Assembly: GCA_017962445.1 (NCBI GenBank)
Contig: JAGCVI010000027.1
Location: forward strand, 1-64,000
DNA length: 64,000 nucleotides
Source: Bacteroidales bacterium
GTDB taxonomy: Bacteria > Bacteroidota > Bacteroidia > Bacteroidales > P3
Reading direction: 5' to 3'
In this document: positions 1-64,000 of the stretch, in pieces
Position numbering within the stretch: position 1 is the stretch's first letter
Layout of the letters: every line of letters begins with the position of its first letter
The notes under the pieces: model-generated
Told to the model about the DNA's origin: nothing
Databases searched by the model: none
The model's input: only the letters and a program-made list of their open reading frames with translations
Position numbers and translations under genes: made by a program

Positions 1-105
1 CAACTTGCCGACTATATCGACTATTACAACAACAAACGTATCAAACTGAAACTAAAAATGAGTCCGGTGCAATACCGAACTCATTTCTATAGACAAATTA
101 ACTGA
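1..105 (+). CDS. IS3-family transposase (OrfB), C-terminal 34 residues only
   Basis: The frame is open from base 1 and stops with TGA at 103-105. The peptide contains YIDYYNNKR..LKLKMSPVQYR, the conserved tail after the DDE integrase core in IS150-group transposases, where the R-I-K..L..MSP.QYR block is highly recognisable. The gene is incomplete only because the window starts inside it. Whether the transposase is intact cannot be judged. Confidence 0.75.
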   Translation, partial: QLADYIDYYNNKRIKLKLKMSPVQYRTHFYRQIN

Positions 106-141
106 TTTTATTAATCCGTCCAACTTTTGGGGGTCACTTCA
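1..141 (+). mobile_element. Right end of an IS3-family insertion sequence (cut by window start)
   Basis: The 3' end of a transposase reading frame (positions 1-105) is followed 13 nt later by CCAACTTTTGGGGGTCACTT (120-139) and then CA. This looks like the terminal inverted repeat of IS3/IS150-type elements, whose ends read TGAAGTGACCCCC inward. The element boundary is therefore near 141. The left end, orfA and most of orfB lie outside the window. No target-site duplication can be checked from here. Confidence 0.75.
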
Positions 142-265
142 AAAGATACTCTTTTTTTTTATATATGAAACAATCCAATTTTTTTACAATTAATTTTTAA
201 CGGGCAATATTATTGCCACAACGGCGTTATGTCGGCATGTCGTCAACCAACTAAACACCATTTCA

Positions 266-1939
266 ATGCAGATAGAAGTCATCATCGAGAACACCGGCGA
301 ACGCCGTATGATTGAGCAAGGAACACTGCTCGCCGATTTGGCCAAGGAGGTCAACCACCAATGCAAGTACAGCGTGCTGTGCGCCCTGGTGAACAACAAA
401 ATCACCATGCTTTCCTACCGGGTATTCAAACCCAAAAGCATCCGCTTCATCGACATCACCCACCGACAGGGCTACCGCATCTACAACACTTCGCTCTGTT
501 TTCTGCTTTACAAGGCGGTGCGTGACTGTTACCCCAAAGCGGTGCTGAACATTGACCACTGGATGGTGAACGGTTTCTTCTGCAAGATAGAGTCCCTCGA
601 GGAGGGCTACACCCTACCCTCGCAGCTGGATATCGTGCGCACGGTGAGCAGCCGAATGGTGGAGTTGCAGAAACAGGACCTTCCCTTCGTCACCAAGTCG
701 ATGCTGGTGAAAGACGCAATAGAGCTCATCAAAGATGAACCAATTCCTGCAACACGGAGACTGCTTGAAGGACTGACACAGCTATACATCGAGATGAACT
801 TCCTTGGCGGCACACCTCACAAATGGGCCACCCGGCTTGTCCACTCCACAGGTGTGCTGCGGCAATGGGACCTGCGCTCCTTTGCCAACGGCTTCCTGCT
901 GCAATGCCCCGACCCACAGATGCCGGAGCGTCTGGACATCTACCAAGAGGCGCAAAAGCTTTTCAATATCTTCCAGGAGCACCACAGCTGGGCGGAACTG
1001 CTCCGGGTGACCACCATCGACGACCTCAACCGGGAGGTGCGCAACCACAGAGAGAACAACCTGATACAGGTGAGCGAGGCATTGCATGAGAAAAAATATG
1101 CCTCCATTGCCGACATGATAGACCAGCGGCGAGACAAGGTCCGCATGGTATTGCTTGCCGGGCCATCGTCGAGCGGCAAAACGACCAGCTGCCGGCGACT
1201 GGCCGTGCAACTGTCGGTGCTGGGCTTCGACGTCAAGCAGCTCTCTCTGGACGACTACTTCCTGCCCCGGGAACAGACCCCGCGCCAGCCCAACGGCGAC
1301 TTTGACTTCGAAGCCGTCGAAGCCCTTGACATCCCGCTTCTCAACAAGCAACTGCAACAGCTGTTCGACGGCGAAGAGGTGCAAATCCCGACCTACGACT
1401 TCAAGAAAGGGGAACCCTATTTCAGCGGCAAGACACTGAAGCTGAACAAGGAAAGCATCCTCATCGTGGAAGGCATCCACGCCCTCAACCCGAAACTTAC
1501 CGCCGACATCGACGACGAACTGAAATTCAAAGTGTATGTGTCGGCGCTCACCCAGATAGCCCTCGACAAGCAGAACATCATCCGCTCAAACGACAACAGG
1601 CTGCTGCGCCGCATTGTACGCGACAACAACTTCCGCGGCTACAGCGCCTACGAAACCTTGAAGCGCTGGCCCAGCGTACGCGCCGGAGAGCACAAGCACA
1701 TATTCCCCTATCAGGAAAACGCCGACGTTATGTTCAATTCCGCCCTGCTCTACGAACTTGGCATTCTGCGCCCCTTCGCAGAACCACTGCTCAAGATGGT
1801 ACCCCAAAGCAGCGAGGAATATGCCGAAGCCTTCCGACTGCTCAGCTTCCTCGAGCTGATTGAACCCATCCAGACAAAATACATCCCACCAACAAGCATC
1901 CTGCGCGAATTCCTCGGCGACAGCAGCTTCGAGTATTGA
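266..1939 (+). CDS. Nucleoside (uridine) kinase with N-terminal TGS-like domain
   Basis: A 557-aa protein of the phosphoribulokinase/uridine kinase family in the long Bacteroidota form. Residues 1 to about 60 resemble a TGS domain (ThrRS-like), the middle (about 60-260) resembles the ThrRS second additional domain, and the kinase domain begins near 290. The P-loop GPSSSGKT lies at about 299-306 and a uridine-kinase-type SLDDYF motif follows near 335. The expected reaction is NTP-dependent phosphorylation of uridine or cytidine in pyrimidine salvage; this form has not been assigned a substrate with certainty. The ATG at 266 gives the usual full length. The gene stands alone between the IS end and tRNA-Gly, and I see no clear -7 box upstream. 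Confidence 0.85.
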   Translation: MQIEVIIENTGERRMIEQGTLLADLAKEVNHQCKYSVLCALVNNKITMLSYRVFKPKSIRFIDITHRQGYRIYNTSLCFLLYKAVRDCYPKAVLNIDHWMVNGFFCKIESLEEGYTLPSQLDIVRTVSSRMVELQKQDLPFVTKSMLVKDAIELIKDEPIPATRRLLEGLTQLYIEMNFLGGTPHKWATRLVHSTGVLRQWDLRSFANGFLLQCPDPQMPERLDIYQEAQKLFNIFQEHHSWAELLRVTTIDDLNREVRNHRENNLIQVSEALHEKKYASIADMIDQRRDKVRMVLLAGPSSSGKTTSCRRLAVQLSVLGFDVKQLSLDDYFLPREQTPRQPNGDFDFEAVEALDIPLLNKQLQQLFDGEEVQIPTYDFKKGEPYFSGKTLKLNKESILIVEGIHALNPKLTADIDDELKFKVYVSALTQIALDKQNIIRSNDNRLLRRIVRDNNFRGYSAYETLKRWPSVRAGEHKHIFPYQENADVMFNSALLYELGILRPFAEPLLKMVPQSSEEYAEAFRLLSFLELIEPIQTKYIPPTSILREFLGDSSFEY

Positions 1940-1950
1940 TTTTTTTAACG

Positions 1951-2017
1951 GCGAATTACTCGTATTACGCGAAGCTACGCAAGTGGGGTTTGACGCGTGT
2001 TTTGCGCGAATTACTCG
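1951..2017. repeat. Two copies of GCGAATTACTCG in an intergenic stretch
   Basis: GCGAATTACTCG occurs at 1951-1962 and again at 2006-2017. The first copy is followed by tATTACGCGAA and both sit in CG-rich surroundings just after the nucleoside kinase stop. No gene is visible in 1940-2152. The copies may be remnants of a dispersed intergenic repeat, but only two are seen here. Confidence 0.4.
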
Positions 2018-2152
2018 AATGGATTTGCCGGATATTGTGAGTTTCCATAGTGTTCCCTTTATCCACTCTCACTTGTTTTTTTATCTGCGTTAGAAAAAAA
2101 ATCAGAGGGAGACAATAAAACAGAATCAGGCTCGTTTAGGAGTTTGTCTTTT

Positions 2153-2225
2153 GCGACAATAGCTCAGTTGGCAGAGCGGCGGCTTCCCAAGCCGCAGGTC
2201 GCGGGTTCGAGCCCCGTTTGTCGCT
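2153..2225 (+). tRNA. tRNA-Gly (anticodon CCC)
   Basis: A full cloverleaf can be drawn: acceptor GCGACAA/TTGTCGC, D arm AGCTCAGTTGGCAGAGC, anticodon stem GCGGC/GCCGC around loop TTCCCAA (anticodon CCC), and T arm GCGGG-TTCGAGC-CCCGT. The discriminator is T at 2225. No 3' CCA is encoded (CAA follows), unlike the tRNA-Asp and tRNA-Glu genes in this window, so a CCA-adding enzyme is needed. Confidence 0.95.
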
Positions 2226-2227
2226 CA

Positions 2228-2258
2228 AAAATGGCGGTTGAAAAGACCGCCATTTTTT
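2228..2258 (+). terminator. Rho-independent terminator of tRNA-Gly
   Basis: Stem AATGGCGGT (2230-2238) pairs with ACCGCCATT (2246-2254) around a 7-nt loop, and a T-run follows immediately. It begins 4 nt after the tRNA. Confidence 0.85.
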
Positions 2259-2384
2259 GTAAAATCAGTTCCCATTCGCTCAAAAAAAACCACACCAAAA
2301 ACGCTTTTTAAGAATCTTTAACAACTTTAAGACGTATTGTGACACATCATTTTACACAAAAAGACGGCTTTTAACAAAAAATAT

Positions 2385-2417
2385 TTGCTTGTAATTAAAG
2401 AAAAGGTTGTACTTTTG
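2385..2417 (+). promoter_or_regulatory. Bacteroidota-type promoter of rpsO
   Basis: The -7 box TACTTTTG is at 2410-2417, 24 nt before the rpsO start. TTG candidates for the -33 element lie at 2385-2387 (22-nt spacing) and 2389-2391 (18-nt spacing), on either side of the usual 19-21 nt. Confidence 0.7.
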
Positions 2418-2441
2418 CAGCCGTTTTAAAGGAAATAAATT

Positions 2442-2711
2442 ATGTATCTGACAAAAGAAAAGAAACAAGAGATTTACGCAGAGTACGGCAAGAACGCCAA
2501 TGATTCCGGTTCGGCCGAGGCACAGATTGCCCTGTTCACCTACCGCATCCAGCACCTCACCGAGCTGATGAAGAAAAACAAGAAAGACCAAGTATCGGAA
2601 AGAGCACTGGTCGGATTGGTCGGAAAACGCCGTCGCATGCTCGACTACTTGAAGGAAAACGACATCGAAAGATATCGCGCCATCATCAAGAAGCTCAACT
2701 TAAGAAAGTAA
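2442..2711 (+). CDS. rpsO: 30S ribosomal protein S15
   Basis: At 89 aa this is the normal length for S15, a primary binder of the 16S rRNA central domain in the small subunit. The core GSAEAQIALFTYRIQHLTEL and the basic tail block LVGKRRRMLDYLK near residues 60-72 are diagnostic. The ATG at 2442 follows an A/T-rich leader (AAAGGAAATAAATT) typical of this phylum, which uses weak Shine-Dalgarno pairing. The gene has its own promoter and terminator, and pnp follows on the same strand, an order also common in other bacteria. Confidence 0.97.
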   Translation: MYLTKEKKQEIYAEYGKNANDSGSAEAQIALFTYRIQHLTELMKKNKKDQVSERALVGLVGKRRRMLDYLKENDIERYRAIIKKLNLRK

Positions 2712-2741
2712 TAGTTTTTCATATTTATTTGGTTATGGTTG

Positions 2742-2774
2742 AGCCAGCGAGGGTTCCCTCGCTGGCTTTTTTTG
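2742..2774 (+). terminator. Rho-independent terminator after rpsO
   Basis: AGCCAGCGAGG (2742-2752) pairs perfectly with CCTCGCTGGCT (2757-2767) around a 4-nt loop and is followed by a run of T. This separates rpsO from pnp, so pnp probably has its own promoter in 2775-2854, where I see no good TAnnTTTG box. Confidence 0.9.
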
Positions 2775-2854
2775 AAGTATACCACAACCGGATAACGGCA
2801 TGACGTGACGTTCGCCATGCTGATAATGTTGGACAAAGGAAAAAAGTAAAAAAA

Positions 2855-5110
2855 ATGAACATCATCAACAAGAAATTCGATCTCGGCGACGGCCGCATGA
2901 TCGAAATCGAGACTGGCAAGCTTGCCAAGCAGGCCGACGGTTCGGCAGTGGTGCGCATGAACGACACCATGCTCTTGGCCACCGTCTGCTCGAAGAAAGA
3001 AGTCGGTGAGAATGTGGACTTCATGCCCCTCACCGTGGATTACCAAGAGAAATACGCCGCCATGGGCCGCTTCCCCGGTGGCTTTTTCAAACGCGAGGCA
3101 CGCCCTTCGGAGCATGAAATCCTGATTGCACGACTGGTGGACCGCGCCCTGCGCCCGCTGTTCCCCGACAACTTCCACGCCGAGGTGCAGGTGCAGATAA
3201 CCCTCATTTCGGGCGACAAGAACACCATGCCCGACCAACTGGCCGCACTGGCAGCCGCTTCGGCTCTCGCCGTCAGCGACATACCGTTCAACGGCCCCGT
3301 CAGCGAGGTTCGCGTAAGCTACCTCGACGGACAATATGTAATCAACACCCCGATGCAGGACATCGAACGCGCTGACCTCGACCTTATCGTCGCAGCCACC
3401 GAGGAGAACATCATGATGGTGGAAGGCGAAATGAAGGAAGTCAGCGAAGAGATTATGCTCGGAGCCCTCAAAGCCGCACACGAGGCCATCAAGACCCAGT
3501 GCCGCGTCATCGCTGAACTGACCGTAGAGGCCGGCAAGACCGAGAAACGCGAGTACTGCCACGAGGTCAACGACGAAGAGCTGCGCCAACGCCTGCACGA
3601 CGCCGTATACCAGAAATGCTACGACTTCTCGAAGCAAGGCATCGCCAACAAGCACATGCGCGAGGAAGGCTTCGAAGCCATCAAACAGGAATTCATCGAC
3701 GCCAACTATACAGAGGAAACCCTCACCGACGAAATCAAGTTCATGATCGACCGCTACTACCACGACACCGAGCGCGAAGCCATGCGCGACATGGTGCTCA
3801 ACGAGCGCACACGTCTCGACGGTCGCCAGCTTGACGAGATACGTCCCCTCTGGAGCGAAGTGAACTACCTGCCTTCGGCACACGGTAGCGCAATATTCAC
3901 ACGTGGCGAGACCCAGTCGCTGTCGACTGTCACCCTCGGCACCAAACTCGACGAGCAGATTATCGACGGCGCAGTCATCGAAGGCACACGCCGATTCCTG
4001 CTGCACTACAACTTCCCGGGCTTCGCCACCGGTGAGGTCAAAGGCAACCGCGGTCTCAGCCGCCGCGAAGTCGGCCACGGCCACCTGGCATGGCGCGCCC
4101 TGAAAGAGGTGCTGCCCACATCTGAGGATTGCCCCTACACCATCCGCGTTGTCAGCGACATCCTCGAAAGCAACGGTTCCAGCTCTATGGCCACCGTTTG
4201 CGCCGGATGCCTGGCACTTATGGATGCCGGTGTGAAGATCCGCAAGCCGGTCGCCGGCATCGCCATGGGTTTGATTTCCAAGGGTGACAAATGGGCCGTG
4301 CTGAGCGACATCCTCGGTGACGAGGACCACTTGGGCGACATGGACTTCAAGGTCTGCGGCACACGCGACGGTATCACTGCCTGCCAGATGGATATCAAGG
4401 TCGACGGCCTCAGCTACGACGTTCTGGCCAAGGCTCTTGAGCAGGCACGCCAAGGCCGTCTGCACATCCTCAACCATATACAGGAAACCATCGCCGAGCC
4501 GCGCGAGGACTACAAGCCCTTCGTGCCGCGCATCGTCCAGATCCACATACCCAAAGACTTTATCGGCGCTGTTATCGGCAAGGGTGGCGAGGTTATCCAG
4601 AAAATCCAGGCCGAAACCAACACCATCATCAACATCGAGGAAGAGGGCGAGTTCGGTATTGTCGATGTCGCTTCACAGAACAAGGACGACATCGAAGCTG
4701 CTATCAAGTGGATCAAGGATATCTGCACCGTCCCCGAGGTCGGCCAGATTTACGACGCCAAGGTGGTCAGCATTGTCGAGTTCGGCGCATTCCTCGAGTT
4801 CCTGCCCGGCAAAGAGGGCCTGATGCACATCAGCGAATACGACTGGAAACGTACCGACACGCTTGAGAACCTGATTCACGAGGGCGACATCATCCAGGTG
4901 AAGATTATTGCCATCGACGAGAAGACCGGCAAGCTGAAACTCAGCCGCAAGGCCCTGCTCCCCAAGCCCGAAGGCTACGAGGAGGAGAAACCCGCCCGCG
5001 GTCCGCGCCACGAAGGTGGCAACGGAGGCCCGCGTCGTGACGGAGGCCGTCGCGATGGCGGTGACCGTCGCCGCAGCGGCAACAACGGCGGCGGCGAACG
5101 TCGCAAATAA
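2855..5110 (+). CDS. pnp: Polyribonucleotide nucleotidyltransferase (PNPase)
   Basis: A 751-aa phosphorolytic 3'-to-5' exoribonuclease, core of mRNA decay; it forms a trimeric ring in the cytosol. Order of domains: RNase PH 1 (about 10-230), linker helices, RNase PH 2 (about 310-540, with the phosphate-site block [11 protein letters not shown]), KH domain ([14 protein letters not shown], about 564-620) and S1 domain (from about 628). The last 40 or so residues are very rich in Arg and Gly, an RGG-like tail often seen on Bacteroidota RNA-binding proteins and likely to add RNA affinity. A strong terminator follows. Confidence 0.97.
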
Positions 5111-5137
5111 GCTATAGCATTGACTATCAACCAAAGG

Positions 5138-5166
5138 GGATGCCTCGTTATGAGGCATCCTTTTTT
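5138..5166 (+). terminator. Rho-independent terminator after pnp
   Basis: GGATGCCTC (5138-5146) pairs with GAGGCATCC (5152-5160) around GTTAT, followed by six T. Confidence 0.9.
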
Positions 5167-5249
5167 GTTGTATTGCCCTATCAGAAGTGTCTATATAGGA
5201 ACCATTCCGGATTGAAAAAAAGTCACAAATAATTTTAAGAGACCTATCC

Positions 5250-5281
5250 TTTGTGTCATCCCAAAAAAAAGTTTAAATTTG
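5250..5281 (+). promoter_or_regulatory. Consensus sigma-ABfr-type promoter for the CpsB-like gene
   Basis: TTTG at 5250-5253, a 20-nt spacer, then TAAATTTG at 5274-5281. This is one of the best matches in the window to the Bacteroidota pattern TTTG-N19-21-TAnnTTTG. The leader to the ATG at 5340 is about 50 nt. Confidence 0.8.
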
Positions 5282-5339
5282 CATTTCTAAAAAAGACTGA
5301 CTGAAAGCAACCGGATAAAACAACCAACTAACAAACAAC

Positions 5340-6077
5340 ATGTTCGGTATTTTTAACAGAAACAGGAACTCATCGATTTTCAGTGTGCTGGGAACCGATA
5401 TGCACTGCCATCTACTACCAAATGTCGACGACGGTTCGCGAAATGTAAACGAGACCGTGTCATGCCTCAAAACTCTTTCTTCGGTAGGTTTCAAAAAGAT
5501 TTACATCACACCTCATTTCCATGCCAACTATCCGAACGACGAAGCCGACATCCAGAAACGCTACGAACAGCTTACAAAAGAGCTGAAAGCCTATGTCGGA
5601 CAAGGGCTGCCTGAAGTAGCGGGCATCAGCGGCGAATACCGTTTCGACCACCAGTACGCACGCCGTGCCGGTGTCGACAAGGTGATACCCCTGCCCGGCA
5701 AGACACTGCTCTGCGAACTGGCATTGCACTCCTCTGGCTACGACCCGCTGGACGACTTCGCCGAATACAAAAAGCTCGGCTACAACCTCATCCTGGCCCA
5801 TCCCGAACGCTATCCCTACCTCGGCCTGCACTCCGATGCGGTCATCAAGATGAAGGACATGGGCATGGCATTCCAGGTCAACATCCTTTCACTCAACGGC
5901 TTCTATGGCGAAACGGCAATGGACAAAGGCTTCTCGTTCATTGAAGACGGCATAGTGGAGTACCTCGGCACCGACCTGCACAACACACGCTACGCCAACG
6001 AGCTGATGGCCACAGCACGCAACAGCAAAGTTCAAAGCCTTCTGAAACGACACACGTTCCGCAATAACACCCTGTAA
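5340..6077 (+). CDS. CpsB/CapC-family (PHP fold) tyrosine-protein phosphatase
   Basis: A 245-aa PHP-superfamily phosphatase. The metal-binding signature is GTDMHCHLLPNVDDGS at about residues 18-33 (H22, H24, DD), with later metal ligands in AHPERYPYL (about 150) and GTDLHNTRY near 212. Family members (CpsB, YwqE) are manganese-dependent phosphotyrosine phosphatases that regulate the tyrosine kinase controlling capsule or exopolysaccharide chain length. No capsule genes lie nearby, so its partner kinase is elsewhere. It is followed by the M49-like peptidase with a 25-nt gap, so the two are probably cotranscribed. Confidence 0.85.
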   Translation: MFGIFNRNRNSSIFSVLGTDMHCHLLPNVDDGSRNVNETVSCLKTLSSVGFKKIYITPHFHANYPNDEADIQKRYEQLTKELKAYVGQGLPEVAGISGEYRFDHQYARRAGVDKVIPLPGKTLLCELALHSSGYDPLDDFAEYKKLGYNLILAHPERYPYLGLHSDAVIKMKDMGMAFQVNILSLNGFYGETAMDKGFSFIEDGIVEYLGTDLHNTRYANELMATARNSKVQSLLKRHTFRNNTL

Positions 6078-6102
6078 GCTAAAAATCAAAAAACATACAT
6101 AA

Positions 6103-7794
6103 ATGAAAAAATTATCAATCACCGTAATGGCTATAGCAATGGTCGCCACAATAGGTGGCAACGAGGCAAAAGCCCAAAACCAAGAAATTCAGAAGAAAGT
6201 GCAGCAATACGCTCCTTTCACACTGAAGACCGACATGGAGAAACTGACTCCCCAAGAGAGAGAACTGGTCGGCATTTTCATCGATATTGCAAAGGTGATG
6301 GACGACCTGTTCTGGGAACAGTCGTTCGGCACCGAGAACCGCAAGAAGCTGAGAGAAATCAAGGATCCCGCCATAAAAAACTATGCTGAGATACACTATG
6401 GTGCATGGGACCGCCTCGACGCCGAGAAACCCTTCGTGCCAGGCTATGGCGCCAAACCCGCCGGTGCCAACTTCTACCCCACCGACATGACAAAAGCGGA
6501 GTTCGACAAACTGGACGACCCGATGAAGACCAGCCAGTACACTATCCTGCGCCGCAATGCCAAGGGTAAAATTGATGTCATCCCCTACCACAAGGCTTAC
6601 GAAAAACAGCTGGCACGCGTCGACGAGTTGCTGGACAAAGCCATCAATTTGGCAGAGGACGAAGGTCTGCGCAAATACTTGGAAGTTCGCCGCGAGGCAC
6701 TGAAAACCGACGACTATTATGAGAGCGACATGGTGTGGATGGACATGAAGAAAAGCCGTCTGGACTTCGTTTTCGGACCCATCGAGAACTACGAGGATGG
6801 TCTTTTCGGCTACAAGACAGCCTACGAGGCCTTCGTGCTTGTGAAGGACGAGAAGTGGAGCGAAGACCTGGCACGCTTCACCCAGATGCTGCCCGAACTG
6901 CAGAAAAACCTGCCCTGCGACCCGAAATACAAGAAAGAAGTTCCCGGCACCGACAGCGACCTTAACGTCTACGACGTAATCTACTACGCCGGCGACTGCA
7001 ACGCGGGTAGCAAAACCATCGCCATCAACCTGCCCAACGACGAGCGCGTGCACCTTGCCAAAGGCACCCGCCGCCTGCAGCTGAAGAACGCCATGGAAGC
7101 CAAGTTCAACACCATCATGCTCCCCATAGCCAACCTGATGATTTCGAAGGATCAGCTCAAGAATATCAAGTTCGACGCCTTCTTTAGCAACGTGTGCTAC
7201 CATGAGGTGGCTCACGGCCTCGGCATCAAGAACACCATCAGCGGCAAAGGCAATGTGCGCCAGGCCCTGCAGAACCAGTACAGCGCATGGGAAGAGGCCA
7301 AAGCCGACATCTGCGGTCTCTATATCGTCCAGTCACTGATTGAGAAAAAAGAAATCACCAACATCACCATCGAGGATGCCTACGTCACCTTCATCGCCGG
7401 AATCCTGCGCAGCGTCCGCTTCGGCGCCACCGAGGCTCACGGCATAGCAAACATGATGTGCTTCAACTATATGCAAGACCACGGTGCTTTCAAGCGCGAC
7501 AAGGATGGCCGCTATGTCATCGATGTCAAGAAGATGCGCACCGCCCTCGAAGGCTGGGCAGCCCTGGTCATCAAGACCGAAGGCGACGGCGACTATGAGG
7601 TGGCACGTAAATATGCCGCCAAGAACGGCGTTGTGCGTCCCGACCTGGCAAAAGACCTGAAAGCCATCGAGAAAGCCAACATCCCCATTGACATCGTATA
7701 CGAGCAGGGCAAAAAGGTTCTCGGACTAAAGGAGAAAAAGGAAAAGAAAGTCACCGAGCCTCAGGCCGTCAAAGACAATTCCGTGAGATTCTAA
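6103..7794 (+). CDS. Secreted M49 (dipeptidyl-peptidase III)-like zinc peptidase
   Basis: 563 aa with a signal peptide ending near AKAQ (residue 25), so exported to the periplasm. The zinc site is HEVAHGLG (H367, E368, H371), with the third ligand expected in EEAKAD (397-402), matching the EExxAE/D motif of DPP III. Classical DPP III has a six-residue HEXXGH; this one has a five-residue HEXXH, as reported for a minority of M49 members. Expected activity is removal of dipeptides from the N-terminus of oligopeptides, which fits the peptide transporter encoded downstream at 8564. A bidirectional terminator follows. Confidence 0.75.
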   Translation: MKKLSITVMAIAMVATIGGNEAKAQNQEIQKKVQQYAPFTLKTDMEKLTPQERELVGIFIDIAKVMDDLFWEQSFGTENRKKLREIKDPAIKNYAEIHYGAWDRLDAEKPFVPGYGAKPAGANFYPTDMTKAEFDKLDDPMKTSQYTILRRNAKGKIDVIPYHKAYEKQLARVDELLDKAINLAEDEGLRKYLEVRREALKTDDYYESDMVWMDMKKSRLDFVFGPIENYEDGLFGYKTAYEAFVLVKDEKWSEDLARFTQMLPELQKNLPCDPKYKKEVPGTDSDLNVYDVIYYAGDCNAGSKTIAINLPNDERVHLAKGTRRLQLKNAMEAKFNTIMLPIANLMISKDQLKNIKFDAFFSNVCYHEVAHGLGIKNTISGKGNVRQALQNQYSAWEEAKADICGLYIVQSLIEKKEITNITIEDAYVTFIAGILRSVRFGATEAHGIANMMCFNYMQDHGAFKRDKDGRYVIDVKKMRTALEGWAALVIKTEGDGDYEVARKYAAKNGVVRPDLAKDLKAIEKANIPIDIVYEQGKKVLGLKEKKEKKVTEPQAVKDNSVRF

Positions 7795-7826
7795 AACTAA
7801 TAATCCTTATCAGGAACAATATGATC

Positions 7827-7859
7827 AGGGCTGCGTCGTCGACGCAGCCCTATTTGTTT
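7827..7859. terminator. Bidirectional terminator between convergent genes
   Basis: AGGGCTGCGTC and GACGCAGCCCT form an 11-bp perfect stem around a 3-nt loop (7827-7851), followed by TATTTGTTT on the plus strand. It serves the M49-like gene and probably tsaC, which ends at 7861. Confidence 0.75.
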
Positions 7860-7860
7860 G

Positions 7861-8427
7861 TCATGGACGAATGACTGCAACCGTGCCGTCGGGCTGCAAC
7901 TTGACTATCCGTGACGAGGCGGCACCCTTGGCAACCTCAAAAACCGCAGGAACACAACAGTCTACACTCTCCTTGACAGATGCATCAATATCGGAAAAAC
8001 AGGAGGGTGACGGCCGTCCCGACAGGTTGGCCGAGGTGCTGACTATCGGCCTGCCTAGAGCGTGAAGCAGCGACTGGCAGAAATCCATTCTAGGGATGCG
8101 GACACCTATGGTGCCGTCGGCAGCCGCGAGATTGCAAGCCAAGCCATTTTGAGCCAGCGGCATGATAACCGTCGTAGGGCGCTCTCCGTTGAGCAGCAAC
8201 GACCGCACCGCATCGCCAACAGGCGACACAAAACGCTCGACCATAGCCACATCCTCGCAAAGAATGAGCATGCTCTTCGAATGGTCTCGTTTCTTTATGG
8301 AATAAATCTTCTCCACAGCTGCAGCGTTGGTAGCATCGCAGCCTATGCCCCAAATCGTGTCGGTAGGGTACAGCAGGGTGCCGCCCTCAGACAGCACATC
8401 GACAAAATGCATTATATCGTTGCTCAT
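7861..8427 (-). CDS. tsaC: L-threonylcarbamoyladenylate synthase (YrdC/Sua5 family)
   Basis: Makes threonylcarbamoyl-AMP from threonine, bicarbonate and ATP, the first step of t6A37 modification of ANN-decoding tRNAs. The YrdC signature is visible: YPTDTIWGIGCDA near the N-terminus, KKRDHSKSM, and STSANLSG. I place the start at ATG 8427 (MSNDIM, 188 aa). A longer frame to 8460 would run over the -7 promoter box at 8436-8443 and adds residues with no family similarity. This is the short form without the Sua5 C-terminal domain. Confidence 0.88.
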   Translation of the reverse strand: MSNDIMHFVDVLSEGGTLLYPTDTIWGIGCDATNAAAVEKIYSIKKRDHSKSMLILCEDVAMVERFVSPVGDAVRSLLLNGERPTTVIMPLAQNGLACNLAAADGTIGVRIPRMDFCQSLLHALGRPIVSTSANLSGRPSPSCFSDIDASVKESVDCCVPAVFEVAKGAASSRIVKLQPDGTVAVIRP

Positions 8428-8435
8428 TGCGGTTG

Positions 8436-8443
8436 CAAAAGTA
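8436..8443 (-). promoter_or_regulatory. -7 box of tsaC
   Basis: CAAAAGTA on the plus strand reads TACTTTTG on the minus strand, 8 nt before the chosen tsaC ATG, implying an almost leaderless transcript. No convincing TTTG is visible at the -33 position. Confidence 0.55.
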
Positions 8444-8465
8444 CACAAAAAAACACACATAACCG

Positions 8466-8494
8466 TTGTGATTCAATTTTTTTTCGTACCTTTG
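8466..8494 (+). promoter_or_regulatory. Promoter of the POT transporter
   Basis: TTG at 8466-8468, an 18-nt spacer, then TACCTTTG at 8487-8494. It diverges from the tsaC promoter, the two -7 boxes being about 45 nt apart. The leader to the ATG at 8564 is about 60 nt. Confidence 0.65.
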
Positions 8495-8563
8495 CAAAGT
8501 GTTTATGCACATTTGATATGTTAAAATTTTATTAAATAATTTATAAACCAAAATCTTAACATC

Positions 8564-10225
8564 ATGAATTTCATCACAGATCTATGGAACAACAACAGGT
8601 CGTTATTCTTCCTGATTGTCGTGCTAATCATCGTGACGCCATTCTTAATCTTCTACCTCAACAAGGCGAAGAAAGAGCATCCCAAGGGACTCATTGCAGC
8701 AGCATTGAGCAACATGGGCGAGCGTTTCGGATACTACATCATGAATGCCGTGCTGGTGCTGTTCATCTGCTCCAAGTTCGGTATCTCCGACGACGTGTCG
8801 GGCATCATGTTTGCAGTGTTCTATTTCCTAATCTACGTGCTTAGCCTGCCTGGCGGCATCATTGCCGACCGCTCACAGAACTACAAGAAAACCATCATCT
8901 GGGGTCTTGTAGTGATGGCTATAGGCTATGCTATTCTCGCCATTCCCGTGTTCTCAGACCATGGCGGAATGTCGTGGGTGCTGGTCATCACAATGCTGGC
9001 TTTGATACTTATTGCCTGCGGCAACGGTCTATTCAAGGGTAACCTGCAGGCCATCGTGGGACAGTTGTACGACGACTTTGAGGCTGAGGCTGCAAAGCAA
9101 GGCCCCGAGGCACTTGCCGAAGCCAAGAGCAAACGCGACAGCGGTTTCCAGATTTTCTACGTGTTCATTAACATTGGCGGTGTCATCGCACCGTTCGTGG
9201 CACCCCTCATCCGTAAATGGTACCTCGAAACCAAGGCACTGTTCTACAATGCCGACCTTCCACGTCTGTGCCATAAGTTTGTACAAGGCACCATGGAGGG
9301 CAACGACAAGGCCAACCTGCTCGACCTCTCAAAGGTACAGGAAAGCGGTCTTTCCGACTTCTGCACCAACTACCTGAATACCTACAACACTGGCGTACAC
9401 ATCTCGTTCATCGCCTCTGTCGCAGCCATGCTCATCTCCCTGTTCATCTTCCTGGCCGTCAAGAAACGCCTGCCCAACCCCATCCGCAAGGAGAAAGCCG
9501 CCGTTCAGGACTACACCAAGGAAGAACGCGAATCGATGGCAAAAGAAATCAAGCAGCGCATGATGGCTCTCTACGCCGTCCTCGGTGTTGCCGTCTTCTT
9601 CTGGTTCTCGTTCCATCAGAACGCCCAGTCGCTCTCCATCTTCGCCCGCGACTTTGTCGATACCAGCGCCATCGCACCTGAGATTCTGCAGTGCATCAAC
9701 CCGTTCTTCGTGATTATCCTGACACCTATCATTATGTGGCTGTTCGCCTCGCTGGCAAGAAAAGGCAAAGAGGTATCCACACCGCGCAAGATTGCTCTCG
9801 GTATGTTCATCGCTGCATGCGCCTACATCTTCCTTATCGTCATCGCCTGCATACACAACTATCCGTCAGGCAACGAATTCAAGGGTCTCGAAGAAGGCGT
9901 GAAGGCAAGCATGAAGGCTGGTCCCGGAATTCTTATTGTGACCTACTTCTTCCTCACAGTCGCCGAGCTGCTTATCTCACCGCTTGGACTCTCTTTCGTG
10001 TCGAAGATTGCTCCGCGTCACATGGTGGGTATCTGTCAGGGCTTGTGGCTGTCCGCCACCGCTATCGGCAACCTTTTCATCTTCCTCGGTGTCAAAATGC
10101 TCAACTCCTTCCCGCACCAGTGGATGACATGGGGCGTGTTCGCAGTTTTCTGTCTGCTCTCCATGTGCGTCATGCTCGGCATGCTCAAATGGTTGGAGCG
10201 TATCACCAGTGAGACATCCAACTAA
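8564..10225 (+). CDS. POT/PTR2-family proton-coupled peptide transporter
   Basis: A 553-aa inner-membrane protein with about 12-14 hydrophobic segments. The POT signature is in the first helices: ALSNMGERFGYYIMNAVLVL (ExxER-like proton-coupling region, about 47-66), followed by the MFS loop GGIIADR near 95. Family members import di- and tripeptides with protons. Neighbouring secreted peptidases (M49-like at 6103, DPP IV at 32908) would supply substrates, although they are not in the same operon. It has its own promoter and terminator. The exact substrate cannot be read from the sequence. Confidence 0.85.
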   Translation: MNFITDLWNNNRSLFFLIVVLIIVTPFLIFYLNKAKKEHPKGLIAAALSNMGERFGYYIMNAVLVLFICSKFGISDDVSGIMFAVFYFLIYVLSLPGGIIADRSQNYKKTIIWGLVVMAIGYAILAIPVFSDHGGMSWVLVITMLALILIACGNGLFKGNLQAIVGQLYDDFEAEAAKQGPEALAEAKSKRDSGFQIFYVFINIGGVIAPFVAPLIRKWYLETKALFYNADLPRLCHKFVQGTMEGNDKANLLDLSKVQESGLSDFCTNYLNTYNTGVHISFIASVAAMLISLFIFLAVKKRLPNPIRKEKAAVQDYTKEERESMAKEIKQRMMALYAVLGVAVFFWFSFHQNAQSLSIFARDFVDTSAIAPEILQCINPFFVIILTPIIMWLFASLARKGKEVSTPRKIALGMFIAACAYIFLIVIACIHNYPSGNEFKGLEEGVKASMKAGPGILIVTYFFLTVAELLISPLGLSFVSKIAPRHMVGICQGLWLSATAIGNLFIFLGVKMLNSFPHQWMTWGVFAVFCLLSMCVMLGMLKWLERITSETSN

Positions 10226-10245
10226 GAGTTTTCTATACTAATTAT

Positions 10246-10280
10246 AAAAGGGATTTCCCTAAAAAGGAAATCCCTTTTTA
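10246..10280 (+). terminator. Rho-independent terminator after the POT transporter
   Basis: AAAAGGGATTTCC (10246-10258) pairs with GGAAATCCCTTTT around CTAAAAA, running into T-rich sequence. The PPTase ATG follows 14 nt later, so some readthrough may feed that gene. Confidence 0.85.
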
Positions 10281-10293
10281 ATTATATAATCAA

Positions 10294-10950
10294 ATGATTA
10301 TTCTTTATTTCACCGACTTCGAGTCCGTCGGCACCGAACAGATTGAAACCATGCTTTCATGGATGCCGCAGCAGCAGGTAGAACTGGTGCGCAGCATGAA
10401 GACGCTGTCGCGGCAACGCGAACAGGCGGTGAGCTACGCAATGCTGGCCTATGCCCTGCAGCATAACATGGAGCAGGTGACGGGTGACGAAATTGTGGTG
10501 ATGCCGTTCGAGGCAACGCAACTCCTCGAGGCCATACCCGATCCGCCGACATGGGCCGTTGCCGAACACGGCAAACCCTACCTGACAAACCGCAGCGGCG
10601 TTTTCTTCAACATAAGCCATTGCCGCGAATCCATAGTCACCGCAGTGAGCAGCCGCGAAGTGGGCATAGACGTGGAAGGCCGTCGTCGCTTCAGCGACAC
10701 TCTGCTTCAACGCTCTTTCAACGACGAAGAGCAAGCCCTTGTGCGGAATGCCGAGGACCAGGAGTTGGAGTTCGCCCGCATCTGGACCCGCAAAGAAGCC
10801 TGGTTTAAATACACCGGCACCGGCATCTTGATAGACCACCTGAAGAGCACCGAGAAGGAAGCCCAAGCTGCAAATTGCCAAATAATAACGACCTGGGTCA
10901 ATGACAGATTCTGGCTCTCTGTTGCAAAGAGTTCTGTCACCTCTGAGTAA
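10294..10950 (+). CDS. Sfp-type 4'-phosphopantetheinyl transferase
   Basis: A 218-aa enzyme that moves the 4'-phosphopantetheine arm of CoA onto a conserved serine of carrier proteins. Both family motifs are present: GIDVE (124-128, Mg ligands D126 and E128) and WTRKEAWFKYTG (164-175, catalytic E168 and K172), with NISHC upstream at about 109. The N-terminal half is divergent, as usual. No PKS, NRPS or aryl-polyene genes are in the window, so the carrier protein is encoded elsewhere; it could serve the fatty-acid ACP. No separate promoter box is obvious. Confidence 0.85.
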   Translation: MIILYFTDFESVGTEQIETMLSWMPQQQVELVRSMKTLSRQREQAVSYAMLAYALQHNMEQVTGDEIVVMPFEATQLLEAIPDPPTWAVAEHGKPYLTNRSGVFFNISHCRESIVTAVSSREVGIDVEGRRRFSDTLLQRSFNDEEQALVRNAEDQELEFARIWTRKEAWFKYTGTGILIDHLKSTEKEAQAANCQIITTWVNDRFWLSVAKSSVTSE

Positions 10951-10973
10951 CCAGAATACTCAAAACAATCAGA

Positions 10974-12851
10974 TTATTTTACTTGTTCAATGAATCCCAG
11001 GCCTGTGGCTTTGTCCACATGGTCCTCAAACAGGAATGGGGATGACGGATGCCCCGATGCATGGTCATGGGGATTTGGTGAGGGCACAATGATTGCGCCC
11101 TCATGCAGATATATATGTACCCCTGCGGGGATGCGTACAGTACCAGTGAGGTAACGTCCGACATAGAATTCCAAGCATCCGCCTCCATGCTGGGAAATAT
11201 AGTCCACGGCGTGTTGAATGGAGTTCGTATTTAGCGTCACACCATTGTTTTTAATACCGAAGCGGGATGCCTTGTAGCGCATACCCAGTGTATCAATTTC
11301 CTCCTGCGACAGTTGGGGTGAAGTATCGTTGGCAGTGGGAACAGCTTTCTGCCTGACAACACGGTAGCCAGGTGCCTTAACTCTGGAGCAGCCGTTAGCC
11401 ACGAGATACTGCGGCGTGTCGGGATGGGAACCAACGATGGTTAAGCCCTTGACATCGTCAGCGACAATACATGGACGGTAATCATGGTTTGCCACAGTCA
11501 TACGGACATTGCGCAGCTGGATATTGTCCGCATGTCGTAGGTAAAGACCCCATGCCGGCAATTCCTTGAACATGGAAAATTCCGGATACTGTGTGGTGCG
11601 TTCTGCAATGTCAGCCAGCGACAGAGGGTCACTGCCACAATAGGCGTAACTGCTGTCGCTTCCGCCGGGATAGCGAATCTCGACATTCTCAAGGGTGATG
11701 TTCTGTATGCGGTGGCCCGGGGTTCCCACAATACTGGAAGGAGAGATATTGCGTGGCAAATCCTCAACGGGTCCTTCATAGCTGTAGCCTGCATCCGGCT
11801 TGTCTGCAGGGACCTCAACATAGACATTTTTTATAGTGATATCCTTCAAACAAGGTGTTACTGTACCTTGGCGTCGTTCGGCAAAGCGAAGGAAGATGGG
11901 GTTACCAGTATTGGTGGCACGGAGGCCGTCAATGACAATATCTTCCAAGGCTCCGCCATCGACAGAGGCAAGGGTGATGGCACTGCGGTAGGTGTCATAT
12001 AGCGTGATGTTGCGGAAACGGAAGTTGCGGAAAACGCCGCGTGTCATGGTACCAAACTTAATGCCGTTGGCAGAGGAGCGACCAGTACAGTTCTCCACCA
12101 GCACATCCTCGGAAAGGCCATCGACACTGTGGCTCTTGAAACAGAAAACATCGTCTGCGGCATCCATATTGCAATTCCGTATCACCACATGCTGGCAATC
12201 TACAATATCAACGCCATCATTGTTCCAGTAACTTTTGCTGTCTACAGTCTGATTCTCGATGAGCAGATAACGGCACTGGTCGTATTGCTGGTTCCAACTG
12301 GCAGGATTACGCAGGGTAATGCCACTGACAACAACCCGGTCACACTCGCGGAAGTGGATATTCTCAGGCCGGTTGCTCTCGTTTGGACGGTCGTATTTCA
12401 GTGGGTCATCAACAAGGCCAAGATGGATATAGTTTACCATGTTGTTGGCGACTTCCCATCCGCGACCGTCGATGGTACCCTGTCCCGTGATGGCAATGTC
12501 GTGCTGGCGTATGGCGAAGATGAAGGCCGTCCAACGGCAGTAAGGATCTTTCACATAATCAAAGGGATTGGTCGATCCCAACAACGTGGCATCGTTTTCT
12601 AGATGGAGTGTCACACCGCTCTTGAGATAGAGCGTTCCACTGACAAACGTACCTTCGGACACCACGACGCGAGTTTTCCTGTTATGGAGGGTAAAGATGT
12701 GGTGAGCGCTGTCAATAGCGGCTTGGATACTGGTGGTATTTAGGGTAATGCCGTCGCCCCGCGCTCCGAAATCGGTGATTTGAAGGTCATGCTGAGCAAC
12801 AGTGACCGAGGAGAGAAGCAGGAACAAAACAAAGAAAAACCTTTTCATCAT
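10974..12851 (-). CDS. GH28-like pectinase-fold protein with a partial duplicated N-cap
   Basis: 625 aa with a signal peptide (MKRFFFVLFLLLSS..VAQ). Residues about 23-450 form a right-handed beta-helix of the polygalacturonase type, opening with DFGARGDGITLNT. The acidic residues expected for GH28 catalysis are there (NNDGVD 210-215, ADD 232-234), but the GHG and RIK motifs are not recognisable: the matching stretch reads TGRSSANGIKFG. Residues 531-625 repeat the first 95 or so residues of the fold (FGIKNNGVTLNTNS) and then stop. Together with the GH106-like gene 28 nt upstream it suggests pectin or rhamnogalacturonan breakdown. Start: ATG 12851, or 12848 equally well. Confidence 0.75.
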   Translation of the reverse strand: MMKRFFFVLFLLLSSVTVAQHDLQITDFGARGDGITLNTTSIQAAIDSAHHIFTLHNRKTRVVVSEGTFVSGTLYLKSGVTLHLENDATLLGSTNPFDYVKDPYCRWTAFIFAIRQHDIAITGQGTIDGRGWEVANNMVNYIHLGLVDDPLKYDRPNESNRPENIHFRECDRVVVSGITLRNPASWNQQYDQCRYLLIENQTVDSKSYWNNDGVDIVDCQHVVIRNCNMDAADDVFCFKSHSVDGLSEDVLVENCTGRSSANGIKFGTMTRGVFRNFRFRNITLYDTYRSAITLASVDGGALEDIVIDGLRATNTGNPIFLRFAERRQGTVTPCLKDITIKNVYVEVPADKPDAGYSYEGPVEDLPRNISPSSIVGTPGHRIQNITLENVEIRYPGGSDSSYAYCGSDPLSLADIAERTTQYPEFSMFKELPAWGLYLRHADNIQLRNVRMTVANHDYRPCIVADDVKGLTIVGSHPDTPQYLVANGCSRVKAPGYRVVRQKAVPTANDTSPQLSQEEIDTLGMRYKASRFGIKNNGVTLNTNSIQHAVDYISQHGGGCLEFYVGRYLTGTVRIPAGVHIYLHEGAIIVPSPNPHDHASGHPSSPFLFEDHVDKATGLGFIEQVK

Positions 12852-12879
12852 AAAATCTCATTAATAATACCGACCACAG

Positions 12880-15663
12880 CTACCAAAAGACAACAGGGCC
12901 CACAAGTCCTGCAGGAGTAGTGGGAACATTGCGCTTGAAGACAAAATGCCGAATAACATCGTTATCGGTGAGGGTGTGGACGTAATTGTTTAGGGTTGTT
13001 GTGACTTTAATATCAATGGTGTTTTCGCCAGGGTGGAAAACCCCTGCGGGAATATGAACATCGCGATCACCATACCAAACAACGCCACAGTCGATGCCAT
13101 TGACTGAGAGTTGGCAGATGTCGCGGGTTGGGAGCCTCAAGGTATGGCTGTCAGAACTTCTCCGGGACGAATCGAGTGCCACCACTGTGGAATATACCAT
13201 CCACCCAGAGAAACCTGCATAGGGGGTTTCTCGCAAATCGAGGAGAGTGTCGAGAGTCACCACGGTGTCCCACTTTTCTATGGCGTGATGCAAAGTAAGA
13301 GTCCAATTCATCAGCGGCGGATAGGGATAACGCTCATCGGAAATTGCACAGTCTTTCTGTCGTCTCTGTTTTAACTTGGGTCCATCGAAAAAGATGAAAC
13401 ACGACTCAGACTCACTTAAAGAAAGTAGGTATCTACCATCATTTAAAGGGAAAAGCGGCTGACGACGACCCGTATTACAATCGTAGCGCCATGCCTGGCG
13501 ACGACGAGTAATCTCCTTGGGAAAGGAGATGTATCGACCATAGCTCCTGAACGGGGTTATGTTTGCGTTCACGAACAGGTAGCAGTCGGTGCCCGGAGCA
13601 AGTGTCCATCGATTAGTCGAATCTTCAGCGAGCGGCAGAACCGTTGCAGTACCCACTGTCTTATAATGGTTTTGCAGCATGAATCGGTCGGGACTTTGGA
13701 AGGTGACGGCATGAGGCAACCCAAGCTTATCCTGCAAGGACGAGTACCACTCAAGGTAGCGCTTATCGGCAGGATATGGCACACGGTTCACAACAGGCGA
13801 CTTCGTACGATGGTCTTCTATCACCAGGCAAGAGTCTTCAAGTTTCATCAGAACCTTATAGTTTTTACTGCCCATGGAGGTCTGCCCCAAAGCCTGCCAG
13901 GGAGAGATGAAGTCACAGTTACCGCCGTTTTTATGGATAGCTTCCCACAAAAGCTGTGGTATCTCATATATGCTGCCCTTGGGGTAGTAGGGGAAGGGTT
14001 CAGTCTGCACCCCTATCTCGCCCCACATGCGGTCAGTAGGAAGCACAACAGCAATATCAGTCTGCATTTCGGCATTCTGGAGCAAGGCACTCATGTGGGC
14101 TCGGTATTCGTTGAGTAGATGGAAATAACTCCACCAGCTGTTCTGTTCATTGAGGTAACTACCATATTGTACCCATCCAGGAAAAACAGCCTTTGGCGGC
14201 GAATAGTTGAAGCCGTGCCAGACGCTGTGGGTGACGCCACTGACGGCGCTCATGTCACTACCCACTTTGAGCAGTTCGAGGGTGGTTTCGAAGAGACGGT
14301 AGGTATTGGTCATTTCCTCGGCGCTGACGATGTGCTTGCCACTCTGGTGTGCGGCGGATGAGACATATTTGTTTATCATAGTGTAGGCACGGCCGCGTCG
14401 GTAGTCCTCGTCGCCCATCTCTTCGCCCACGCGGTGACGCAGGTAGTTGGTGGTCCAGCTCTCGCCTTCGGGTATGTCGTAATCAAGACTGCTCTCCAGA
14501 GGGAAGAAACCGCGGCCGTAGGCTTGTGCACGGCTCTTGACACCCTGTTCACGACACCACTGCAAGAAAGTCTGAGTGTAGCGTTCATGGAGCAGTTCAG
14601 CCTTGGTAAGCTCGAAATCGAGGCGTACTTTTTGCACCTGTTGCTTAAAGTCGGGTGACTGGTAGGCACCGTAATCATAACTTACCACTTCACCCAAACG
14701 ACCTACCTTAAACATGGTAAAGGGCAGCCACGGCATGATGTCGTAGCCATGGCGACGACGGAACTCATCAGCAAAGTCGCCAGTCCAGTTAGAACCTTCA
14801 AGTTCCATGCTATCGACGAAGTAGGCGCGCAGCCAGTTTTTCATAGATCCTAAACGGCGCTCGAGGGTGTGAGACATGTGATAGAGAAATTGGCTCACTG
14901 CCTCGCGGTTCATATAGTCGAGGATAGGTCCTGATGCACCGGGGGCACCGTTGATGACGCTGGCAAACGAAGTACAGCGAACAAGAGCATATAGTATGTA
15001 GTGGCCATTTGACGAGGGACTCCAGCCTGTGGTTATTTGTACAATAGGTTGGATCTCGACAGTGTCGCCGTCGGGGATATTGAGATTGTTTCGCTGATAG
15101 ATGTCGTGTACAGTGTCGGGAACCATAAAGAGGTCGACCAGTTCAAACTGGCGGTCGGCATTGGGTTCTGTCACCTTGGGGTCGACGGCATCGAATATTT
15201 GCTGCTTAGTAATTACAAAGGAAGCATTTTCTTCAAGTCTCGACCAGTCTATATCGGTAGCGTAGACGAGCATCACCTGTGCACGGTGTTCCATGGGGAG
15301 TGTCTCGCAGCCGAAAGGCCATCCGCTACCCACCAGCAAGTCGCAGCCCATACCAAGGCGTTTTGCTTCTCGCAGCGTCACTTCCAAGGCAGTAATCCAG
15401 TCCTCGCTGAGCCACCTCAGCGAGGAAATACCGAGACTGTCGCAACGCTTGGAGGGAAACTCTATAGGATTGATTTCCACGCCACCGATACCAGCATCAT
15501 GCAGTAGCTGCAACTCACGTTTCAACTCGAGAGTATCCACCTTGTCGCCGTTCCACCACCAACGCACCCATGGACGATACGGGTCGAGGAGAGTATCCCT
15601 TTGGGCATAGATTGTCAGTGTTCCCAACAACAACAATAATAGACAAAAGCAGTTTTTTCGCAT
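12880..15663 (-). CDS. GH106-like secreted glycoside hydrolase (putative alpha-L-rhamnosidase)
   Basis: 927 aa with a signal peptide (CFCLLLLLLGTLTIYAQ). The N-terminal block PWVRWWWNGDKVD..ELQLLHDAGIGGVEINPI and the later GSGWPFG are typical of the large GH106-type proteins of Bacteroidota. The C-terminal quarter has features of a galactose-binding-like beta-sandwich (LPTRDICQLSVNGIDCGVVW). GH106 enzymes remove terminal rhamnose, for example from rhamnogalacturonan. The GH28-like gene lies directly downstream on the same strand. A -7 box (TATCTTTG on the minus strand) sits 16 nt before the ATG. Substrate specificity is inferred; related uncharacterised clades exist. Confidence 0.7.
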   Translation of the reverse strand: MRKNCFCLLLLLLGTLTIYAQRDTLLDPYRPWVRWWWNGDKVDTLELKRELQLLHDAGIGGVEINPIEFPSKRCDSLGISSLRWLSEDWITALEVTLREAKRLGMGCDLLVGSGWPFGCETLPMEHRAQVMLVYATDIDWSRLEENASFVITKQQIFDAVDPKVTEPNADRQFELVDLFMVPDTVHDIYQRNNLNIPDGDTVEIQPIVQITTGWSPSSNGHYILYALVRCTSFASVINGAPGASGPILDYMNREAVSQFLYHMSHTLERRLGSMKNWLRAYFVDSMELEGSNWTGDFADEFRRRHGYDIMPWLPFTMFKVGRLGEVVSYDYGAYQSPDFKQQVQKVRLDFELTKAELLHERYTQTFLQWCREQGVKSRAQAYGRGFFPLESSLDYDIPEGESWTTNYLRHRVGEEMGDEDYRRGRAYTMINKYVSSAAHQSGKHIVSAEEMTNTYRLFETTLELLKVGSDMSAVSGVTHSVWHGFNYSPPKAVFPGWVQYGSYLNEQNSWWSYFHLLNEYRAHMSALLQNAEMQTDIAVVLPTDRMWGEIGVQTEPFPYYPKGSIYEIPQLLWEAIHKNGGNCDFISPWQALGQTSMGSKNYKVLMKLEDSCLVIEDHRTKSPVVNRVPYPADKRYLEWYSSLQDKLGLPHAVTFQSPDRFMLQNHYKTVGTATVLPLAEDSTNRWTLAPGTDCYLFVNANITPFRSYGRYISFPKEITRRRQAWRYDCNTGRRQPLFPLNDGRYLLSLSESESCFIFFDGPKLKQRRQKDCAISDERYPYPPLMNWTLTLHHAIEKWDTVVTLDTLLDLRETPYAGFSGWMVYSTVVALDSSRRSSDSHTLRLPTRDICQLSVNGIDCGVVWYGDRDVHIPAGVFHPGENTIDIKVTTTLNNYVHTLTDNDVIRHFVFKRNVPTTPAGLVGPVVFW

Positions 15664-15674
15664 GTAGAATTATT

Positions 15675-15708
15675 TTTGCAAAGATACGAAGAATAATTTG
15701 TATTTTTG
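15675..15708 (+). promoter_or_regulatory. Promoter of the GH92 gene
   Basis: TTTG at 15675-15678, then TATTTTTG at 15701-15708 after 22 nt. It places the transcription start near 15715, ruling out the longer GH92 frame that would start at 15706. Confidence 0.6.
15679..15686 (-). promoter_or_regulatory. -7 box of the GH106/GH28 pair
   Basis: CAAAGATA on the plus strand reads TATCTTTG on the minus strand. It lies inside the spacer of the opposing GH92 promoter, so the two transcription units start from overlapping DNA. Confidence 0.55.
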
Positions 15709-15747
15709 CATTTTACATGGCATTGTAGCCAACAAGAGTTAATAGCA

Positions 15748-18180
15748 ATGAATAATAATAAATTAATTCTGATATCGCTATTTCTGTGTCTGTCGATTAC
15801 CGTCATGGCACAATATCCAGCGAATCATGTAAATGTCTTTATTGGCACCAACGGCATGGGACATACATTCCCAGGTGCCTGTTTCCCCTACGGTTTTGTG
15901 CAATTAAGCCCCGACACGGACACTATTCCACATAATATCAATGGAGTCTATCAGCCGCGTGTCTATGACTACTGTGCCGGCTACCAGCACCGCGACAGCA
16001 GCATCGTGGGCTTCAGCCACACCCATTTCAGCGGCACCGGTCACAGCGACTTGGGCGACATTCTCATTATGCCCTATAGCGGCGAGACGAAGCTCAACCC
16101 CGGCACCGCCGACAACCCCGACGGTGGCTACCGCCAGCGTTTCCGCCACGAGACCGAGGTTGCCGAACCAGGCTACTATGCCGTCACACTCGACGATGAC
16201 AACATCCGCTGCGAGCTGACCGCCACCCCTCGCTGCGGTGTGCACAGATATATCTTCCCCAAGGGGGCGGCGCAGAAGATCATCCTCGACCTCAACCACG
16301 GCATCTACAACTACGACGGCAAGGTGCTGTGGGCGCAATGCAACGTGAACAACGAATGGACCATTTCAGGCTGGCGCATGACCAGCGGCTGGAACCGCTG
16401 CCGCAAGCTATACTTTTACATCCAGTTCAACAAACCCATCAAGCAGTATGGCTATCACGACTTTGCCCCGCGGACGTACAACGGCTTCTGGAACCGTTTC
16501 GACCAAGAGCACAACTTCCCCGAGATGGCAGGACGCAAGCCGGTGTGCTGGTTTGAGTTTGAGCCGGGATCCCAGGCTGGCGATAAAGGCGACAACGACA
16601 CCCTTATGGTGGTTGTGGGGCTCTCGCCCAATAGCACCGAAGGCGCTTCCCTCGCAATATGGCGGGAGGGGAACATGTACTCCCGGCCAGCCAAGCTGTT
16701 GCAATACGGCGACAGGATCGTGCGCGTTCCCGATCAAGGCGCCCCCAAACACAGCAGCCATTTCGATGAGGTGCGCGAGCAGACCCTCCAGAGTTGGGAG
16801 CAGATGCTGGGACGTATCGAGGCGCAAGGCCCCAGCGATGCCTTGGCTATGCTGTATACATCCTACTACCATACCATGATAAACCCCTCCGTCTATCAGG
16901 ATGTCGGTGAAAAAGACGCCGACGGTCGCACCCGATATACCATCTTTTCGCTCTGGGACACCTACCGCGCCCTGCACCCCCTCATCAACCTCACCGACAC
17001 AGCCCTCAGCCGCGACCTGGCACACTCGCTCTACCAGCATTTTCTACACAGTCAGCAGCACATGCTGCCCGTATGGAGCCATCATGGCGGCGAGAACTGG
17101 TGTATGATAGGCTATCACGGTGTGTCGGTGATGGTGGACGCCGCCGTCAACAAACTTCAGCCCGATACTGAGCAAGAGTTGGAAACCATGAATGCCATCT
17201 TCTCCACCACCAATGTGGACTACTACGACTTCACAGGACTGTACAAGGAGATAGGCTATGTCCCTGTGGACAAAAGCCGCAACGGTACCTCCGTCACACT
17301 TGAGAATGCCTACGAGGACTGGTGTGTCTATTGGGCATTGGTGAACCATTTGGAGAACACGCTGCCCGATGTCATAGGCTATGAGGATTCGGTGCGCGAG
17401 AACTACCGCCGCCGGGCATTGAGCTACCGCAACGTGTATAAGGACGGCTTTGTCCGCGCCCGCTATAGCGACGGCAGCTGGAAAACACCCTATTCGCTCC
17501 TCTCCACCAGCGGCGAGGGCCTGATTGAGGGCAACGCATGGAACTACAGCTTCTATGTGCCGCACGACGTGAACGGCATGATGCGGATGATGGGCGGCGA
17601 GAAGGCTTTCGTTCGCAAATTGGACACCCTCTTCTCCATGCATGTGCCCGACGAGTTCTTTGCCGAGACCGAGGATGTCACCCGCGAGGGCATGCTGGGC
17701 GGCTATGTCCACGGCAACGAGCCATCGCACCATATCCCGTACCTCTACATGTGGACCACCCAACCATGGAAGACGCAGTACTGGGTGCGCGAGGTGATGA
17801 ACAAGATGTACCGCAACCATATCGACGGCCTTTGCGGCAACGACGACTGCGGTCAGATGAGCGCCTGGTATGTCTTCAGTGCCATGGGCTTCTATCCCGT
17901 CTGTCCCGCCAGCGGACAGTATGTCATCGGAGCCCCCTACCTGCCCTACATGAAGGTGCGCATGGGCAGTGGCCAATACCTCGAGATAAAAGCCCCCAAT
18001 GTGAGCGACAAGAACCGCTACATACAGCAGATACGCTGGAACGGCAAGCTCTATACCCAGGCCTACGTCACCTACGAGATGCTGATGCAAGGCGGCACCC
18101 TAGAGTTCGACATGGGAAGCAAACCCAACAAAAAACTATTCCAGAAAAGCACAGAAAAACCGTATAGTCTAAGTAACTAA
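15748..18180 (+). CDS. GH92 family exo-alpha-mannosidase, secreted
   Basis: 810 aa from ATG 15748, which gives a clean signal peptide (NNNKLILISLFLCLSITVMAQ). The opening YPANHVNVFIGTNGMGHTFPG..FPYGFVQLSPDT and the later GNDDCGQMSAWYVFSAMGFYP are hallmark GH92 blocks, the latter in the (alpha/alpha)6 barrel. GH92 enzymes are calcium-dependent inverting alpha-mannosidases, most acting on alpha-1,2 (some 1,3, 1,4 or 1,6) linkages of host N-glycans or yeast mannan. It diverges from the GH106/GH28 pair and may be controlled with it. No SusC/SusD pair or regulator lies nearby, so this is not a complete polysaccharide utilisation locus. Confidence 0.92.
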   Translation: MNNNKLILISLFLCLSITVMAQYPANHVNVFIGTNGMGHTFPGACFPYGFVQLSPDTDTIPHNINGVYQPRVYDYCAGYQHRDSSIVGFSHTHFSGTGHSDLGDILIMPYSGETKLNPGTADNPDGGYRQRFRHETEVAEPGYYAVTLDDDNIRCELTATPRCGVHRYIFPKGAAQKIILDLNHGIYNYDGKVLWAQCNVNNEWTISGWRMTSGWNRCRKLYFYIQFNKPIKQYGYHDFAPRTYNGFWNRFDQEHNFPEMAGRKPVCWFEFEPGSQAGDKGDNDTLMVVVGLSPNSTEGASLAIWREGNMYSRPAKLLQYGDRIVRVPDQGAPKHSSHFDEVREQTLQSWEQMLGRIEAQGPSDALAMLYTSYYHTMINPSVYQDVGEKDADGRTRYTIFSLWDTYRALHPLINLTDTALSRDLAHSLYQHFLHSQQHMLPVWSHHGGENWCMIGYHGVSVMVDAAVNKLQPDTEQELETMNAIFSTTNVDYYDFTGLYKEIGYVPVDKSRNGTSVTLENAYEDWCVYWALVNHLENTLPDVIGYEDSVRENYRRRALSYRNVYKDGFVRARYSDGSWKTPYSLLSTSGEGLIEGNAWNYSFYVPHDVNGMMRMMGGEKAFVRKLDTLFSMHVPDEFFAETEDVTREGMLGGYVHGNEPSHHIPYLYMWTTQPWKTQYWVREVMNKMYRNHIDGLCGNDDCGQMSAWYVFSAMGFYPVCPASGQYVIGAPYLPYMKVRMGSGQYLEIKAPNVSDKNRYIQQIRWNGKLYTQAYVTYEMLMQGGTLEFDMGSKPNKKLFQKSTEKPYSLSN

Positions 18181-18209
18181 TTGATACCTTTGAAACAATC
18201 ACATATTAT

Positions 18210-18239
18210 AACGGGGCACAATGACGAGTCCCGTTTTTT
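18210..18239 (+). terminator. Probable terminator after GH92
   Basis: AACGGG pairs with CCCGTT across a 14-nt loop and is followed by TTTT. The stem is short, so this is a modest candidate. Confidence 0.5.
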
Positions 18240-18319
18240 CTGGAGCTAGGCGGAGTTTATCCCCTGATCTTCTATGGCACTGACAATCATTTCTGATGGT
18301 TGGTCGGTGCAGAAACAGA

Positions 18320-18360
18320 AAAAGACACTGGCAATCTTTTTGATTATCAGTGTCTTTCTT
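18320..18360. terminator. 10-bp hairpin between GH92 and ssrA, probably bidirectional
   Basis: AAAGACACTG (18321-18330) pairs with CAGTGTCTTT (18348-18357), with T-rich flanks on both strands. A second hairpin CGGGG/CCCCG at 18368-18385 lies between it and the tmRNA 3' end. Together they separate convergent GH92 and ssrA transcription. I see no gene in 18181-18392. Confidence 0.65.
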
Positions 18361-18392
18361 TATGTTTCGGGGCGTTTTTACCCCGTCTCAAG

Positions 18393-18783
18393 TGGAGCTG
18401 GAGGGAGTCGAACCCTCGTCCAAACAAGCGACTGAGTTGCTTTCTACATGCTTATTCCGTGGTTGATTGTCGGGCCGGCTCCGGACGCGGACACCCAAGG
18501 CAGACCTTATCCTCTAAAAAATCACCGGCAGTGCGAGGCGTTGTGCCGGCTATCCCGTCTTTACGAGCACCTCCGGGTCACATGCCGACGGTCGGGGCCT
18601 GTGGGAGATGTCTTGTCCCTGCAACTGTTGCGGGGATTAAGCCAACCTACTATGCTTCGGTTATGCAGCAAGAGCGTAGTTATTTTCGCCAATTAAATTT
18701 AGTGCATCGGTGGTCAAGGCTTCTGATGCGTGAGCCTGCATGCTTACAAATCCATCTCCTTGCTGTCAAAACCAGTCAGCCCC
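18393..18783 (-). ncRNA. ssrA: Transfer-messenger RNA (tmRNA)
   Basis: The 5' end GGGGCTGACTGGTTTTGACA (from 18783 on the minus strand) and the 3' end GGGTTCGACTCCC..CAGCTCCA (ending at 18393) form the tRNA-like domain: GGGGCUG pairs with CAGCUCC. The tag reading frame at 18690-18664 encodes GENNYALAA, ending at TAA 18663-18661. That tag is the form I know from Bacteroides. About 391 nt, one-piece. CCA is not encoded. tmRNA with SmpB rescues stalled ribosomes and marks the nascent chain for proteolysis. Its promoter is not visible in the 60 nt to tRNA-Asp, so it may be processed from the tRNA transcript. Confidence 0.95.
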
Positions 18784-18807
18784 ATGAGATTTCTTTCGAA
18801 TTTGAGC

Positions 18808-18835
18808 ACAAAAAAAGCTCTCGGATGAGAGCTTT
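18808..18835 (-). terminator. Terminator of tRNA-Asp
   Basis: AAAGCTCTC and GAGAGCTTT (18814-18835) around GGAT, with a T-run on the minus strand just after the hairpin. Confidence 0.8.
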
Positions 18836-18843
18836 ATCTTGTT

Positions 18844-18921
18844 TGGCGGTCCGGACGAGACTCGAACTCGCGACCCCATGCGTGACAGGCATGTATTCTA
18901 ACCAAACTGAACTACCGAACC
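18844..18921 (-). tRNA. tRNA-Asp (anticodon GTC)
   Basis: Read on the minus strand: acceptor GGTTCGG/CCGGACC, D arm TAGTTCAGTTTGGTTAGAATA, anticodon stem CATGC/GCATG with loop CTGTCAC (anticodon GTC), T arm CGCGAGTTCGAGTCTCG, discriminator G at 18847, and encoded CCA at 18846-18844. Confidence 0.96.
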
Positions 18922-18958
18922 GTTTGCAATTTAAAAGACCTTTCCTTTTTTGCGAGTG

Positions 18959-18989
18959 CAAAAGTACGACTTTTTTCGATACTGACAAA
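18959..18989 (-). promoter_or_regulatory. Consensus promoter of tRNA-Asp
   Basis: On the minus strand: TTTG (18989-18986), 19-nt spacer, TACTTTTG (18966-18959). Transcription would start some 30 nt before the mature tRNA. Confidence 0.8.
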
Positions 18990-19115
18990 TTTTTTTTTGT
19001 TTTTTGGTAAAAAACAATGCTATCTCTCTAAAAATCAGAATACATGTTTTTCATTATTATTATGAGGACTTATTGCAGAAACGGCAACTTGTCGCGCTGT
19101 TTTAAACAAAAATCG

Positions 19116-19123
19116 TACCTTTG
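19116..19123 (+). promoter_or_regulatory. -7 box of the HAD phosphatase gene
   Basis: TACCTTTG, with a possible TTG 24 nt upstream (poor spacing). It lies inside the long open frame that starts at 19044, supporting the later start at 19179. Confidence 0.55.
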
Positions 19124-19178
19124 CAAATGCATTTGCGGCACAACTATACGCAAACAGATATTTCACAGCCTTTTAAGC

Positions 19179-19835
19179 ATGACAACGATGATAAAAAACA
19201 TAATATTCGATTTTGGCGGCGTCATCCACGACATACGCTATGAGAATGTCGGCGAGGCCTTTGTGCGCCACGGCGTGACCAATCTCGGCACTTTCTACAC
19301 CAAGGACTTCCAGACCCCCGAGATGGACCTCTTCGAGAAGGGGATGCTCTCCCCTGCCGAGTACCGCGACTACATACGCCGTGCCACAGGCCACAACCTC
19401 AGCGACAACGACATCGACGACATCGTCAACGCCATACTTATCGACGTGCCGCGCGAGCGTGTGGAGCTGCTGTTGAAACTGCGGCAGCACTACAAGGTGT
19501 TCCTTTTCAGCAACACCAACCAGATAAACTACGACTGCTTCACCGTGCGGCTGAAAGCCAAATACGGTTTCGACATCTTCACCGAGTGTTTCGACAAAGC
19601 TTATTTCTCAAATTTCATGCATTGCCGCAAGCCCGCCAAGGAGGGATTTGAAAAGATAATCGCCGAGCAACACCTGGTGCCGTCCGAGACGCTTTTTATC
19701 GACGATATAGCCAAGAACCTTGACGGGGCACATGCCGCCGGTATCCACGGCCTGCACCTGGCCGAAGGCACCATCCTCAACCTGTTCGACGAAGAGGGAC
19801 TATTGAAAAAAACGCTTACTTCCGAGAAGGCTTAG
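19179..19835 (+). CDS. HAD-superfamily hydrolase (YihX-like phosphatase)
   Basis: 218 aa. HAD motif I is IIFDFGGV with nucleophile D11; motif II is FSNTNQIN; motif III is the lysine in HCRKPAKEGFEKII; motif IV is FIDDIAKNLDGAHAAG. The Gly in place of the second Asp of DxD is usual in the YihX/epoxide-hydrolase-like branch, whose E. coli member dephosphorylates alpha-glucose-1-phosphate. The true substrate is unknown. Start ATG 19179 (MTTM) is chosen because the -7 box lies upstream at 19116; the ATG at 19188 is also possible. The stop overlaps the stop of the convergent kinase pseudogene. Confidence 0.8.
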   Translation: MTTMIKNIIFDFGGVIHDIRYENVGEAFVRHGVTNLGTFYTKDFQTPEMDLFEKGMLSPAEYRDYIRRATGHNLSDNDIDDIVNAILIDVPRERVELLLKLRQHYKVFLFSNTNQINYDCFTVRLKAKYGFDIFTECFDKAYFSNFMHCRKPAKEGFEKIIAEQHLVPSETLFIDDIAKNLDGAHAAGIHGLHLAEGTILNLFDEEGLLKKTLTSEKA

Positions 19836-20590
19836 TAACGGCTCGGCTCCGGAAACGGCTCGGTCATGCGGGCGGCAGCGTCAACAGGAGGCGTGGCTGT
19901 AAGCACGTAATAGAGCGTAGCGCCAAGCGAATAGATGTCGGAATAGCGGCCCTTGCGGCTGACAGTGGAGTACTGCTCGGGCGGAGCATAGCCACGTGTA
20001 AGCAGGGATGTGTGCGCCTGCGTCTTATCGTCCACAAACTCGCGTGCCGAACCGAAGTCGATAAGTATAGCCCTGTAGTCGCCGGTAATCATGATGTTGC
20101 CTGGCTTGATGTCGCGGTGTAGTATGTTGCGGTCGTGGATATAGCCCACCGCCTCGGCAATCTGCGACATATAGTTCTTGGCCTCGTCCAATGGCAGCGC
20201 TCCGCGCTTGGCGACAAGCGATTCGAGTGACTAACCCTCAATGAACTGCATGACCATATAGGCGGTGTTGTTCTCCTGGAACACGCCAATGACATCAACG
20301 ACATTGGGATGGTTGACCGATGCCACCATCTGCGCCTCGCGGATGAAGGCCTGGCGGTATTTGTCGTAAACGGCCTCGTCGCCGTCATTGCAACTGACAC
20401 GCATGGTGCGCTCGTCGCGGAAGCAGTGACCACTGAGGAAGTACTCCTTGATGCAGACCTTGCGGTCGAGGTCGTTCTGCCGCGCGACGTAGGTGATGCC
20501 GAAGCCGCCCGCGCCGATTTTGTCGAGGATGGTATAGTTCCCGCCGTTGAGTCTCGCGCCCGCAGGCAGTGGCGAATGAGGATTAGACAT
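19832..20590 (-). pseudogene. Hanks-type Ser/Thr protein kinase, interrupted by an amber codon and 3'-truncated
   Basis: One frame runs from ATG 20590 to TAA 19834-19832 but is broken by TAG at 20233-20231, between FIEG and SLESLVAKRG. Every kinase motif up to that of the activation segment is intact: GAGGFGITY loop, CIKEYF lysine, HRDIKPGNIMI, LIDFGSAR, GYAPPEQY, SDIYSLGATLYYVL. The protein then ends 20 or so residues later, so the C-lobe (helices G-I with the conserved Arg) and any sensor domain are missing. A single base change of GAG or a similar codon would explain the stop, and deletion or recombination at 19832 the truncation. It could still be expressed as a 119-aa N-lobe fragment. 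Confidence 0.8.
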
Positions 20591-20653
20591 AATTATCGCT
20601 ATCAGCTGATTTTAATAATATTACACAGCAACACTATTATCCGGAACAATGTG

Positions 20654-20661
20654 CAAATATA
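20654..20661 (-). promoter_or_regulatory. -7 box upstream of the kinase pseudogene
   Basis: CAAATATA on the plus strand reads TATATTTG on the minus strand, about 65 nt before the ATG. No clear -33 element is seen. Confidence 0.4.
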
Positions 20662-20705
20662 CGTTTTTTTACGGTATTGAGGAGGGTCGCGTGGATTTTA
20701 CGGCA

Positions 20706-20742
20706 CAAAAAAAGAGGACACCGTCGGGGTATCCTCCTTTTT
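20706..20742 (-). terminator. Terminator of rpsT
   Basis: GAGGACACC/GGTATCCTC (one G-T pair) around GTCGG, with a T-run on the minus strand at 20712-20706. Confidence 0.85.
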
Positions 20743-20762
20743 TATCACTGCTACGCAATGGA

Positions 20763-21014
20763 TTACATAGCGTTGACCTGCTTCATCAGCTTCGACTTGA
20801 GGTTGGAAGCTTTGTTCTTGTGGATGACAGAGCGTTTGGCCAATTTGTCGATGATGGAGATCATCTTGGGCAGTCTCTCGGTAGCGACAGCCTTGTCCTG
20901 GAGAGCTCTGAAATCGCGCAGGGCGTTGCGCATGGTTTTAGCGTAGTATCTGTTCTCAACTCTTCTTTTCTCGTTGGAGCGGATTCTTTTTTTTGCAGAC
21001 TTGTGATGTGCCAT
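20763..21014 (-). CDS. rpsT: 30S ribosomal protein S20
   Basis: 83 aa, normal length. The N-terminus MAHHKSAKKRIRSNEKRRVE and the C-terminal VIHKNKASNLKSKLMKQV are conserved S20 blocks. S20 is a helical protein that binds 16S rRNA at the base of the body and h44. Its start lies 30 nt after the 3' end of tRNA-Glu on the same strand with no promoter box between, so tRNA and mRNA probably share the promoter at 21206-21236, with the tRNA excised from the transcript. Confidence 0.97.
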   Translation of the reverse strand: MAHHKSAKKRIRSNEKRRVENRYYAKTMRNALRDFRALQDKAVATERLPKMISIIDKLAKRSVIHKNKASNLKSKLMKQVNAM

Positions 21015-21044
21015 AATAATTGTTATCTTCTAATTTTCTTATTT

Positions 21045-21122
21045 TGGTACTCCGTGCGGGATTCGAACCCGCGATTTTGAGAATGAAAATCTCACGTCCT
21101 GGGCCAACTAGACGAACGGAGC
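21045..21122 (-). tRNA. tRNA-Glu (anticodon TTC)
   Basis: Minus strand: acceptor GCTCCGT/ACGGAGT (first pair G-U), D arm GTCTAGTTGGCCCAGGAC, anticodon stem TGAGA/TCTCA around TTTTCAT (anticodon TTC), T arm GCGGGTTCGAATCCCGC, discriminator A, and encoded CCA at 21047-21045. Confidence 0.96.
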
Positions 21123-21205
21123 CTCTTTGCGGTTGATTGCTAAACGATTGTTGGACGGATAATTAAGACCTTTCCGACAGCGTTTTAAACTCTCAAAAGC
21201 GGATG

Positions 21206-21236
21206 CAAAAGTACGAACATTTTTCGAACTGGCAAA
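21206..21236 (-). promoter_or_regulatory. Consensus promoter for tRNA-Glu and rpsT
   Basis: Minus strand TTTG (21236-21233), 19-nt spacer, TACTTTTG (21213-21206). It is almost identical in layout to the tRNA-Asp promoter. Confidence 0.8.
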
Positions 21237-21273
21237 ATTTTTTTTCACAGCCCATGGTTACAAACTCCATCGC

Positions 21274-21948
21274 TCAATCCGTATCTGCCTGGAAACGAAA
21301 ACCTAAACGTTTGGCTGTCACGAGCGATTTTTTGTCAAAATTATTTCGCATCTCTCCTACCGACACCACCTTGATTTCGTCGTATGGCGGACTTAATAAG
21401 TCAAAATTGGTGGTATACTCGATGGCCGACTCCACGATGCTCTGCACCGAATTGTTGTCAATCAGCGAAGTATTGAAGTTATTGTATAGCATTCCGAGCT
21501 CGCGTTTGCCTTCGATGAAGTAGTGTTTGTCGGCATTGATGAACACCCTTCCGATGAGGTAGCCAAGGTCGTTGTCGCGCTGGTAGAGGAACGAGTCGGC
21601 AAGGAAATTATATATATGTATCACGCCGCAGTAGGAGCGGTTTGGATCCTCACGGATGTATTGCGACTTCATGACCTCATGGTTGCGTGAGAACTCGAAC
21701 ACGTTGGTGTGCATGGCGAAGAGCAGCAGGTCGCCGGCGAAACGGATTTCGAATTCAAAGTCGCCGCGGTCGGCATACTCGAAGCGTATACCGTGGTTGC
21801 CCTCTTTGTTCTTCTCCTGGAAGATTGTCAGCAGTTCCTTGGCGATCTGACGGAAGAGCTCGAACGACTCCTTGGTGGAGTTGTAAACCCGTTGTTTCAG
21901 TTCGCCTTTATTAAAAACAAGTTCGCTTAATGATTCTTTTAATTCCAT
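21274..21948 (-). CDS. Conserved Bacteroidota protein of unknown function
   Basis: 224 aa, soluble, no signal peptide or membrane segment. It begins MELKESLSELVFNKGELKQRV with a helical N-terminus, followed by an alpha/beta region with DRGDFEFEIRFAGDLLLFAMHTN and YCGVIHIYNFLADSF. I recognise it as a protein widespread in Bacteroidales with no assigned role. It is the last gene of the hisS-cysS run, 19 nt after cysS, so it is probably cotranscribed with aminoacyl-tRNA synthetase genes; that is the only hint of function. No terminator hairpin is visible after it. Confidence 0.7.
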   Translation of the reverse strand: MELKESLSELVFNKGELKQRVYNSTKESFELFRQIAKELLTIFQEKNKEGNHGIRFEYADRGDFEFEIRFAGDLLLFAMHTNVFEFSRNHEVMKSQYIREDPNRSYCGVIHIYNFLADSFLYQRDNDLGYLIGRVFINADKHYFIEGKRELGMLYNNFNTSLIDNNSVQSIVESAIEYTTNFDLLSPPYDEIKVVSVGEMRNNFDKKSLVTAKRLGFRFQADTD

Positions 21949-21967
21949 AACAACGATAAAGCTATAA

Positions 21968-23455
21968 TCATTTCAATTCCCATGTAGCGCCATCCTTGCC
22001 GTCCTTCACGGCGATGCCGAGAGCGGCGAGGTTGTCGCGTATCTTGTCGCTTGTAGTCCAGTCCTTGTTGGCCTTGGCGGTGGCGCGCACATCGAGGATC
22101 ATCTGCATGAGACCATCGATAATGGCGGTATTGTCGGACGAGGCCTCATCGCGGAGACCCATGACATCGAAGACGAAAGTCTGGAACAGATCCTTCAACT
22201 CGTCGATATCGGCCTGGGTGAGGGTGGCCTTGTGGTCGTTGACGGTGTTTACCACCTTGGCCATATCGAAGAGATGCGAGATGACTATGGGAGTGTTGAA
22301 GTCGTCATTCATGGCATCGTAGCATTTCTGGCGATATTCCTTGACATCGACAGAACTTGTCTTGGACGGCTGCAGCGACTTCAATGTCTTGAAGGTCTGC
22401 ATAAGACGAGTATAGCCTTTCTCGGCTGCGACAAGAGCGTCGTTGCTGAAGTCAACAGTGCTGCGGTAGTGAGCCTGAAGTATGAAGAAACGGATGGTCA
22501 TGGGCGAATAGGGCTGGTCGAGCATCTCCTCGCCGGTCTGCGGGTTTTTATGGCTGCCGTTGAAGAACTCGTCGAGGGTGATGAAGTTGCCCAGCGACTT
22601 GCCCATCTTTTGTCCGTTGATAGTAATCATATTGTTGTGCATCCAGTATTTGCAGGGGCCGTGGCCGGTGATGGCCGTCTGCTGGGCTATCTCGCTCTCG
22701 TGGTGGGGGAACATGAGGTCCATGCCGCCGCCGTGGATGTCGAACATCTCGCCCAGATACTTGGTTCCCATGGCCGTGCACTCGGTGTGCCAACCGGGGA
22801 ATCCGACGCTCCAAGGCGAGTTCCAGCGCATGATATGCTCGGGAGCTGCCTTTTTCCAGAGGGCGAAATCAGCGGTTTCGCGTTTTTCGTTCTGGCCGTC
22901 GAGCTCGCGGGTAGTGGAGAGCATCTCGTCGATGACACGTCCGCTGAGGCATCCGTATTTGTGGGTGGCCTCGTGGTATTTGCGCACGTCGAAATAGACG
23001 CTGCCGTTGCTGACGTATGCAAAGCCAGCGTCGATAATCTTCTGGATAATCTCAATCTGCTCAATGATGTGTCCGCTGGCATGAGGCTCGATACTTGGAC
23101 GCAGCACGCCTAGGCGGTCCATCGACGCATGGTAGCGGTTGGTGTAGTACTGAGCCACTTCCATAGGCTCGAGCTGCTCGAGGCGGGCCTTCTTGGCAAT
23201 CTTGTCCTCGCCTTCGTCAGCGTCGTGCTCAAGGTGTCCGACGTCGGTGATGTTGCGCACATAGCGCACCTTGTAGCCGAGGTGCCGCAGGTAGCGGAAC
23301 ACCAGATCGAACGTTATTGCCGGACGGGCATGGCCGAGATGAGCGTCGCCGTACACCGTCGGACCGCAGACATACATGCCCACGTGGTCGGGAGTCAGCG
23401 GCGTAAATAGTTCCTTTTGGCGAGTTAGAGTGTTGTATATCAATAATGGTTGCAT
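21968..23455 (-). CDS. cysS: Cysteinyl-tRNA synthetase
   Basis: 495 aa, class I synthetase charging tRNA-Cys. The HIGH-type motif is in [17 protein letters not shown] (about 27-43), the KMSKS loop is KMGKSLGN, and zinc-binding residues include C27, the Cys of TECTAMG and the HHESE region. I take ATG 23455 (MQPLLIYN) as the start; the longer frame to 23560 would overlap the upstream gene and adds 35 residues absent from the family. The gap to the upstream coiled-coil gene is 38 nt. Confidence 0.95.
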
Positions 23456-23493
23456 ACGTATTTGAATTTGAGAGTTGAAATCAGGAATAGGGT

Positions 23494-24744
23494 TTATTTC
23501 TTTATGTATGACAGGAAATCGAGGTCGATGGATAGCGATATGAAAGGTTTGACAAGCCACGACTTGGCGGTGATATCGTCTAGGGTCAGAGCCGGCGACA
23601 GAGACTGGCCAGCCTTGTAACCATCGATAAGAACCTCGTATTCACAAATATTCACACCAACAGTAAGATAGAAGAAGTCCACGAATCGGAAACTCGGGCC
23701 GAGGTAGAAATTCTTGAAAAGGTTGCTGCCGCCGAAGCCCACGTAGATGCCGAGGTCGTAGTTGAACTTCTGGTCAAAATGCGGCAAGGTACGCACCGAC
23801 GACGAGTCCTTGCGTTTCTCTCCGCTGAAATAATCAGTCAAATCCCAGAGCATGACCGAGGCGCCAGTAACAAAGTCAAACTCAATGTCGCCGGCGTTGC
23901 GGTTGCGAATCACCTTGTCGTAGGTGCCGGTAGAGCTGCCGTCGGCTGCCAGAATAGGAGTCAGGCGGATATCCCAATGCGGGGTACGGAAGAAACGCAT
24001 GGCTATACCCTGTATCGGGCGCACTTTTTTCTTTTTGTTCAAAGTGATGGCGGCCTTCTCCTCAGCCTCCTTGGCTTTTTGCTGCAAATACTTATTCTCC
24101 TCTTGTTTACGCACATTCTCAATCTCGATGGCATTGATGTGCTTCTGTAACGAGTCGACCAGATGGCGATAATACTCCTTTTCGCTGAGCAAATGGGTAT
24201 ATACCTCCTGCTGTGACTTAAGAGTAATATCTTTGGCGTCGATATCCTTCTGCAGGTAGGCTATCTCACGTGCCTTGGCCTCAATGCTTGTCTCCTTGGC
24301 TTTGAGTTCGCCTTCCCACTTAGCCTTGTCGATGTCAGAGGCAGACATAGCCTTGCGGTATATTTCCTCTTTCTCGGCCAACAGTTTCTCTTTCTCCTGC
24401 AGAGCCTTGACCTGGTCGCTCATCAGCTGGTTCTTCTCCTGCAGCTCCTTCTGGTAGAGGTCGTTGGCAGCAATAAGCGAATCTTTAAGCATAATCAAGC
24501 TGCGAATGCTGCGACGCATGCTGGCCTGCTGCACCACGCTGGAGTCGAGCAGACGCGACAGTCTGTCGATTTCCTCACTGTCGGCACGCAGCATGGCACG
24601 GTAGTAATCCATCGAGTCGACGATGCTGTCGTTCACGTCATTGGCTAGTGGCGTGCCATACGACATATCGTCGGTCTGAGCCATGCATTTGCCTCCGAAG
24701 AGGAGCACAGACAAAAACAATGACAAAAAAGCAGTTCTATACAT
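23494..24744 (-). CDS. Exported coiled-coil protein with C-terminal barrel-like domain
   Basis: 416 aa from ATG 24744. A signal peptide ([22 protein letters not shown]) is followed by about 200 residues of heptad-rich, Glu/Lys-rich coiled coil (roughly 50-240), then a basic linker [10 protein letters not shown] and about 160 residues with alternating aromatic strands ([36 protein letters not shown]) that look like a small outer-membrane barrel. I do not recognise the family. The start codon overlaps the hisS stop (shared ATGTATAG), pointing to translational coupling. The alternative start at 24759 would overlap hisS by 23 nt and place extra charged residues before the signal peptide. Confidence 0.65.
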
Positions 24745-26086
24745 TCTGTATCTTTTCAACGAGAGTGGCGACCGGGACTTTCTCCTGTTCGCCAGTGGTC
24801 ATATTCTTGAGAGTTACTATATTGGATGCAATCTCTTCCTCGCCCACGAAGGCAACGAAGGGAACATTGTTGCGGTTGGCGAAGTCCATCTGTTTCTTGG
24901 TCTTTGCCGCATCGGGATAGATGAGCGTCGACACGCCGGCATTGCGCAGCATGGCAGCACACTTCACACAATAGGTCTGCTCCTTGGCTCCGAAATTGAC
25001 GAACATCACCTTGGCGGCCTGACCGAGGTCGGCGGGGAATTTCTGAAGCTCGGTGAGGACATCGTAGATGCGGTCAGCCCCAAACGATATGCCGACACCC
25101 GACACATTAGGCATACCGAAGATGCCTGTGAGGTTGTCGTAACGACCACCACCGCAGATAGAGCCGATACTGACATTCAATGCCTTGACCTCAAAGATGG
25201 CTCCAGTGTAGTAATTCAAGCCACGTGCCAAGGTAAGGTCGAGCTCGATGCCGCATGAAGGTTTGACAGCGTCAACAAGGTCGAAGAGAGTAGTCATCTC
25301 CTCCACTCCCTTCATGCCGATTTCGACATTGGCGAAGAGAGTTCTCAGACGCTCAAGCTTGGAACGTGTGTCGCCAGCAAGCTCAAACACAGGGTTCAAG
25401 GCATCGACCTGCTCTGCAGTAAGGCCACGCTCGAAAAGCTCGGAACGGACATTGTCGAGACCTATCTTGTCGAGCTTGTCAATAGCCACGGTGATATCGA
25501 CCAACTTGTCGGGAGCACCTATCAGTTCAGCGATGCCCGCCAGGATTTTGCGGTTGTTAATCTTCAACATCACATTGATATCGAGGCGCTTGAACACCTC
25601 GTCAATCATCTGCACCAATTCCAGCTCGTTGATGAGCGAATCAGAGCCAATCATATCGGCATCGCACTGGTAGAACTCGCGGTAGCGTCCTTTCTGGGGA
25701 CGGTCGGCGCGCCACACAGGCTGCAGCTGATAACGGCGGAAGGGAAGGGTAATCTGGTCGCGGTGCTGAACGACGAAACGAGCGAACGGAACTGTCAGGT
25801 CATAGCGGAGACCGCGTTCACAGATGAGCGGAGCCACCTTGTGATAGTCCTGGTTGAAGTCCACATCCTTCATGAAATCGCCCGAGTTGAGGACTTTAAA
25901 GAGAAGCTTGTCGCCTTCCTCTCCATACTTGCCCATAAGGGTTGACAAGTTCTCGAGCGACGGCGTTTCAATCGGTTCAAAAGCAAAAGTCTTGAAGACT
26001 TGACGAATAGTGTCGAAGATATAGTTACGGCGGGCCATTTCGAATGGTAGGAAATCGCGAGTGCCTTTAGGTATGCTGCATTTCAT
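24737..26086 (-). CDS. hisS: Histidyl-tRNA synthetase
   Basis: 449 aa, class II synthetase. Motif 1 lies around FETPSLENL; the motif 2 region is [21 protein letters not shown] with the class-defining Arg; histidine-binding residues are in [14 protein letters not shown]; motif 3 is [15 protein letters not shown]. The anticodon-binding domain follows from about 340. It heads a four-gene run on the minus strand (hisS, coiled-coil protein, cysS, hypothetical). The promoter at 26206-26236 leaves a 120-nt leader with no obvious attenuator. Confidence 0.95.
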
Positions 26087-26205
26087 GAGCTTTTCAGATT
26101 ACTTTTTAATATATATACAATTCATAAACCAACTGCTCGAAGAACAGCCTCCAAACAACTGATTTGATGCACAATATCCAAACCAATAGTTCGTATTGCA
26201 AATTG

Positions 26206-26236
26206 CAAATTTACAAAAAATCTGGAAGTGTGCAAA
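26206..26236 (-). promoter_or_regulatory. Consensus promoter of the hisS operon
   Basis: Minus strand TTTG (26236-26233), 19-nt spacer, TAAATTTG (26213-26206). Confidence 0.75.
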
Positions 26237-26311
26237 ATTTACATTTTTCTACGGAGACAACCGTAGTCATGCATTGTTGTCAAGGCCATATACATTTTCA
26301 GTAAAAAGTTG

Positions 26312-26319
26312 TATTTTTG
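26312..26319 (+). promoter_or_regulatory. -7 box of the C25 protease gene
   Basis: TATTTTTG, 29 nt before the ATG at 26348. No -33 TTTG at the right distance. Its position rules out the longer frame beginning at 26309. Confidence 0.55.
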
Positions 26320-26347
26320 CAAATTGGAATCGTCAGTCAAAGGTTGC

Positions 26348-28996
26348 ATGAATTACCATAAAATCAACATAATACGCAGCACTTCGACTATTAGCTTCAT
26401 ATTCATGATGCTAATATGCCTTATCGCGAGCCCGCTGTCGGCGCAACACCAGCACAGTGACGGTCTTGAGATCACAGCCTTTGACAACCACCATTTGGAA
26501 TTTGTCTTCACCGTGAACAGCTTTTATCTTGACGAGACTGGCCTCGACGACCTGCAGCTGCAGTCGAAAGCCACTAACAGTTATAGTAATGAAAGCGGGA
26601 AACCACAGCTGCCTCAATACAGACAGATAGTTGTAATACCTTGCGGAACAGTGCCTGAGGTGACGAGTGTAGACAAAACCTGGGAAAAACACAATCCGAC
26701 GAAGCTTGCGGCAGGTCGCATGCTGACATACTCAAACGGTCCAAGGTTCAAGAATGACTATGAAACCAACAGCCTCCGTGATGACAACAGCTATAGCGGC
26801 ACCTACCAGCTGCCAACGGTGGAGATAACGCCTCTCGGCACAATGCGCAACAAAACCGTGGCACTGCTTACCATCTCGCCATTCAGCTACAAGGCTGCAG
26901 AAGGAGAAATCGGCGTGTGCCACCGCATCGAGGCGACAATAACCTTTCAGCCAAGCAACAAGCAGCAGCGTCTGAAGGCAACTGACGACGTGATGTTTGA
27001 ACATATTACACAACCCATTAAGCCAGAGAGCAAGGAATACCACAACAACCTCTATTCCAATGTGCCATTCACATATCTTGTCGTAGCACCAGAGCGTTTC
27101 GAACAAAGCCTACAGCCTTTCATAGCATGGAAACGCCAGGAAGGCTACATCGTTGAAGAGATGTACACCAGCACGACTGACGGCGACACCATTCGAGCCG
27201 CCATCCAGCGTCGTTTTGACAACTCGTCGACACTTCATCCCGCACCGCTGTTCATACTGATTGCAGCCGACAATGACGAGATACCGCCGTTCATAGCACA
27301 GCATCGCATCGGCGGCCTCGACGTACATTCCACAGACCTGTATTATGCCGAATTCACAGGCGATTACCTGCCAGACGCCTTGATAGGCCGCATGCCTGCA
27401 CGCGACACTGTAGAGTTGAACACCATCATCTCCAAAACGCTTGAATACGAGAAAAATCTGATAGCAGACACCTCGTATATTGGTCGCAGCCTGCTTGTGG
27501 CTGGGGCCGAAAGCCAAGACCCCGCGCCGACAGTCACCAACGGCCAGGTGAACTACCTAAAGAATTGTCTGATGCAGATAGACCCTGGTCACGACACAAT
27601 GTGTTACTACAACCCCGAATCCGACTCTCTCGGTGAACAAATCATGAGCCACATACGACAAGGAGTAGGCTTTGTGAACTTCACATCGCACTGCAATGCC
27701 GGCGGATGGATTCATCCAAGAATAGGCTATTTTGAAATGGACACCCTAAACGAAAACGGGCATTATTTCCTGTCTATAAACAACTGCTGCAAAGCCAATG
27801 CCCTGGGGATGGACTGCTTTGGCAAGCACCTGATACGCAAACCCAACGGAGGAGCCATAGGGGTTATAGGAGCAGCTAACGAAACCATGTGGGAGGAAGA
27901 CTATTACTGGAGCGTAGGCAACCAGGCGAGCCTGACACTGAACCCGCAATACAACAGTGACGGAATGGGAGCTTACGACAGGCTGTTTCATCTGCACGGA
28001 GAAGAATACAGCCAGCAGTCGCTGACACAAAGCCAGATAGTGATTGCCGGCAACTGGGCTGTGACACGCAGCGGGTCGCGGTTCGATGCATTCTACTGGG
28101 AAATCTACAACCTGCTTGGAGACCCATCGCTAATGCCATACATAGGAACCCCCGAATCACAAGTTCTATCCGCAAACCCCTATGTAACCGGCGATGTAAG
28201 CATGGCACTGCACGGCACACCGTATGCCCGTGTAGCCGCCACATGGAACGACACTCTTTACGGAGTGTGCACACTTGATTCAGAGGGAGAGGGCACAATC
28301 ATTGCATTACAGCCCTTGCCCGACAGCATAACACTCACTGCCACAACCCAATACCACAAACCGCTGCAAACAATAGCCACCTCAGGCACCGCAAACGGAG
28401 CACGTGTGGTGGCGCTGCAGGGAGTGCTGACCGACAGTCACGGCAACAGCACGTCATTCCTGACGCTTGAAGACAGCACCGACTTGACACTGACACTACG
28501 CAACGTGGGCAACACGGCAGCTGTAGGACACAGCATAACCATACATTTTGAAAGCGAGACGACGACACTGCCAATCAATACGCTTCAACCTGGAGAATCG
28601 GGGACAGCAACAATCACATTGCACCCCACGCAAGCCGGTGAGGACAGCATAGCCACAATCGGACTTGCCATTGCCGCCGACAGCACCTACTGGCAGCATC
28701 AGATGCACTTTGACATCAAGTCGCACAGCAATGTCGGTATCGACCAGCCTCAAATGGATTACCCCGAATTCAGCATATATCCAAATCCCGCACACGATAG
28801 GATAACGATAACCGGTTTCAATGAGGCAACGCACATAACGATATTCGACTGCATGGGCAGGATTGTAAAAGATTTTTCGGCACAAAAAGGCGAGACCGTG
28901 CAATATTCCACCCAACAGCTGCGTTGTGGCATCTACAGCGTGCTTTTCAGCGACTCGCAACACCGCGAGACAAAGAAACTGCTGATAACACGATAG
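26348..28996 (+). CDS. Gingipain-like C25 cysteine peptidase with T9SS sorting domain
   Basis: 882 aa. A long signal peptide ends near SPLSAQ; an N-terminal prodomain reaches about residue 235; the C25 catalytic domain runs from about 240 to 600. The catalytic pair is most likely H448 in FTSHCNAGG and C480 or C481 in SINNCCKANALG. After two Ig-like stretches the protein ends in a type IX sorting domain (YPNPAHDRITITG..GRIV..LRCGIYSVL). It should cross the outer membrane through the T9SS and be surface-attached or released. C25 members include the Porphyromonas gingipains and the sortase PorU; the C-terminal sorting domain argues for a secreted cargo protease rather than PorU. DUF4271 follows after 27 nt. 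Confidence 0.85.
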   Translation: MNYHKINIIRSTSTISFIFMMLICLIASPLSAQHQHSDGLEITAFDNHHLEFVFTVNSFYLDETGLDDLQLQSKATNSYSNESGKPQLPQYRQIVVIPCGTVPEVTSVDKTWEKHNPTKLAAGRMLTYSNGPRFKNDYETNSLRDDNSYSGTYQLPTVEITPLGTMRNKTVALLTISPFSYKAAEGEIGVCHRIEATITFQPSNKQQRLKATDDVMFEHITQPIKPESKEYHNNLYSNVPFTYLVVAPERFEQSLQPFIAWKRQEGYIVEEMYTSTTDGDTIRAAIQRRFDNSSTLHPAPLFILIAADNDEIPPFIAQHRIGGLDVHSTDLYYAEFTGDYLPDALIGRMPARDTVELNTIISKTLEYEKNLIADTSYIGRSLLVAGAESQDPAPTVTNGQVNYLKNCLMQIDPGHDTMCYYNPESDSLGEQIMSHIRQGVGFVNFTSHCNAGGWIHPRIGYFEMDTLNENGHYFLSINNCCKANALGMDCFGKHLIRKPNGGAIGVIGAANETMWEEDYYWSVGNQASLTLNPQYNSDGMGAYDRLFHLHGEEYSQQSLTQSQIVIAGNWAVTRSGSRFDAFYWEIYNLLGDPSLMPYIGTPESQVLSANPYVTGDVSMALHGTPYARVAATWNDTLYGVCTLDSEGEGTIIALQPLPDSITLTATTQYHKPLQTIATSGTANGARVVALQGVLTDSHGNSTSFLTLEDSTDLTLTLRNVGNTAAVGHSITIHFESETTTLPINTLQPGESGTATITLHPTQAGEDSIATIGLAIAADSTYWQHQMHFDIKSHSNVGIDQPQMDYPEFSIYPNPAHDRITITGFNEATHITIFDCMGRIVKDFSAQKGETVQYSTQQLRCGIYSVLFSDSQHRETKKLLITR

Positions 28997-29023
28997 GCTC
29001 ACAAACAAATAAGAACCAGCAAC

Positions 29024-29809
29024 ATGAGGCAAACAGACTCGACAGCAATCCTGCAGGCAGACGACAGCATAAGTATCGCCTTAGCAGAGCAGTCGGCACA
29101 ATTCTGCGAGAGTCTGTATGCTGGAAACGAGCCAGCCAACGGCTTTATATGGCAGAAGGAGCGTCCCATTCACGGCACGTCAGGCTGGATTTTCGGGGCC
29201 CTCATCATATTGCTTGCACTTATAAGCCTCTATCTCAACAATCAGAAGTTCAAGATAAAAGACATCTTCATGTCGCTTTTCGACATGAGAGCCCTCGATC
29301 GCGTGTTCCGCGAGAACAACCTGAGGCCACGCAGTCTGATGCCGATGACAGGCATATACCTGGCCAGTCTGTCGATATTGGCGGTGTACACGTTGCAGCA
29401 CAACGAAAGCCTCTCATTCGCCACAAAGGACTGGACTACCTGTCTGACAATACTCGGAGCCCTGATTGTATACATCTTCGTGAAGAACTATCTGATTCGC
29501 TTTTTCTGCACACTTTTTGACGACAACAACGCCTCGTTCCTCTACATCTCCAACAGCTATCTGTTCTACTTTGTCGGCGGATTGGTCACCATCCCCGTTC
29601 TGCTCCTACTATTCTACTCACCGATTGCAAGCAGCACAATATTCAACATACTACTCATCTTTATCGCCACTACATTCATCCTCAGGATAATACGTGGAAT
29701 GCAACTAATTTTAACAAATTCAAAAAGTTCTAAATTATATTTATTTTATTATCTTTGCATTTTCGAAATTGTGCCGATTTTAGTAGTATTAAAGACAATA
29801 ATTTCGTAA
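29024..29809 (+). CDS. DUF4271 family integral membrane protein
   Basis: 261 aa. A soluble N-terminal segment of about 60 residues ends in ERPIHGTSGW, then several hydrophobic helices follow (IFGALIILLALISLYL, LASLSILAVYTL, TCLTILGALIVYIF, YFVGGLVTIPVLLLLFY, IFNILLIFIATTFIL, IFEIVPILVVLKTII). The arrangement matches the Bacteroidota DUF4271 family, of unknown function, often found immediately upstream of hemD as here. The 3' end contains the -7 box of hemD (29750-29757). Confidence 0.8.
   Translation: MRQTDSTAILQADDSISIALAEQSAQFCESLYAGNEPANGFIWQKERPIHGTSGWIFGALIILLALISLYLNNQKFKIKDIFMSLFDMRALDRVFRENNLRPRSLMPMTGIYLASLSILAVYTLQHNESLSFATKDWTTCLTILGALIVYIFVKNYLIRFFCTLFDDNNASFLYISNSYLFYFVGGLVTIPVLLLLFYSPIASSTIFNILLIFIATTFILRIIRGMQLILTNSKSSKLYLFYYLCIFEIVPILVVLKTIIS
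29750..29757 (+). promoter_or_regulatory. Internal -7 box before hemD
   Basis: TATCTTTG in an A/T-rich stretch inside the end of the DUF4271 gene, about 87 nt before the hemD ATG. No good -33 element is visible. Confidence 0.45.
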
Positions 29810-29843
29810 GAATCAAGAGTGTATCACTTGACCGTAGAATAGT

Positions 29844-30833
29844 ATGAAGATTAAAAAAATTCTGATTTCGCAACCGGAACCCGCCGATTTGGAGAAATCA
29901 CCATACAAAAAACTCATCAGCACTTATAAGCTGGATTTGACCTTTTACAAGTTTTTTGAAGTCGTTGGCATCGGCGTGACCGAGTTTCGCAAAACCAGAA
30001 TACACATTACAGAATACACCGCAGTGATTTTCAACAGCAAAAACTCCGTGGACCACTTCTTTAGAATGGCCAAAGAACTGCGTGAGATCATCCCCGAATC
30101 AATGAAGTATTTCTGCTCGACTGAAGCCATAGCGCTATACTTGCAGAACTACATACAATACCGCAAACGCAAGATTTTCTACGGCAACCAGTATTTTGCC
30201 GACTTGGTCGACGTGATGTCGAAACACCGCGAGGAGAAGTTCCTCTTCCCATGCTCGGACGAGAAACAGACCGAATACACCAAACTTCTCGACAAAGCCA
30301 AGTTCAAATACACCAAAGCCCCCATGTACCGCAGCGTTCCACGCGATTTGAAGCAGTTCGACCTGAAAGACTTCGACATGATTGCTTTGTTCTCCCCTAT
30401 CGGAGTCCGCTCGTTGCTGCTCAATTTCCCCGACGTGAAGGAATCGTCGATTCTCGTTGCCGCATTCGGCACGTCGACACATTCCGCACTCAACGCCGCA
30501 GGCATCAAGATAACCATTGCCGCACCGACGAAGAACTCACCGTCTATGGCCATGGCCATTGAGAACTACCTGCTCGGCAAACAACAGGAAGCTGTGCTTG
30601 TGGTGAGACCCTCGACGCTAAAGAACAGCAAATCGGCTCATTCAAACAAAGCCAACGGCTCGAAAAAGACCAAGTCGGTTTTCGCCAGCAAGACAAAATA
30701 CAAACAGCTGATGGAGGAAAAGAAGGCCAAGGCAGCAGCACGTCGTGCAGAAAGAGCCGCCGAAAGAGCCCGCAAAGAGGCCGAAGCTGCCGCCAAGGCC
30801 GCGACAGAGACCGCAGGCAAAACAGAAAAGTAA
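29844..30833 (+). CDS. hemD: Uroporphyrinogen-III synthase-like protein with basic Ala/Lys-rich tail
   Basis: 329 aa. Residues 1 to about 250 match the Bacteroidota HemD-like family (ILISQPEPADLEKSPYKKL.., FNSKNSVDHFF, then a second lobe with FSPIGVRSLLLNFP and AAFGTSTHSALNAAGIK). HemD cyclises hydroxymethylbilane to uroporphyrinogen III. From about 252 the protein turns into a low-complexity, Lys- and Ala-rich, probably helical tail of nearly 80 residues (KKAKAAARRAERAAERARKE). No other heme genes are in the window. Whether the enzyme is active in heme synthesis here is not certain from sequence alone. Confidence 0.75.
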   Translation: MKIKKILISQPEPADLEKSPYKKLISTYKLDLTFYKFFEVVGIGVTEFRKTRIHITEYTAVIFNSKNSVDHFFRMAKELREIIPESMKYFCSTEAIALYLQNYIQYRKRKIFYGNQYFADLVDVMSKHREEKFLFPCSDEKQTEYTKLLDKAKFKYTKAPMYRSVPRDLKQFDLKDFDMIALFSPIGVRSLLLNFPDVKESSILVAAFGTSTHSALNAAGIKITIAAPTKNSPSMAMAIENYLLGKQQEAVLVVRPSTLKNSKSAHSNKANGSKKTKSVFASKTKYKQLMEEKKAKAAARRAERAAERARKEAEAAAKAATETAGKTEK

Positions 30834-30851
30834 CCAATCTTTCAGTCCGTA

Positions 30852-31268
30852 TTGTACACCTTCAACAAAAAAGAAAGGCTCTGCAACAAGAGCGTTATCA
30901 GCAAGCTCTACGCATCGCAGAGTCGTTTGATGGTGTTCCCTCTGAGTATTCATTGGTTAATAACCGACAACACACAACCATGCAGGCTGCAAGTCGTGAT
31001 TGTCGCCCCTAAAAAGAAGCTTCACCACGCCGTGGATCGCAACCGGGCCAAACGACTGATGCGCGAATGCTACAGGATGAGGAAAGGTCGACTGCTAGAA
31101 TATCTGGAACGACGCGACATGTCGATGGTTATCGGCATCAACTACATCCATAACGAGATTTTGGACTACCATCAACTCGCATATCGATTCGACAAAGTTT
31201 TCGATACACTGATAAACCATCTTGAATCGACAGAAAAACCAAGTAACCAACAAGAAGATGGATGCTGA
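30852..31268 (+). CDS. rnpA: Ribonuclease P protein component, TTG start
   Basis: 138 aa. The protein partner of RNase P RNA in 5' maturation of tRNAs. N-terminal [12 protein letters not shown] matches the usual F-x-K-x-E-R-L opening, and the RNR signature is [13 protein letters not shown] (about 61-73). No in-frame ATG or GTG lies between the hemD stop (30831-30833) and this block, so TTG at 30852 is the best start. It overlaps yidD at the 3' end, the classical rnpA-yidD arrangement, but rpmH is not adjacent. Confidence 0.9.
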
Positions 31269-31542
31269 CAGGAACACAGCCAACGGCATAGTCACCGTTC
31301 TGCGGAAAGCGGCAGGATTCCTGAAGAAAAGTGTCAGCTGGGTCATGCTCTTTCTGATAAAATTCTACCAACAGTGCATCTCGCCATTCACACCCGCCGC
31401 ATGCCGGTTCACTCCCACCTGCTCGCAATATGCAAAGGAAGCCATAATAAAACACGGCCCGATAAAGGGCGGTTGGCTTGCCCTGAGGCGCATACTGCGT
31501 TGCAACCCTTGGGGCGGCAGCGGATACGACCCTGTTCCATAG
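31258..31542 (+). CDS. yidD: Membrane protein insertion efficiency factor YidD
   Basis: 94 aa from ATG 31258, overlapping rnpA by 11 nt. The family core is [35 protein letters not shown] followed by [24 protein letters not shown]: three conserved Cys and the RCxPWxxGGxDPVP-like end. YidD sits at the inner face of the membrane near YidC. An in-frame TTG at 31222 could give a longer form but would overlap rnpA by 47 nt. Confidence 0.93.
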
Positions 31543-31604
31543 AGAATTAGAGAACAGAAATAATTTTATTTCAAAGAATAGCACCTTATTTGAAATATTC
31601 TTTG

Positions 31605-31612
31605 TATTTTTG
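31605..31612 (+). promoter_or_regulatory. -7 box of the small lipoprotein gene
   Basis: TATTTTTG, 28 nt before ATG 31641. It falls inside the longer open frame that starts at 31590, supporting the later start. Confidence 0.55.
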
Positions 31613-31640
31613 CACTCAAAATATCAAAAAAAATACCACC

Positions 31641-32183
31641 ATGAAGAAAATGAGATTTTTTGCATTTGCAATGGCAGCCGTATTCACCATGGGTTTCGTC
31701 AGCTGCGCAAACGATGACGACATTGAATACGATGAATTTATCCTTCACGAAGGCGAATCAATTTCAGTGGAAGGCTATGGTTACGACACCACAGCTTCGT
31801 ACCCTGTTTGCTTCGACGTACAACTGTTGAACAACCAGCTTGTAGTGATCAGCAAATCAAGCAAACCGTCAGAACAAGCTCAGCAAGTTCCCGGCATGAA
31901 CAACCGCGACTGCACCACTGACGCTAAAATAGCAAGCTTTGGAAAGGTCAAAGCTCTGTCGAAAATCGACGAATATCCCGCCGCTTCCGAACTCCATGAG
32001 AGCGCTCTCGCCGAGGAAGGTTTCGGATATGTTGTTGAAGCCCACGGCTCAGCAAATCTGAATAGCTACAGCAACCCCAACCTTCGCGACATCACCTCGC
32101 AGTATATGAGAATATGGCTTGAAGAGGCAAAGGACGGCGGATACAAAGTCCGTTACGAATTCCCGTTCAAAGCCGACGAATAA
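31641..32183 (+). CDS. Small exported lipoprotein, unknown function
   Basis: 180 aa. Lipoprotein signal peptide MKKMRFFAFAMAAVFTMGFVSC with a Cys at the lipobox and Asn-Asp-Asp after it, which favours surface or outer-membrane retention. The mature part is acidic, with no motif I recognise; the ending ITSQYMRIWLEEAKDGGYKVRYEFPFKADE looks beta-rich. It is monocistronic, with a -7 box and a shared terminator. Confidence 0.7.
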   Translation: MKKMRFFAFAMAAVFTMGFVSCANDDDIEYDEFILHEGESISVEGYGYDTTASYPVCFDVQLLNNQLVVISKSSKPSEQAQQVPGMNNRDCTTDAKIASFGKVKALSKIDEYPAASELHESALAEEGFGYVVEAHGSANLNSYSNPNLRDITSQYMRIWLEEAKDGGYKVRYEFPFKADE

Positions 32184-32200
32184 TAGTCTATTTGCAAATT

Positions 32201-32239
32201 AAATAAGGCCGCTCATAAGGGCGGCCTTATTTTTTTTTA
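32201..32239. terminator. Strong bidirectional terminator
   Basis: AAATAAGGCCGC (32201-32212) pairs with GCGGCCTTATTT (32221-32232), followed by T9 on the plus strand, and the T-rich complement serves ribE on the minus strand. Confidence 0.9.
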
Positions 32240-32253
32240 TTACTTAACAACTA

Positions 32254-32871
32254 TTACTTCAGGGAATGAGCCTCAAGATACTGTTCGAGCAAACGCTGAA
32301 CGTACTTACCAAAGACGTCAAACTCAATATTGACTATTGTACCAGGTTTGAAGTTGTGGAAATTGGTCACCTTGTAGGTGTATGGAATGATAGCCACACT
32401 GAACATCCCAGGCTCGCTGTCAACCACAGTAAGGCTCACACCGTTGATAGATATAGAACCTTTCGGAACCGTGATAGAGGGTGAGTTTTTGGAGTCGTAC
32501 TCGAAATAGAAACGCCAACTGCCATTGTCGTCAACCACCTTGGTGCAAGTGGCCGTCTGGTCGACATGTCCTTGGACAATATGTCCATCAAAACGGCCGT
32601 CCATGCGCATGGAACGCTCGACATTCACCTCCGTGCCGACCTGCCATGTGCCGAGATTTGTCTTCAGCATTGTCTCATCCATGGCAGTGACAACATACTG
32701 TTTCGTTTCCTTATCCACCTTCACCACCGTCAGGCAGCATCCGTCGTGTGCCATGCTCTGGTCGATTGACAGTTCGTCGCCAAACGGAACCTCCAGTGTG
32801 AAATGATAATTGGTATTCTCTTTCGCTATTTTCACGACCCTCGCGGTCGTCTCAATAATTCCTGTAAACAT
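32254..32871 (-). CDS. ribE: Riboflavin synthase, alpha chain
   Basis: 205 aa with the internal duplication typical of the family: lobe 1 starts MFTGIIETTARVV and lobe 2 has DGHIVQGHVDQTATC and ISINGVSLTVV. It dismutates two 6,7-dimethyl-8-ribityllumazines to riboflavin. ATG 32871 is used because family members begin MFTGI; the longer frame adds 11 foreign residues. It follows DPP IV by 36 nt on the same strand; there is no RFN-type element upstream. Confidence 0.95.
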   Translation of the reverse strand: MFTGIIETTARVVKIAKENTNYHFTLEVPFGDELSIDQSMAHDGCCLTVVKVDKETKQYVVTAMDETMLKTNLGTWQVGTEVNVERSMRMDGRFDGHIVQGHVDQTATCTKVVDDNGSWRFYFEYDSKNSPSITVPKGSISINGVSLTVVDSEPGMFSVAIIPYTYKVTNFHNFKPGTIVNIEFDVFGKYVQRLLEQYLEAHSLK

Positions 32872-32907
32872 AATAATAATCCTTTTCTGTTTAACGCATC
32901 TCAACGC

Positions 32908-35064
32908 CTACTTCAAGTAGTCCTCATAGTACTGGAACATCTTGTGGTATAAGTGGATACGGTCGTAACCAAGGACATTGTGTTCGTGGTGTGGGTAGAT
33001 GAAGTAATCAACCAGCTTGCCTTCCTTAATGCAGGCTTGAATAAATTCAATGCTGTTCTGCCACACGACGGTGTTGTCCTCGGCACCATGGATGACGAGC
33101 AGACGGCCCTTGAGGTCGCCAGCCTTATTGACAAGCGATGTTTTTTTGTAACCCTCGGGGTTCTCATCGGGAGTGTCCATATAGCGTTCGCCGTACATGA
33201 CCTCATACCACTTCCAGTCGATGACCGGGCCACCAGCACAACCCACCTTGAAAATCTCGGGATGAGCGAGTTTCATGGTTATGGTCATGAATCCGCCAAA
33301 GCTCCAACCCTCGACACCCATACGGTCCTTGTCGACATAAGGCAACGACTGGAGGAACTTGACACCTTCCATCTGATCGGCCATCTCAATCTCGCCAAGA
33401 TGACGGTGTGTGCAGCTCTCGAACTCGAAGCCACGATTGTCGGTACCACGGTTGTCGAGCGTGTAAACGACATATCCCTGTTGAGCCAGGAACATGAAAT
33501 AAAGATTGCCGCCGCCAAGCCATGAGTCGGTAACCAACTGGCTGTGCGGACCACCATAGACGTATACAAGTGTGGGATATTTCTTACCCGGCTTCATGTC
33601 GGGAGGAGTGATGAGTCGATAGTAGAGATCGGTCTTGCCGTCAGCAGCCTTTATAGAACCCATCTGGATGCCAGGCATGGCATACTCCGACAAGGGATTG
33701 TCCTTCTCCTCAATGGTAGCCTGGAGCTTGCCTTTGCCGTTATAGACCAATGTCTTGGACGGAACATCCACACTGCTGAAACGGTCGATGATGCTGTTGC
33801 CGTTGGAGCTGACAATCACGCGGTGGGTGCCGTGTTCAGGGGTGAGAAGTGTCATTTCGCCAGACTTGATATTGACTTTGTATGCATAGAGACCTGTGGG
33901 CTCCTGCTTATTGGAATAGACAAATACATTCTCGCCCTTGGTGTCGAACGAGATGAAGCTCTGAACATCGAAGTCACCTTTGGTGATTTGTTTAATCAAC
34001 TGGCCATCTGTATTGTAAAGATAGAGATGTTTGTAGCCGTCACGTTCGCTGAACCAAAGGAACTGGTCGTTGCGTCCCGGCAGGAAGAAAAGACCTTCCT
34101 GCGGATCGATATAACGGTTGCTGGTCTCTTCGAAAAGGACTTTTTCCAACTTGCCGGTCTCGACATCGTAGCTTTCAAGCCACAGATGATCCTGTCCACG
34201 GCAAATCTTGGCTATGTATATGTGTTTCTCGTCAGGGCTCCAGCTGATATTGGTCAGATAGTTCTCGCGCTCGGAGACAGACTCGTCCTTTCTGGTCAAA
34301 AGATAATGTACATCCTCAGTTGTAGTATTGTAGATTCCGACCGTCACCTCATGGCTCTTCATGCCGGCCATAGGATACTTGAACGGCTCGGTGGTAGCTA
34401 TGCGCGTGTTGGTGTTGACAAGCGGATAGTCGGTCACCATGGTCTCGTCCATACGGTAGAAAGCCAGGTAGCTGCCTTTCGGTGACCAGAAGGTACCCTT
34501 CTCAATGCCAAACTCATGGCGGTGGACAGGCTGACCATAGACGATGCCCGGATTGTCATCTTCCATGGCACATAATTTACCGTTTATACTGACATAAAGA
34601 TTGTTGTCTTTGGTATATGCCTGCTGAAAGGTGTTGGGTTCGATATCCACATTCTCACCATCGACTTCGTCATAGAGCTTGGTGAGGGTGCGCTTCTGGA
34701 TATTGTAGAGATAGCACCCTGAACGCAAATTGATTCGAAATTGCTTTTCATCCACAAATTTAAAGTTCCTAAGGCCACGGGCACTTTCACCGGTAGAGGC
34801 AAGCACATTGTTGAACTCATCGAGTGTCAACAGTTTCTTTACCGAACCGGGCTTCCCCATGAAAATGGTGTCGTCTTTGGCATAAGCAATCATATTGGTA
34901 TTGCCCACAAACTGCATGTCAGACAATGACGTACGGGGATAGAGTTTATAACTCATGGTCTGTTCAATGGTAAGCTGGCGTGACTGAGCCGCCAGTTGGC
35001 TGTTTTCACTGAACTGGAAACAAAAAACCAATGCCACGAAGGCAACAAAGCTTCTTTTCATCAT
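32908..35064 (-). CDS. Dipeptidyl peptidase IV (S9 family), exported
   Basis: 718 aa. Signal peptide MKRSFVAFVALVFCFQF..LAAQ, a beta-propeller domain to about 460, then an alpha/beta hydrolase domain. The triad is readable: S588 in GWSFGG, D663 in GAEDNTVVW, H695 in HHEHN. It releases X-Pro or X-Ala dipeptides from peptide N-termini in the periplasm or at the surface. The propeller has an FWSPKGSYLAFYRMDE block typical of DPP IV. It lies 4 nt downstream of the glycosyltransferase gene and is probably cotranscribed with it and ribE. Confidence 0.93.
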   Translation of the reverse strand: MMKRSFVAFVALVFCFQFSENSQLAAQSRQLTIEQTMSYKLYPRTSLSDMQFVGNTNMIAYAKDDTIFMGKPGSVKKLLTLDEFNNVLASTGESARGLRNFKFVDEKQFRINLRSGCYLYNIQKRTLTKLYDEVDGENVDIEPNTFQQAYTKDNNLYVSINGKLCAMEDDNPGIVYGQPVHRHEFGIEKGTFWSPKGSYLAFYRMDETMVTDYPLVNTNTRIATTEPFKYPMAGMKSHEVTVGIYNTTTEDVHYLLTRKDESVSERENYLTNISWSPDEKHIYIAKICRGQDHLWLESYDVETGKLEKVLFEETSNRYIDPQEGLFFLPGRNDQFLWFSERDGYKHLYLYNTDGQLIKQITKGDFDVQSFISFDTKGENVFVYSNKQEPTGLYAYKVNIKSGEMTLLTPEHGTHRVIVSSNGNSIIDRFSSVDVPSKTLVYNGKGKLQATIEEKDNPLSEYAMPGIQMGSIKAADGKTDLYYRLITPPDMKPGKKYPTLVYVYGGPHSQLVTDSWLGGGNLYFMFLAQQGYVVYTLDNRGTDNRGFEFESCTHRHLGEIEMADQMEGVKFLQSLPYVDKDRMGVEGWSFGGFMTITMKLAHPEIFKVGCAGGPVIDWKWYEVMYGERYMDTPDENPEGYKKTSLVNKAGDLKGRLLVIHGAEDNTVVWQNSIEFIQACIKEGKLVDYFIYPHHEHNVLGYDRIHLYHKMFQYYEDYLK

Positions 35065-35068
35065 ATAA

Positions 35069-35794
35069 TCAATATTTTTTCCATTTGCGGAATCGGAGCG
35101 AGAAGACTCCGAAGAAGGCTTCCTTGAAAATTTTCATACTCATTTTTGAAGTGCCAAGCACACGGTCAGTGAAGATGATGGGCACCTCGTAGACCTTGAA
35201 GCCCAAGCGGGTAGCTGTGTACTTCATCTCGATTTGGAAAGCATAGCCTACAAACTTCACCTTTTCGAACTTCATGCGTTCCAACACCTTGCGACTCCAG
35301 CACACAAATCCTGCCGTGGCATCACAGACCTTCATACGAGTCACCAAATGTACATACTTAGAAGCATAATAGCTCATCATCAAGCGTCCCATAGGCCAGT
35401 TGACGACACTGATTTTACCGTCAACGTAACGTGATCCGACAACTACATCGCCACTGCCAGAGGAACAAGCATCGTATAGACGCGGCAAGTCTTCAGGATT
35501 GTGGCTGAAATCGGCGTCCATTTCAATCATATAGTCATAGCCATGTTCCAATCCCCATGCAAAGCCTGCAAGATAGGCAGTGCCGAGACCTTGCTTGCCT
35601 TCACGCTCCTTGATGAAAAGACGGTCAGGAAACTCCTGCATCAGACGCTTCACTATGTCGGCAGTGCCGTCGGGCGAATTGTCCTCGACAATAAGCATGT
35701 CGAACTCTTTCTCCAACGAGAAAACCTTTCGAATAATGTTCTCAATGTTTTCCTTCTCGTTATATGTAGGAGTAATAACTAAAGTATCAGACAT
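35069..35794 (-). CDS. GT2 family polyprenyl-phosphate glycosyltransferase (DPM1-like)
   Basis: 241 aa, GT-A fold. VITPTYNEKENIENII opens the nucleotide-sugar site, VEDNSPDGTAD and EMDADFSHNPEDLP supply the acidic metal ligands, and SRYVDGKISVVNWPMGR..MS matches polyprenol-monophosphomannose synthases. No transmembrane helices, so it is the soluble DPM1 type, peripheral to the membrane. It would make polyprenyl-phosphate-mannose or -glucose as a donor for extracytoplasmic glycosylation, possibly protein O-glycosylation known in Bacteroidales. It is first in the run GT2, DPP IV, ribE. Confidence 0.88.
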   Translation of the reverse strand: MSDTLVITPTYNEKENIENIIRKVFSLEKEFDMLIVEDNSPDGTADIVKRLMQEFPDRLFIKEREGKQGLGTAYLAGFAWGLEHGYDYMIEMDADFSHNPEDLPRLYDACSSGSGDVVVGSRYVDGKISVVNWPMGRLMMSYYASKYVHLVTRMKVCDATAGFVCWSRKVLERMKFEKVKFVGYAFQIEMKYTATRLGFKVYEVPIIFTDRVLGTSKMSMKIFKEAFFGVFSLRFRKWKKY

Positions 35795-35901
35795 TCAGTT
35801 GATTTTAATTGGTTTTACATAAAAAAGAAATCAATATTGCCCTGACATGGAAGCCTTGGGGACAGTATAATCTCTAATTTTTTTAACAAAAATTCAATTT
35901 G

Positions 35902-35935
35902 CAAAATTACGAAAAAAAGAGATTCAAACCGCAAA
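35902..35935 (-). promoter_or_regulatory. Promoter of the GT2-DPP IV-ribE run
   Basis: CAAAATTA (35902-35909) reads TAATTTTG on the minus strand; CAAA at 35932-35935 gives a -33 TTTG with a 22-nt spacer. The leader to the ATG is about 100 nt. The rest of 35795-35963 holds no gene. Confidence 0.55.
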
Positions 35936-35963
35936 TAAAAGAAAATAATTTAGAAACTATGGA

Positions 35964-36782
35964 TTATCGGCTGATTTTCGGATGATTACGTTTCACCAGC
36001 AGCATTATCACAAAACCTACTGAAACACCGAGAAAATTGGAGACCATGTCGTTGATGTCGAATCCCCGATATGGCAGGAAATACTGCACCGTTTCGGTTG
36101 TGAAAGCCATCAGCAAAGCTGCCAGCCAAGCTCTGAAACGGAACTCCGGATAGGCTAGACGGCGAAAGTCCATAAGGAAAAAGACACAAGGGATATATAC
36201 CGAGGCATGAAGCAAATGGTCGAAACGTATGCCGAAAACGAAATTGTTAAGCGGAACGCCGACAAAACCCAAGGGAGCCCACATTAGAAAAATCAGAACA
36301 GCGAAATAGACCCACCTCATCCAACAACGCCTGTCACAATTCAAGAGATAATACGGAGTATTCTTGAGCGTTCTCTTAATCCTTACACAATTAGAGCGGC
36401 GTTTCCATTCATGACTATGGCATGAAATTATACTACCATCGGAGTGTTCAACAGCCACAAGCTGGGCCAAAACAGCACTTCGCGACACCTTTTCGCAAGT
36501 GCGGCAGTTGTCGCCACGAAATACCAACTCATCCTTTTTCTGTCGTATCAAACGATGAATAACAAAACGACCGTCATAGGCAAACATATAGACCATACCT
36601 CGCTGTAAAGACTGACCTTCAACAATCTGCCTAAGGTGAATCACATCACCGGCACCGTCTATCATAGGCTGCATGCTGTTGCCGCCAAAGGCTATCTGTA
36701 CAGTGAGCCCCTGCTGGAAGCGTTGCTGCATCTCGTCGTACAAGAAACCGTCGACAACGTTTGGAAATGAGAGCCTATTCAT
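35964..36782 (-). CDS. S24/S26-type peptidase domain fused to a VanZ-like membrane domain
   Basis: 272 aa from ATG 36782, whose ATGA overlaps the stop of the upstream kinase gene; a longer start at 36803 is less likely. Residues about 20-125 resemble the signal peptidase/LexA core: GGNSMQPMID with nucleophile S36, and FVIHRLI with H76 where bacterial SPase I has Lys and ER-type SPases have His, then VFRGDNC. Residues 157-265 carry four hydrophobic helices with FDHLLHASVY and TETVQYFLPYRGFDINDM, the VanZ signature. I know both domains separately; the fusion is unusual. The likely role is cleaving a peptide or tethering the peptidase to the inner membrane, as the last gene of the PqqD-kinase operon. 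Confidence 0.7.
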   Translation of the reverse strand: MNRLSFPNVVDGFLYDEMQQRFQQGLTVQIAFGGNSMQPMIDGAGDVIHLRQIVEGQSLQRGMVYMFAYDGRFVIHRLIRQKKDELVFRGDNCRTCEKVSRSAVLAQLVAVEHSDGSIISCHSHEWKRRSNCVRIKRTLKNTPYYLLNCDRRCWMRWVYFAVLIFLMWAPLGFVGVPLNNFVFGIRFDHLLHASVYIPCVFFLMDFRRLAYPEFRFRAWLAALLMAFTTETVQYFLPYRGFDINDMVSNFLGVSVGFVIMLLVKRNHPKISR

Positions 36783-37648
36783 TGAAATATCGTTGATGAA
36801 CATAGTCTGGCCGCATCAGCATCGGGCAAACATTGCAGATGATAGAAAGGGACTTTCTTAATTGTTTTGGAGATGATATCAAGATAAAGGTCAGTAAACA
36901 GGTCGGCATGCATAAGCGCAGGCGGGAGCGAGGGCTGAATGGCGGACAGAGCCTCGACTGCATGAAGTCTGCGAATATGATTGCCAGGAGCCTGCGAAAG
37001 GCGCACAATTGCAGCTACTGGAAAGCTATAGGCAACATAGCACGGAGTCTTGCCGCTCCAAGGGCTGCCATGGACATACGGCACACCGTCTGTCACAGAC
37101 AGCATAGGGCTATCGTCGTTGAGCAGGCTTGTACCTTCAATGTTTTCAAGCCATAACTTTGAATGAGTGCTTTTGCCTGTACCGGACTCTCCCAAGAAAA
37201 GAACCGCCTTTCCATGACGCACAACCACCGAACTATGAACCGGCGACACACCCGCTCTTGCAGCCAACATCCCATAAGCGAACCACAACGAAAAACGAAG
37301 AGCTGAGAAATCAGTGCAGCTGCTGACCTCGACGAAATCAGAGCCTTCGGAATAATGCAAGCACGCGAGAGGAATATCTGAATTATCCGGACGGATAACA
37401 AACTGATAAACGCCATTGCGAACTGAAAACTGACAGCGTCCGTTGATTTCAGCAAGGATTGATTCATATATTACTTCCGCATCACCCCATAGAGTAACAT
37501 CGGCATCATAACAAACACGCCATTCGGGTTTGGAATCATGAACAATGAACGGCACGAAACCCTCGTAGCCATTGACAAAAGTCGAAGCCGTATTGCCTTC
37601 GACTTTTAATGTGTGTCCTGCTATTTTCAAACAGACTGAGCGAATCAT
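36779..37648 (-). CDS. HprK-like P-loop serine kinase-related protein
   Basis: 289 aa. Residues 1 to about 125 are a divergent beta-rich N-terminal domain. The C-terminal part resembles the HPr kinase/PEPCK-like fold: SPVHSSVVVRHGKAVLFLG leads to the Walker A GESGTGKST (153-161), then LLNDDSP with DD 178-179, then HGSPWSGK. Family members in peptide gene clusters include kinases that phosphorylate lasso-peptide precursors; others have unknown targets. It lacks the HprK N-terminal domain and no HPr gene is near, so it is unlikely to be the catabolite kinase. It is coupled by ATGA overlaps to PqqD upstream and to the S24-VanZ gene downstream. Confidence 0.75.
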   Translation of the reverse strand: MIRSVCLKIAGHTLKVEGNTASTFVNGYEGFVPFIVHDSKPEWRVCYDADVTLWGDAEVIYESILAEINGRCQFSVRNGVYQFVIRPDNSDIPLACLHYSEGSDFVEVSSCTDFSALRFSLWFAYGMLAARAGVSPVHSSVVVRHGKAVLFLGESGTGKSTHSKLWLENIEGTSLLNDDSPMLSVTDGVPYVHGSPWSGKTPCYVAYSFPVAAIVRLSQAPGNHIRRLHAVEALSAIQPSLPPALMHADLFTDLYLDIISKTIKKVPFYHLQCLPDADAARLCSSTIFQ

Positions 37649-37911
37649 TCCAATAATTTTTTCTCACTCAAAGTGGCAATCCAAGCATCGGCATCCGAGG
37701 CTGCAGTGGCGTTATCGACATCGAAACGTTCAGTCAAGAGGTTGACAACATCGTCTTTCGAGAACTCGCGACCAACAAGGTTGTTCCAAAGATAGAGCGA
37801 TGTTTCGTTTAAAGCAATGACCGTAGTCATATCGCCAGGATTGCGACCCTGCATAAGGATAACATTCTCGTCCGCCACCTGACGAACTTTATAGCGAGAG
37901 AGTATCTTCAT
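37645..37911 (-). CDS. PqqD-like peptide-binding protein
   Basis: 88 aa, full PqqD length. KILSRYKVRQVADENVILMQG starts the winged-helix fold and ALNETSLYLWNNLVGREFSKDDVVNLLTERFDVD is the conserved helical middle of PqqD proteins (the residues after E correspond to N-x-T/S-A-x-x-I/L-W). PqqD domains are RiPP recognition elements that hold leader peptides for modifying enzymes. No radical SAM gene and no precursor peptide are evident next to it. The HprK-like gene starts on its stop codon. Confidence 0.8.
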   Translation of the reverse strand: MKILSRYKVRQVADENVILMQGRNPGDMTTVIALNETSLYLWNNLVGREFSKDDVVNLLTERFDVDNATAASDADAWIATLSEKKLLE

Positions 37912-37923
37912 AATTACAAACTA

Positions 37924-38532
37924 TTAAAAGGCAATTCCTAAGCGGAAACCAGCCGTAAATGCAAGCCAGCTATCCTTGGGGAAAAGCATAAAACTGTGGA
38001 AGTAATTGTTGTCGTTGCCCGTTCCAAACGATGGACCAAAACCTGAATAAATATCAAAAACGAACCAATTGAGAACAAGCTGGTAGCCACATTCAGCAAG
38101 CAGGGCAACCTGATTTGTCCTTTCTGGACATTTGGGAGGTTCTTCGCCTGGATTCAATTCATGTCCGTATTTAAACGCTGCCAACACAAACTCAGGCTTG
38201 ACATAAAAGCCGGCCAACCAGCTTGAAATGGGACTTTGAGGAATCAAACGCCATTTGTATGCAAGTTTAACCAGCACCCCTTTGGGATCTGAGTTGTTCA
38301 TCCAGTCCCAGCCCATACCTATGATGCCTATGGTGGCTTCAGCACTGTTACGGGGACTGAACGCACGCTCATAAGTAAATCGAGACGAGCCACTGCCAAG
38401 TGACAGCAAGGTTATCTTGAAATCATTCTTCCTTGCCGTATTGTCGCGCACTTCCTGGGCCACTGACGGTGTAGCAAACAAGAGCGCACTAATGCAGCAA
38501 ATAAAACTTAAAAATCTATATTTCAACCTCAT
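37924..38532 (-). CDS. Outer-membrane beta-barrel-like protein heading the PqqD operon
   Basis: 202 aa from ATG 38532. Signal peptide LKYRFLSFICCISALLFATPSVAQ. The mature protein has alternating hydrophobic strands and many aromatic residues (SSRFTYERAFSPRNSAEATIGIIGMGWDWM, GVLVKLAYKWRL, WLAFTAGFRLGIAF) and ends in Phe, as outer-membrane barrels do. It is similar in style to DUF3575 proteins but I would not assign the family. The -7 box at 38563-38570 excludes the longer frame. PqqD follows 12 nt later, so all four genes are likely one transcript. Confidence 0.6.
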   Translation of the reverse strand: MRLKYRFLSFICCISALLFATPSVAQEVRDNTARKNDFKITLLSLGSGSSRFTYERAFSPRNSAEATIGIIGMGWDWMNNSDPKGVLVKLAYKWRLIPQSPISSWLAGFYVKPEFVLAAFKYGHELNPGEEPPKCPERTNQVALLAECGYQLVLNWFVFDIYSGFGPSFGTGNDNNYFHSFMLFPKDSWLAFTAGFRLGIAF

Positions 38533-38562
38533 GTATCGTTTCAAACATTGAATTGTAATGTA

Positions 38563-38592
38563 CAAAATTACATTTTTTTCTTCATACTCAAA
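38563..38592 (-). promoter_or_regulatory. Promoter of the OMP-PqqD-kinase-peptidase operon
   Basis: Minus strand TTTG (38592-38589), 18-nt spacer, TAATTTTG (38570-38563). Confidence 0.65.
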
Positions 38593-38600
38593 AAAAATCG

Positions 38601-38608
38601 TAATTTTG
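38601..38608 (+). promoter_or_regulatory. -7 box of purM
   Basis: TAATTTTG, 22 nt before the purM ATG; no clear -33 TTTG. It lies only 31 nt from the opposing -7 box of the PqqD operon, so the two promoters should compete. Confidence 0.55.
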
Positions 38609-38630
38609 CAAACTGATAAATAGATACATA

Positions 38631-39803
38631 ATGGACAATCTGAAATACAATCTACGCGGAGTCTCGGCAGCCAAAGAAGACGTGCATAACGCCATAAAGA
38701 ACATTGACAAAGGTTTATATCCCAAGGCTTTCTGCAAAATAATACCCGACATCCTCGGTGGCGACAGTGAATACTGCAACATCATGCACGCCGACGGCGC
38801 CGGCACCAAGTCGTCACTGGCATACCTCTATTGGAAAGAAACCGGTGACCTGTCAGTATGGAAAGGTATTGCTATCGATGCGGTGGTGATGAACCTTGAC
38901 GACTTGCTATGCGTAGGTGCCGTAGACAACATACTGCTCAGCAGCACGATTGGACGCAACAAACAACTGGTACCCGGCGAGGTCATCAGTGCTGTAATCA
39001 ACGGAACCGAGGAATTCCTGCAAGAGATGCGCGACCTTGGAATTGGAATTTATTTAACTGGTGGCGAGACCGCCGATGTTGGAGACCTGGTACGCACCAT
39101 CATTGTGGACAGCACCGTGACCGCCCGTATGCGTCGCTGCGACGTGGTGGACAATGGGAATATCAAGCATGGCAATGTCATTGTGGGTCTTGCCTCTTAC
39201 GGCCAAGCTACATATGAGAAAAGCTACAACGGCGGAATGGGCAGCAACGGCCTGACATCAGCCCGTCACGATGTCTTCTCGCAATACTATGCACAGCATT
39301 TCCCCGAAAGTTTTGACCACAATTTACCCAAAGAGGTTGTCTATTGCGGCGGCAAGCGTCTGACAGATCCCACAGAGGTGGCAAACGTGGATTGCGGGAA
39401 GATGGTACTCTCCCCTACCCGCACTTACGCGCCAGTGATTCGCCGCGTTCTCGACGAATTCCGACCGAAAATCGACGGCATGATACACTGTAGCGGTGGA
39501 GCACAGACCAAGGTTCTGCACTTCATCGACAAAATGCATGTGGTGAAAGACAACATGTTTCCAGTGCCTCCGCTCTTCAAGCTCATCCACGAACAGAGCG
39601 GCACCGACTGGAAAGAAATGTACACCGTCTTCAACATGGGGCACCGAATGGAGATATACACCGACGAGACCACTGCAAAAGGCATAATAGATATAGCCAG
39701 AAGCTTCAACATCGATGCCAAGATTATCGGCCACTGCGAATCCTACGACAAGGCCCAAGTAACAGTGAAAAGCGAAAACGGCGAGTTTGTATACAACAAC
39801 TAA
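38631..39803 (+). CDS. purM: Phosphoribosylformylglycinamidine cyclo-ligase (AIR synthetase)
   Basis: 390 aa, a PurM/AIRS-superfamily member. HADGAGTKSSLAYLYWKETG and TGGETADVGDLVRT are the two glycine-rich ATP-site blocks; YEKSYNGGMGSNGLTSARHDVF and HCSGGAQTKVLHF mark the second half. It closes the imidazole ring of AIR from FGAM in purine synthesis. It is longer than E. coli PurM (345 aa), as in other Bacteroidales. Monocistronic, with a very strong terminator. Confidence 0.9.
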   Translation: MDNLKYNLRGVSAAKEDVHNAIKNIDKGLYPKAFCKIIPDILGGDSEYCNIMHADGAGTKSSLAYLYWKETGDLSVWKGIAIDAVVMNLDDLLCVGAVDNILLSSTIGRNKQLVPGEVISAVINGTEEFLQEMRDLGIGIYLTGGETADVGDLVRTIIVDSTVTARMRRCDVVDNGNIKHGNVIVGLASYGQATYEKSYNGGMGSNGLTSARHDVFSQYYAQHFPESFDHNLPKEVVYCGGKRLTDPTEVANVDCGKMVLSPTRTYAPVIRRVLDEFRPKIDGMIHCSGGAQTKVLHFIDKMHVVKDNMFPVPPLFKLIHEQSGTDWKEMYTVFNMGHRMEIYTDETTAKGIIDIARSFNIDAKIIGHCESYDKAQVTVKSENGEFVYNN

Positions 39804-39829
39804 CAAGCCGTAATAAACAATAAAGAAAT

Positions 39830-39864
39830 AAGGGCTTGCACTATAGTGCAAGCCCTTGATTTTC
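39830..39864. terminator. Bidirectional terminator between purM and the HIT gene
   Basis: A 28-nt perfect palindrome, AAGGGCTTGCACTA/TAGTGCAAGCCCTT (39830-39857), followed by a short T-rich stretch on the plus strand; A/T-rich flank on the other side. Confidence 0.85.
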
Positions 39865-39878
39865 ATAAGTGTTAATTC

Positions 39879-40271
39879 TTATTCAATTGCAGCTGCAATC
39901 TGTGCAGCAAGAGCTTTCATCTCTTCAGGCTCCATTTTTACATGGTGGCTGAAATTGAGGTCACCCGGATTGTTGAGAGGCATCAGATGGATGTGAGTGT
40001 GCGGCACATCAATACCTACCACTGCAACACCAACCTTAATGCACGGACAGACTTTCTTCAAACCCTTAGCCACTTTGCGACTGAAACGATGCAGCGTGAC
40101 AAAAAGTTCGTCATCAAGGTCGAATATGTAGTCAACTTCTTTCTTGGGAATGCACAACACATGACCTTTTACAACGGGATTGACATCGAGAAAAGCAAGA
40201 CACTCGTCAGTCTCAGCAACCTTATAGCAGGGAATCTCGCCTGCCACTATACGTGAAAAAATACTTGCCAT
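39879..40271 (-). CDS. HIT family nucleotide-binding hydrolase
   Basis: 130 aa, full length for Hint-branch HIT proteins. The triad is HTHIHL (with VP before it), and the N-terminal IFSRIVAGEIPCYKVAE and PVVKGHVLCIPKKEV blocks are typical. These are homodimeric enzymes that cleave nucleoside phosphoramidates such as AMP-NH2 or lysyl-AMP. It follows greA by 26 nt on the same strand. Confidence 0.92.
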   Translation of the reverse strand: MASIFSRIVAGEIPCYKVAETDECLAFLDVNPVVKGHVLCIPKKEVDYIFDLDDELFVTLHRFSRKVAKGLKKVCPCIKVGVAVVGIDVPHTHIHLMPLNNPGDLNFSHHVKMEPEEMKALAAQIAAAIE

Positions 40272-40297
40272 AACTATTTTCTTTATAGTTTTAACAA

Positions 40298-40771
40298 TTA
40301 GCGTTCAACTGATAGAATTTCAAAATGCATTGTTCCAGCAGGGACAACCACCTCAACCTTGTCGCCAGCGCGCTTGCCAAGGAATGCCTGGGCAAAAGGC
40401 GATGACACAGAGATAAGGCCCTGTTTCAAGTTAGCCTCACTCTCCGGCACAATGGTATAGGTCTGCTTCATATTGGTCTTGACATTCTTGATATTGATTT
40501 TCGAGAGCAACAGAACCTTTGATGTGTCAATTTTCGATTCGTCAAGCAGACGAGCATTAGCTATCAGGTCCTGCAACCTAGAAATACGAGCTTCCAGATG
40601 ACCTTGAGCTTCCTTTGCGGCATCGTACTCTGCATTCTCAGACAAATCACCCTTGTCACGTGCTTCTGCAATTGCAGCGGCAGCGGCAGGACGATCAAAA
40701 GCAATAAGCTGATGCAACTCGTCCCTTAGTTTCTGCAAACCTTCCTCACTATAATATTTGATTTCTGACAT
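40298..40771 (-). CDS. greA: Transcription elongation factor GreA
   Basis: 157 aa. The N-terminal coiled coil has the acidic tip region GDLSENAEYDAAKEAQ (about 41-56), where D and E residues reach the RNA polymerase active site to trigger transcript cleavage; the C-terminal FKBP-like domain ends SPFAQAFLGKRAGDKVEVVVPAG. It rescues backtracked polymerase. Transcription probably covers greA and the HIT gene. I see no clear promoter in the 84 nt before it. Confidence 0.95.
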   Translation of the reverse strand: MSEIKYYSEEGLQKLRDELHQLIAFDRPAAAAAIAEARDKGDLSENAEYDAAKEAQGHLEARISRLQDLIANARLLDESKIDTSKVLLLSKINIKNVKTNMKQTYTIVPESEANLKQGLISVSSPFAQAFLGKRAGDKVEVVVPAGTMHFEILSVER

Positions 40772-40792
40772 AATATGTTATTGGTTTCAACT

Positions 40793-40831
40793 GAAAAATT
40801 AGGAAAGGTCCGTGAAGAACCTTTCCTAATT
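40793..40831 (-). terminator. Terminator of the secDF-to-PorV run
   Basis: AATTAGGAAAGGT (40797-40809) pairs with ACCTTTCCTAATT (40819-40831) over a 9-nt loop, with TTTTT following on the minus strand. Confidence 0.9.
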
Positions 40832-40855
40832 CATATTAGAATGTAAACTACTTTC

Positions 40856-41929
40856 TTAGAACTTGATTGTAGCTCCGATAGAGTGGCTACCTTTCATGTT
40901 ATAAGCACTTCTGTAAGCATAGTCAATCGAGAAGGAAGGACCACCATCCTTCTTGAGAGGAATGTTAACCGAAGCACCTGCACTGAGACCAGCATTGGCA
41001 GTGGCTCTATCAGCATCTTGCAACAGACCTGCCTGATACACATATGCTGCACGTGCCATGAAACGATCATCAAGGAGTGAATACTCAAAGCCGAGGCCAT
41101 AGTAGTCTCTCAGGAAAGCATTGGAGGTGAAGTTGGCGGCAATGGTCAGACGCTGGTTCCATTTCTCAAACATGAAGTCGTAAGATGCACCAATGTTCAA
41201 GCATGTAGGCAACTCCATCTCAGCCGAGCGGAACTCGACAGTCATGGGGTTTCCAGCATCGTTGATTGTCGTAAACGACATACCTGTACCGCTAAAGCTC
41301 AGAGCCGGTCCAATATTCTTGAGAGAAATACCAAACTTGAACTCGTCGTTTTCACCAGTAAGGTACTGGATACCTGCATCGATAGCAACGCCAGTAGCAG
41401 TGACATTATCAGTCGACTCAGAGATAACCTTGATGTTGGCACCACCATGGATTGCAGTACTGAACGAGTATGCAAAACCGACATTGAGGTTCATAAGCGT
41501 CGGGGAGAAAGTACCGTTGCTTCCAGCCTCAGGGCTGCCCACTTCGGTACGGTCGATATCGCCGAAGCCCATTGACATGACATAAGCGCCAAGCACACCG
41601 GCATCGCCAAGACGGATAGCCAATCCGAAAGCATTGATTGATGCTGCGCTCAACATACCGCTCTTGCCACCCAGCCACATAGTGTTGGTGTAGGCGAACT
41701 CTGTTTTCTCTACAAACGAGAGACCTGCAATATTGCTGAAGAAAGCATCGATACCGCGGCCGTTGGCATTGTTGATGCCACCCCAGCCACTACTGCGAGC
41801 CCAAGGATTGATAAGCAATTCTGCGGCTCCTGCCGTACCCCTACGGTCATCGTTACCGGCCATGGCGCGCGGTGTCGACAACAGCGTTGTAAGGACAATT
41901 ACAGTCAATATACTTAATATTCTTTTCAT
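40856..41929 (-). CDS. PorV/PorQ-family outer-membrane barrel protein
   Basis: 357 aa from ATG 41929 (a TTG nine bases upstream is the alternative). Signal peptide KRILSILTVIVLTTLLSTPRAMA, then RRGTAGAAELLINPWARSSGWGG and NIAGLSFVEKTEF, the hallmark opening of PorV/PorQ-like FadL-type barrels, then amphipathic strands to a terminal KF. PorV is the T9SS shuttle that hands cargo to the PorU sortase; several paralogues exist per genome. Its place just after a large sorting-domain protein suggests it serves that cargo. Which paralogue this is cannot be settled here. Confidence 0.82.
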   Translation of the reverse strand: MKRILSILTVIVLTTLLSTPRAMAGNDDRRGTAGAAELLINPWARSSGWGGINNANGRGIDAFFSNIAGLSFVEKTEFAYTNTMWLGGKSGMLSAASINAFGLAIRLGDAGVLGAYVMSMGFGDIDRTEVGSPEAGSNGTFSPTLMNLNVGFAYSFSTAIHGGANIKVISESTDNVTATGVAIDAGIQYLTGENDEFKFGISLKNIGPALSFSGTGMSFTTINDAGNPMTVEFRSAEMELPTCLNIGASYDFMFEKWNQRLTIAANFTSNAFLRDYYGLGFEYSLLDDRFMARAAYVYQAGLLQDADRATANAGLSAGASVNIPLKKDGGPSFSIDYAYRSAYNMKGSHSIGATIKF

Positions 41930-41955
41930 TTTCTTCAAATTTTAAAGATTCATAA

Positions 41956-44900
41956 TTAGAACTGGAATGAGTTCAAGTCAACAGGACGCATGGTACCAAA
42001 CCACTTCACGACGCGTTCCCCGATATTCGGGTTGCTGAAGTGAATCAGATAGATACCACCGGCGATAGGTATACCATTATGGTTGTGGAGATCCCAGTCG
42101 ACGGTTGTTTGGTTGGATGGTGTGCTCGGGATTGTTCTGACCAACGTACCATCGACCGTATATATACGAATCGTGGTGTTACCAGGAACATTGACGAAAC
42201 GCACCTTTGTTTCCAACTGGCTTGCTGTCTCGTAAGTAGAGTAACTGTAATAGGGGTTAGGAACGACATTGATGGCGTTCATGATAGAATCCTTATAGCT
42301 CTGTGTAGCATGAGGACCAGTGGCCATGTTCGTCAGAGTGACTATGCTAGAGTCAAGTTCGAACATGTACATTGGGTTGTTGTTGTTCTCAATAGTATAA
42401 CCGACATTCTCAGGAGTGGTCTTGTTGTCACCCAAGTAACGGCCATAGCGTCCGTTAACATGAAGATCAATGGTCACATCGGTAGGAATGTTTGCAGGGT
42501 TATCGATGTTTTCATACACAACGGGCATGTTAACCCAAGCCACAGTGCTGAAGAGGAAGGATGAAGAGTCACGCATAGGCAACACATAGGGAGTGTTGGA
42601 CTTGAGCAGACCCTGGTTGATTCTGTTGGTCGGTGTTGTGGTGAAGAGATGGTCCAGAGAACGGAGCATCTTTACAGCCCAACGGCCAGCATCATAGGAA
42701 GGAGAAGCATAGGTGAATTTAATGTAATTGTCGCGTTCCACGTGATAGTAGGGGAAATCCTGCGACATAGCATTCATAATATAAATGTAGTGGCGACCAC
42801 CCATAACATAGTTCTGGGTTCCAACAATGTCTGCACTGACGGGGTTCCACATCATGTCGCGACCGTTGAACTGAGCGTAACGGGAATCTTCGCCGTACAT
42901 GATATTGAGACGCTCACCAGTAGAAAGATTGATTGCATAACCCGGGAACCAACCCATACCATATTCACTGATATAGTTTGCATCGTCCGGATTGTTGCTT
43001 ACGCCAGTAGCTGTGGTGGTGTCGCCATCTTTGTTGATGGATTTGTGTTTACGCATCTGGAAACGGCGAGCATTGCCCTCTGCCTGTGTGTAGTCGTCGC
43101 ACATCTCAAGCACCGGGCAGCGAGTCCACTTAGATTTGTCGCTGGTAATAACGACACGCACACTGGGGAGCTTGGAGAAGTCGTTGAACATAAGCGATTT
43201 GTTGGCTGAATAATCCAAAGTCTTGCGCAAGTCGCCATAGTAGTTAAGCAGAGTCCACTGAGACGGGGCGTTGGTTTTCAAGGAGTCAAGGACAGATTTG
43301 TTGGCCATGTAGTAGTACAGCGAGAAGCCCGGGTGGTACTCGCGAGTAGAAACCAAACCGTAGGGTGCCCATGTACCGCCAATCAAACCTTCGAAAGTTT
43401 GATACTTGTCAACAGCCTCATTCTTTATACTATTGTCGTGAGAATAGTCAATCTGTGTCTTATAGTAGTCATCGTCCAAATATGACTCACGTGCTGAAAT
43501 GGCACCGGAGCCATTAAGGAAGTTGGAGCGGTTTGCAGCAGCATACTGCGAACCACTACGAATCCAGTTGAACTCAATACGGTTGTCGTTGTCGGCGATA
43601 CCCGAGAGCCACTGATGTGTATTGTCGTCAAACTTCATGGTGGCCGAAAGTACAGTACCATCGTTTATAATACCACCCTGGACATCAGTTCCACTGACGA
43701 CCAAAGAAGTGGCGACAGCCTTAGGCTCGGTGATTGCGACAGCAATACCAAGGTCAAGGAAGAGTTGCTCGTTGTAACGGCTGATTACGAAATCAGCAGT
43801 ATCGGAATAAACATTATTGCCGTTTGCATCCTGGAAGAGCGGAGAACCATCCTTCTTAAAGATGACCCATTTAGACTGGGAATCGCTGGTCACGGTGTCA
43901 AATTTGATATAGAACTCACCGCTGGTTCTCAAGCTGAGAGGATCAATGACGCGGACGTTGATAGGACCGGCATTCTGCTCATAACGCGGATGAGCGATAA
44001 TACACGGATTGTCCATCGAAGCACGATAGCTACCAGCTGTTGTCGATTCGACAAAAGTACCAGGATTCATGCCAACAACACCAGGCTGACCCATCAGTTC
44101 GGCGATTGACTCTTCTGTTATTTCGAGAACATTGCCTCCATTACCATAACCTTCAATACGGGTAATGTTGGGGCAGAGACCAAAGGTTGAGCGAACCACA
44201 GTACCGCCATTCTCAGACGACGGATCGTGAGGTATAGCCTTCATAACCGGGATTGCACCGCCCTTTTCATACTTACGACCTGCAAGGTAAGGTTCTTTCT
44301 GGCCGTTGGGGTTGCTCTGGTTGTATTCAGCATAACGGTTGTGAGCATAAGCAACACAAATATAGTAGTATTCTTTATTATTTACAAGTCTGGTGTTGGT
44401 ACCGCTTGCGAACTGGTCGGTGTTGACACGGAAAACATGCTTGATGCCATTGTTAGATCCATTAACCATGATTTGACCAGTGAGAATACCTGTAGCCGTG
44501 TTAGTCTGGTAGTTGACCAGAGTTCCAATCGGCTGGCTCGGGTTAGCAGCAGTATCGTCATAATAGTTCTCAATATCACACTGAGCCACGAGACGAGCTT
44601 TGCTTTCATTTCCGATATCGGCTATAGAGGCATTGGCATCTACAAGCTGATAGATTTGATAACCTTCAAATTTATAGCTTCTCTGATCACGTGTGTAGGA
44701 GTGCTGAACACCATTAGCATCAAAGTAAGCGCGGACAATTGAAGGATCCTCCTCGTCGTACGACTCACCATAGTTGTTGGAGTTCTCATTCTCATAAGTG
44801 ATATAAAGCATGACTTCATTGCTCATCTCCTGGACAACAAGTGTAGGAGCGTCAGGACCATCAAGAACCTTGAAGCAGTTCTCGAAGAGTGCCTGGCAGA

Positions 44901-46731
44901 CATCGTCGATCTCGCGGAGAAGTTCGACAGATGACCAGGGTTTACCGCTGGTGGCCTGAGCAAACGGAATACCGACAGTGATATAGTTAACAGCACCAGG
45001 TTTCAGAGTGAAAGGACCAGCAGACTGCATGAAACGACGGTCGCCCGGCTGAACATCGTCGCCAGAAGTAACCTCAGTCCAGTCATCAGGGTTCTTTTCA
45101 GGAATGACGCCATTGGTACCCCAATGCAAAGGATCGCTATCGCCCGGGAACATGAAGTCGCAGTTGAGATCGGTGGTACCAACGGAAACGGCGTTACCAC
45201 CATATTTCATGTGCTGACCATTCATCCAGTAACCCTGAAGGTAGTTGTAATAGTCGGTAGCCTTGGAAGGCTCACCATGAACTTTATCGTTCGAGTTGTC
45301 ATAGTATACGAAACGACGCATACCGAAACGTTCATCATCAATGATATTGTTACCAAAGTTAACACCGTTGATGGCGCAGTTACCGATGGAGTCGTTAGGC
45401 TGGAAATACCATGCACAAGAGGGAGCATAGTAAAGGTCGGCATCGTCGGTCAGCGAAATGGTGTCGTAACCAGGACGATCGGGAAGACGATAGTTTTCAA
45501 GTTCGTTGGGATAGTACAGACGCATCTTGTTGATATCAATCTTCGGGTTATCCATACCATCAGGATCCATGTAGGGGCCCTGGAAGAAGTCAATACCTAC
45601 TGCAGGGGGAACGCCACCAGTGTAGGCACCTGTTCCGGGACCGTCGCTCTCGTCACCGTTGTAGCAATAACCGAGACCACGTTTTACGTCGCAACCAATA
45701 TAGTCGTCCTGAGCATAACCCAAGTCTGGGTCAACCCACTGGCTGAAATAGGTATTACGGAGTTCATAGGTGGAACGGTTGATGATTTCGTAGGAATAGA
45801 AAGTCATGTCATTGATTTCGTCATTTGACGAGAATGCGAAGGCCTGAGCACGGATTTCAAGACCAATGGGCTGTCCGCCAGATTCGGTGTGGACGTTACC
45901 CATATCGTTGAATACCCACCAAATAGTCTGGTCACCCTTGAGGACCTGGTCGCTAAGCAGACCACCAGAGACTATGCCCAGAGAGTCCTCCATGGTCGGG
46001 AAAGGCCTGTAGGTTTCGCCAGGGGCGAGACTTGCCTTAAGAGTACGGGGACAGAGGGCGTTGTCGAAATCATAGTAGGGATAGTCACCTTTCTGATAGT
46101 TGTAGACACCATCACCGTCAGCATCGAAGAATGGAGCCAGATATCTGGACTGGTTGGCAAAGTTGCCATGAGCAGGCCATTCCTTGATAACTTGGGCGAT
46201 TGCACCTTCGTCATACTTGTCATTTGCGACAGGAGGATTGGACGAATAGTCGAACATCTGCATGAAAGTCTGCACCTCAGCCTGGCTGATTTTGTAATGA
46301 CGGTCATAGTAGTTACATACCTCTATTGTGACATCAGCGGTACCGTCGATGGTCAACGGACCCGGCCAATAGTCATCACCATCCTGACCGAAACGGAGAG
46401 CGGCGATACGGAGCTGGTCGTTGACGTCAGTTCCGCCAATCCATAGAGCGGCACAATAAAGAGGTGTTGAATTGCCGTCTTTGGGAATATAGTACCTGGC
46501 AATACTGCCGTCGTACCACATGTTACCGTAACCGTTAATCAAAGCGCGGACATTGTTAACGTTAAGCTCGGCAGTACTCTGTGCTCTTTTACACACAGCG
46601 GCTTTACGTTGTATCATGGCCTTCTTTGCACTGTTTTTTCTACATTCAGTGCATTCACGAGCCGATACTGTTCCCACTATGGATGAGAACAACAAAGCCA
46701 ACAAGACTGTTTTAATAAATATATTTTTCAT
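41956..46731 (-). CDS. Giant T9SS-exported protein with C-terminal sorting domain
   Basis: 1591 aa. Signal peptide NIFIKTVLLALLFSSIVGTVSA, then a Cys-rich stretch RECTECRKNSAKKA. The bulk is a beta-rich surface protein with no enzymatic motif I can identify; it contains a Ca-binding-like DADGDGVYNYQKGDYP near 205 and an Fn3-like stretch beginning DGPDAPTLVVQEMSNEVMLYI near 635. The end (VVPNPYYSYSTYE.., TIRIYTVDGTLVRTI, WDLHNHNGIPIAGGIYLIHF) is a FlgD-Ig/T9SS type A-like sorting domain. It lies between the TonB-dependent receptor and the PorV-like gene. A structural or adhesive surface role is a guess. Confidence 0.75.
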   Translation of the reverse strand: MKNIFIKTVLLALLFSSIVGTVSARECTECRKNSAKKAMIQRKAAVCKRAQSTAELNVNNVRALINGYGNMWYDGSIARYYIPKDGNSTPLYCAALWIGGTDVNDQLRIAALRFGQDGDDYWPGPLTIDGTADVTIEVCNYYDRHYKISQAEVQTFMQMFDYSSNPPVANDKYDEGAIAQVIKEWPAHGNFANQSRYLAPFFDADGDGVYNYQKGDYPYYDFDNALCPRTLKASLAPGETYRPFPTMEDSLGIVSGGLLSDQVLKGDQTIWWVFNDMGNVHTESGGQPIGLEIRAQAFAFSSNDEINDMTFYSYEIINRSTYELRNTYFSQWVDPDLGYAQDDYIGCDVKRGLGYCYNGDESDGPGTGAYTGGVPPAVGIDFFQGPYMDPDGMDNPKIDINKMRLYYPNELENYRLPDRPGYDTISLTDDADLYYAPSCAWYFQPNDSIGNCAINGVNFGNNIIDDERFGMRRFVYYDNSNDKVHGEPSKATDYYNYLQGYWMNGQHMKYGGNAVSVGTTDLNCDFMFPGDSDPLHWGTNGVIPEKNPDDWTEVTSGDDVQPGDRRFMQSAGPFTLKPGAVNYITVGIPFAQATSGKPWSSVELLREIDDVCQALFENCFKVLDGPDAPTLVVQEMSNEVMLYITYENENSNNYGESYDEEDPSIVRAYFDANGVQHSYTRDQRSYKFEGYQIYQLVDANASIADIGNESKARLVAQCDIENYYDDTAANPSQPIGTLVNYQTNTATGILTGQIMVNGSNNGIKHVFRVNTDQFASGTNTRLVNNKEYYYICVAYAHNRYAEYNQSNPNGQKEPYLAGRKYEKGGAIPVMKAIPHDPSSENGGTVVRSTFGLCPNITRIEGYGNGGNVLEITEESIAELMGQPGVVGMNPGTFVESTTAGSYRASMDNPCIIAHPRYEQNAGPINVRVIDPLSLRTSGEFYIKFDTVTSDSQSKWVIFKKDGSPLFQDANGNNVYSDTADFVISRYNEQLFLDLGIAVAITEPKAVATSLVVSGTDVQGGIINDGTVLSATMKFDDNTHQWLSGIADNDNRIEFNWIRSGSQYAAANRSNFLNGSGAISARESYLDDDYYKTQIDYSHDNSIKNEAVDKYQTFEGLIGGTWAPYGLVSTREYHPGFSLYYYMANKSVLDSLKTNAPSQWTLLNYYGDLRKTLDYSANKSLMFNDFSKLPSVRVVITSDKSKWTRCPVLEMCDDYTQAEGNARRFQMRKHKSINKDGDTTTATGVSNNPDDANYISEYGMGWFPGYAINLSTGERLNIMYGEDSRYAQFNGRDMMWNPVSADIVGTQNYVMGGRHYIYIMNAMSQDFPYYHVERDNYIKFTYASPSYDAGRWAVKMLRSLDHLFTTTPTNRINQGLLKSNTPYVLPMRDSSSFLFSTVAWVNMPVVYENIDNPANIPTDVTIDLHVNGRYGRYLGDNKTTPENVGYTIENNNNPMYMFELDSSIVTLTNMATGPHATQSYKDSIMNAINVVPNPYYSYSTYETASQLETKVRFVNVPGNTTIRIYTVDGTLVRTIPSTPSNQTTVDWDLHNHNGIPIAGGIYLIHFSNPNIGERVVKWFGTMRPVDLNSFQF

Positions 46732-46784
46732 TTCTTTATAATTTTTCTCGTGTTAAAATCTCATTCAGAATTACAAATACACTG

Positions 46785-49700
46785 TTAGAAACTGTAGGTC
46801 AGAGTAACGCGGATTGTTCTCGGCGAGGAGTAGTTCCAATAATTGTTGCCCAGCATGATGCTGTACATATCACGGAACGATTCTGGATTGAGATAAGCAT
46901 TGATAACAGACTGGGTCTCGGGGTCGGTGAGGTAGCCGTTATCGGTCGGGTTGCCAGTCACAGAAAACACGCCAGTGACATTTCTGATGTCAAAGAGGTT
47001 TCTGACAGTGACAGCGGCATTGAGCATAGTACGCTTCGGAGCCTTGCCGTCGTGACGTTTAATCTCGATAGGCCAAGATTTGTCGACGACAACGTCGAAA
47101 TAGAATCCCCAAGGCAGACGTGCACCGCGATAGCTACCGACAATTGTCTGCTGAGTATTGCTGAACTGTCTGGTATAAGGACGACCTGACTGAGCGACAG
47201 CGAGGAAGTTGACACCAAAGTTCTCGAGCGGGAAGATATCTTTCTTACGGTCATTACCGTTTTCATCCTTCACAACACGGGTAATCTTGGGACCTTCGCC
47301 CTTATTGAAACGGTAGTCGACATTAGCCTTGAACTCGTGACGACGGTCATCGCTAATGGGGTTGAGCATCTTGAGAGTGGTGTAGCCATCCTTGATAAGC
47401 TCTGACATCGTTGTGGACGACAGACCAGTACCCTCAGCATACTGAAGGGTGTAGTTGGCGTTGATACGTATGTTCTTGGACTGACGCATGTCAAAAGAGA
47501 GGGAGAAACCCTTGATTGTCTTGAAGTCAAGGTTATCATAGGAATAGTAGCTCTGGTTGGGGTCAGCGCCAGCATACTGAACCAGCTGAATAAGGTCGCG
47601 GGTTTCTTTGTAGTAAGCAGAGATGCTGATAGCAGCTGTCTTCTCCTCGTTGAGCGCTTGCTGGAAACCAAGCTCATAGTTGGTGATACGCTCAGGCTTC
47701 AGGTTGGGGTTGTTGATGCTACCAGATATTCTGTTCATATAGAGATAGCTCAGGTAGTCGGCCTGCCATCCACCGGAGGGACGACGAGCAATAATATCAT
47801 AGTTGGCCTTGAACTGAGATTTGTCGCTAACAGGGAATGAGAAAGCGATACGTGGCATGACAACAATCTGAGGATCGTAGTCTTTGAAAGCTCTCGAGGA
47901 GATTTTGTTACCACTGGCATTACCGTTCTGGAAGATATCCTGTCCACCACCGTCACCCTTGGTACGATAGGGATTCGGTTTACCAGACTCACCCTTGATT
48001 TCGTTGGGAGAATTGACCTGGACACCGTCAGCATCATACCAAGTGCCACCGCTACGATAACCGAGAATGGTAGGAACATCATTCTTGGACTCGTTGACAT
48101 AGACTACCCAATCATCCTGTGCGGCGTTGGGGAAACTGGTACGTCCGTTACCCAAATCATAGGGTGCCGAACCAGAACGCAGATCACCGACAGTGTAAGA
48201 CTCATACAGCAGATAGGGGTCTTTCAGAACCATCTGGTTACCGTCGAAATAGTCTACACGGACACCAACGTTGAAGATAAGGTCGGAGAGGAAGAATTTA
48301 TCCTGAATGTAACCAGCAGCGTAAATGGGAGAGAATGCGGGAATGTACTGATAGTTCTTGTGACCACGTCCAACAGGATCGAAGAAGTCATCAAGGCTCC
48401 AGGTACGTGAGTTGTATTTCTCGCCAGTATGATCAAAACCATAGTAGCTCACAAGTTGGTTACCGGAATTGAAGAGTTCGTTGGCAGAGAACATATTGAT
48501 GCCACCGAAACTTTCGTAGTCGTTGGGGGAATAACGGTCGATGTCGAGCCAGTCACTACCATTGGGATCAAGACCAAGGGCTTGACGGAGAGACTCACTA
48601 AAATGGGTGATACCACCACCAACCTTGCGATTGTAATCAACATAGAGGTCAGAGCCTTTGAAATATTCAATAGGATGATCATAGTCGAGCTGGGTGATAT
48701 GAGCATTAGCATTATCGCGCATCAGCTGCCAGAGGCTGTAGGCAGAAAGACCATAAGAGGCCTCGTTGACCTGGTCATACTGGAAACCGATTTCAATATC
48801 ATGCTTCAAGATTGTAGCGGCAGCCTTAGCAGAAACAAAGTAGTAGTTGTTTTCTGACTTGGAGTAGGAACCGCTCTGAACACCTACATTTGAAAACAGG
48901 CCATACACATTCGAAGGGGAATAACCATTGAGAAGACCATTAAAACCGCGAATCATATCAAACGAAGTCAAGTAAGGACGAAGGCCTGCCATATTCGGAT
49001 CGTTGAACAACTGATTTGTATAGTTGGCCAAAAGAGGATTGTATGGCGACGGGGCAACATACTCAACTCTTTCAATCCAACCATTTTGTACATGAGCAGC
49101 CTGAGTGGTGCCATGGTAGTTGTAGTCAGAACGGATTTCATACGAACGCTCCTGAGTACGGTTGAAAGTGGCGATATGACCATATTTGAAGATGTCGTCG
49201 CCAAAATGTTCATTGTAACTCTTTGCAGAGTAGCGGTTGAACATGGCCGTAATCTGATACATTACTTTCGACACAACAGGGTCAACCTTCTCTGCGGAGT
49301 TAGACTCGTCTGTAGTCGGTTCCGGATCTTTGAAACGTTGGACGAAATCGGCCGTGATTACAAAGTTCTTAACCTTTGACACGCCATTAGCAGCGTTGTG
49401 AAGGTTGAGCGGGAAATAGCTTAGAGAGGTGCTGGGGGAATATGAAAAGTCGAACTCACCGTTGAGTACGAGAGATGTATACTCGGAGAAACGGAAATCA
49501 AGAGCACCCTCAAGTCCGACAGAATAGTTCCGGAAGTTAGCCTCGCGATCACTATTTGCATAATAGTTATTTGCTGTGGGACGCTTAATCGAGACAAAGT
49601 CATTTCTTGTCAACTGAGTTTCGGCCGTATAATTCACGGTACGTTCCACTGGATCGTATACGAGAGGAGCGGCTTCTATTTCCATTACTTTCGCATCGTT

Positions 49701-50588
49701 TACGACAAGATAACGACCGTCCTTAGGTCTGTAGTAAGGGAACTTAGCTGTAGATCCCTGACCAGTAAAACGGAAGCCAAGGAAAGTACGCTTACCCGTT
49801 TCCTTACCTTCGTCATCCCTGATGGCAGTCTTGATAACAGGGCCACTCAAATAAACGACCAAGCTGTTATAGAGACGGTAGTCAAGATAGGTTTCGTACT
49901 TCACGAGGCCCATTAAATTTGTTGAAGGCGGTTTAAGAGTAATAATCTGCGTACCACCGATAGCCTCACCGATGTTGGCGGGAGTACCTCCAAGAATCAC
50001 CTGGATTTCAGCGATGGCTTCCTTGGGGACATTGACACCCGTACGAGTACGAACACCATTCTTCATGGTGACCATGTTATCCTCACCACGGGCGGATCCT
50101 GTACCACCGTCGTCGTAACCGACACCGGCCACCGCAGCGACTATACCCTCGACCGAGTTGGTAGGCATTCTACCGATATCCTCGGCGGAGATACGTGCTC
50201 CAGTTTCAGGAGTACCAATTTCGATGACAGGCACCTTATGTTCCTTGACAATCACAGGTCCCAGGACCGTAGTGGACTTGCCAAGAGATTCATTGTAGAC
50301 AGTGAATCCAGATGCTTTAACATCGATTGTTGATTTCACGGTGGAATAGCTGGTATACGATACCTCTATGTCGTATTTACCCACTTGGACACCTTTTATG
50401 GTATAACCGCCATCCAAGCCTGTTTTGGCAGCACCGACCTGCTGGCCATCCTGCCATATAGACACTTTCGCACCGATAAGGGGCTCTCCTTTTTCGTCAG
50501 AGATGATACCTTTAATGGTACCCTGCGCAAAGGCCACAACCTGTGCGACCAATAGCAGCCCAATTGTTAATAGTACCTTTCTAAACAT
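46785..50588 (-). CDS. TonB-dependent receptor with carboxypeptidase-regulatory-like N-domain
   Basis: 1267 aa. Signal peptide LLTIGLLLVAQVVAFAQ, then GTIKGIISDEKGEPLIGAKVSI..GLDGGYTIKGVQVGKYDIEVSYTSY (CarboxypepD_reg-like, 22-105), a plug domain (MPTNSVEGIVAAVAGV..VILGGTPANIGEAIGGTQI, about 145-220), then a large beta-barrel to the C-terminal VTLTYSF. It belongs to the outer-membrane proteins that import ligands with TonB energy, but no SusD follows, and the adjacent T9SS cargo and PorV-like genes suggest a different job. The substrate is unknown. The gaps are 34 nt upstream and 53 nt downstream, with no promoter box in either. Confidence 0.85.
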   Translation of the reverse strand: MFRKVLLTIGLLLVAQVVAFAQGTIKGIISDEKGEPLIGAKVSIWQDGQQVGAAKTGLDGGYTIKGVQVGKYDIEVSYTSYSTVKSTIDVKASGFTVYNESLGKSTTVLGPVIVKEHKVPVIEIGTPETGARISAEDIGRMPTNSVEGIVAAVAGVGYDDGGTGSARGEDNMVTMKNGVRTRTGVNVPKEAIAEIQVILGGTPANIGEAIGGTQIITLKPPSTNLMGLVKYETYLDYRLYNSLVVYLSGPVIKTAIRDDEGKETGKRTFLGFRFTGQGSTAKFPYYRPKDGRYLVVNDAKVMEIEAAPLVYDPVERTVNYTAETQLTRNDFVSIKRPTANNYYANSDREANFRNYSVGLEGALDFRFSEYTSLVLNGEFDFSYSPSTSLSYFPLNLHNAANGVSKVKNFVITADFVQRFKDPEPTTDESNSAEKVDPVVSKVMYQITAMFNRYSAKSYNEHFGDDIFKYGHIATFNRTQERSYEIRSDYNYHGTTQAAHVQNGWIERVEYVAPSPYNPLLANYTNQLFNDPNMAGLRPYLTSFDMIRGFNGLLNGYSPSNVYGLFSNVGVQSGSYSKSENNYYFVSAKAAATILKHDIEIGFQYDQVNEASYGLSAYSLWQLMRDNANAHITQLDYDHPIEYFKGSDLYVDYNRKVGGGITHFSESLRQALGLDPNGSDWLDIDRYSPNDYESFGGINMFSANELFNSGNQLVSYYGFDHTGEKYNSRTWSLDDFFDPVGRGHKNYQYIPAFSPIYAAGYIQDKFFLSDLIFNVGVRVDYFDGNQMVLKDPYLLYESYTVGDLRSGSAPYDLGNGRTSFPNAAQDDWVVYVNESKNDVPTILGYRSGGTWYDADGVQVNSPNEIKGESGKPNPYRTKGDGGGQDIFQNGNASGNKISSRAFKDYDPQIVVMPRIAFSFPVSDKSQFKANYDIIARRPSGGWQADYLSYLYMNRISGSINNPNLKPERITNYELGFQQALNEEKTAAISISAYYKETRDLIQLVQYAGADPNQSYYSYDNLDFKTIKGFSLSFDMRQSKNIRINANYTLQYAEGTGLSSTTMSELIKDGYTTLKMLNPISDDRRHEFKANVDYRFNKGEGPKITRVVKDENGNDRKKDIFPLENFGVNFLAVAQSGRPYTRQFSNTQQTIVGSYRGARLPWGFYFDVVVDKSWPIEIKRHDGKAPKRTMLNAAVTVRNLFDIRNVTGVFSVTGNPTDNGYLTDPETQSVINAYLNPESFRDMYSIMLGNNYWNYSSPRTIRVTLTYSF

Positions 50589-50622
50589 ACTTGTCGTTTT
50601 TGTATAGAGTTAATTATTAAAT

Positions 50623-51033
50623 TTATTTCATGTCAGAGATGTAGTCGTTCTGCAGAATAGTCTGATATATGAATGCCTGTCGCAAATTGAAGCCTCCCAT
50701 TTGCTCAAGAGGGTTATAAGCCGGAGTCTGCTCTCGACGAGTGTTGTCAACATTGTCGTGAGAATCCCAATCAATCGGCTGATTCTCATAAGAGAAATAA
50801 TCTTGGGCTATGGTACTGCTATTATTACGGGCAGCGCGATTACGATATTCGTTGGATTTCACAGAGCCTGCATTAGCAGAAGCCATGGCAGGTCGTACCA
50901 CATTTTTGGCACGACCCTGACCATTATTCTGTTTTTGAGCAGGCTTCTTTTCCGACGATTTCTTATTGCCGCCGGTCAATAGACTGCCCAATCCGAGGAT
51001 GGCTATTGTGATTATAATCTCTATAAAATCCAT
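50623..51033 (-). CDS. Small single-span membrane protein, unknown function
   Basis: 136 aa. One hydrophobic segment at residues about 3-21 (FIEIIITIAILGLGSLLTG), then a basic, disordered stretch (KKSSEKKPAQKQNNGQGRAKN) and a Tyr/Asn-rich acidic tail ending LRQAFIYQTILQNDYISDMK, a likely short interaction helix. No family recognised. It sits 34 nt after secDF and 34 nt before the TonB-dependent receptor on the same strand, so it is probably cotranscribed with both. Confidence 0.6.
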   Translation of the reverse strand: MDFIEIIITIAILGLGSLLTGGNKKSSEKKPAQKQNNGQGRAKNVVRPAMASANAGSVKSNEYRNRAARNNSSTIAQDYFSYENQPIDWDSHDNVDNTRREQTPAYNPLEQMGGFNLRQAFIYQTILQNDYISDMK

Positions 51034-51067
51034 AGATATTCCGAAGAAGACTATATATTATAGAATA

Positions 51068-54000
51068 CTACTTATTATTATTTTTTGCTTTGAGTTCTCT
51101 GCGTTTGCTCACCTCATAAACGATGGGGCATGCAAGGCAGACAGAGGAGAACATACCGCAGATGACACCGACCAAGAGGGCAAAGATGAATCCGCGGATA
51201 ACCTCACCACCGAAGATGAACATCATCAACAGAGTGAAGAAGGTTGTACCCGAAGTATTGATGGTACGAGCCAACGTTGCATTGATAGCATCATTCATGT
51301 GCTGAATCATGTCACGTTTCGGATATAGGGTTCTGTTCTCACGCACACGGTCGAAGATAACCACGGTAGCATTGATTGAGTAACCGATCACAGTAAGTAC
51401 AGCTGCGATGAACGACTGATCAACATCAAGGCTGAACGGAAGGAGACCATGGAGTAGGGCGAACAAACCGATAATAAGGATGGTATCGTGTGACAAGGCA
51501 GCGATACTACCGACACCGAAACGCCAGCTTCTGAATCGAATTCCGATGTAAGCGAAGATAACGAGCAGACCACCCAAGACAGCCAATATAGCCGAACGCT
51601 TCATATCAGAAGCCATTGTGGCCTCAACCTGGGCAGACTGAATAATACCACCATGAGGTTCTGCATTTACAAATTCCTCATAGGTAAGATCACTGTTGTT
51701 AAAGGACTGCTTCAAACTCGTGTACAGTTTGTCGTTGATAATCTGATCCTCTGTTACGGCACTGTCTTTGTCAATCTTGTACGTGGTACGGTAGCTTTCC
51801 TCAAAATCTTTGGGATTGACGTTGGTGGTGATCTTCACCTGATTGCTCGGTCCAAATGACTTGACCTCGACATTCTTACCAAACTCAGTGGTAAGCTTGT
51901 CGCGGATCTCACCAATATTGGCATCCTTGTCGAAACGGACAACATAAGTACGACCTCCGGTGAAGTCAATGCCGAGGCTCATTTTGTGAGCGAAGATACC
52001 GATGAAGCAAATGAGTATTGCTGTGACACCGATGATGTAGAAGGTCTTGCGCTTGCCCATGAAGTCGAAATTAGCATTGCGCATGAAGTTTTCACTAAAG
52101 CTGAAGGAGAAGTTGAGTTTCTTCTTGTGGTTCAGCATCCAGTCAATAACCAGACGTGTAATGAAGATACTCGTGAACAGAGAGGTAACAATACCAATGC
52201 AGAGAGTGACTGCGAAACCTCTAATAGTACCCGAACCGAACATGATAAGAACGAGGCCAAGGAGGAAGGTAGTCACCTGACCGTCGATGATAGCCGACAT
52301 AGCGTTCTTGAAACCTTCATCGATAGCATTGGCGAGATTCTTGCCTGCGCGAAGCTCTTCCTTTATACGTTCGTAGATAATGACGTTACCGTCGACGGCC
52401 ATAGCCATGGTAAGTACTATACCAGCGATACCAGGCAGTGTCAACACAGCACCAAGAGATGCCAAAACGCCCATAAGGAGGAACACGTTAGTGATAAGTG
52501 CAACAACCGAGACCCAACCGGCGCGGTTGTAGAATACCACCATATAAATAAGAACAATAATAAATGCGAGGATGAAAGAGATCAAACCCTTGTGAATGGA
52601 TTCCTGACCGAGCGAAGGTCCAACGATTTCCTCCTGGACGATACGAGCAGGAGCAGGGAGAGAACCTGACTTGAGCACGTTGGCAAGGTCCTTAGCCTCT
52701 TCAAGTGTGAAGTCACCAGTAATGGATGAACGGCCACCAGCAATTTCGTCATTGACATTAGGAGCCGAGTAGACCTCGTCGTCAAGCACGATAGCAACGC
52801 ATTTGTTGATATTATCATGAGTGACGTTCTTCCAAATGCGGGCACCGTCGGAATTCATTGTCATGGAAATTTCATTACCGTTCTGGTCGAAATCCTGACG
52901 TGCATCGGTAACGACATCGCCCTCGAGTTTAGCCTTGGGTTCGCCGGTCTCGTTGTCATAGTCCTCAACCTTGATAGCGTAAAGGATGTAAACCTTTGAA
53001 TCATGTTTGTGAGGTTTATATGACCAGAGGAATTTCACTTCCTTACGGTTAATTATATTTCCAGAGATACCTTCTCTGATGTAGCTATTAACCTTTGCAG
53101 TATCAGTTTCACGGACAAACATGATTTCAGGTGCACGCGGGGTGTAGTCGATGCTGTCCTTCACTTTTGGGTCAGGGTGAGGACCGCGCACGGAGACAGC
53201 GAGGGAGAGAAGAGGATGTGCATTGGAGATAGTATCATTAGAATTGCCACGTTTCTTGGAAGCGCATAATTCATCAGTCTGGACCAATGTATTATACATG
53301 CGATTGTATTCGGCCTGGGTCTGATCATCCTTGATGCTATAGGTGGCCCAAAATTCAAGTTTAGCAGTACCTCTGAGGAGTTTGCGTACACGCTTGGGGT
53401 CTTTCACACCCGGGAGCTCAACGAGGATACGTTCAGTAGCCGAAAGCTTCTGGATGTTAGGCTGAGCGACACCGAACTTGTCAATACGTCTGGTAATGAC
53501 ATCGTAAGTTTTCTCGTAAGCTTCACTGGTTTTGTTCTTCAACTCTGCAATAACCTTGTCGTTATCGTTCTCGTTAACCGTGATTCCGTTGAGCTTGCCG
53601 CCAAAGTATTTCGACAGACGCACATCCTTGTTGATTTTCTTGATGGCCTCATAGAAAAGAGAAACGAAATCAGTGTTTGAAGACTCCTGATCCTTCAGAG
53701 CCTGGTCAATTGCCTTATTGAAAGTATCGTCAGCACGATTGCCAGCCAAAGCCTTGACAACATCGACTGTCGAAACCTCAAGCATCACGTTCATACCACC
53801 TTTAAGGTCGAGGCCGAGGTTGATTTCACGGGCCTGGCATTTTCTGTAGGTAAATCCAAGCCAAACTTTTTCATTGGCCATGGAATCAAGATATTGACCT
53901 TCTCTGTTCTTGCGGAGAGAGTCAGCGATGATGGCAGACCAGTTGTCGAGCATCGACTGGCGATTCTGCCAATATTTAGCACCTTCAAAGGAGGCTGCAT

Positions 54001-54376
54001 TCTGCAATTCATTTAATTTGTTACCAGTGATTAATGCGACATACTCATTCTCACAGTCCCTACGTATGGAGTCCCTAATAGCAAGTTTGTTGAGCTTTTC
54101 GTTAGGCAACAGCCCGACCGACAATGAATCATAGCATTCTTCCAAATGATTCTGTCCGATTTCACTTTCGAGATAGTCCAAGGAGAGTTTTTTTGCTTCT
54201 TTAGTAGCCAAAGCAAGCTGAATATCAGCCTTTCCCTGTGAACTCTCAATATATTCACCAGCTACCTTTCTCGCATTCTTCTCAACATGCCTTGTAGCGA
54301 AAGAAAACGACAATTGGAATAGACAAACGAGTACAAAAGTAATCGCCAAAAACTTGATAAGTCCTTTATTCTGCAT
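51068..54376 (-). CDS. secDF: SecD-SecF fusion protein translocase subunit
   Basis: 1102 aa. SecD part: TM1 near residue 8-27, a large periplasmic domain with LGLDLKGGMNVMLEV (about 188-203) and VELPGVKDPKRVRKLLRGTAKLEF, then helices from about 600 with AGIVLTMAMAVDGNVIIYERIKEELRAG. The SecF part begins near 780 with FDFMGKRKTFYIIG and SLGIDFTGGRTYVVR and ends with INATVVIFDRVRENRTLYPKRD and the final helices. It uses the proton gradient to help pull preproteins out of SecYEG on the periplasmic side. It heads the co-directional run that includes surface-protein genes. Confidence 0.95.
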   Translation of the reverse strand: MQNKGLIKFLAITFVLVCLFQLSFSFATRHVEKNARKVAGEYIESSQGKADIQLALATKEAKKLSLDYLESEIGQNHLEECYDSLSVGLLPNEKLNKLAIRDSIRRDCENEYVALITGNKLNELQNAASFEGAKYWQNRQSMLDNWSAIIADSLRKNREGQYLDSMANEKVWLGFTYRKCQAREINLGLDLKGGMNVMLEVSTVDVVKALAGNRADDTFNKAIDQALKDQESSNTDFVSLFYEAIKKINKDVRLSKYFGGKLNGITVNENDNDKVIAELKNKTSEAYEKTYDVITRRIDKFGVAQPNIQKLSATERILVELPGVKDPKRVRKLLRGTAKLEFWATYSIKDDQTQAEYNRMYNTLVQTDELCASKKRGNSNDTISNAHPLLSLAVSVRGPHPDPKVKDSIDYTPRAPEIMFVRETDTAKVNSYIREGISGNIINRKEVKFLWSYKPHKHDSKVYILYAIKVEDYDNETGEPKAKLEGDVVTDARQDFDQNGNEISMTMNSDGARIWKNVTHDNINKCVAIVLDDEVYSAPNVNDEIAGGRSSITGDFTLEEAKDLANVLKSGSLPAPARIVQEEIVGPSLGQESIHKGLISFILAFIIVLIYMVVFYNRAGWVSVVALITNVFLLMGVLASLGAVLTLPGIAGIVLTMAMAVDGNVIIYERIKEELRAGKNLANAIDEGFKNAMSAIIDGQVTTFLLGLVLIMFGSGTIRGFAVTLCIGIVTSLFTSIFITRLVIDWMLNHKKKLNFSFSFSENFMRNANFDFMGKRKTFYIIGVTAILICFIGIFAHKMSLGIDFTGGRTYVVRFDKDANIGEIRDKLTTEFGKNVEVKSFGPSNQVKITTNVNPKDFEESYRTTYKIDKDSAVTEDQIINDKLYTSLKQSFNNSDLTYEEFVNAEPHGGIIQSAQVEATMASDMKRSAILAVLGGLLVIFAYIGIRFRSWRFGVGSIAALSHDTILIIGLFALLHGLLPFSLDVDQSFIAAVLTVIGYSINATVVIFDRVRENRTLYPKRDMIQHMNDAINATLARTINTSGTTFFTLLMMFIFGGEVIRGFIFALLVGVICGMFSSVCLACPIVYEVSKRRELKAKNNNK

Positions 54377-54423
54377 ATCTTACGTGTTAAAGTTTTTTTT
54401 AGTTATTGTACATTTTGAACATG

Positions 54424-54453
54424 CAAAAATAAGAATTTTTATTGACTTGCCAA
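54424..54453 (-). promoter_or_regulatory. Promoter of secDF and downstream genes
   Basis: Minus strand TTG (54453-54451), 19-nt spacer, TATTTTTG (54431-54424), 48 nt before the secDF ATG. Confidence 0.65.
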
Positions 54454-54516
54454 CATTTTTTGTAAAAAAATCTATATTATTTACATAACAAAACAATAAA
54501 GCGTTAGAAATCAACA

Positions 54517-54549
54517 TGTGCAAAATGTCAAAAAAAATGCGTATCTTTG
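54517..54549 (+). promoter_or_regulatory. Promoter of radC
   Basis: TATCTTTG at 54542-54549, with TGTG (one mismatch to TTTG) at 54517-54520, spacer 21 nt. It lies inside the longer radC frame, so translation should start at 54573. Confidence 0.6.
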
Positions 54550-54572
54550 CACAAAAATTCAGAATCGAAAAC

Positions 54573-55337
54573 ATGATGGCAAAACAACGAAAAGGAACCG
54601 AAAGGACAAATGTAGATAAAACAAAGAAAAGCAGTGGTTTGACAGTGAAAGAATGGGCTTTGGAAGACAGGCCCCGAGAAAAACTATTGCAGAAAGGTAA
54701 AAAAGAACTAAGCAACGCTGAACTAATAGCCATACTTATTGGCAGCGGAACAGCGGGGCAAAGTGCTGTAGACGTGGCAAAAGAGATACTGAACCGTAGC
54801 GAAAACAGCCTGTCGAAGCTGTCTCGTCAAAGCATAAAAGAGCTCACCAAAAACTTCAAAGGCATCGGCGAAGCCAAAGCGATAAGCATCACTGCTGCTT
54901 TAGAGCTTGGATACAGACTGTTAAACGAAAATTCCGATCAGAAAGAATACACAATAAAGGACAGTTTAGACCTATTCAACTTCATAAGTCCATCACTAAT
55001 AGATCTTCCCTATGAAGAATTTTGGGCAATTTATCTGAATGTCAAGAACAAAGTCATATTCAAACAACGCATTTCGTCAGGTGGATTAACCGAAACGGGA
55101 GTCGACCATCGTAAAATATTCAGCACGGCTCTTGAGAAAAACGCCACATCGATAGCCGTAGCTCACAACCATCCTTCGGGAATAACGGAGCCGAGTCTTG
55201 ACGACAAACGACTCACAAAAAGTATCATTGATGCAGGGAAATTGCTAAGAATAAATCTTATAGAGCATATCATTGTCGGGATAGACGGGAAACACGCTCC
55301 GACATATTACAGTTTCCACGACCACGGATTGATATGA
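54573..55337 (+). CDS. radC: RadC family JAB-domain protein
   Basis: 254 aa from ATG 54573 (MMAKQ). Residues about 20-110 include helix-hairpin-helix sequence (ELTKNFKGIGEAKAISITAALELG); the C-terminal JAMM metal site is intact: AHNHPSGITEPSLDD, with the two His and the Asp, and the upstream Glu in the TETG region. Once linked to DNA repair, the family's biochemical role remains unproven. It is divergent from secDF and convergent with folB, 40 nt away, with no hairpin between. Confidence 0.9.
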   Translation: MMAKQRKGTERTNVDKTKKSSGLTVKEWALEDRPREKLLQKGKKELSNAELIAILIGSGTAGQSAVDVAKEILNRSENSLSKLSRQSIKELTKNFKGIGEAKAISITAALELGYRLLNENSDQKEYTIKDSLDLFNFISPSLIDLPYEEFWAIYLNVKNKVIFKQRISSGGLTETGVDHRKIFSTALEKNATSIAVAHNHPSGITEPSLDDKRLTKSIIDAGKLLRINLIEHIIVGIDGKHAPTYYSFHDHGLI

Positions 55338-55377
55338 TGCTCCAATTATTGAGATAAGTTAGTATGGAATCAGAAGG

Positions 55378-55746
55378 TTACGATAAAATAACGCGAGTTT
55401 TTTCAATCGTTAAAGAAACTGACTCCATTTTGCCTCCAAGTGGAGGATTAAGCTTTGATACCTTGACAGATACGAATTCAATAGATGGAAATTCGGAAAG
55501 AACACTCGTAGCAATCCTGTCAGCAACATTTTCCAAAAGACGAGAAGGAACCATCATCTGACGTTTTACCGCCTGATATACCGAAAGGTAATTAACGGTA
55601 TCGTCAATGCTATCAGACTTTTGAGCAATTTCCGTGTCAACCTGCATATGTAAGCTGACACGGAAATGCGTACCAATATTTTTCTCTTCAGAAAAGCAAC
55701 CATGGAATGCATAGAATTCCATGTTCTCGATATCTATAAATGCCAT
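55378..55746 (-). CDS. folB: Dihydroneopterin aldolase
   Basis: 122 aa, full length. AFIDIENMEFYAFHGCFSEEKNIGTHFRV is the conserved start (FHG with the pterin-binding region), LLENVADRIA carries the Glu that binds the pterin and KLNPPLGGKMESVSLTIEK the catalytic Lys region. It cleaves dihydroneopterin to 6-hydroxymethyl-dihydropterin and glycolaldehyde in folate synthesis. It follows pheS by 22 nt on the same strand. Confidence 0.92.
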   Translation of the reverse strand: MAFIDIENMEFYAFHGCFSEEKNIGTHFRVSLHMQVDTEIAQKSDSIDDTVNYLSVYQAVKRQMMVPSRLLENVADRIATSVLSEFPSIEFVSVKVSKLNPPLGGKMESVSLTIEKTRVILS

Positions 55747-55768
55747 GGTATAAAAAACTTATATGTTA

Positions 55769-56815
55769 TTATACCAAAGCTTCAAACTGGCGCAAGAAAC
55801 GTAAATCGTTCTCAAAATAGAGACGCAGATCACGAATCTGATATTTAAGCATAGCCATTCGTTCAACACCCATGCCCAAAGCAAATCCGCTGTAGACCTT
55901 ACTGTCAATGCCACAGGCTTCAAGAACATTCGGGTCGACCATGCCACAACCGAGAATCTCAAGCCATCCAGTCCCTTTACAAATATTGCATCCTTTGCCT
56001 CCGCATATATTGCACGAGATGTCCATTTCAGCAGAAGGTTCTGTAAACGGGAAATATGAAGGCCGTAGACGTATCTGAGTCTGTTCTCCGAACATTTCTT
56101 TTGCAAAATAGAGTAACGTCTGCTTCAAGTCAGCAAAAGTAACCTTTTTATCTACATATAAAGCCTCGACTTGATGAAAAATACAGTGAGCTCGAGCAGA
56201 TATTGCCTCATTGCGGAAAACGCGACCGGGAGCAATAATGCGAATCGGAGGCTTGTTGTTTTCCATAACCCTGACCTGAACAGAAGAGGTGTGGGTGCGA
56301 AGAGCGACTTCCTGACGTCCTTCCTGTTTTTCGACGAAGAAAGTGTCCTGCATGTCACGTGCCGGATGGTCTGGGGGAAAATTCAAGGCAGAGAAAAGAT
56401 GCCAATCGTCCTCGATCTCAACTGATTCGGCGACAGTGAAACCAATTCTTGAAAAGATGTCGGTTATTTCGTTCATCACAACAGAAAGCACATGGCGGCT
56501 ACCCAGTGCTGAATAATCCGTTGGAAGCGTAAGATCCATGGTCTGAGACAATTGCTCAGAGTTTCCTACATTCTGTTTAAACTCTTCGATTTTTGCCTGA
56601 GCAGCATTTTTCAGACGATTGAGAGCCTGACCAATTTCCTTTTTCTGTTCGTTAGGAACAGACTTGAACTGTTCGAAAAGGTCGCTTATAACACCTTTCT
56701 TGCCGAGATATTTTATTCTGAATTGTTCAGCAAAAGCCGCTCTATCGTCTGCCTTCTCAATAGAGGCGAGTTGTATGTCGCGTATAAAGTCCTCAATTTG
56801 GTTTATCATTGACAT
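55769..56815 (-). CDS. pheS: Phenylalanyl-tRNA synthetase, alpha subunit
   Basis: 348 aa, class II. N-terminal coiled coil (about 1-90) for tRNA binding, motif 1 around HPARDMQDTF, motif 2 RTHTSSVQVRVM..RVFRNEAISARAHCIFHQVEAL, a Cys4 stretch CNICGGKGCNICKGTG (about 276-291), and motif 3 GLALGMGVER-type sequence (SGFALGMGVERMAML). The Cys cluster occurs in some PheS proteins. The beta subunit gene pheT is not adjacent. The ATG at 56809 is an alternative start. Upstream, the cyclophilin gene is 17 nt away. Confidence 0.94.
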   Translation of the reverse strand: MSMINQIEDFIRDIQLASIEKADDRAAFAEQFRIKYLGKKGVISDLFEQFKSVPNEQKKEIGQALNRLKNAAQAKIEEFKQNVGNSEQLSQTMDLTLPTDYSALGSRHVLSVVMNEITDIFSRIGFTVAESVEIEDDWHLFSALNFPPDHPARDMQDTFFVEKQEGRQEVALRTHTSSVQVRVMENNKPPIRIIAPGRVFRNEAISARAHCIFHQVEALYVDKKVTFADLKQTLLYFAKEMFGEQTQIRLRPSYFPFTEPSAEMDISCNICGGKGCNICKGTGWLEILGCGMVDPNVLEACGIDSKVYSGFALGMGVERMAMLKYQIRDLRLYFENDLRFLRQFEALV

Positions 56816-56832
56816 AATTCAGATTTATAGTT

Positions 56833-57609
56833 TTATCGTTCGATAATAGAGATTTTCATTTTCACATCCTTAACGGGGCGATCAGCAGCGCCGCACTTAA
56901 CAGCAGCAATTTTATCGATAACATCAAGGCCTTCAATAACCTGACCGAAAACAGTGTAGTCATAGTCAAGATGCGGGGTGCCTCCGACTGTTGTGTACAC
57001 CTCCATCTGTTGCTGGTCGAAAGCCCTACCCATCTGATAAGACATCATCTGGAGCTGATCGGCCGGCCAAACGTTGCCCTGCACAATGTAGAACTGACAA
57101 GAAGAGGACTCCTTCCTGGGATTGACATTGTCGCCCATGCGCGCTGCGGCAAGAGCACCTTTACGATGAATCAGACCCTTTACAAACTCGGCCGGTATAG
57201 TATAGCCAAGCGAGCCGTTGCCGAGCATTTGTCCCGGCTTAGCATTGCGTGACTCTGGGTCACCACCCTGAATCATGAAATTGTTGATAACCCGATGGAA
57301 CAATAGTCCGTCATAGAATCCTTCCTTTACAAGCTTAATAAAATTGTCGCGATGCAGAGGAGTCTCATTATAGAGTTCCGCAACCATATTTCCATAAGAA
57401 GTCTCAATCAAAACATAATACTTTTTTTCATCTTCAGGCCTTAAAGAGACATTATTATCGGTTGTGGAGGCATCTGACACTGAGGGTTGAGCATTATTGT
57501 TAGATCCTTTTTTACCAGAATCATCTAACTGATTTTTAGATGCTTGAGATCCGCAAGAACATATTGCTGCGAAAAAAAATAACAAAAAAGTAAGTTTTTT
57601 TCCTTTCAT
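56833..57609 (-). CDS. Cyclophilin-type peptidylprolyl isomerase, lipoprotein
   Basis: 258 aa. Lipoprotein signal KKLTFLLFFFAAICSC with Cys at the lipobox, a Ser/Asn-rich linker to about residue 65, then the cyclophilin domain: NFIKLVKEGFYDGLLFHRVINNFMIQGGDP, SSCQFYIV, and FGQVIEGLDVIDKI. It catalyses cis-trans isomerisation of prolyl bonds during protein folding, on the periplasmic side of a membrane. It has its own -7 box and is probably first in a run with pheS and folB. Confidence 0.92.
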   Translation of the reverse strand: MKGKKLTFLLFFFAAICSCGSQASKNQLDDSGKKGSNNNAQPSVSDASTTDNNVSLRPEDEKKYYVLIETSYGNMVAELYNETPLHRDNFIKLVKEGFYDGLLFHRVINNFMIQGGDPESRNAKPGQMLGNGSLGYTIPAEFVKGLIHRKGALAAARMGDNVNPRKESSSCQFYIVQGNVWPADQLQMMSYQMGRAFDQQQMEVYTTVGGTPHLDYDYTVFGQVIEGLDVIDKIAAVKCGAADRPVKDVKMKISIIER

Positions 57610-57624
57610 GACATATAAAATTAT

Positions 57625-57632
57625 TAATTTTG
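57625..57632 (+). promoter_or_regulatory. -7 box of the 136-aa lipoprotein gene
   Basis: TAATTTTG, 53 nt before ATG 57685; -33 element not seen. Its neighbour on the other strand is only 6 nt away. Confidence 0.5.
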
Positions 57633-57637
57633 CAGTG

Positions 57638-57645
57638 CAAAAGTA
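57638..57645 (-). promoter_or_regulatory. -7 box of the cyclophilin-pheS-folB run
   Basis: CAAAAGTA on the plus strand reads TACTTTTG on the minus strand, 29 nt before the cyclophilin ATG. The -33 element is not clear. Confidence 0.55.
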
Positions 57646-57684
57646 GTCAAAAAAATCATAACAGAACGAAATAAAATAAAAAAT

Positions 57685-58095
57685 ATGAAGAAAAAGATTT
57701 TAATCATTGCATGCCTTGTTTTAATGGGCGGATTCTCAGCTTTTTTCTTTGGAGCCTGCGATAAAGACACAGACTGCTATGTTGAAATAACCGTCGTTGA
57801 CGAAGTCACAAAGAAGCCCGTCAAGGACGTTTTTGTGAAAATTGACATAGACAGCAGCTATGTGAGTTCCGAAGGATACACCGATGCCAATGGAATGTTC
57901 AAGACATCGTTCAAAGCCCCTGCTATTTTCAATGTGTCGGCTAAATACGAGACAGGCTATGACTCGGTTTACACGCGCGACGTATTCTACTGCTATCGCA
58001 AGGGCAACAACACTATACGTCTTAAAGAAGGCGAAGTTGTGAAGGCAACAGTGAATCTCGAATCTACCATTATCCGCGAATACAGAAACAAATAA
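57685..58095 (+). CDS. Small lipoprotein with carboxypeptidase-regulatory-like fold
   Basis: 136 aa. Signal peptide KKKILIIACLVLMGGFSAFFFGAC with the lipobox Cys followed by Asp-Lys-Asp. The mature part resembles a single prealbumin/CarboxypepD_reg-like beta-sandwich (VTKKPVKDVFVKIDID..YTDANGMFKTSFKAPAIFNVSA), common in surface proteins of the phylum. Function unknown. The DUF4301 gene follows after 11 nt, so the two are likely one transcript. Confidence 0.65.
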   Translation: MKKKILIIACLVLMGGFSAFFFGACDKDTDCYVEITVVDEVTKKPVKDVFVKIDIDSSYVSSEGYTDANGMFKTSFKAPAIFNVSAKYETGYDSVYTRDVFYCYRKGNNTIRLKEGEVVKATVNLESTIIREYRNK

Positions 58096-58106
58096 CGAGG
58101 ACCGAG

Positions 58107-59654
58107 ATGACTCACGCCTTTACAGAAAAAGACTTGCAACAGATTGCAAGCATGGGTCTTACGGCAAAGGATGTAGAACTTCAACTTGACAATTTCAGAA
58201 AAGGCTTCCCAAAAACCAAACTTTTGGAAGCAGCCACCGTGGAGAACCACGGAGTGAAGCGCATGACAGACGAAGAAATCATGCGCTTTTCTGCGTCGTA
58301 CAAGAAGCTTTCCAACGGAAAAAAGATACTGAAATTCGTGCCGGCATCTGGTGCTGCAACGCGCATGTTCAAAGAACTTTATGCATTTACATCAACCTAT
58401 TTCGGAGTGGCCACAAACTTCGAGAAAGAGTTTCCAAATGTAAAAGAGTTTTTGCAGCACATACGCAGTTTCGCCTTTTTTGAGGATCTGCAAGCATGCA
58501 TGGAGAAATCGTCACTCGATTTTGGGGATTATATGGACCGTGGGGATTTCACGACCGTAATAAACTATTTACTTAAAGAGCAATACCTTGGGTACGGTTC
58601 ATTACCAAAAGCACTGCTAAAATTCCACCGTTACGGAGGAATAAGCCGCACAGCAATTGAAGAGCATATTGTAGAAGGTGCTGCATATGCCAAAAACAAC
58701 GACGGTAAAGTCAACCTACATTTTACAGTATCACCCGAGCACCGTCCTCTATTCAAAAAAAAGATTGCAGAAGTAAAGAGGTACTATGAATCCGAGCTCG
58801 GAATAAAACTCAATATAACATTCTCTGAACAAAAGCATTACACCGACACACTTGCAGTAGATGAATATAACAACCCTGTCCGTGACGAGAATGGAAAACT
58901 CACATTCCGACCCGGAGGACATGGCGCTCTTATAGAGAACCTTAACGAATGTCGAGCCGACATCATTTTTATTAAGAACATAGACAATGTTGTCCCCGAC
59001 TGGATGAAACACACGACAATCATTTATAAACAAGTGATTGCCGGACTATTGCTAGAACTCCAACAGCAAACGTTTGAATACCTGCGAATACTAGACAAGT
59101 CCCCAGACAAAAAAACGCTGCAAAAGATTGCCAAGTTTGCAAAAGACAGCCTGCAGATTTCATTACCCGAGAATTTCACCAAACTCTCAAACGAGGAGCA
59201 GTGCACCATATTAATGCAGAAACTGAATCGCCCGATGCGAGTATGTGGAATGGTGAAGAACCAAGGAGAGCCTGGCGGAGGTCCATTCTTCACAGAGAAC
59301 ACACATGGAATCAGAAGTCTACAGATTGTCGAGACAGCACAAATAAACAGAAAAGACCCCGAACAAGAGGCAATATTAAATTCAGCGACACACTTCAACC
59401 CCGTAGATTTGGTTTGCGCAACAAAAGATTACAAAGGACGGTATTTCAATCTGAGAAAATATGTTGACCCGCAGACTGGCTTTATAAGCAAGAAGACCAA
59501 GGGGGCTCTAACGGTAAAATCGCAGGAACTTCCAGGTCTATGGAACGGAGCCATGGCAGAATGGATAACTCTGTTTGTAGAGGTTCCGCTTGCCACTTTC
59601 AACCCTGTAAAGACCGTTAACGATTTATTGCGCAAAGAACATCTTGAAGGATAA
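58107..59654 (+). CDS. DUF4301 family protein
   Basis: 515 aa, soluble, no signal peptide. FTEKDLQQIASMGLTAKDVELQLDNFRKGFP and FVPASGAATRMFKELY near the N-terminus, FRPGGHGALIENLNE in the middle, and NQGEPGGGPFF later are the blocks I associate with DUF4301. The GGHGALIENL and PASGAATRMFK stretches look like phosphate- or sugar-nucleotide-binding loops as in nucleotidyltransferase-like folds, but no activity is known to me. It is common in Bacteroidales. Confidence 0.8.
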   Translation: MTHAFTEKDLQQIASMGLTAKDVELQLDNFRKGFPKTKLLEAATVENHGVKRMTDEEIMRFSASYKKLSNGKKILKFVPASGAATRMFKELYAFTSTYFGVATNFEKEFPNVKEFLQHIRSFAFFEDLQACMEKSSLDFGDYMDRGDFTTVINYLLKEQYLGYGSLPKALLKFHRYGGISRTAIEEHIVEGAAYAKNNDGKVNLHFTVSPEHRPLFKKKIAEVKRYYESELGIKLNITFSEQKHYTDTLAVDEYNNPVRDENGKLTFRPGGHGALIENLNECRADIIFIKNIDNVVPDWMKHTTIIYKQVIAGLLLELQQQTFEYLRILDKSPDKKTLQKIAKFAKDSLQISLPENFTKLSNEEQCTILMQKLNRPMRVCGMVKNQGEPGGGPFFTENTHGIRSLQIVETAQINRKDPEQEAILNSATHFNPVDLVCATKDYKGRYFNLRKYVDPQTGFISKKTKGALTVKSQELPGLWNGAMAEWITLFVEVPLATFNPVKTVNDLLRKEHLEG

Positions 59655-59692
59655 TAAGTTACAGTAGTAATATGCAAAAAAATCAACAATTA

Positions 59693-59724
59693 TTTGTGTA
59701 TATTAAATAATTGATATAATTTTG
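59693..59724 (+). promoter_or_regulatory. Consensus promoter of the 44-aa basic protein
   Basis: TTTG at 59693-59696, 20-nt spacer, TAATTTTG at 59717-59724. One of the best promoters in the window; the expected leader is about 70 nt. Confidence 0.75.
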
Positions 59725-59799
59725 CAAGACGTTTCAAAAAACGAAAAACGGCTTTTCAAACTAACAATCAAGAAGTTGAACAAAATAAGATAATGTATC

Positions 59800-59934
59800 A
59801 TGGGCATTAATGCAAACAAAAAAGTAAAGAGAAGAAAAGTAAGAGTTCAGGGCAATAAGAACTCTACGAACAACTGGGGTTTGAATGCTGCTGGCTGGAA
59901 TGCAGTTCACAAAGCCATCATTAACGCTGAATAA
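59800..59934 (+). CDS. 44-aa highly basic small protein, unknown
   Basis: ATG 59800 to TAA 59932-59934. The N-terminal half is strongly basic (NKKVKRRKVRVQGNKN), the C-terminal half is Asn/Ala/Trp-containing and helical in character (NWGLNAAGWNAVHKAIINAE). It stands between a consensus promoter and a strong terminator with no other gene, which argues for a real and possibly abundant product. The size and charge suggest RNA, ribosome or DNA binding. I do not recognise the family; it is not the bTHX ribosomal protein. A short ATG-TAA frame at 59793 overlaps its start. Confidence 0.6.
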   Translation: MGINANKKVKRRKVRVQGNKNSTNNWGLNAAGWNAVHKAIINAE

Positions 59935-59956
59935 GCTAAGCCCCTGTTCAAAAGAA

Positions 59957-59988
59957 AAAAGCACCGAAAGTTTTCGGTGCTTTTTTTA
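59957..59988 (+). terminator. Terminator of the 44-aa gene
   Basis: AGCACCGAAA/TTTCGGTGCT (59960-59981) around GT, followed by TTTTTT. Confidence 0.9.
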
Positions 59989-60102
59989 TACGGATTAAAC
60001 TATACAAGCATTGTCCGAATATAAGCCGCTGGCATCATAAGTAATTGTTTTGCAAACAATAAACCTTGCGAACAACATTACATCTAATTTCATTCATCCA
60101 AT

Positions 60103-60576
60103 CTATATAGCCAATGGTTTGCCATCAAGTTTTACAGATATGAGATCGTCATCATGATAGACGAGTTTGAGTGAGAAGAAAGGCTGGTCTGGATTCATAA
60201 TAAGACGCAGGAATATACGGTCGCCTGACCACAAAGTCAAATTGAAGAGTTCTCGTTTATCAACCCACTGCAAATCACCTTCATCACAGTCAGTCTCTCT
60301 ACCATTCCATTTATCTGCGGTAAAAAGGTGCATATACTCGCAAGGCCATATATTAGAGATGAATGTAACTATGCCTCTATAATGCCATGATGTAACGATA
60401 AGTCCTGTTTCTTCAAATACTTCGCGTAACATACATTCATCGGGGCTTTCATCGGCTTCGCACTTCCCTCCCACCCCAATCCATTTGTCGTGGCTAGCAT
60501 CGTTCTGTTTCTTGACACGATGGAGCATAAGGTATTGGTCTCCACGATCGAGATAACACAATGTGGTTTGTTTCAT
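60103..60576 (-). CDS. Nudix hydrolase (MutT-like)
   Basis: 157 aa. The Nudix box lies at residues about 37-59, with GGKCEADES, then REVFEETG containing the catalytic Glu pair (E55, E56). The N-terminus TTLCYLDRGDQYLMLHRVKK matches the 8-oxo-dGTP diphosphatase branch (MTH1/MutT-like), which cleans oxidised nucleotides. The exact substrate is unproven. In 59989-60102, before its stop, I see no gene. The palindrome cluster lies upstream. Confidence 0.85.
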   Translation of the reverse strand: MKQTTLCYLDRGDQYLMLHRVKKQNDASHDKWIGVGGKCEADESPDECMLREVFEETGLIVTSWHYRGIVTFISNIWPCEYMHLFTADKWNGRETDCDEGDLQWVDKRELFNLTLWSGDRIFLRLIMNPDQPFFSLKLVYHDDDLISVKLDGKPLAI

Positions 60577-60628
60577 TGCATTAACATTTTATAGTGTCTC
60601 TTCGATACAAGTTTGCTATATTATAACA

Positions 60629-60722
60629 ACCCCACACTGCAAAAGGAATTCTTTGCAGTGTGGGGGTTGATTCTGATTCAGTGCCTCAGGCACGGTATAA
60701 TGTGTTGCAACGACGTTGCAAC
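60629..60722. repeat. Cluster of three inverted repeats
   Basis: Three hairpins in 94 nt: AACCCCACACTGCAAA../TTTGCAGTGTGGGGTT (60629-60668, stem near 16 bp), GTGCC-TCA-GGCAC (60681-60693) and GTTGCAA-CGACG-TTGCAAC (60704-60722). They sit between the end of the oxidoreductase operon and the Nudix gene. The first may act as a terminator for the operon on the minus strand, although no long T-run follows. The set looks like a REP/bacterial interspersed mosaic element. Confidence 0.6.
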
Positions 60723-60731
60723 ATGCACCCA

Positions 60732-61283
60732 TTAGAGAGTGAACACAGGCTCAATGAGAGTCTTGCCGAGCTCGATAGCCTCCTCGTTTTGCGGGATGAG
60801 GGCATGGTGACGAGCAGGCAGAGATTTCTCAAGACCCTTGTGGATGAACTCACTGCCAACGATCGGTTTCAGTTTGAGGAAACCACCGAGGACAATCATG
60901 TTAAAGACTTTGGCAATACCCTTCTCCGTAGCCTTCTCGGTTGCGGGAATCTTGTAGATATTGATGTCGCGACGTGTGGGTTCGTGAGTAATGCCGTTAG
61001 GATCGTAAATCAGCATTCCGCCAGGCTTTACACTCTTCTCGAACTTGTCAAGAGACTGCTGGTTAAGAACAATAGCGGTATCGAATTTGCTGATGATGGG
61101 CGAGCTAATGCGCTCGTCGCTGACGATAACGGTGACGTTAGCCGTACCACCGCGCTGCTCCGGACCATAGGAGGGCATCCAGAGCACTTCCTTATCTTCC
61201 ATAACGCCAGAATAGGCAAGGATCTTACCCATTGAAAGGACTCCCTGTCCACCGAATCCAGCGATGATTATTTCTTCTGTCAT
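60732..61283 (-). CDS. korC: 2-oxoacid:ferredoxin oxidoreductase, gamma subunit
   Basis: 183 aa from ATG 61283 (MTEEIIIAGFGGQGV), the usual start of this subunit; the longer frame adds 15 residues of leader. GFGGQGVLSMGKILAYSG and WMPSYGPEQRGGTANVTV are conserved. It completes the four-subunit enzyme that oxidatively decarboxylates a 2-oxoacid with CoA and reduces ferredoxin, a central anaerobic reaction. Whether the complex prefers 2-oxoglutarate or branched-chain oxoacids cannot be told from this window. Confidence 0.88.
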   Translation of the reverse strand: MTEEIIIAGFGGQGVLSMGKILAYSGVMEDKEVLWMPSYGPEQRGGTANVTVIVSDERISSPIISKFDTAIVLNQQSLDKFEKSVKPGGMLIYDPNGITHEPTRRDINIYKIPATEKATEKGIAKVFNMIVLGGFLKLKPIVGSEFIHKGLEKSLPARHHALIPQNEEAIELGKTLIEPVFTL

Positions 61284-61357
61284 AATTTTAATTGTTGATA
61301 TGTTAAATGTTGAAGTGTTTATAAGCAAAACAGTTCAACAACTTTAACGATTAATAA

Positions 61358-62137
61358 TTATTTCTTAACTAATTCACCATCGACCTTGATGTCTCCAAGC
61401 GGATACTGCGGGAACATGTTCTCTTCCATCCACTTATTGGCCTGTACGGGGGTCATCTTCCAGCCAGAGTTACAGCTAGAAACGATTTCGACGAAACTGA
61501 CACCCTTTTCGAGTTTCTGGTTCTCAAAAGCCTTCTTGAGGGCTGCCTTAGCCTTGCGGACATTGGCAGGGGTGTGAACGCTTTGACGGGTGACATAATA
61601 AGTACCCGGCAGCTGAGCCAACAACTCAGTGACCTGGAACGGCCAGCCGTTGAGTTTCTGGTCACGGCCATAAGGTGTGGTGGCGGTCTTCATACCCAGC
61701 AGAGTAGTGGGAGCCATCTGACCACCAGTCATACCATAGATAGCGTTGTTGATAAACACCATAGTTATGTTCTCACCACGGTTGCAAGCGTGGATGGTCT
61801 CGGCGGTACCGATAGCGGCAAGGTCGCCGTCTCCCTGATAGGTAAACACGTAGCAATCGGGATTGAGACGTTTAATGGCGGTAGCGACAGCCGGAGCACG
61901 TCCGTGAGCAGCCTCCTGGAAGTCTACGTCAAAATAATTGTAGGCCATCACAGAGCATCCGACAGGGGATACACCGATGGTCTTGTCTTGGATGCCGAGT
62001 TCCTCGATAACCTCAGCGATGATGCGGTGAGCCGTACCATGGCCACAGCCTGGGCAATAGTGCATAACGGCATCCGTCAAAACTTTTGATTTCTGATAAA
62101 CCAGATTCTCAGGTTTTACTATATCTAAATTTGACAT
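61358..62137 (-). CDS. korB: 2-oxoacid:ferredoxin oxidoreductase, beta subunit (TPP-binding)
   Basis: 259 aa. The thiamine-diphosphate motif is GDGDLAAIGTAETIHACNRGENITMVFINN (first 20: GDGD then N about 30 residues on), and YCPGCGHGTAHR at about 28-39 carries conserved Cys. It forms the catalytic core with the alpha subunit, upstream by 97 nt, and gamma, 74 nt downstream. The spacers contain no promoter box. Confidence 0.9.
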   Translation of the reverse strand: MSNLDIVKPENLVYQKSKVLTDAVMHYCPGCGHGTAHRIIAEVIEELGIQDKTIGVSPVGCSVMAYNYFDVDFQEAAHGRAPAVATAIKRLNPDCYVFTYQGDGDLAAIGTAETIHACNRGENITMVFINNAIYGMTGGQMAPTTLLGMKTATTPYGRDQKLNGWPFQVTELLAQLPGTYYVTRQSVHTPANVRKAKAALKKAFENQKLEKGVSFVEIVSSCNSGWKMTPVQANKWMEENMFPQYPLGDIKVDGELVKK

Positions 62138-62153
62138 AATGATTCATTATTTG

Positions 62154-62182
62154 GTGAATTGTGAATTGCGAATCGTGAATTG
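62154..62182. repeat. Degenerate tandem heptamer between korA and korB
   Basis: GTGAATT-GTGAATT-GCGAATC-GTGAATT (62154-62181): four units of about 7 nt. It lies in the 97-nt spacer between alpha and beta subunit genes. Function unknown. Confidence 0.5.
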
Positions 62183-62234
62183 AAAAAACTTATAGCAGTT
62201 CTATTCACTGGTCACTTTCCACTAATCACAATTA

Positions 62235-63317
62235 TTACTTTATGATTTTGTTTTCCATTGCTTCAAGAACCTCTTCCGGAGTGGGGATGATGCCACCGAA
62301 ACGGCCGTAATGCTCGATAGGAATCTTGCATTCGGCAGCCAGTTTAACATCCTCGATCATCTGACCGGCGCTCATTTCGACGCAAAGCATACCTTTGACG
62401 CGGTTTGCCAGTTCAGCGACCTGCTTGGAGGGGAAGGGATAGAGGGTTATAGGACGGAGCAGACCGACCTTTAAGCCTTTCTCGCGAGCCAGCTGCATAG
62501 ATTTCATGCAGATACGGGCAGAAGTACCATAAGCCACAAAAATATAGTCAGCATCTTCACAACCGAGCATTTCAAAGCGGACATCCTCTTCCTTCATCTG
62601 AGCATACTTCTTCTGAAGTTTCTGGTTGAAGACTTCCTGACGTGCAGAATCGAGTTCGAGTGAAGTGATGATGTTGTGGGGACGGTTGGCAGGTTTGCCC
62701 CATGTGCCCCAAGGAGCCTTGGCGCGGCGTTCTTCTTCAGTCCAACGAGGTACATAATCGCGAGTGTAGCATTTCTCCATACACTGGCCGATAGCACCGT
62801 CGGTGAGAATCAGGACAGGATTGCGATACTTGAAAGCAATGTCCCAAGCGTCGAAAACGAAGTCATACATTTCCTGAACCGAGGAGGGAGCAAGGACATA
62901 GAGTTGATAGTCGCCGTGTCCGCCACCTTTTGTGCTCTGGAAATAGTCGCTCTGTGCGGGCTGGATGGTTCCGAGGCCAGGACCGCCACGCATAGCGTTC
63001 ATAACAACGCAGGGGATTTCAGCACCGGCAAGATAGGTCAGACCCTCAGCCATAAGAGAAATTCCGGGTGATGAAGAAGAGGTAGCGACTTTTTTACCCG
63101 TGGCTGCGCCGCCGTAGACCATGTTGATAGAGGCAAGCTCAGACTCAGCCTGGAGGACAACCATACCCGTGGTCTCCCAAGGTTTCTCGGCCATAAGCGT
63201 TTCCATAACTTCCGACTGCGGAGTGATAGGATAGCCGAAGTAGCCGTCCGTACCGCTGGCAATCATAGCGCGGGCAATAGCTTCATTGCCCTTCATTAAT
63301 TTCAGTTCTTTTGCCAT
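62235..63317 (-). CDS. korA: 2-oxoacid:ferredoxin oxidoreductase, alpha subunit
   Basis: 360 aa. MKGNEAIARAMIASGTDGYFGYPITPQSEVME is the characteristic opening of the KorA/VorB alpha subunit; GMVVLQAESELASINMVYGGAATGKKVATSSSSPG and CVVMNAMRGGPGLGTIQPAQSDYF follow, and GTSARICMKSMQLAREKGLKVGLLRPITLYPFP marks the C-terminal domain. It binds the 2-oxoacid with the beta subunit. Some annotations name this branch VorB (branched-chain). Ferredoxin-like subunit upstream by 21 nt. Confidence 0.9.
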   Translation of the reverse strand: MAKELKLMKGNEAIARAMIASGTDGYFGYPITPQSEVMETLMAEKPWETTGMVVLQAESELASINMVYGGAATGKKVATSSSSPGISLMAEGLTYLAGAEIPCVVMNAMRGGPGLGTIQPAQSDYFQSTKGGGHGDYQLYVLAPSSVQEMYDFVFDAWDIAFKYRNPVLILTDGAIGQCMEKCYTRDYVPRWTEEERRAKAPWGTWGKPANRPHNIITSLELDSARQEVFNQKLQKKYAQMKEEDVRFEMLGCEDADYIFVAYGTSARICMKSMQLAREKGLKVGLLRPITLYPFPSKQVAELANRVKGMLCVEMSAGQMIEDVKLAAECKIPIEHYGRFGGIIPTPEEVLEAMENKIIK

Positions 63318-63338
63318 GTTTATCTTACTTTTACTTGT

Positions 63339-63557
63339 TTAACATTTAACTTTGTAGACGGAAATCACGCCGTCCGGGCAAACGATTGCGCATGAGGCGC
63401 AGCCGATGCAGTTGTCATTGACGGTTTGGGTATAGTTATAACCCTTGCCATTTACATTTTTCGACAGTTCGATGCAGTGCATAGGGCAAGCTTCGAGGCA
63501 TACACCACAGCCTTTGCAACGCTCGGTATCGATAACGATTTGTCCTTTAAATGCCAT
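63339..63557 (-). CDS. korD: 2x[4Fe-4S] ferredoxin-like delta subunit
   Basis: 72 aa. Two iron-sulfur motifs: CKGCGVCLEACP (18-29) and CIGCASCAIVCP (50-61). As the delta subunit it passes electrons from the TPP site to external ferredoxin. It is the first gene of korDABC. Confidence 0.92.
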   Translation of the reverse strand: MAFKGQIVIDTERCKGCGVCLEACPMHCIELSKNVNGKGYNYTQTVNDNCIGCASCAIVCPDGVISVYKVKC

Positions 63558-63614
63558 AATGTTAGTTTTATACGATTAATATTTACAGAAAATTTGTTTT
63601 TACAATCAAGACTG

Positions 63615-63622
63615 CAAAGATA
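63615..63622 (-). promoter_or_regulatory. -7 box of the kor operon
   Basis: CAAAGATA on the plus strand reads TATCTTTG on the minus strand, 58 nt before the korD ATG. No TTTG at the -33 distance. The rest of 63558-63866 is A/T-rich with no gene I can support. Confidence 0.55.
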
Positions 63623-63815
63623 CATATTTATTTTGGATTTCAGTGCTTTTTTTATGTTTTTTTTATTATTAAACACCTACCAACGTGGAACAGAATTATT
63701 TAATATGACATTTCCGTTTCAAGGTAGGAAAAGGATTTGGCAATAGGTGAATTATTAAAAATTCAAAAAAAACAATAAAAAAGGGGGTAATCAGTTACAT
63801 AAATGAAAAAAAATG

Positions 63816-63823
63816 TACTTTTG
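63816..63823 (+). promoter_or_regulatory. -7 box of the DUF1573 gene
   Basis: TACTTTTG, 43 nt before ATG 63867; the -33 element is not clear. Confidence 0.55.
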
Positions 63824-63866
63824 CAGTACTAAAGATAAAGCAGAAACCTTAAAAAAACTTTTTATC

Positions 63867-64000
63867 ATGAAGAAATTCTTTTTGTTAAGTTTATTTGTAA
63901 GCATGGCAATTACAGCCATGAACGCACAAGAAGCAACCCAAAAACAAGCTCCGAAGAACGGTCCTAAAATTGAATTCAATGAAATGGAGCACGACTACGG
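63867..64000 (+). CDS. DUF1573-type exported protein, N-terminal part (cut by window end)
   Basis: 44 residues are visible. The signal peptide KKFFLLSLFVSMAITAMNAQ is followed by a Gln/Lys/Ala linker and then KIEFNEMEHDYG, which matches the first strand of the DUF1573 Ig-like domain (typically I-x-F-x-x-x-x-H-D-F/Y-G). Such proteins are secreted; their role is unknown. Confidence 0.75.
   Translation, partial: MKKFFLLSLFVSMAITAMNAQEATQKQAPKNGPKIEFNEMEHDY

Follow-up and report, generated by a model that had tools for sequence, protein, structure and literature searches.

Introduction

The closest described relatives of the locus analysed here are the systems for linear polyphosphorylated peptides (LPPs), reported in 2026 for lppAKBSDN of Paenibacillus alginolyticus (PMC13381572). 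According to the accessible portion of that paper, LPPs are a peptide family of unknown role whose precursors, one to three in number, lie in the cluster beside the genes for their enzymes. The discrete RRE LppB holds the leader through N33 and D70 (F74 is also listed as leader-binding), the HprK-like kinase LppK polyphosphorylates a conserved Ser that directly follows the leader, and LppS is a SipW-type leader peptidase with catalytic Ser, His and Asp; the core cluster further includes an NTP transferase and an MsbA-like exporter, and there is no cyclase. LPPs are termed 'restricted to Bacillota' in the discussion of the paper and 'predominantly' so in its results, and its main text holds no word beginning with 'bacteroid'.

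A B1-type RRE, a kinase, a nucleotidyltransferase and a YxxPxL-like leader motif also link the system described below to paeninodin-type and Bsf lasso peptides, as these are portrayed in the available text of PMC7533575 and PMC10368454, whereas its peptidase is different, B2 was not found in 16 genomes of the genus and no lasso cyclase is recognised in the source genome. Among titles and abstracts of the literature we found no description of such a system in Bacteroidota, nor did the accessible part of a survey of Bacteroidales RiPPs (PMC10352776) reveal this architecture.

Results

PqqD, HprK-like and S24/S26-VanZ genes form a conserved unit

The window, a 64-kb stretch of DNA from a Bacteroidales bacterium, carries on its minus strand an outer-membrane-protein-like gene (37924..38565, likely start at 38532), followed by genes for a PqqD-family discrete RRE resembling LppB and lasso B1 proteins (37645..37911; Pfam, 5.7e-14), an HprK-like P-loop kinase of PEPCK fold resembling LppK (36779..37648), and a protein that joins an S24/S26 (SipW/SEC11-type) leader peptidase domain to a VanZ membrane domain at its C-terminus (35964..36782). 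Upstream, on the same strand, lies a Bacteroidetes-type promoter, TTTG-N18-TAATTTTG (38563..38592); the pattern occurs six times in the window versus 1.06 expected. Scans of the window for generic sigma-70-like promoters (15 sites versus 10.3 ± 2.5 in shuffles) and for terminator-like elements (8 versus 6.5 ± 2.5) were uninformative.

A sequence-only reading of the window had proposed a compact four-gene operon. Neighbourhood comparison within the genus of the source bacterium bears this out for the last three genes, which lie side by side in 21 of 22 examined genomes with the kinase (the exception being G016, locus L041), far more than occasionally, and whose order is kept despite mostly 40–50% identity and changing flanks; the outer-membrane gene, by contrast, precedes the trio in the closest relatives only and is a passenger. 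The trio is thus a real unit, as first perceived. In one subclade a GT2 gene resembling polyprenyl-phosphate hexose synthases lies 3' of it.

Binding and catalytic residues are retained in all three proteins

The PqqD-like protein, the only match of its kind in the source genome, matched the structure of TfuB1 (6jx3; 4.5e-6). Among 70 distinct sequences Asn35 and Asp73 are invariant (70/70 each) and Trp77 is kept in 61, the others having F, L or I; we equate these positions with N33, D70 and F74 of LppB by their spacing and by the TfuB1 alignment rather than by alignment with LppB itself. The protein thus appears, from its sequence, to be a discrete RRE with the leader-binding residues of LPP systems, and the leader-binding groove expected of it is probably preserved.

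The kinase contains His138, the Walker A motif GESGTGKST and Asp178-Asp179. H138, K159 and D179 occur in 108/108 distinct sequences and D178 in 107/108; we take these to be the nucleotide- and metal-binding residues. Its predicted model adopts a PEPCK-type fold, a fold that HprK shares, and canonical HprK structures were absent among the matches listed for the model. Likeness to known HprK is weak at the sequence level, with the curated hpr-ser profile giving 12.4 bits against a cut-off of 240 and Hpr_kinase_C 11.8 against 33.3; we class the protein as HprK-like from its P-loop residues and PEPCK-type fold, and set it beside LppK by description only. PqqD-like and HprK-like proteins are also paired in the HPr-rel-A system, whose HprK-related kinase A profile (TIGR04352) stayed under its cut-off (21/200 bits), and in the SynChlorMet cassette (ScmC and ScmD; TIGR04249 and TIGR04248), whose profiles matched weakly and far under theirs (26/125 and 16/100 bits).

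Numbered from the ATG at 36782 (minus strand), the peptidase has the triad Ser36, His76 and Asp91, the catalytic set of a SpI/SipW-type leader peptidase such as LppS. Among 108 distinct sequences the Ser is kept in 105, the His in 104 and the Asp in 105. (In all these counts pairs representing the same genome twice, namely L027/L119, L038/L102, L044/L076 and L103/L209, enter once.) The catalytic Ser is replaced in only three distinct sequences, all from G014, G189 and G197; these genomes retain the S24-VanZ protein, have lost both its catalytic Ser and His, and yielded no kinase or precursor matches. Natural fusions join kinase to peptidase in L082 and L207, and peptidase to an ABC exporter in L042.

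A dispersed family of leader-bearing precursors tracks the kinase

No precursor gene was found inside the window, in agreement with the first reading, which had seen none there; genome-wide the picture differs, a family of leader-bearing peptides being encoded elsewhere, as that reading had allowed. The source genome yielded one copy and its relatives as many as 23, with 258 matches in 40 good-quality genomes of the genus. All 53 aligned precursors contain Y-x-x-P-x-[VILM]-x7-E-x-G-[FYL]-x-x-S, an invariance that is partly circular because members were collected by homology, ahead of acidic, glycine-rich cores that usually end in an aromatic motif. In L077, L097 and L103 a precursor gene lies 12–38 nt upstream of the kinase gene. 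The only NCBIfam model to respond, weakly, was that of the paeninodin lasso precursor (2/19 members, best E 0.12).

Like the LPP precursors in part, as far as the accessible portion of PMC13381572 describes them, these peptides combine a Y-x-x-P-x-[V/L/I/M] leader and a conserved Ser right after it with a variable C-terminus. Their leader ends in VE[K/R]G-F-A-x-S where that of LPPs ends in FET-x-x-S, so that Px9ExG stands in the same register as Px9Fx[T/A], with Glu instead of Phe at -3 and the Ser one residue further on (19 from the Tyr, as opposed to 18). A signal-peptidase site with the conserved A-x-S at -3/-1 had been considered and was dropped after comparison with the LPP motif, which makes it more likely that cleavage would follow the invariant Gly and that the Ser would be phosphorylated.

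Across 79 genomes of the genus, 68 have both kinase and precursor, one the kinase only, four a precursor only (these being 68–80% complete) and six neither; the kinase is thus present in 69/79, whereas the spread of LPPs appears patchy in the available text. Restricting the comparison to 44 good-quality genomes gave precursors in 40/40 with the kinase versus 0/4 without it. In an order-level sample precursors occurred in 4/9 kinase-positive versus 1/140 other genomes, the remaining 5/9 having none at E<=1e-3; at both levels the co-occurrence tests ignore phylogeny. G212 has the kinase and no detected precursor; G062 carries a precursor near a contig end and gave no kinase match.

Precursor genes are mostly paired with lipoprotein genes

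A lipoprotein gene follows 44 of 58 precursor genes, compared with 31 of 600 control small ORFs, the latter being a random part of 2,647 small ORFs from loci L021–L124 and the window region, which represent only some of the precursor loci and still include precursors. Two of the 60 unique precursors were left out because their downstream sequence is missing; the count includes the near-copies L052/L188, the tandem precursors of L078, which have one lipoprotein in common and of which one is partly masked, and one doubtful lipobox call (L167, 1/44). Among the 14 unpaired precursors three precede the kinase gene and five another ORF, while the other six lack a 250-aa ORF in the next 500 nt. The source-genome precursor was scored as unpaired, its lipoprotein gene lying upstream. 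L112, one of the five with another ORF, reads like a lipoprotein overlooked by the filter. Pfam gave few or no matches on the large genes beside precursors, in which fimbrillin-like and FISUMP-like domains seemed discernible by eye.

A model for maturation in trans

We consider it very probable that the trio matures LPPs of a separate Bacteroidales branch, acting in trans on peptides whose genes lie elsewhere. PqqD would bind the Y-x-x-P-x-[VILM] motif of the leader, and the kinase would phosphorylate the invariant Ser just past it; the S26-type domain, which is probably cytoplasmic and anchored to the membrane through the VanZ domain, would then remove the leader, most likely after the invariant Gly, to release an acidic, glycine-rich linear core with the aromatic motif usually last. 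One trio could in this way serve from one to more than 20 precursors per genome, and the lipoprotein encoded alongside most of them may act as partner of the peptide or as its receiver, with the VanZ fusion perhaps replacing an ABC exporter as membrane anchor or hand-over point. The minimal modification-and-cleavage pathway, free of radical SAM enzyme and cyclase, that the first reading envisaged is supported by the precursor family; its other suggestion, a kinase acting on a cell-envelope target, is not needed, although the precursors adjoin lipoprotein genes.

Could the trio instead be what is left, in degenerate form and now without a substrate, of a lasso-peptide or LPP cluster after loss of its exporter, NTP transferase and cyclase? 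None of these lies beside it in the window, where precursors are missing too; the transglutaminase-like lasso leader peptidase B2 (PF13471) was found in 0/16 genomes of the genus (and in 2/9 other genomes of the order, G030 and G031), and the source genome (80% complete) gave only two weak, partial Asn_synthase matches as candidates for a lasso cyclase (22.1 and 21.5 bits over 69 and 59 of 354 positions; cut-off 21). Decay is nonetheless highly improbable given kinase and peptidase active sites intact in nearly all distinct sequences, the retention of the trio in 21/22 kinase-positive genomes, precursors elsewhere in the genome, and a loss of the catalytic Ser that is confined to genomes where precursors were not found.

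It is likewise very unlikely that the small ORFs serve lipoprotein operons as leader or regulatory peptides, unrelated to the trio, while the trio modifies, for example, a polysaccharide or glycolipid component. Their position before lipoprotein genes (44/58), the NTP_transf_5 genes in O-antigen/EPS-type clusters and the GT2 gene of one subclade would fit; the lasso/LPP RRE-binding motif in the leader, the three precursor genes directly upstream of the kinase gene, the kinase-precursor co-occurrence and the loss of the peptidase active site where precursors are absent do not. Assignment of the trio to a polysaccharide pathway was set aside because the precursor family explains it better. An unlikely variant keeps RRE and peptidase as maturases and makes the kinase-like protein a non-phosphorylating regulator, such as an ATP-dependent gate: its PEPCK-like fold and weak likeness to known HprK would allow this, against which stand its near-invariant H138, K159, D178 and D179, the Ser after the leader in 53/53 aligned precursors and, from the accessible text of PMC13381572, the polyphosphorylation of the equivalent Ser by LppK in the same gene context.

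The system differs from the LPPs, as far as the accessible text describes them, in phylum, in the proposed one-to-many layout in trans with dispersed and often numerous precursors, in the VanZ fusion, in the absence of exporter and NTP transferase genes from the locus, and in the lipoprotein pairing. We lean towards a genome-wide RiPP economy, in which a membrane-tethered RRE-kinase-peptidase unit matures a dispersed, expandable repertoire of phosphorylated peptides, every one of which is expressed together with a surface lipoprotein of its own, and peptide-lipoprotein cassettes can be gained and lost independently of the maturase. LPP logic would extend to gut and rumen Bacteroidales, where most genomes of one genus retain the maturase. 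The findings point to small genes in the hundreds that have gone unrecognised, with a motif to find them; natural losses (an apparently dead peptidase where substrates are gone) are at hand, and a second phylum becomes available for testing what phosphorylated RiPPs do.

Exporter and NTP transferase genes at other Bacteroidales loci

In 80 named Bacteroidales loci we recorded S24 in 79, an ABC exporter in 49, PqqD in 44 and an NTP_transf_5 cluster in 13; PqqD was unmatched within the fetched stretch in 36/80, many of them Alistipes. Many of these other loci thus also have the NTP transferase and MsbA/PglK-type exporter of LPP systems, as the latter appear in the available text. For the source genome NTP_transf_5 is encoded elsewhere, and the best exporter match is only 28% identical. 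Several NTP_transf_5 genes of the genus sit in O-antigen/EPS-type clusters, and the NTP transferase may be linked to sugars. A Wzz-type protein adjoins the ABC-kinase genes in L078, as does its cluster mate in L075, which had also pointed to the polysaccharide pathway.

A precursor family that co-occurs with the HprK-like kinase

In a hunt for substrates of the trio formed by the PqqD-family RRE (37645..37911, minus strand), the HprK-like kinase (36779..37648, minus) and the S24/S26-VanZ protein (35964..36782, minus), we clustered 2,647 small ORFs lying outside the larger genes of the loci. Apart from clusters made up of PqqD or of genes and shadow ORFs from adjoining operons, one family stood out, whose N-terminal leader is conserved while the end varies; it comprised 18 ORFs (one of them partly masked) from 17 loci. 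All 53 aligned precursors carry the motif Y-x-x-P-x-[VILM]-x7-E-x-G-[FYL]-x-x-S (exact spacing in 52), beyond which they are acidic, glycine-rich and nearly free of lysine, with an aromatic residue among the last four positions in 47. A search of the whole 64-kb window found no precursor; the window's own genome (~80% complete) encodes one of 62 residues (G000:C31:28214), 2 nt downstream of a gene with a lipoprotein-like start. Relatives hold up to 23 copies dispersed among contigs, the median being 4.5 in the 40 precursor-positive genomes of good quality (completeness ≥90%, contamination ≤5%), as counted by homology, which divergent members escape.

Among 79 genus genomes (precursor threshold E≤1e-3, also used for the order sample), the kinase was matched in 69, precursors in 72 and both together in 68. 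The kinase lacked a precursor match only in G212 (83% complete), precursors lacked a kinase match in G006, G182, G221 and G223 (68–80% complete), and six genomes had neither. In the 44 good-quality genomes, precursors were present in 40/40 with the kinase versus 0/4 without it (p ~7e-6, uncorrected for phylogeny). The order sample of 149 genomes (kinase threshold E≤1e-20) yielded the kinase in nine, precursors in five and both in four, with no precursor found at E≤1e-3 in five of the nine kinase-positive genomes. In three loci (L077, L097 and L103, the last from the same genome as L209) the precursor gene lies 12–38 nt upstream of the kinase gene. The evidence for a trio-precursor system is comparative throughout, and it is from sequence that we infer phosphorylation, cut site, topology and function.

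Comparison with linear polyphosphorylated peptides

In the sections drawn on here, the 2026 account of Bacillota linear polyphosphorylated peptides (LPPs; PMC13381572) describes a SipW-like peptidase, a discrete RRE, an HprK-like kinase, an NTP transferase and an MsbA-like exporter, with precursors bearing the motif YxxPxVLxHQxIxFETxxS; their range is 'restricted to Bacillota' in its discussion and 'predominantly' so in its results. According to the same sections, Asp70 of the LPP RRE grips the leader Tyr and Asn33 the Pro kink, and the corresponding Asp73 and Asn35 are each present in 70/70 distinct PqqD sequences here. The RRE-dependent LPP peptidase uses S29, H68 and D93 (PMC13381572), and Ser, His and Asp are found in 105, 104 and 105, respectively, of our 108 distinct S24 sequences. 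Ser3 of the LPP core is polyphosphorylated by the kinase, and in our precursors the leader is followed by an invariant Ser. The LPP motif Px9Fx[T/A], which terminates at the cut site (PMC13381572), is in identical register with Px9ExG of our precursors; by this analogy, the leader would most likely be cut after the Gly, and Ser4 of the core would most likely be the phosphorylated residue.

We do not file the trio as a lasso system, because a search of 16 genus genomes yielded no lasso B2 (PF13471) and the window's own genome, at ~80% completeness, showed no recognisable lasso cyclase. A probable true lasso cluster is L043 (G031:C15), where a more distant HprK-like gene adjoins a sulfotransferase gene, with an NTP_transf_5 gene and lasso-type B2 (PF13471) within ~2 kb.

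The window trio is a reduced form of a widespread locus

In a first search the kinase was matched in 22 of 25 genus genomes, own genome counted, and the three trio genes are adjacent in 21 of these 22; identity of the proteins is mostly only 40–50% across the genus, and flanking genes vary by subclade. The outer-membrane-protein-like gene upstream (37924..38565, minus) accompanies the trio in the window and in its nearest relatives alone (L021, L045–L049) and is thus a passenger. After the trio, on the same strand, lie a polyprenyl-phosphate sugar transferase-like GT2 gene (35069–35794) and an S9 dipeptidyl peptidase gene (32908–35064), as in seven further genus loci (L021–L027).

Scanning named genomes showed this kinase family to be widespread across Bacteroidales: at least 568 of 594 candidate stretches were confirmed, with carriers among uncultured rumen Bacteroidales, Alistipes, Bacteroides oleiciplenus and Dysgonomonas. 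Of the best 80 of these at least 568 stretches, 79 have an S24 match, 49 match an ABC exporter (non-adjacent in L082 and L114), 44 match PqqD (the other 36 having no match within the fetched stretch) and 13 contain an NTP_transf_5 cluster; the VanZ fusion occurs in 23, just one of which (L114) had an ABC match. By these counts the window trio is a reduced form, a locus without exporter or NTP transferase in which S24 is fused to VanZ. Kinase and peptidase genes are fused in L082 and L207, and peptidase and exporter in L042 (G036:C641, 1716–3956), where the S24-type peptidase forms the N-terminus of the ABC exporter; the usual peptidase domain of peptidase-containing exporters is of the cysteine type. 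Alistipes loci (e.g. L061–L073) show the order ABC exporter, kinase, S24, with PqqD unmatched in the fetched stretch.

The window's own genome does encode NTP_transf_5 away from the trio, beside a GT2 gene (G000:C8:7775–8479, L130), and a good part of the relatives' genes examined lie within O-antigen/EPS-like clusters. Genus NTP_transf_5 genes (L130, L131–L149) often sit among genes for GT2, ABC-2/Wzt-like transporters, sugar transferase and DegT, with a precursor-lipoprotein pair close by in two cases (L145 and L146).

Peptidase decay and persistence of VanZ

Genome searches of G014, G189 and G197 matched neither kinase nor precursor, and the neighbourhood of their S24-VanZ gene held neither PqqD nor kinase. 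These genomes retain S24-VanZ, but with the catalytic Ser changed to Gly and His to Arg, and are the only ones with a changed Ser (3/108 distinct S24 sequences). In G186, G221 and G225 the VanZ protein is retained without S24, G221 (80% complete) having one precursor match despite this. Judged from these genomes, the peptidase active site tracks the presence of its putative substrates, and VanZ seems to have an existence independent of S24. In L203–L206 (G186, G225, G221 and G179), VanZ proteins akin to the VanZ portion of S24-VanZ occur with S24 absent or, in G179, encoded elsewhere beside a PqqD gene; this persistence suggests an independent role for VanZ.

Most precursor genes precede a lipoprotein gene

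A lipoprotein gene is next downstream, at a median gap of 25.5 nt, of 44 of the 58 precursor genes with sufficient downstream sequence, versus 31/600 control small ORFs. Directly after the lipoprotein cysteine, 29 of the 44 pairs show x-[K/Q]-[D/E], which resembles the Bacteroidota surface-export signal, and Pfam matches to the paired lipoproteins are few or absent. We infer that peptide and partner lipoprotein may act together on the cell surface. In L187 (G021:C58, 5327–12935) four precursor genes, three encoding nearly identical peptides, alternate in tandem with lipoprotein genes, and in L078 of B. oleiciplenus two tandem copies (3043–3372, one partly masked) precede genes for an 823-aa BspA-type LRR lipoprotein, a Wzz-like protein, an ABC exporter and the kinase, in that order.
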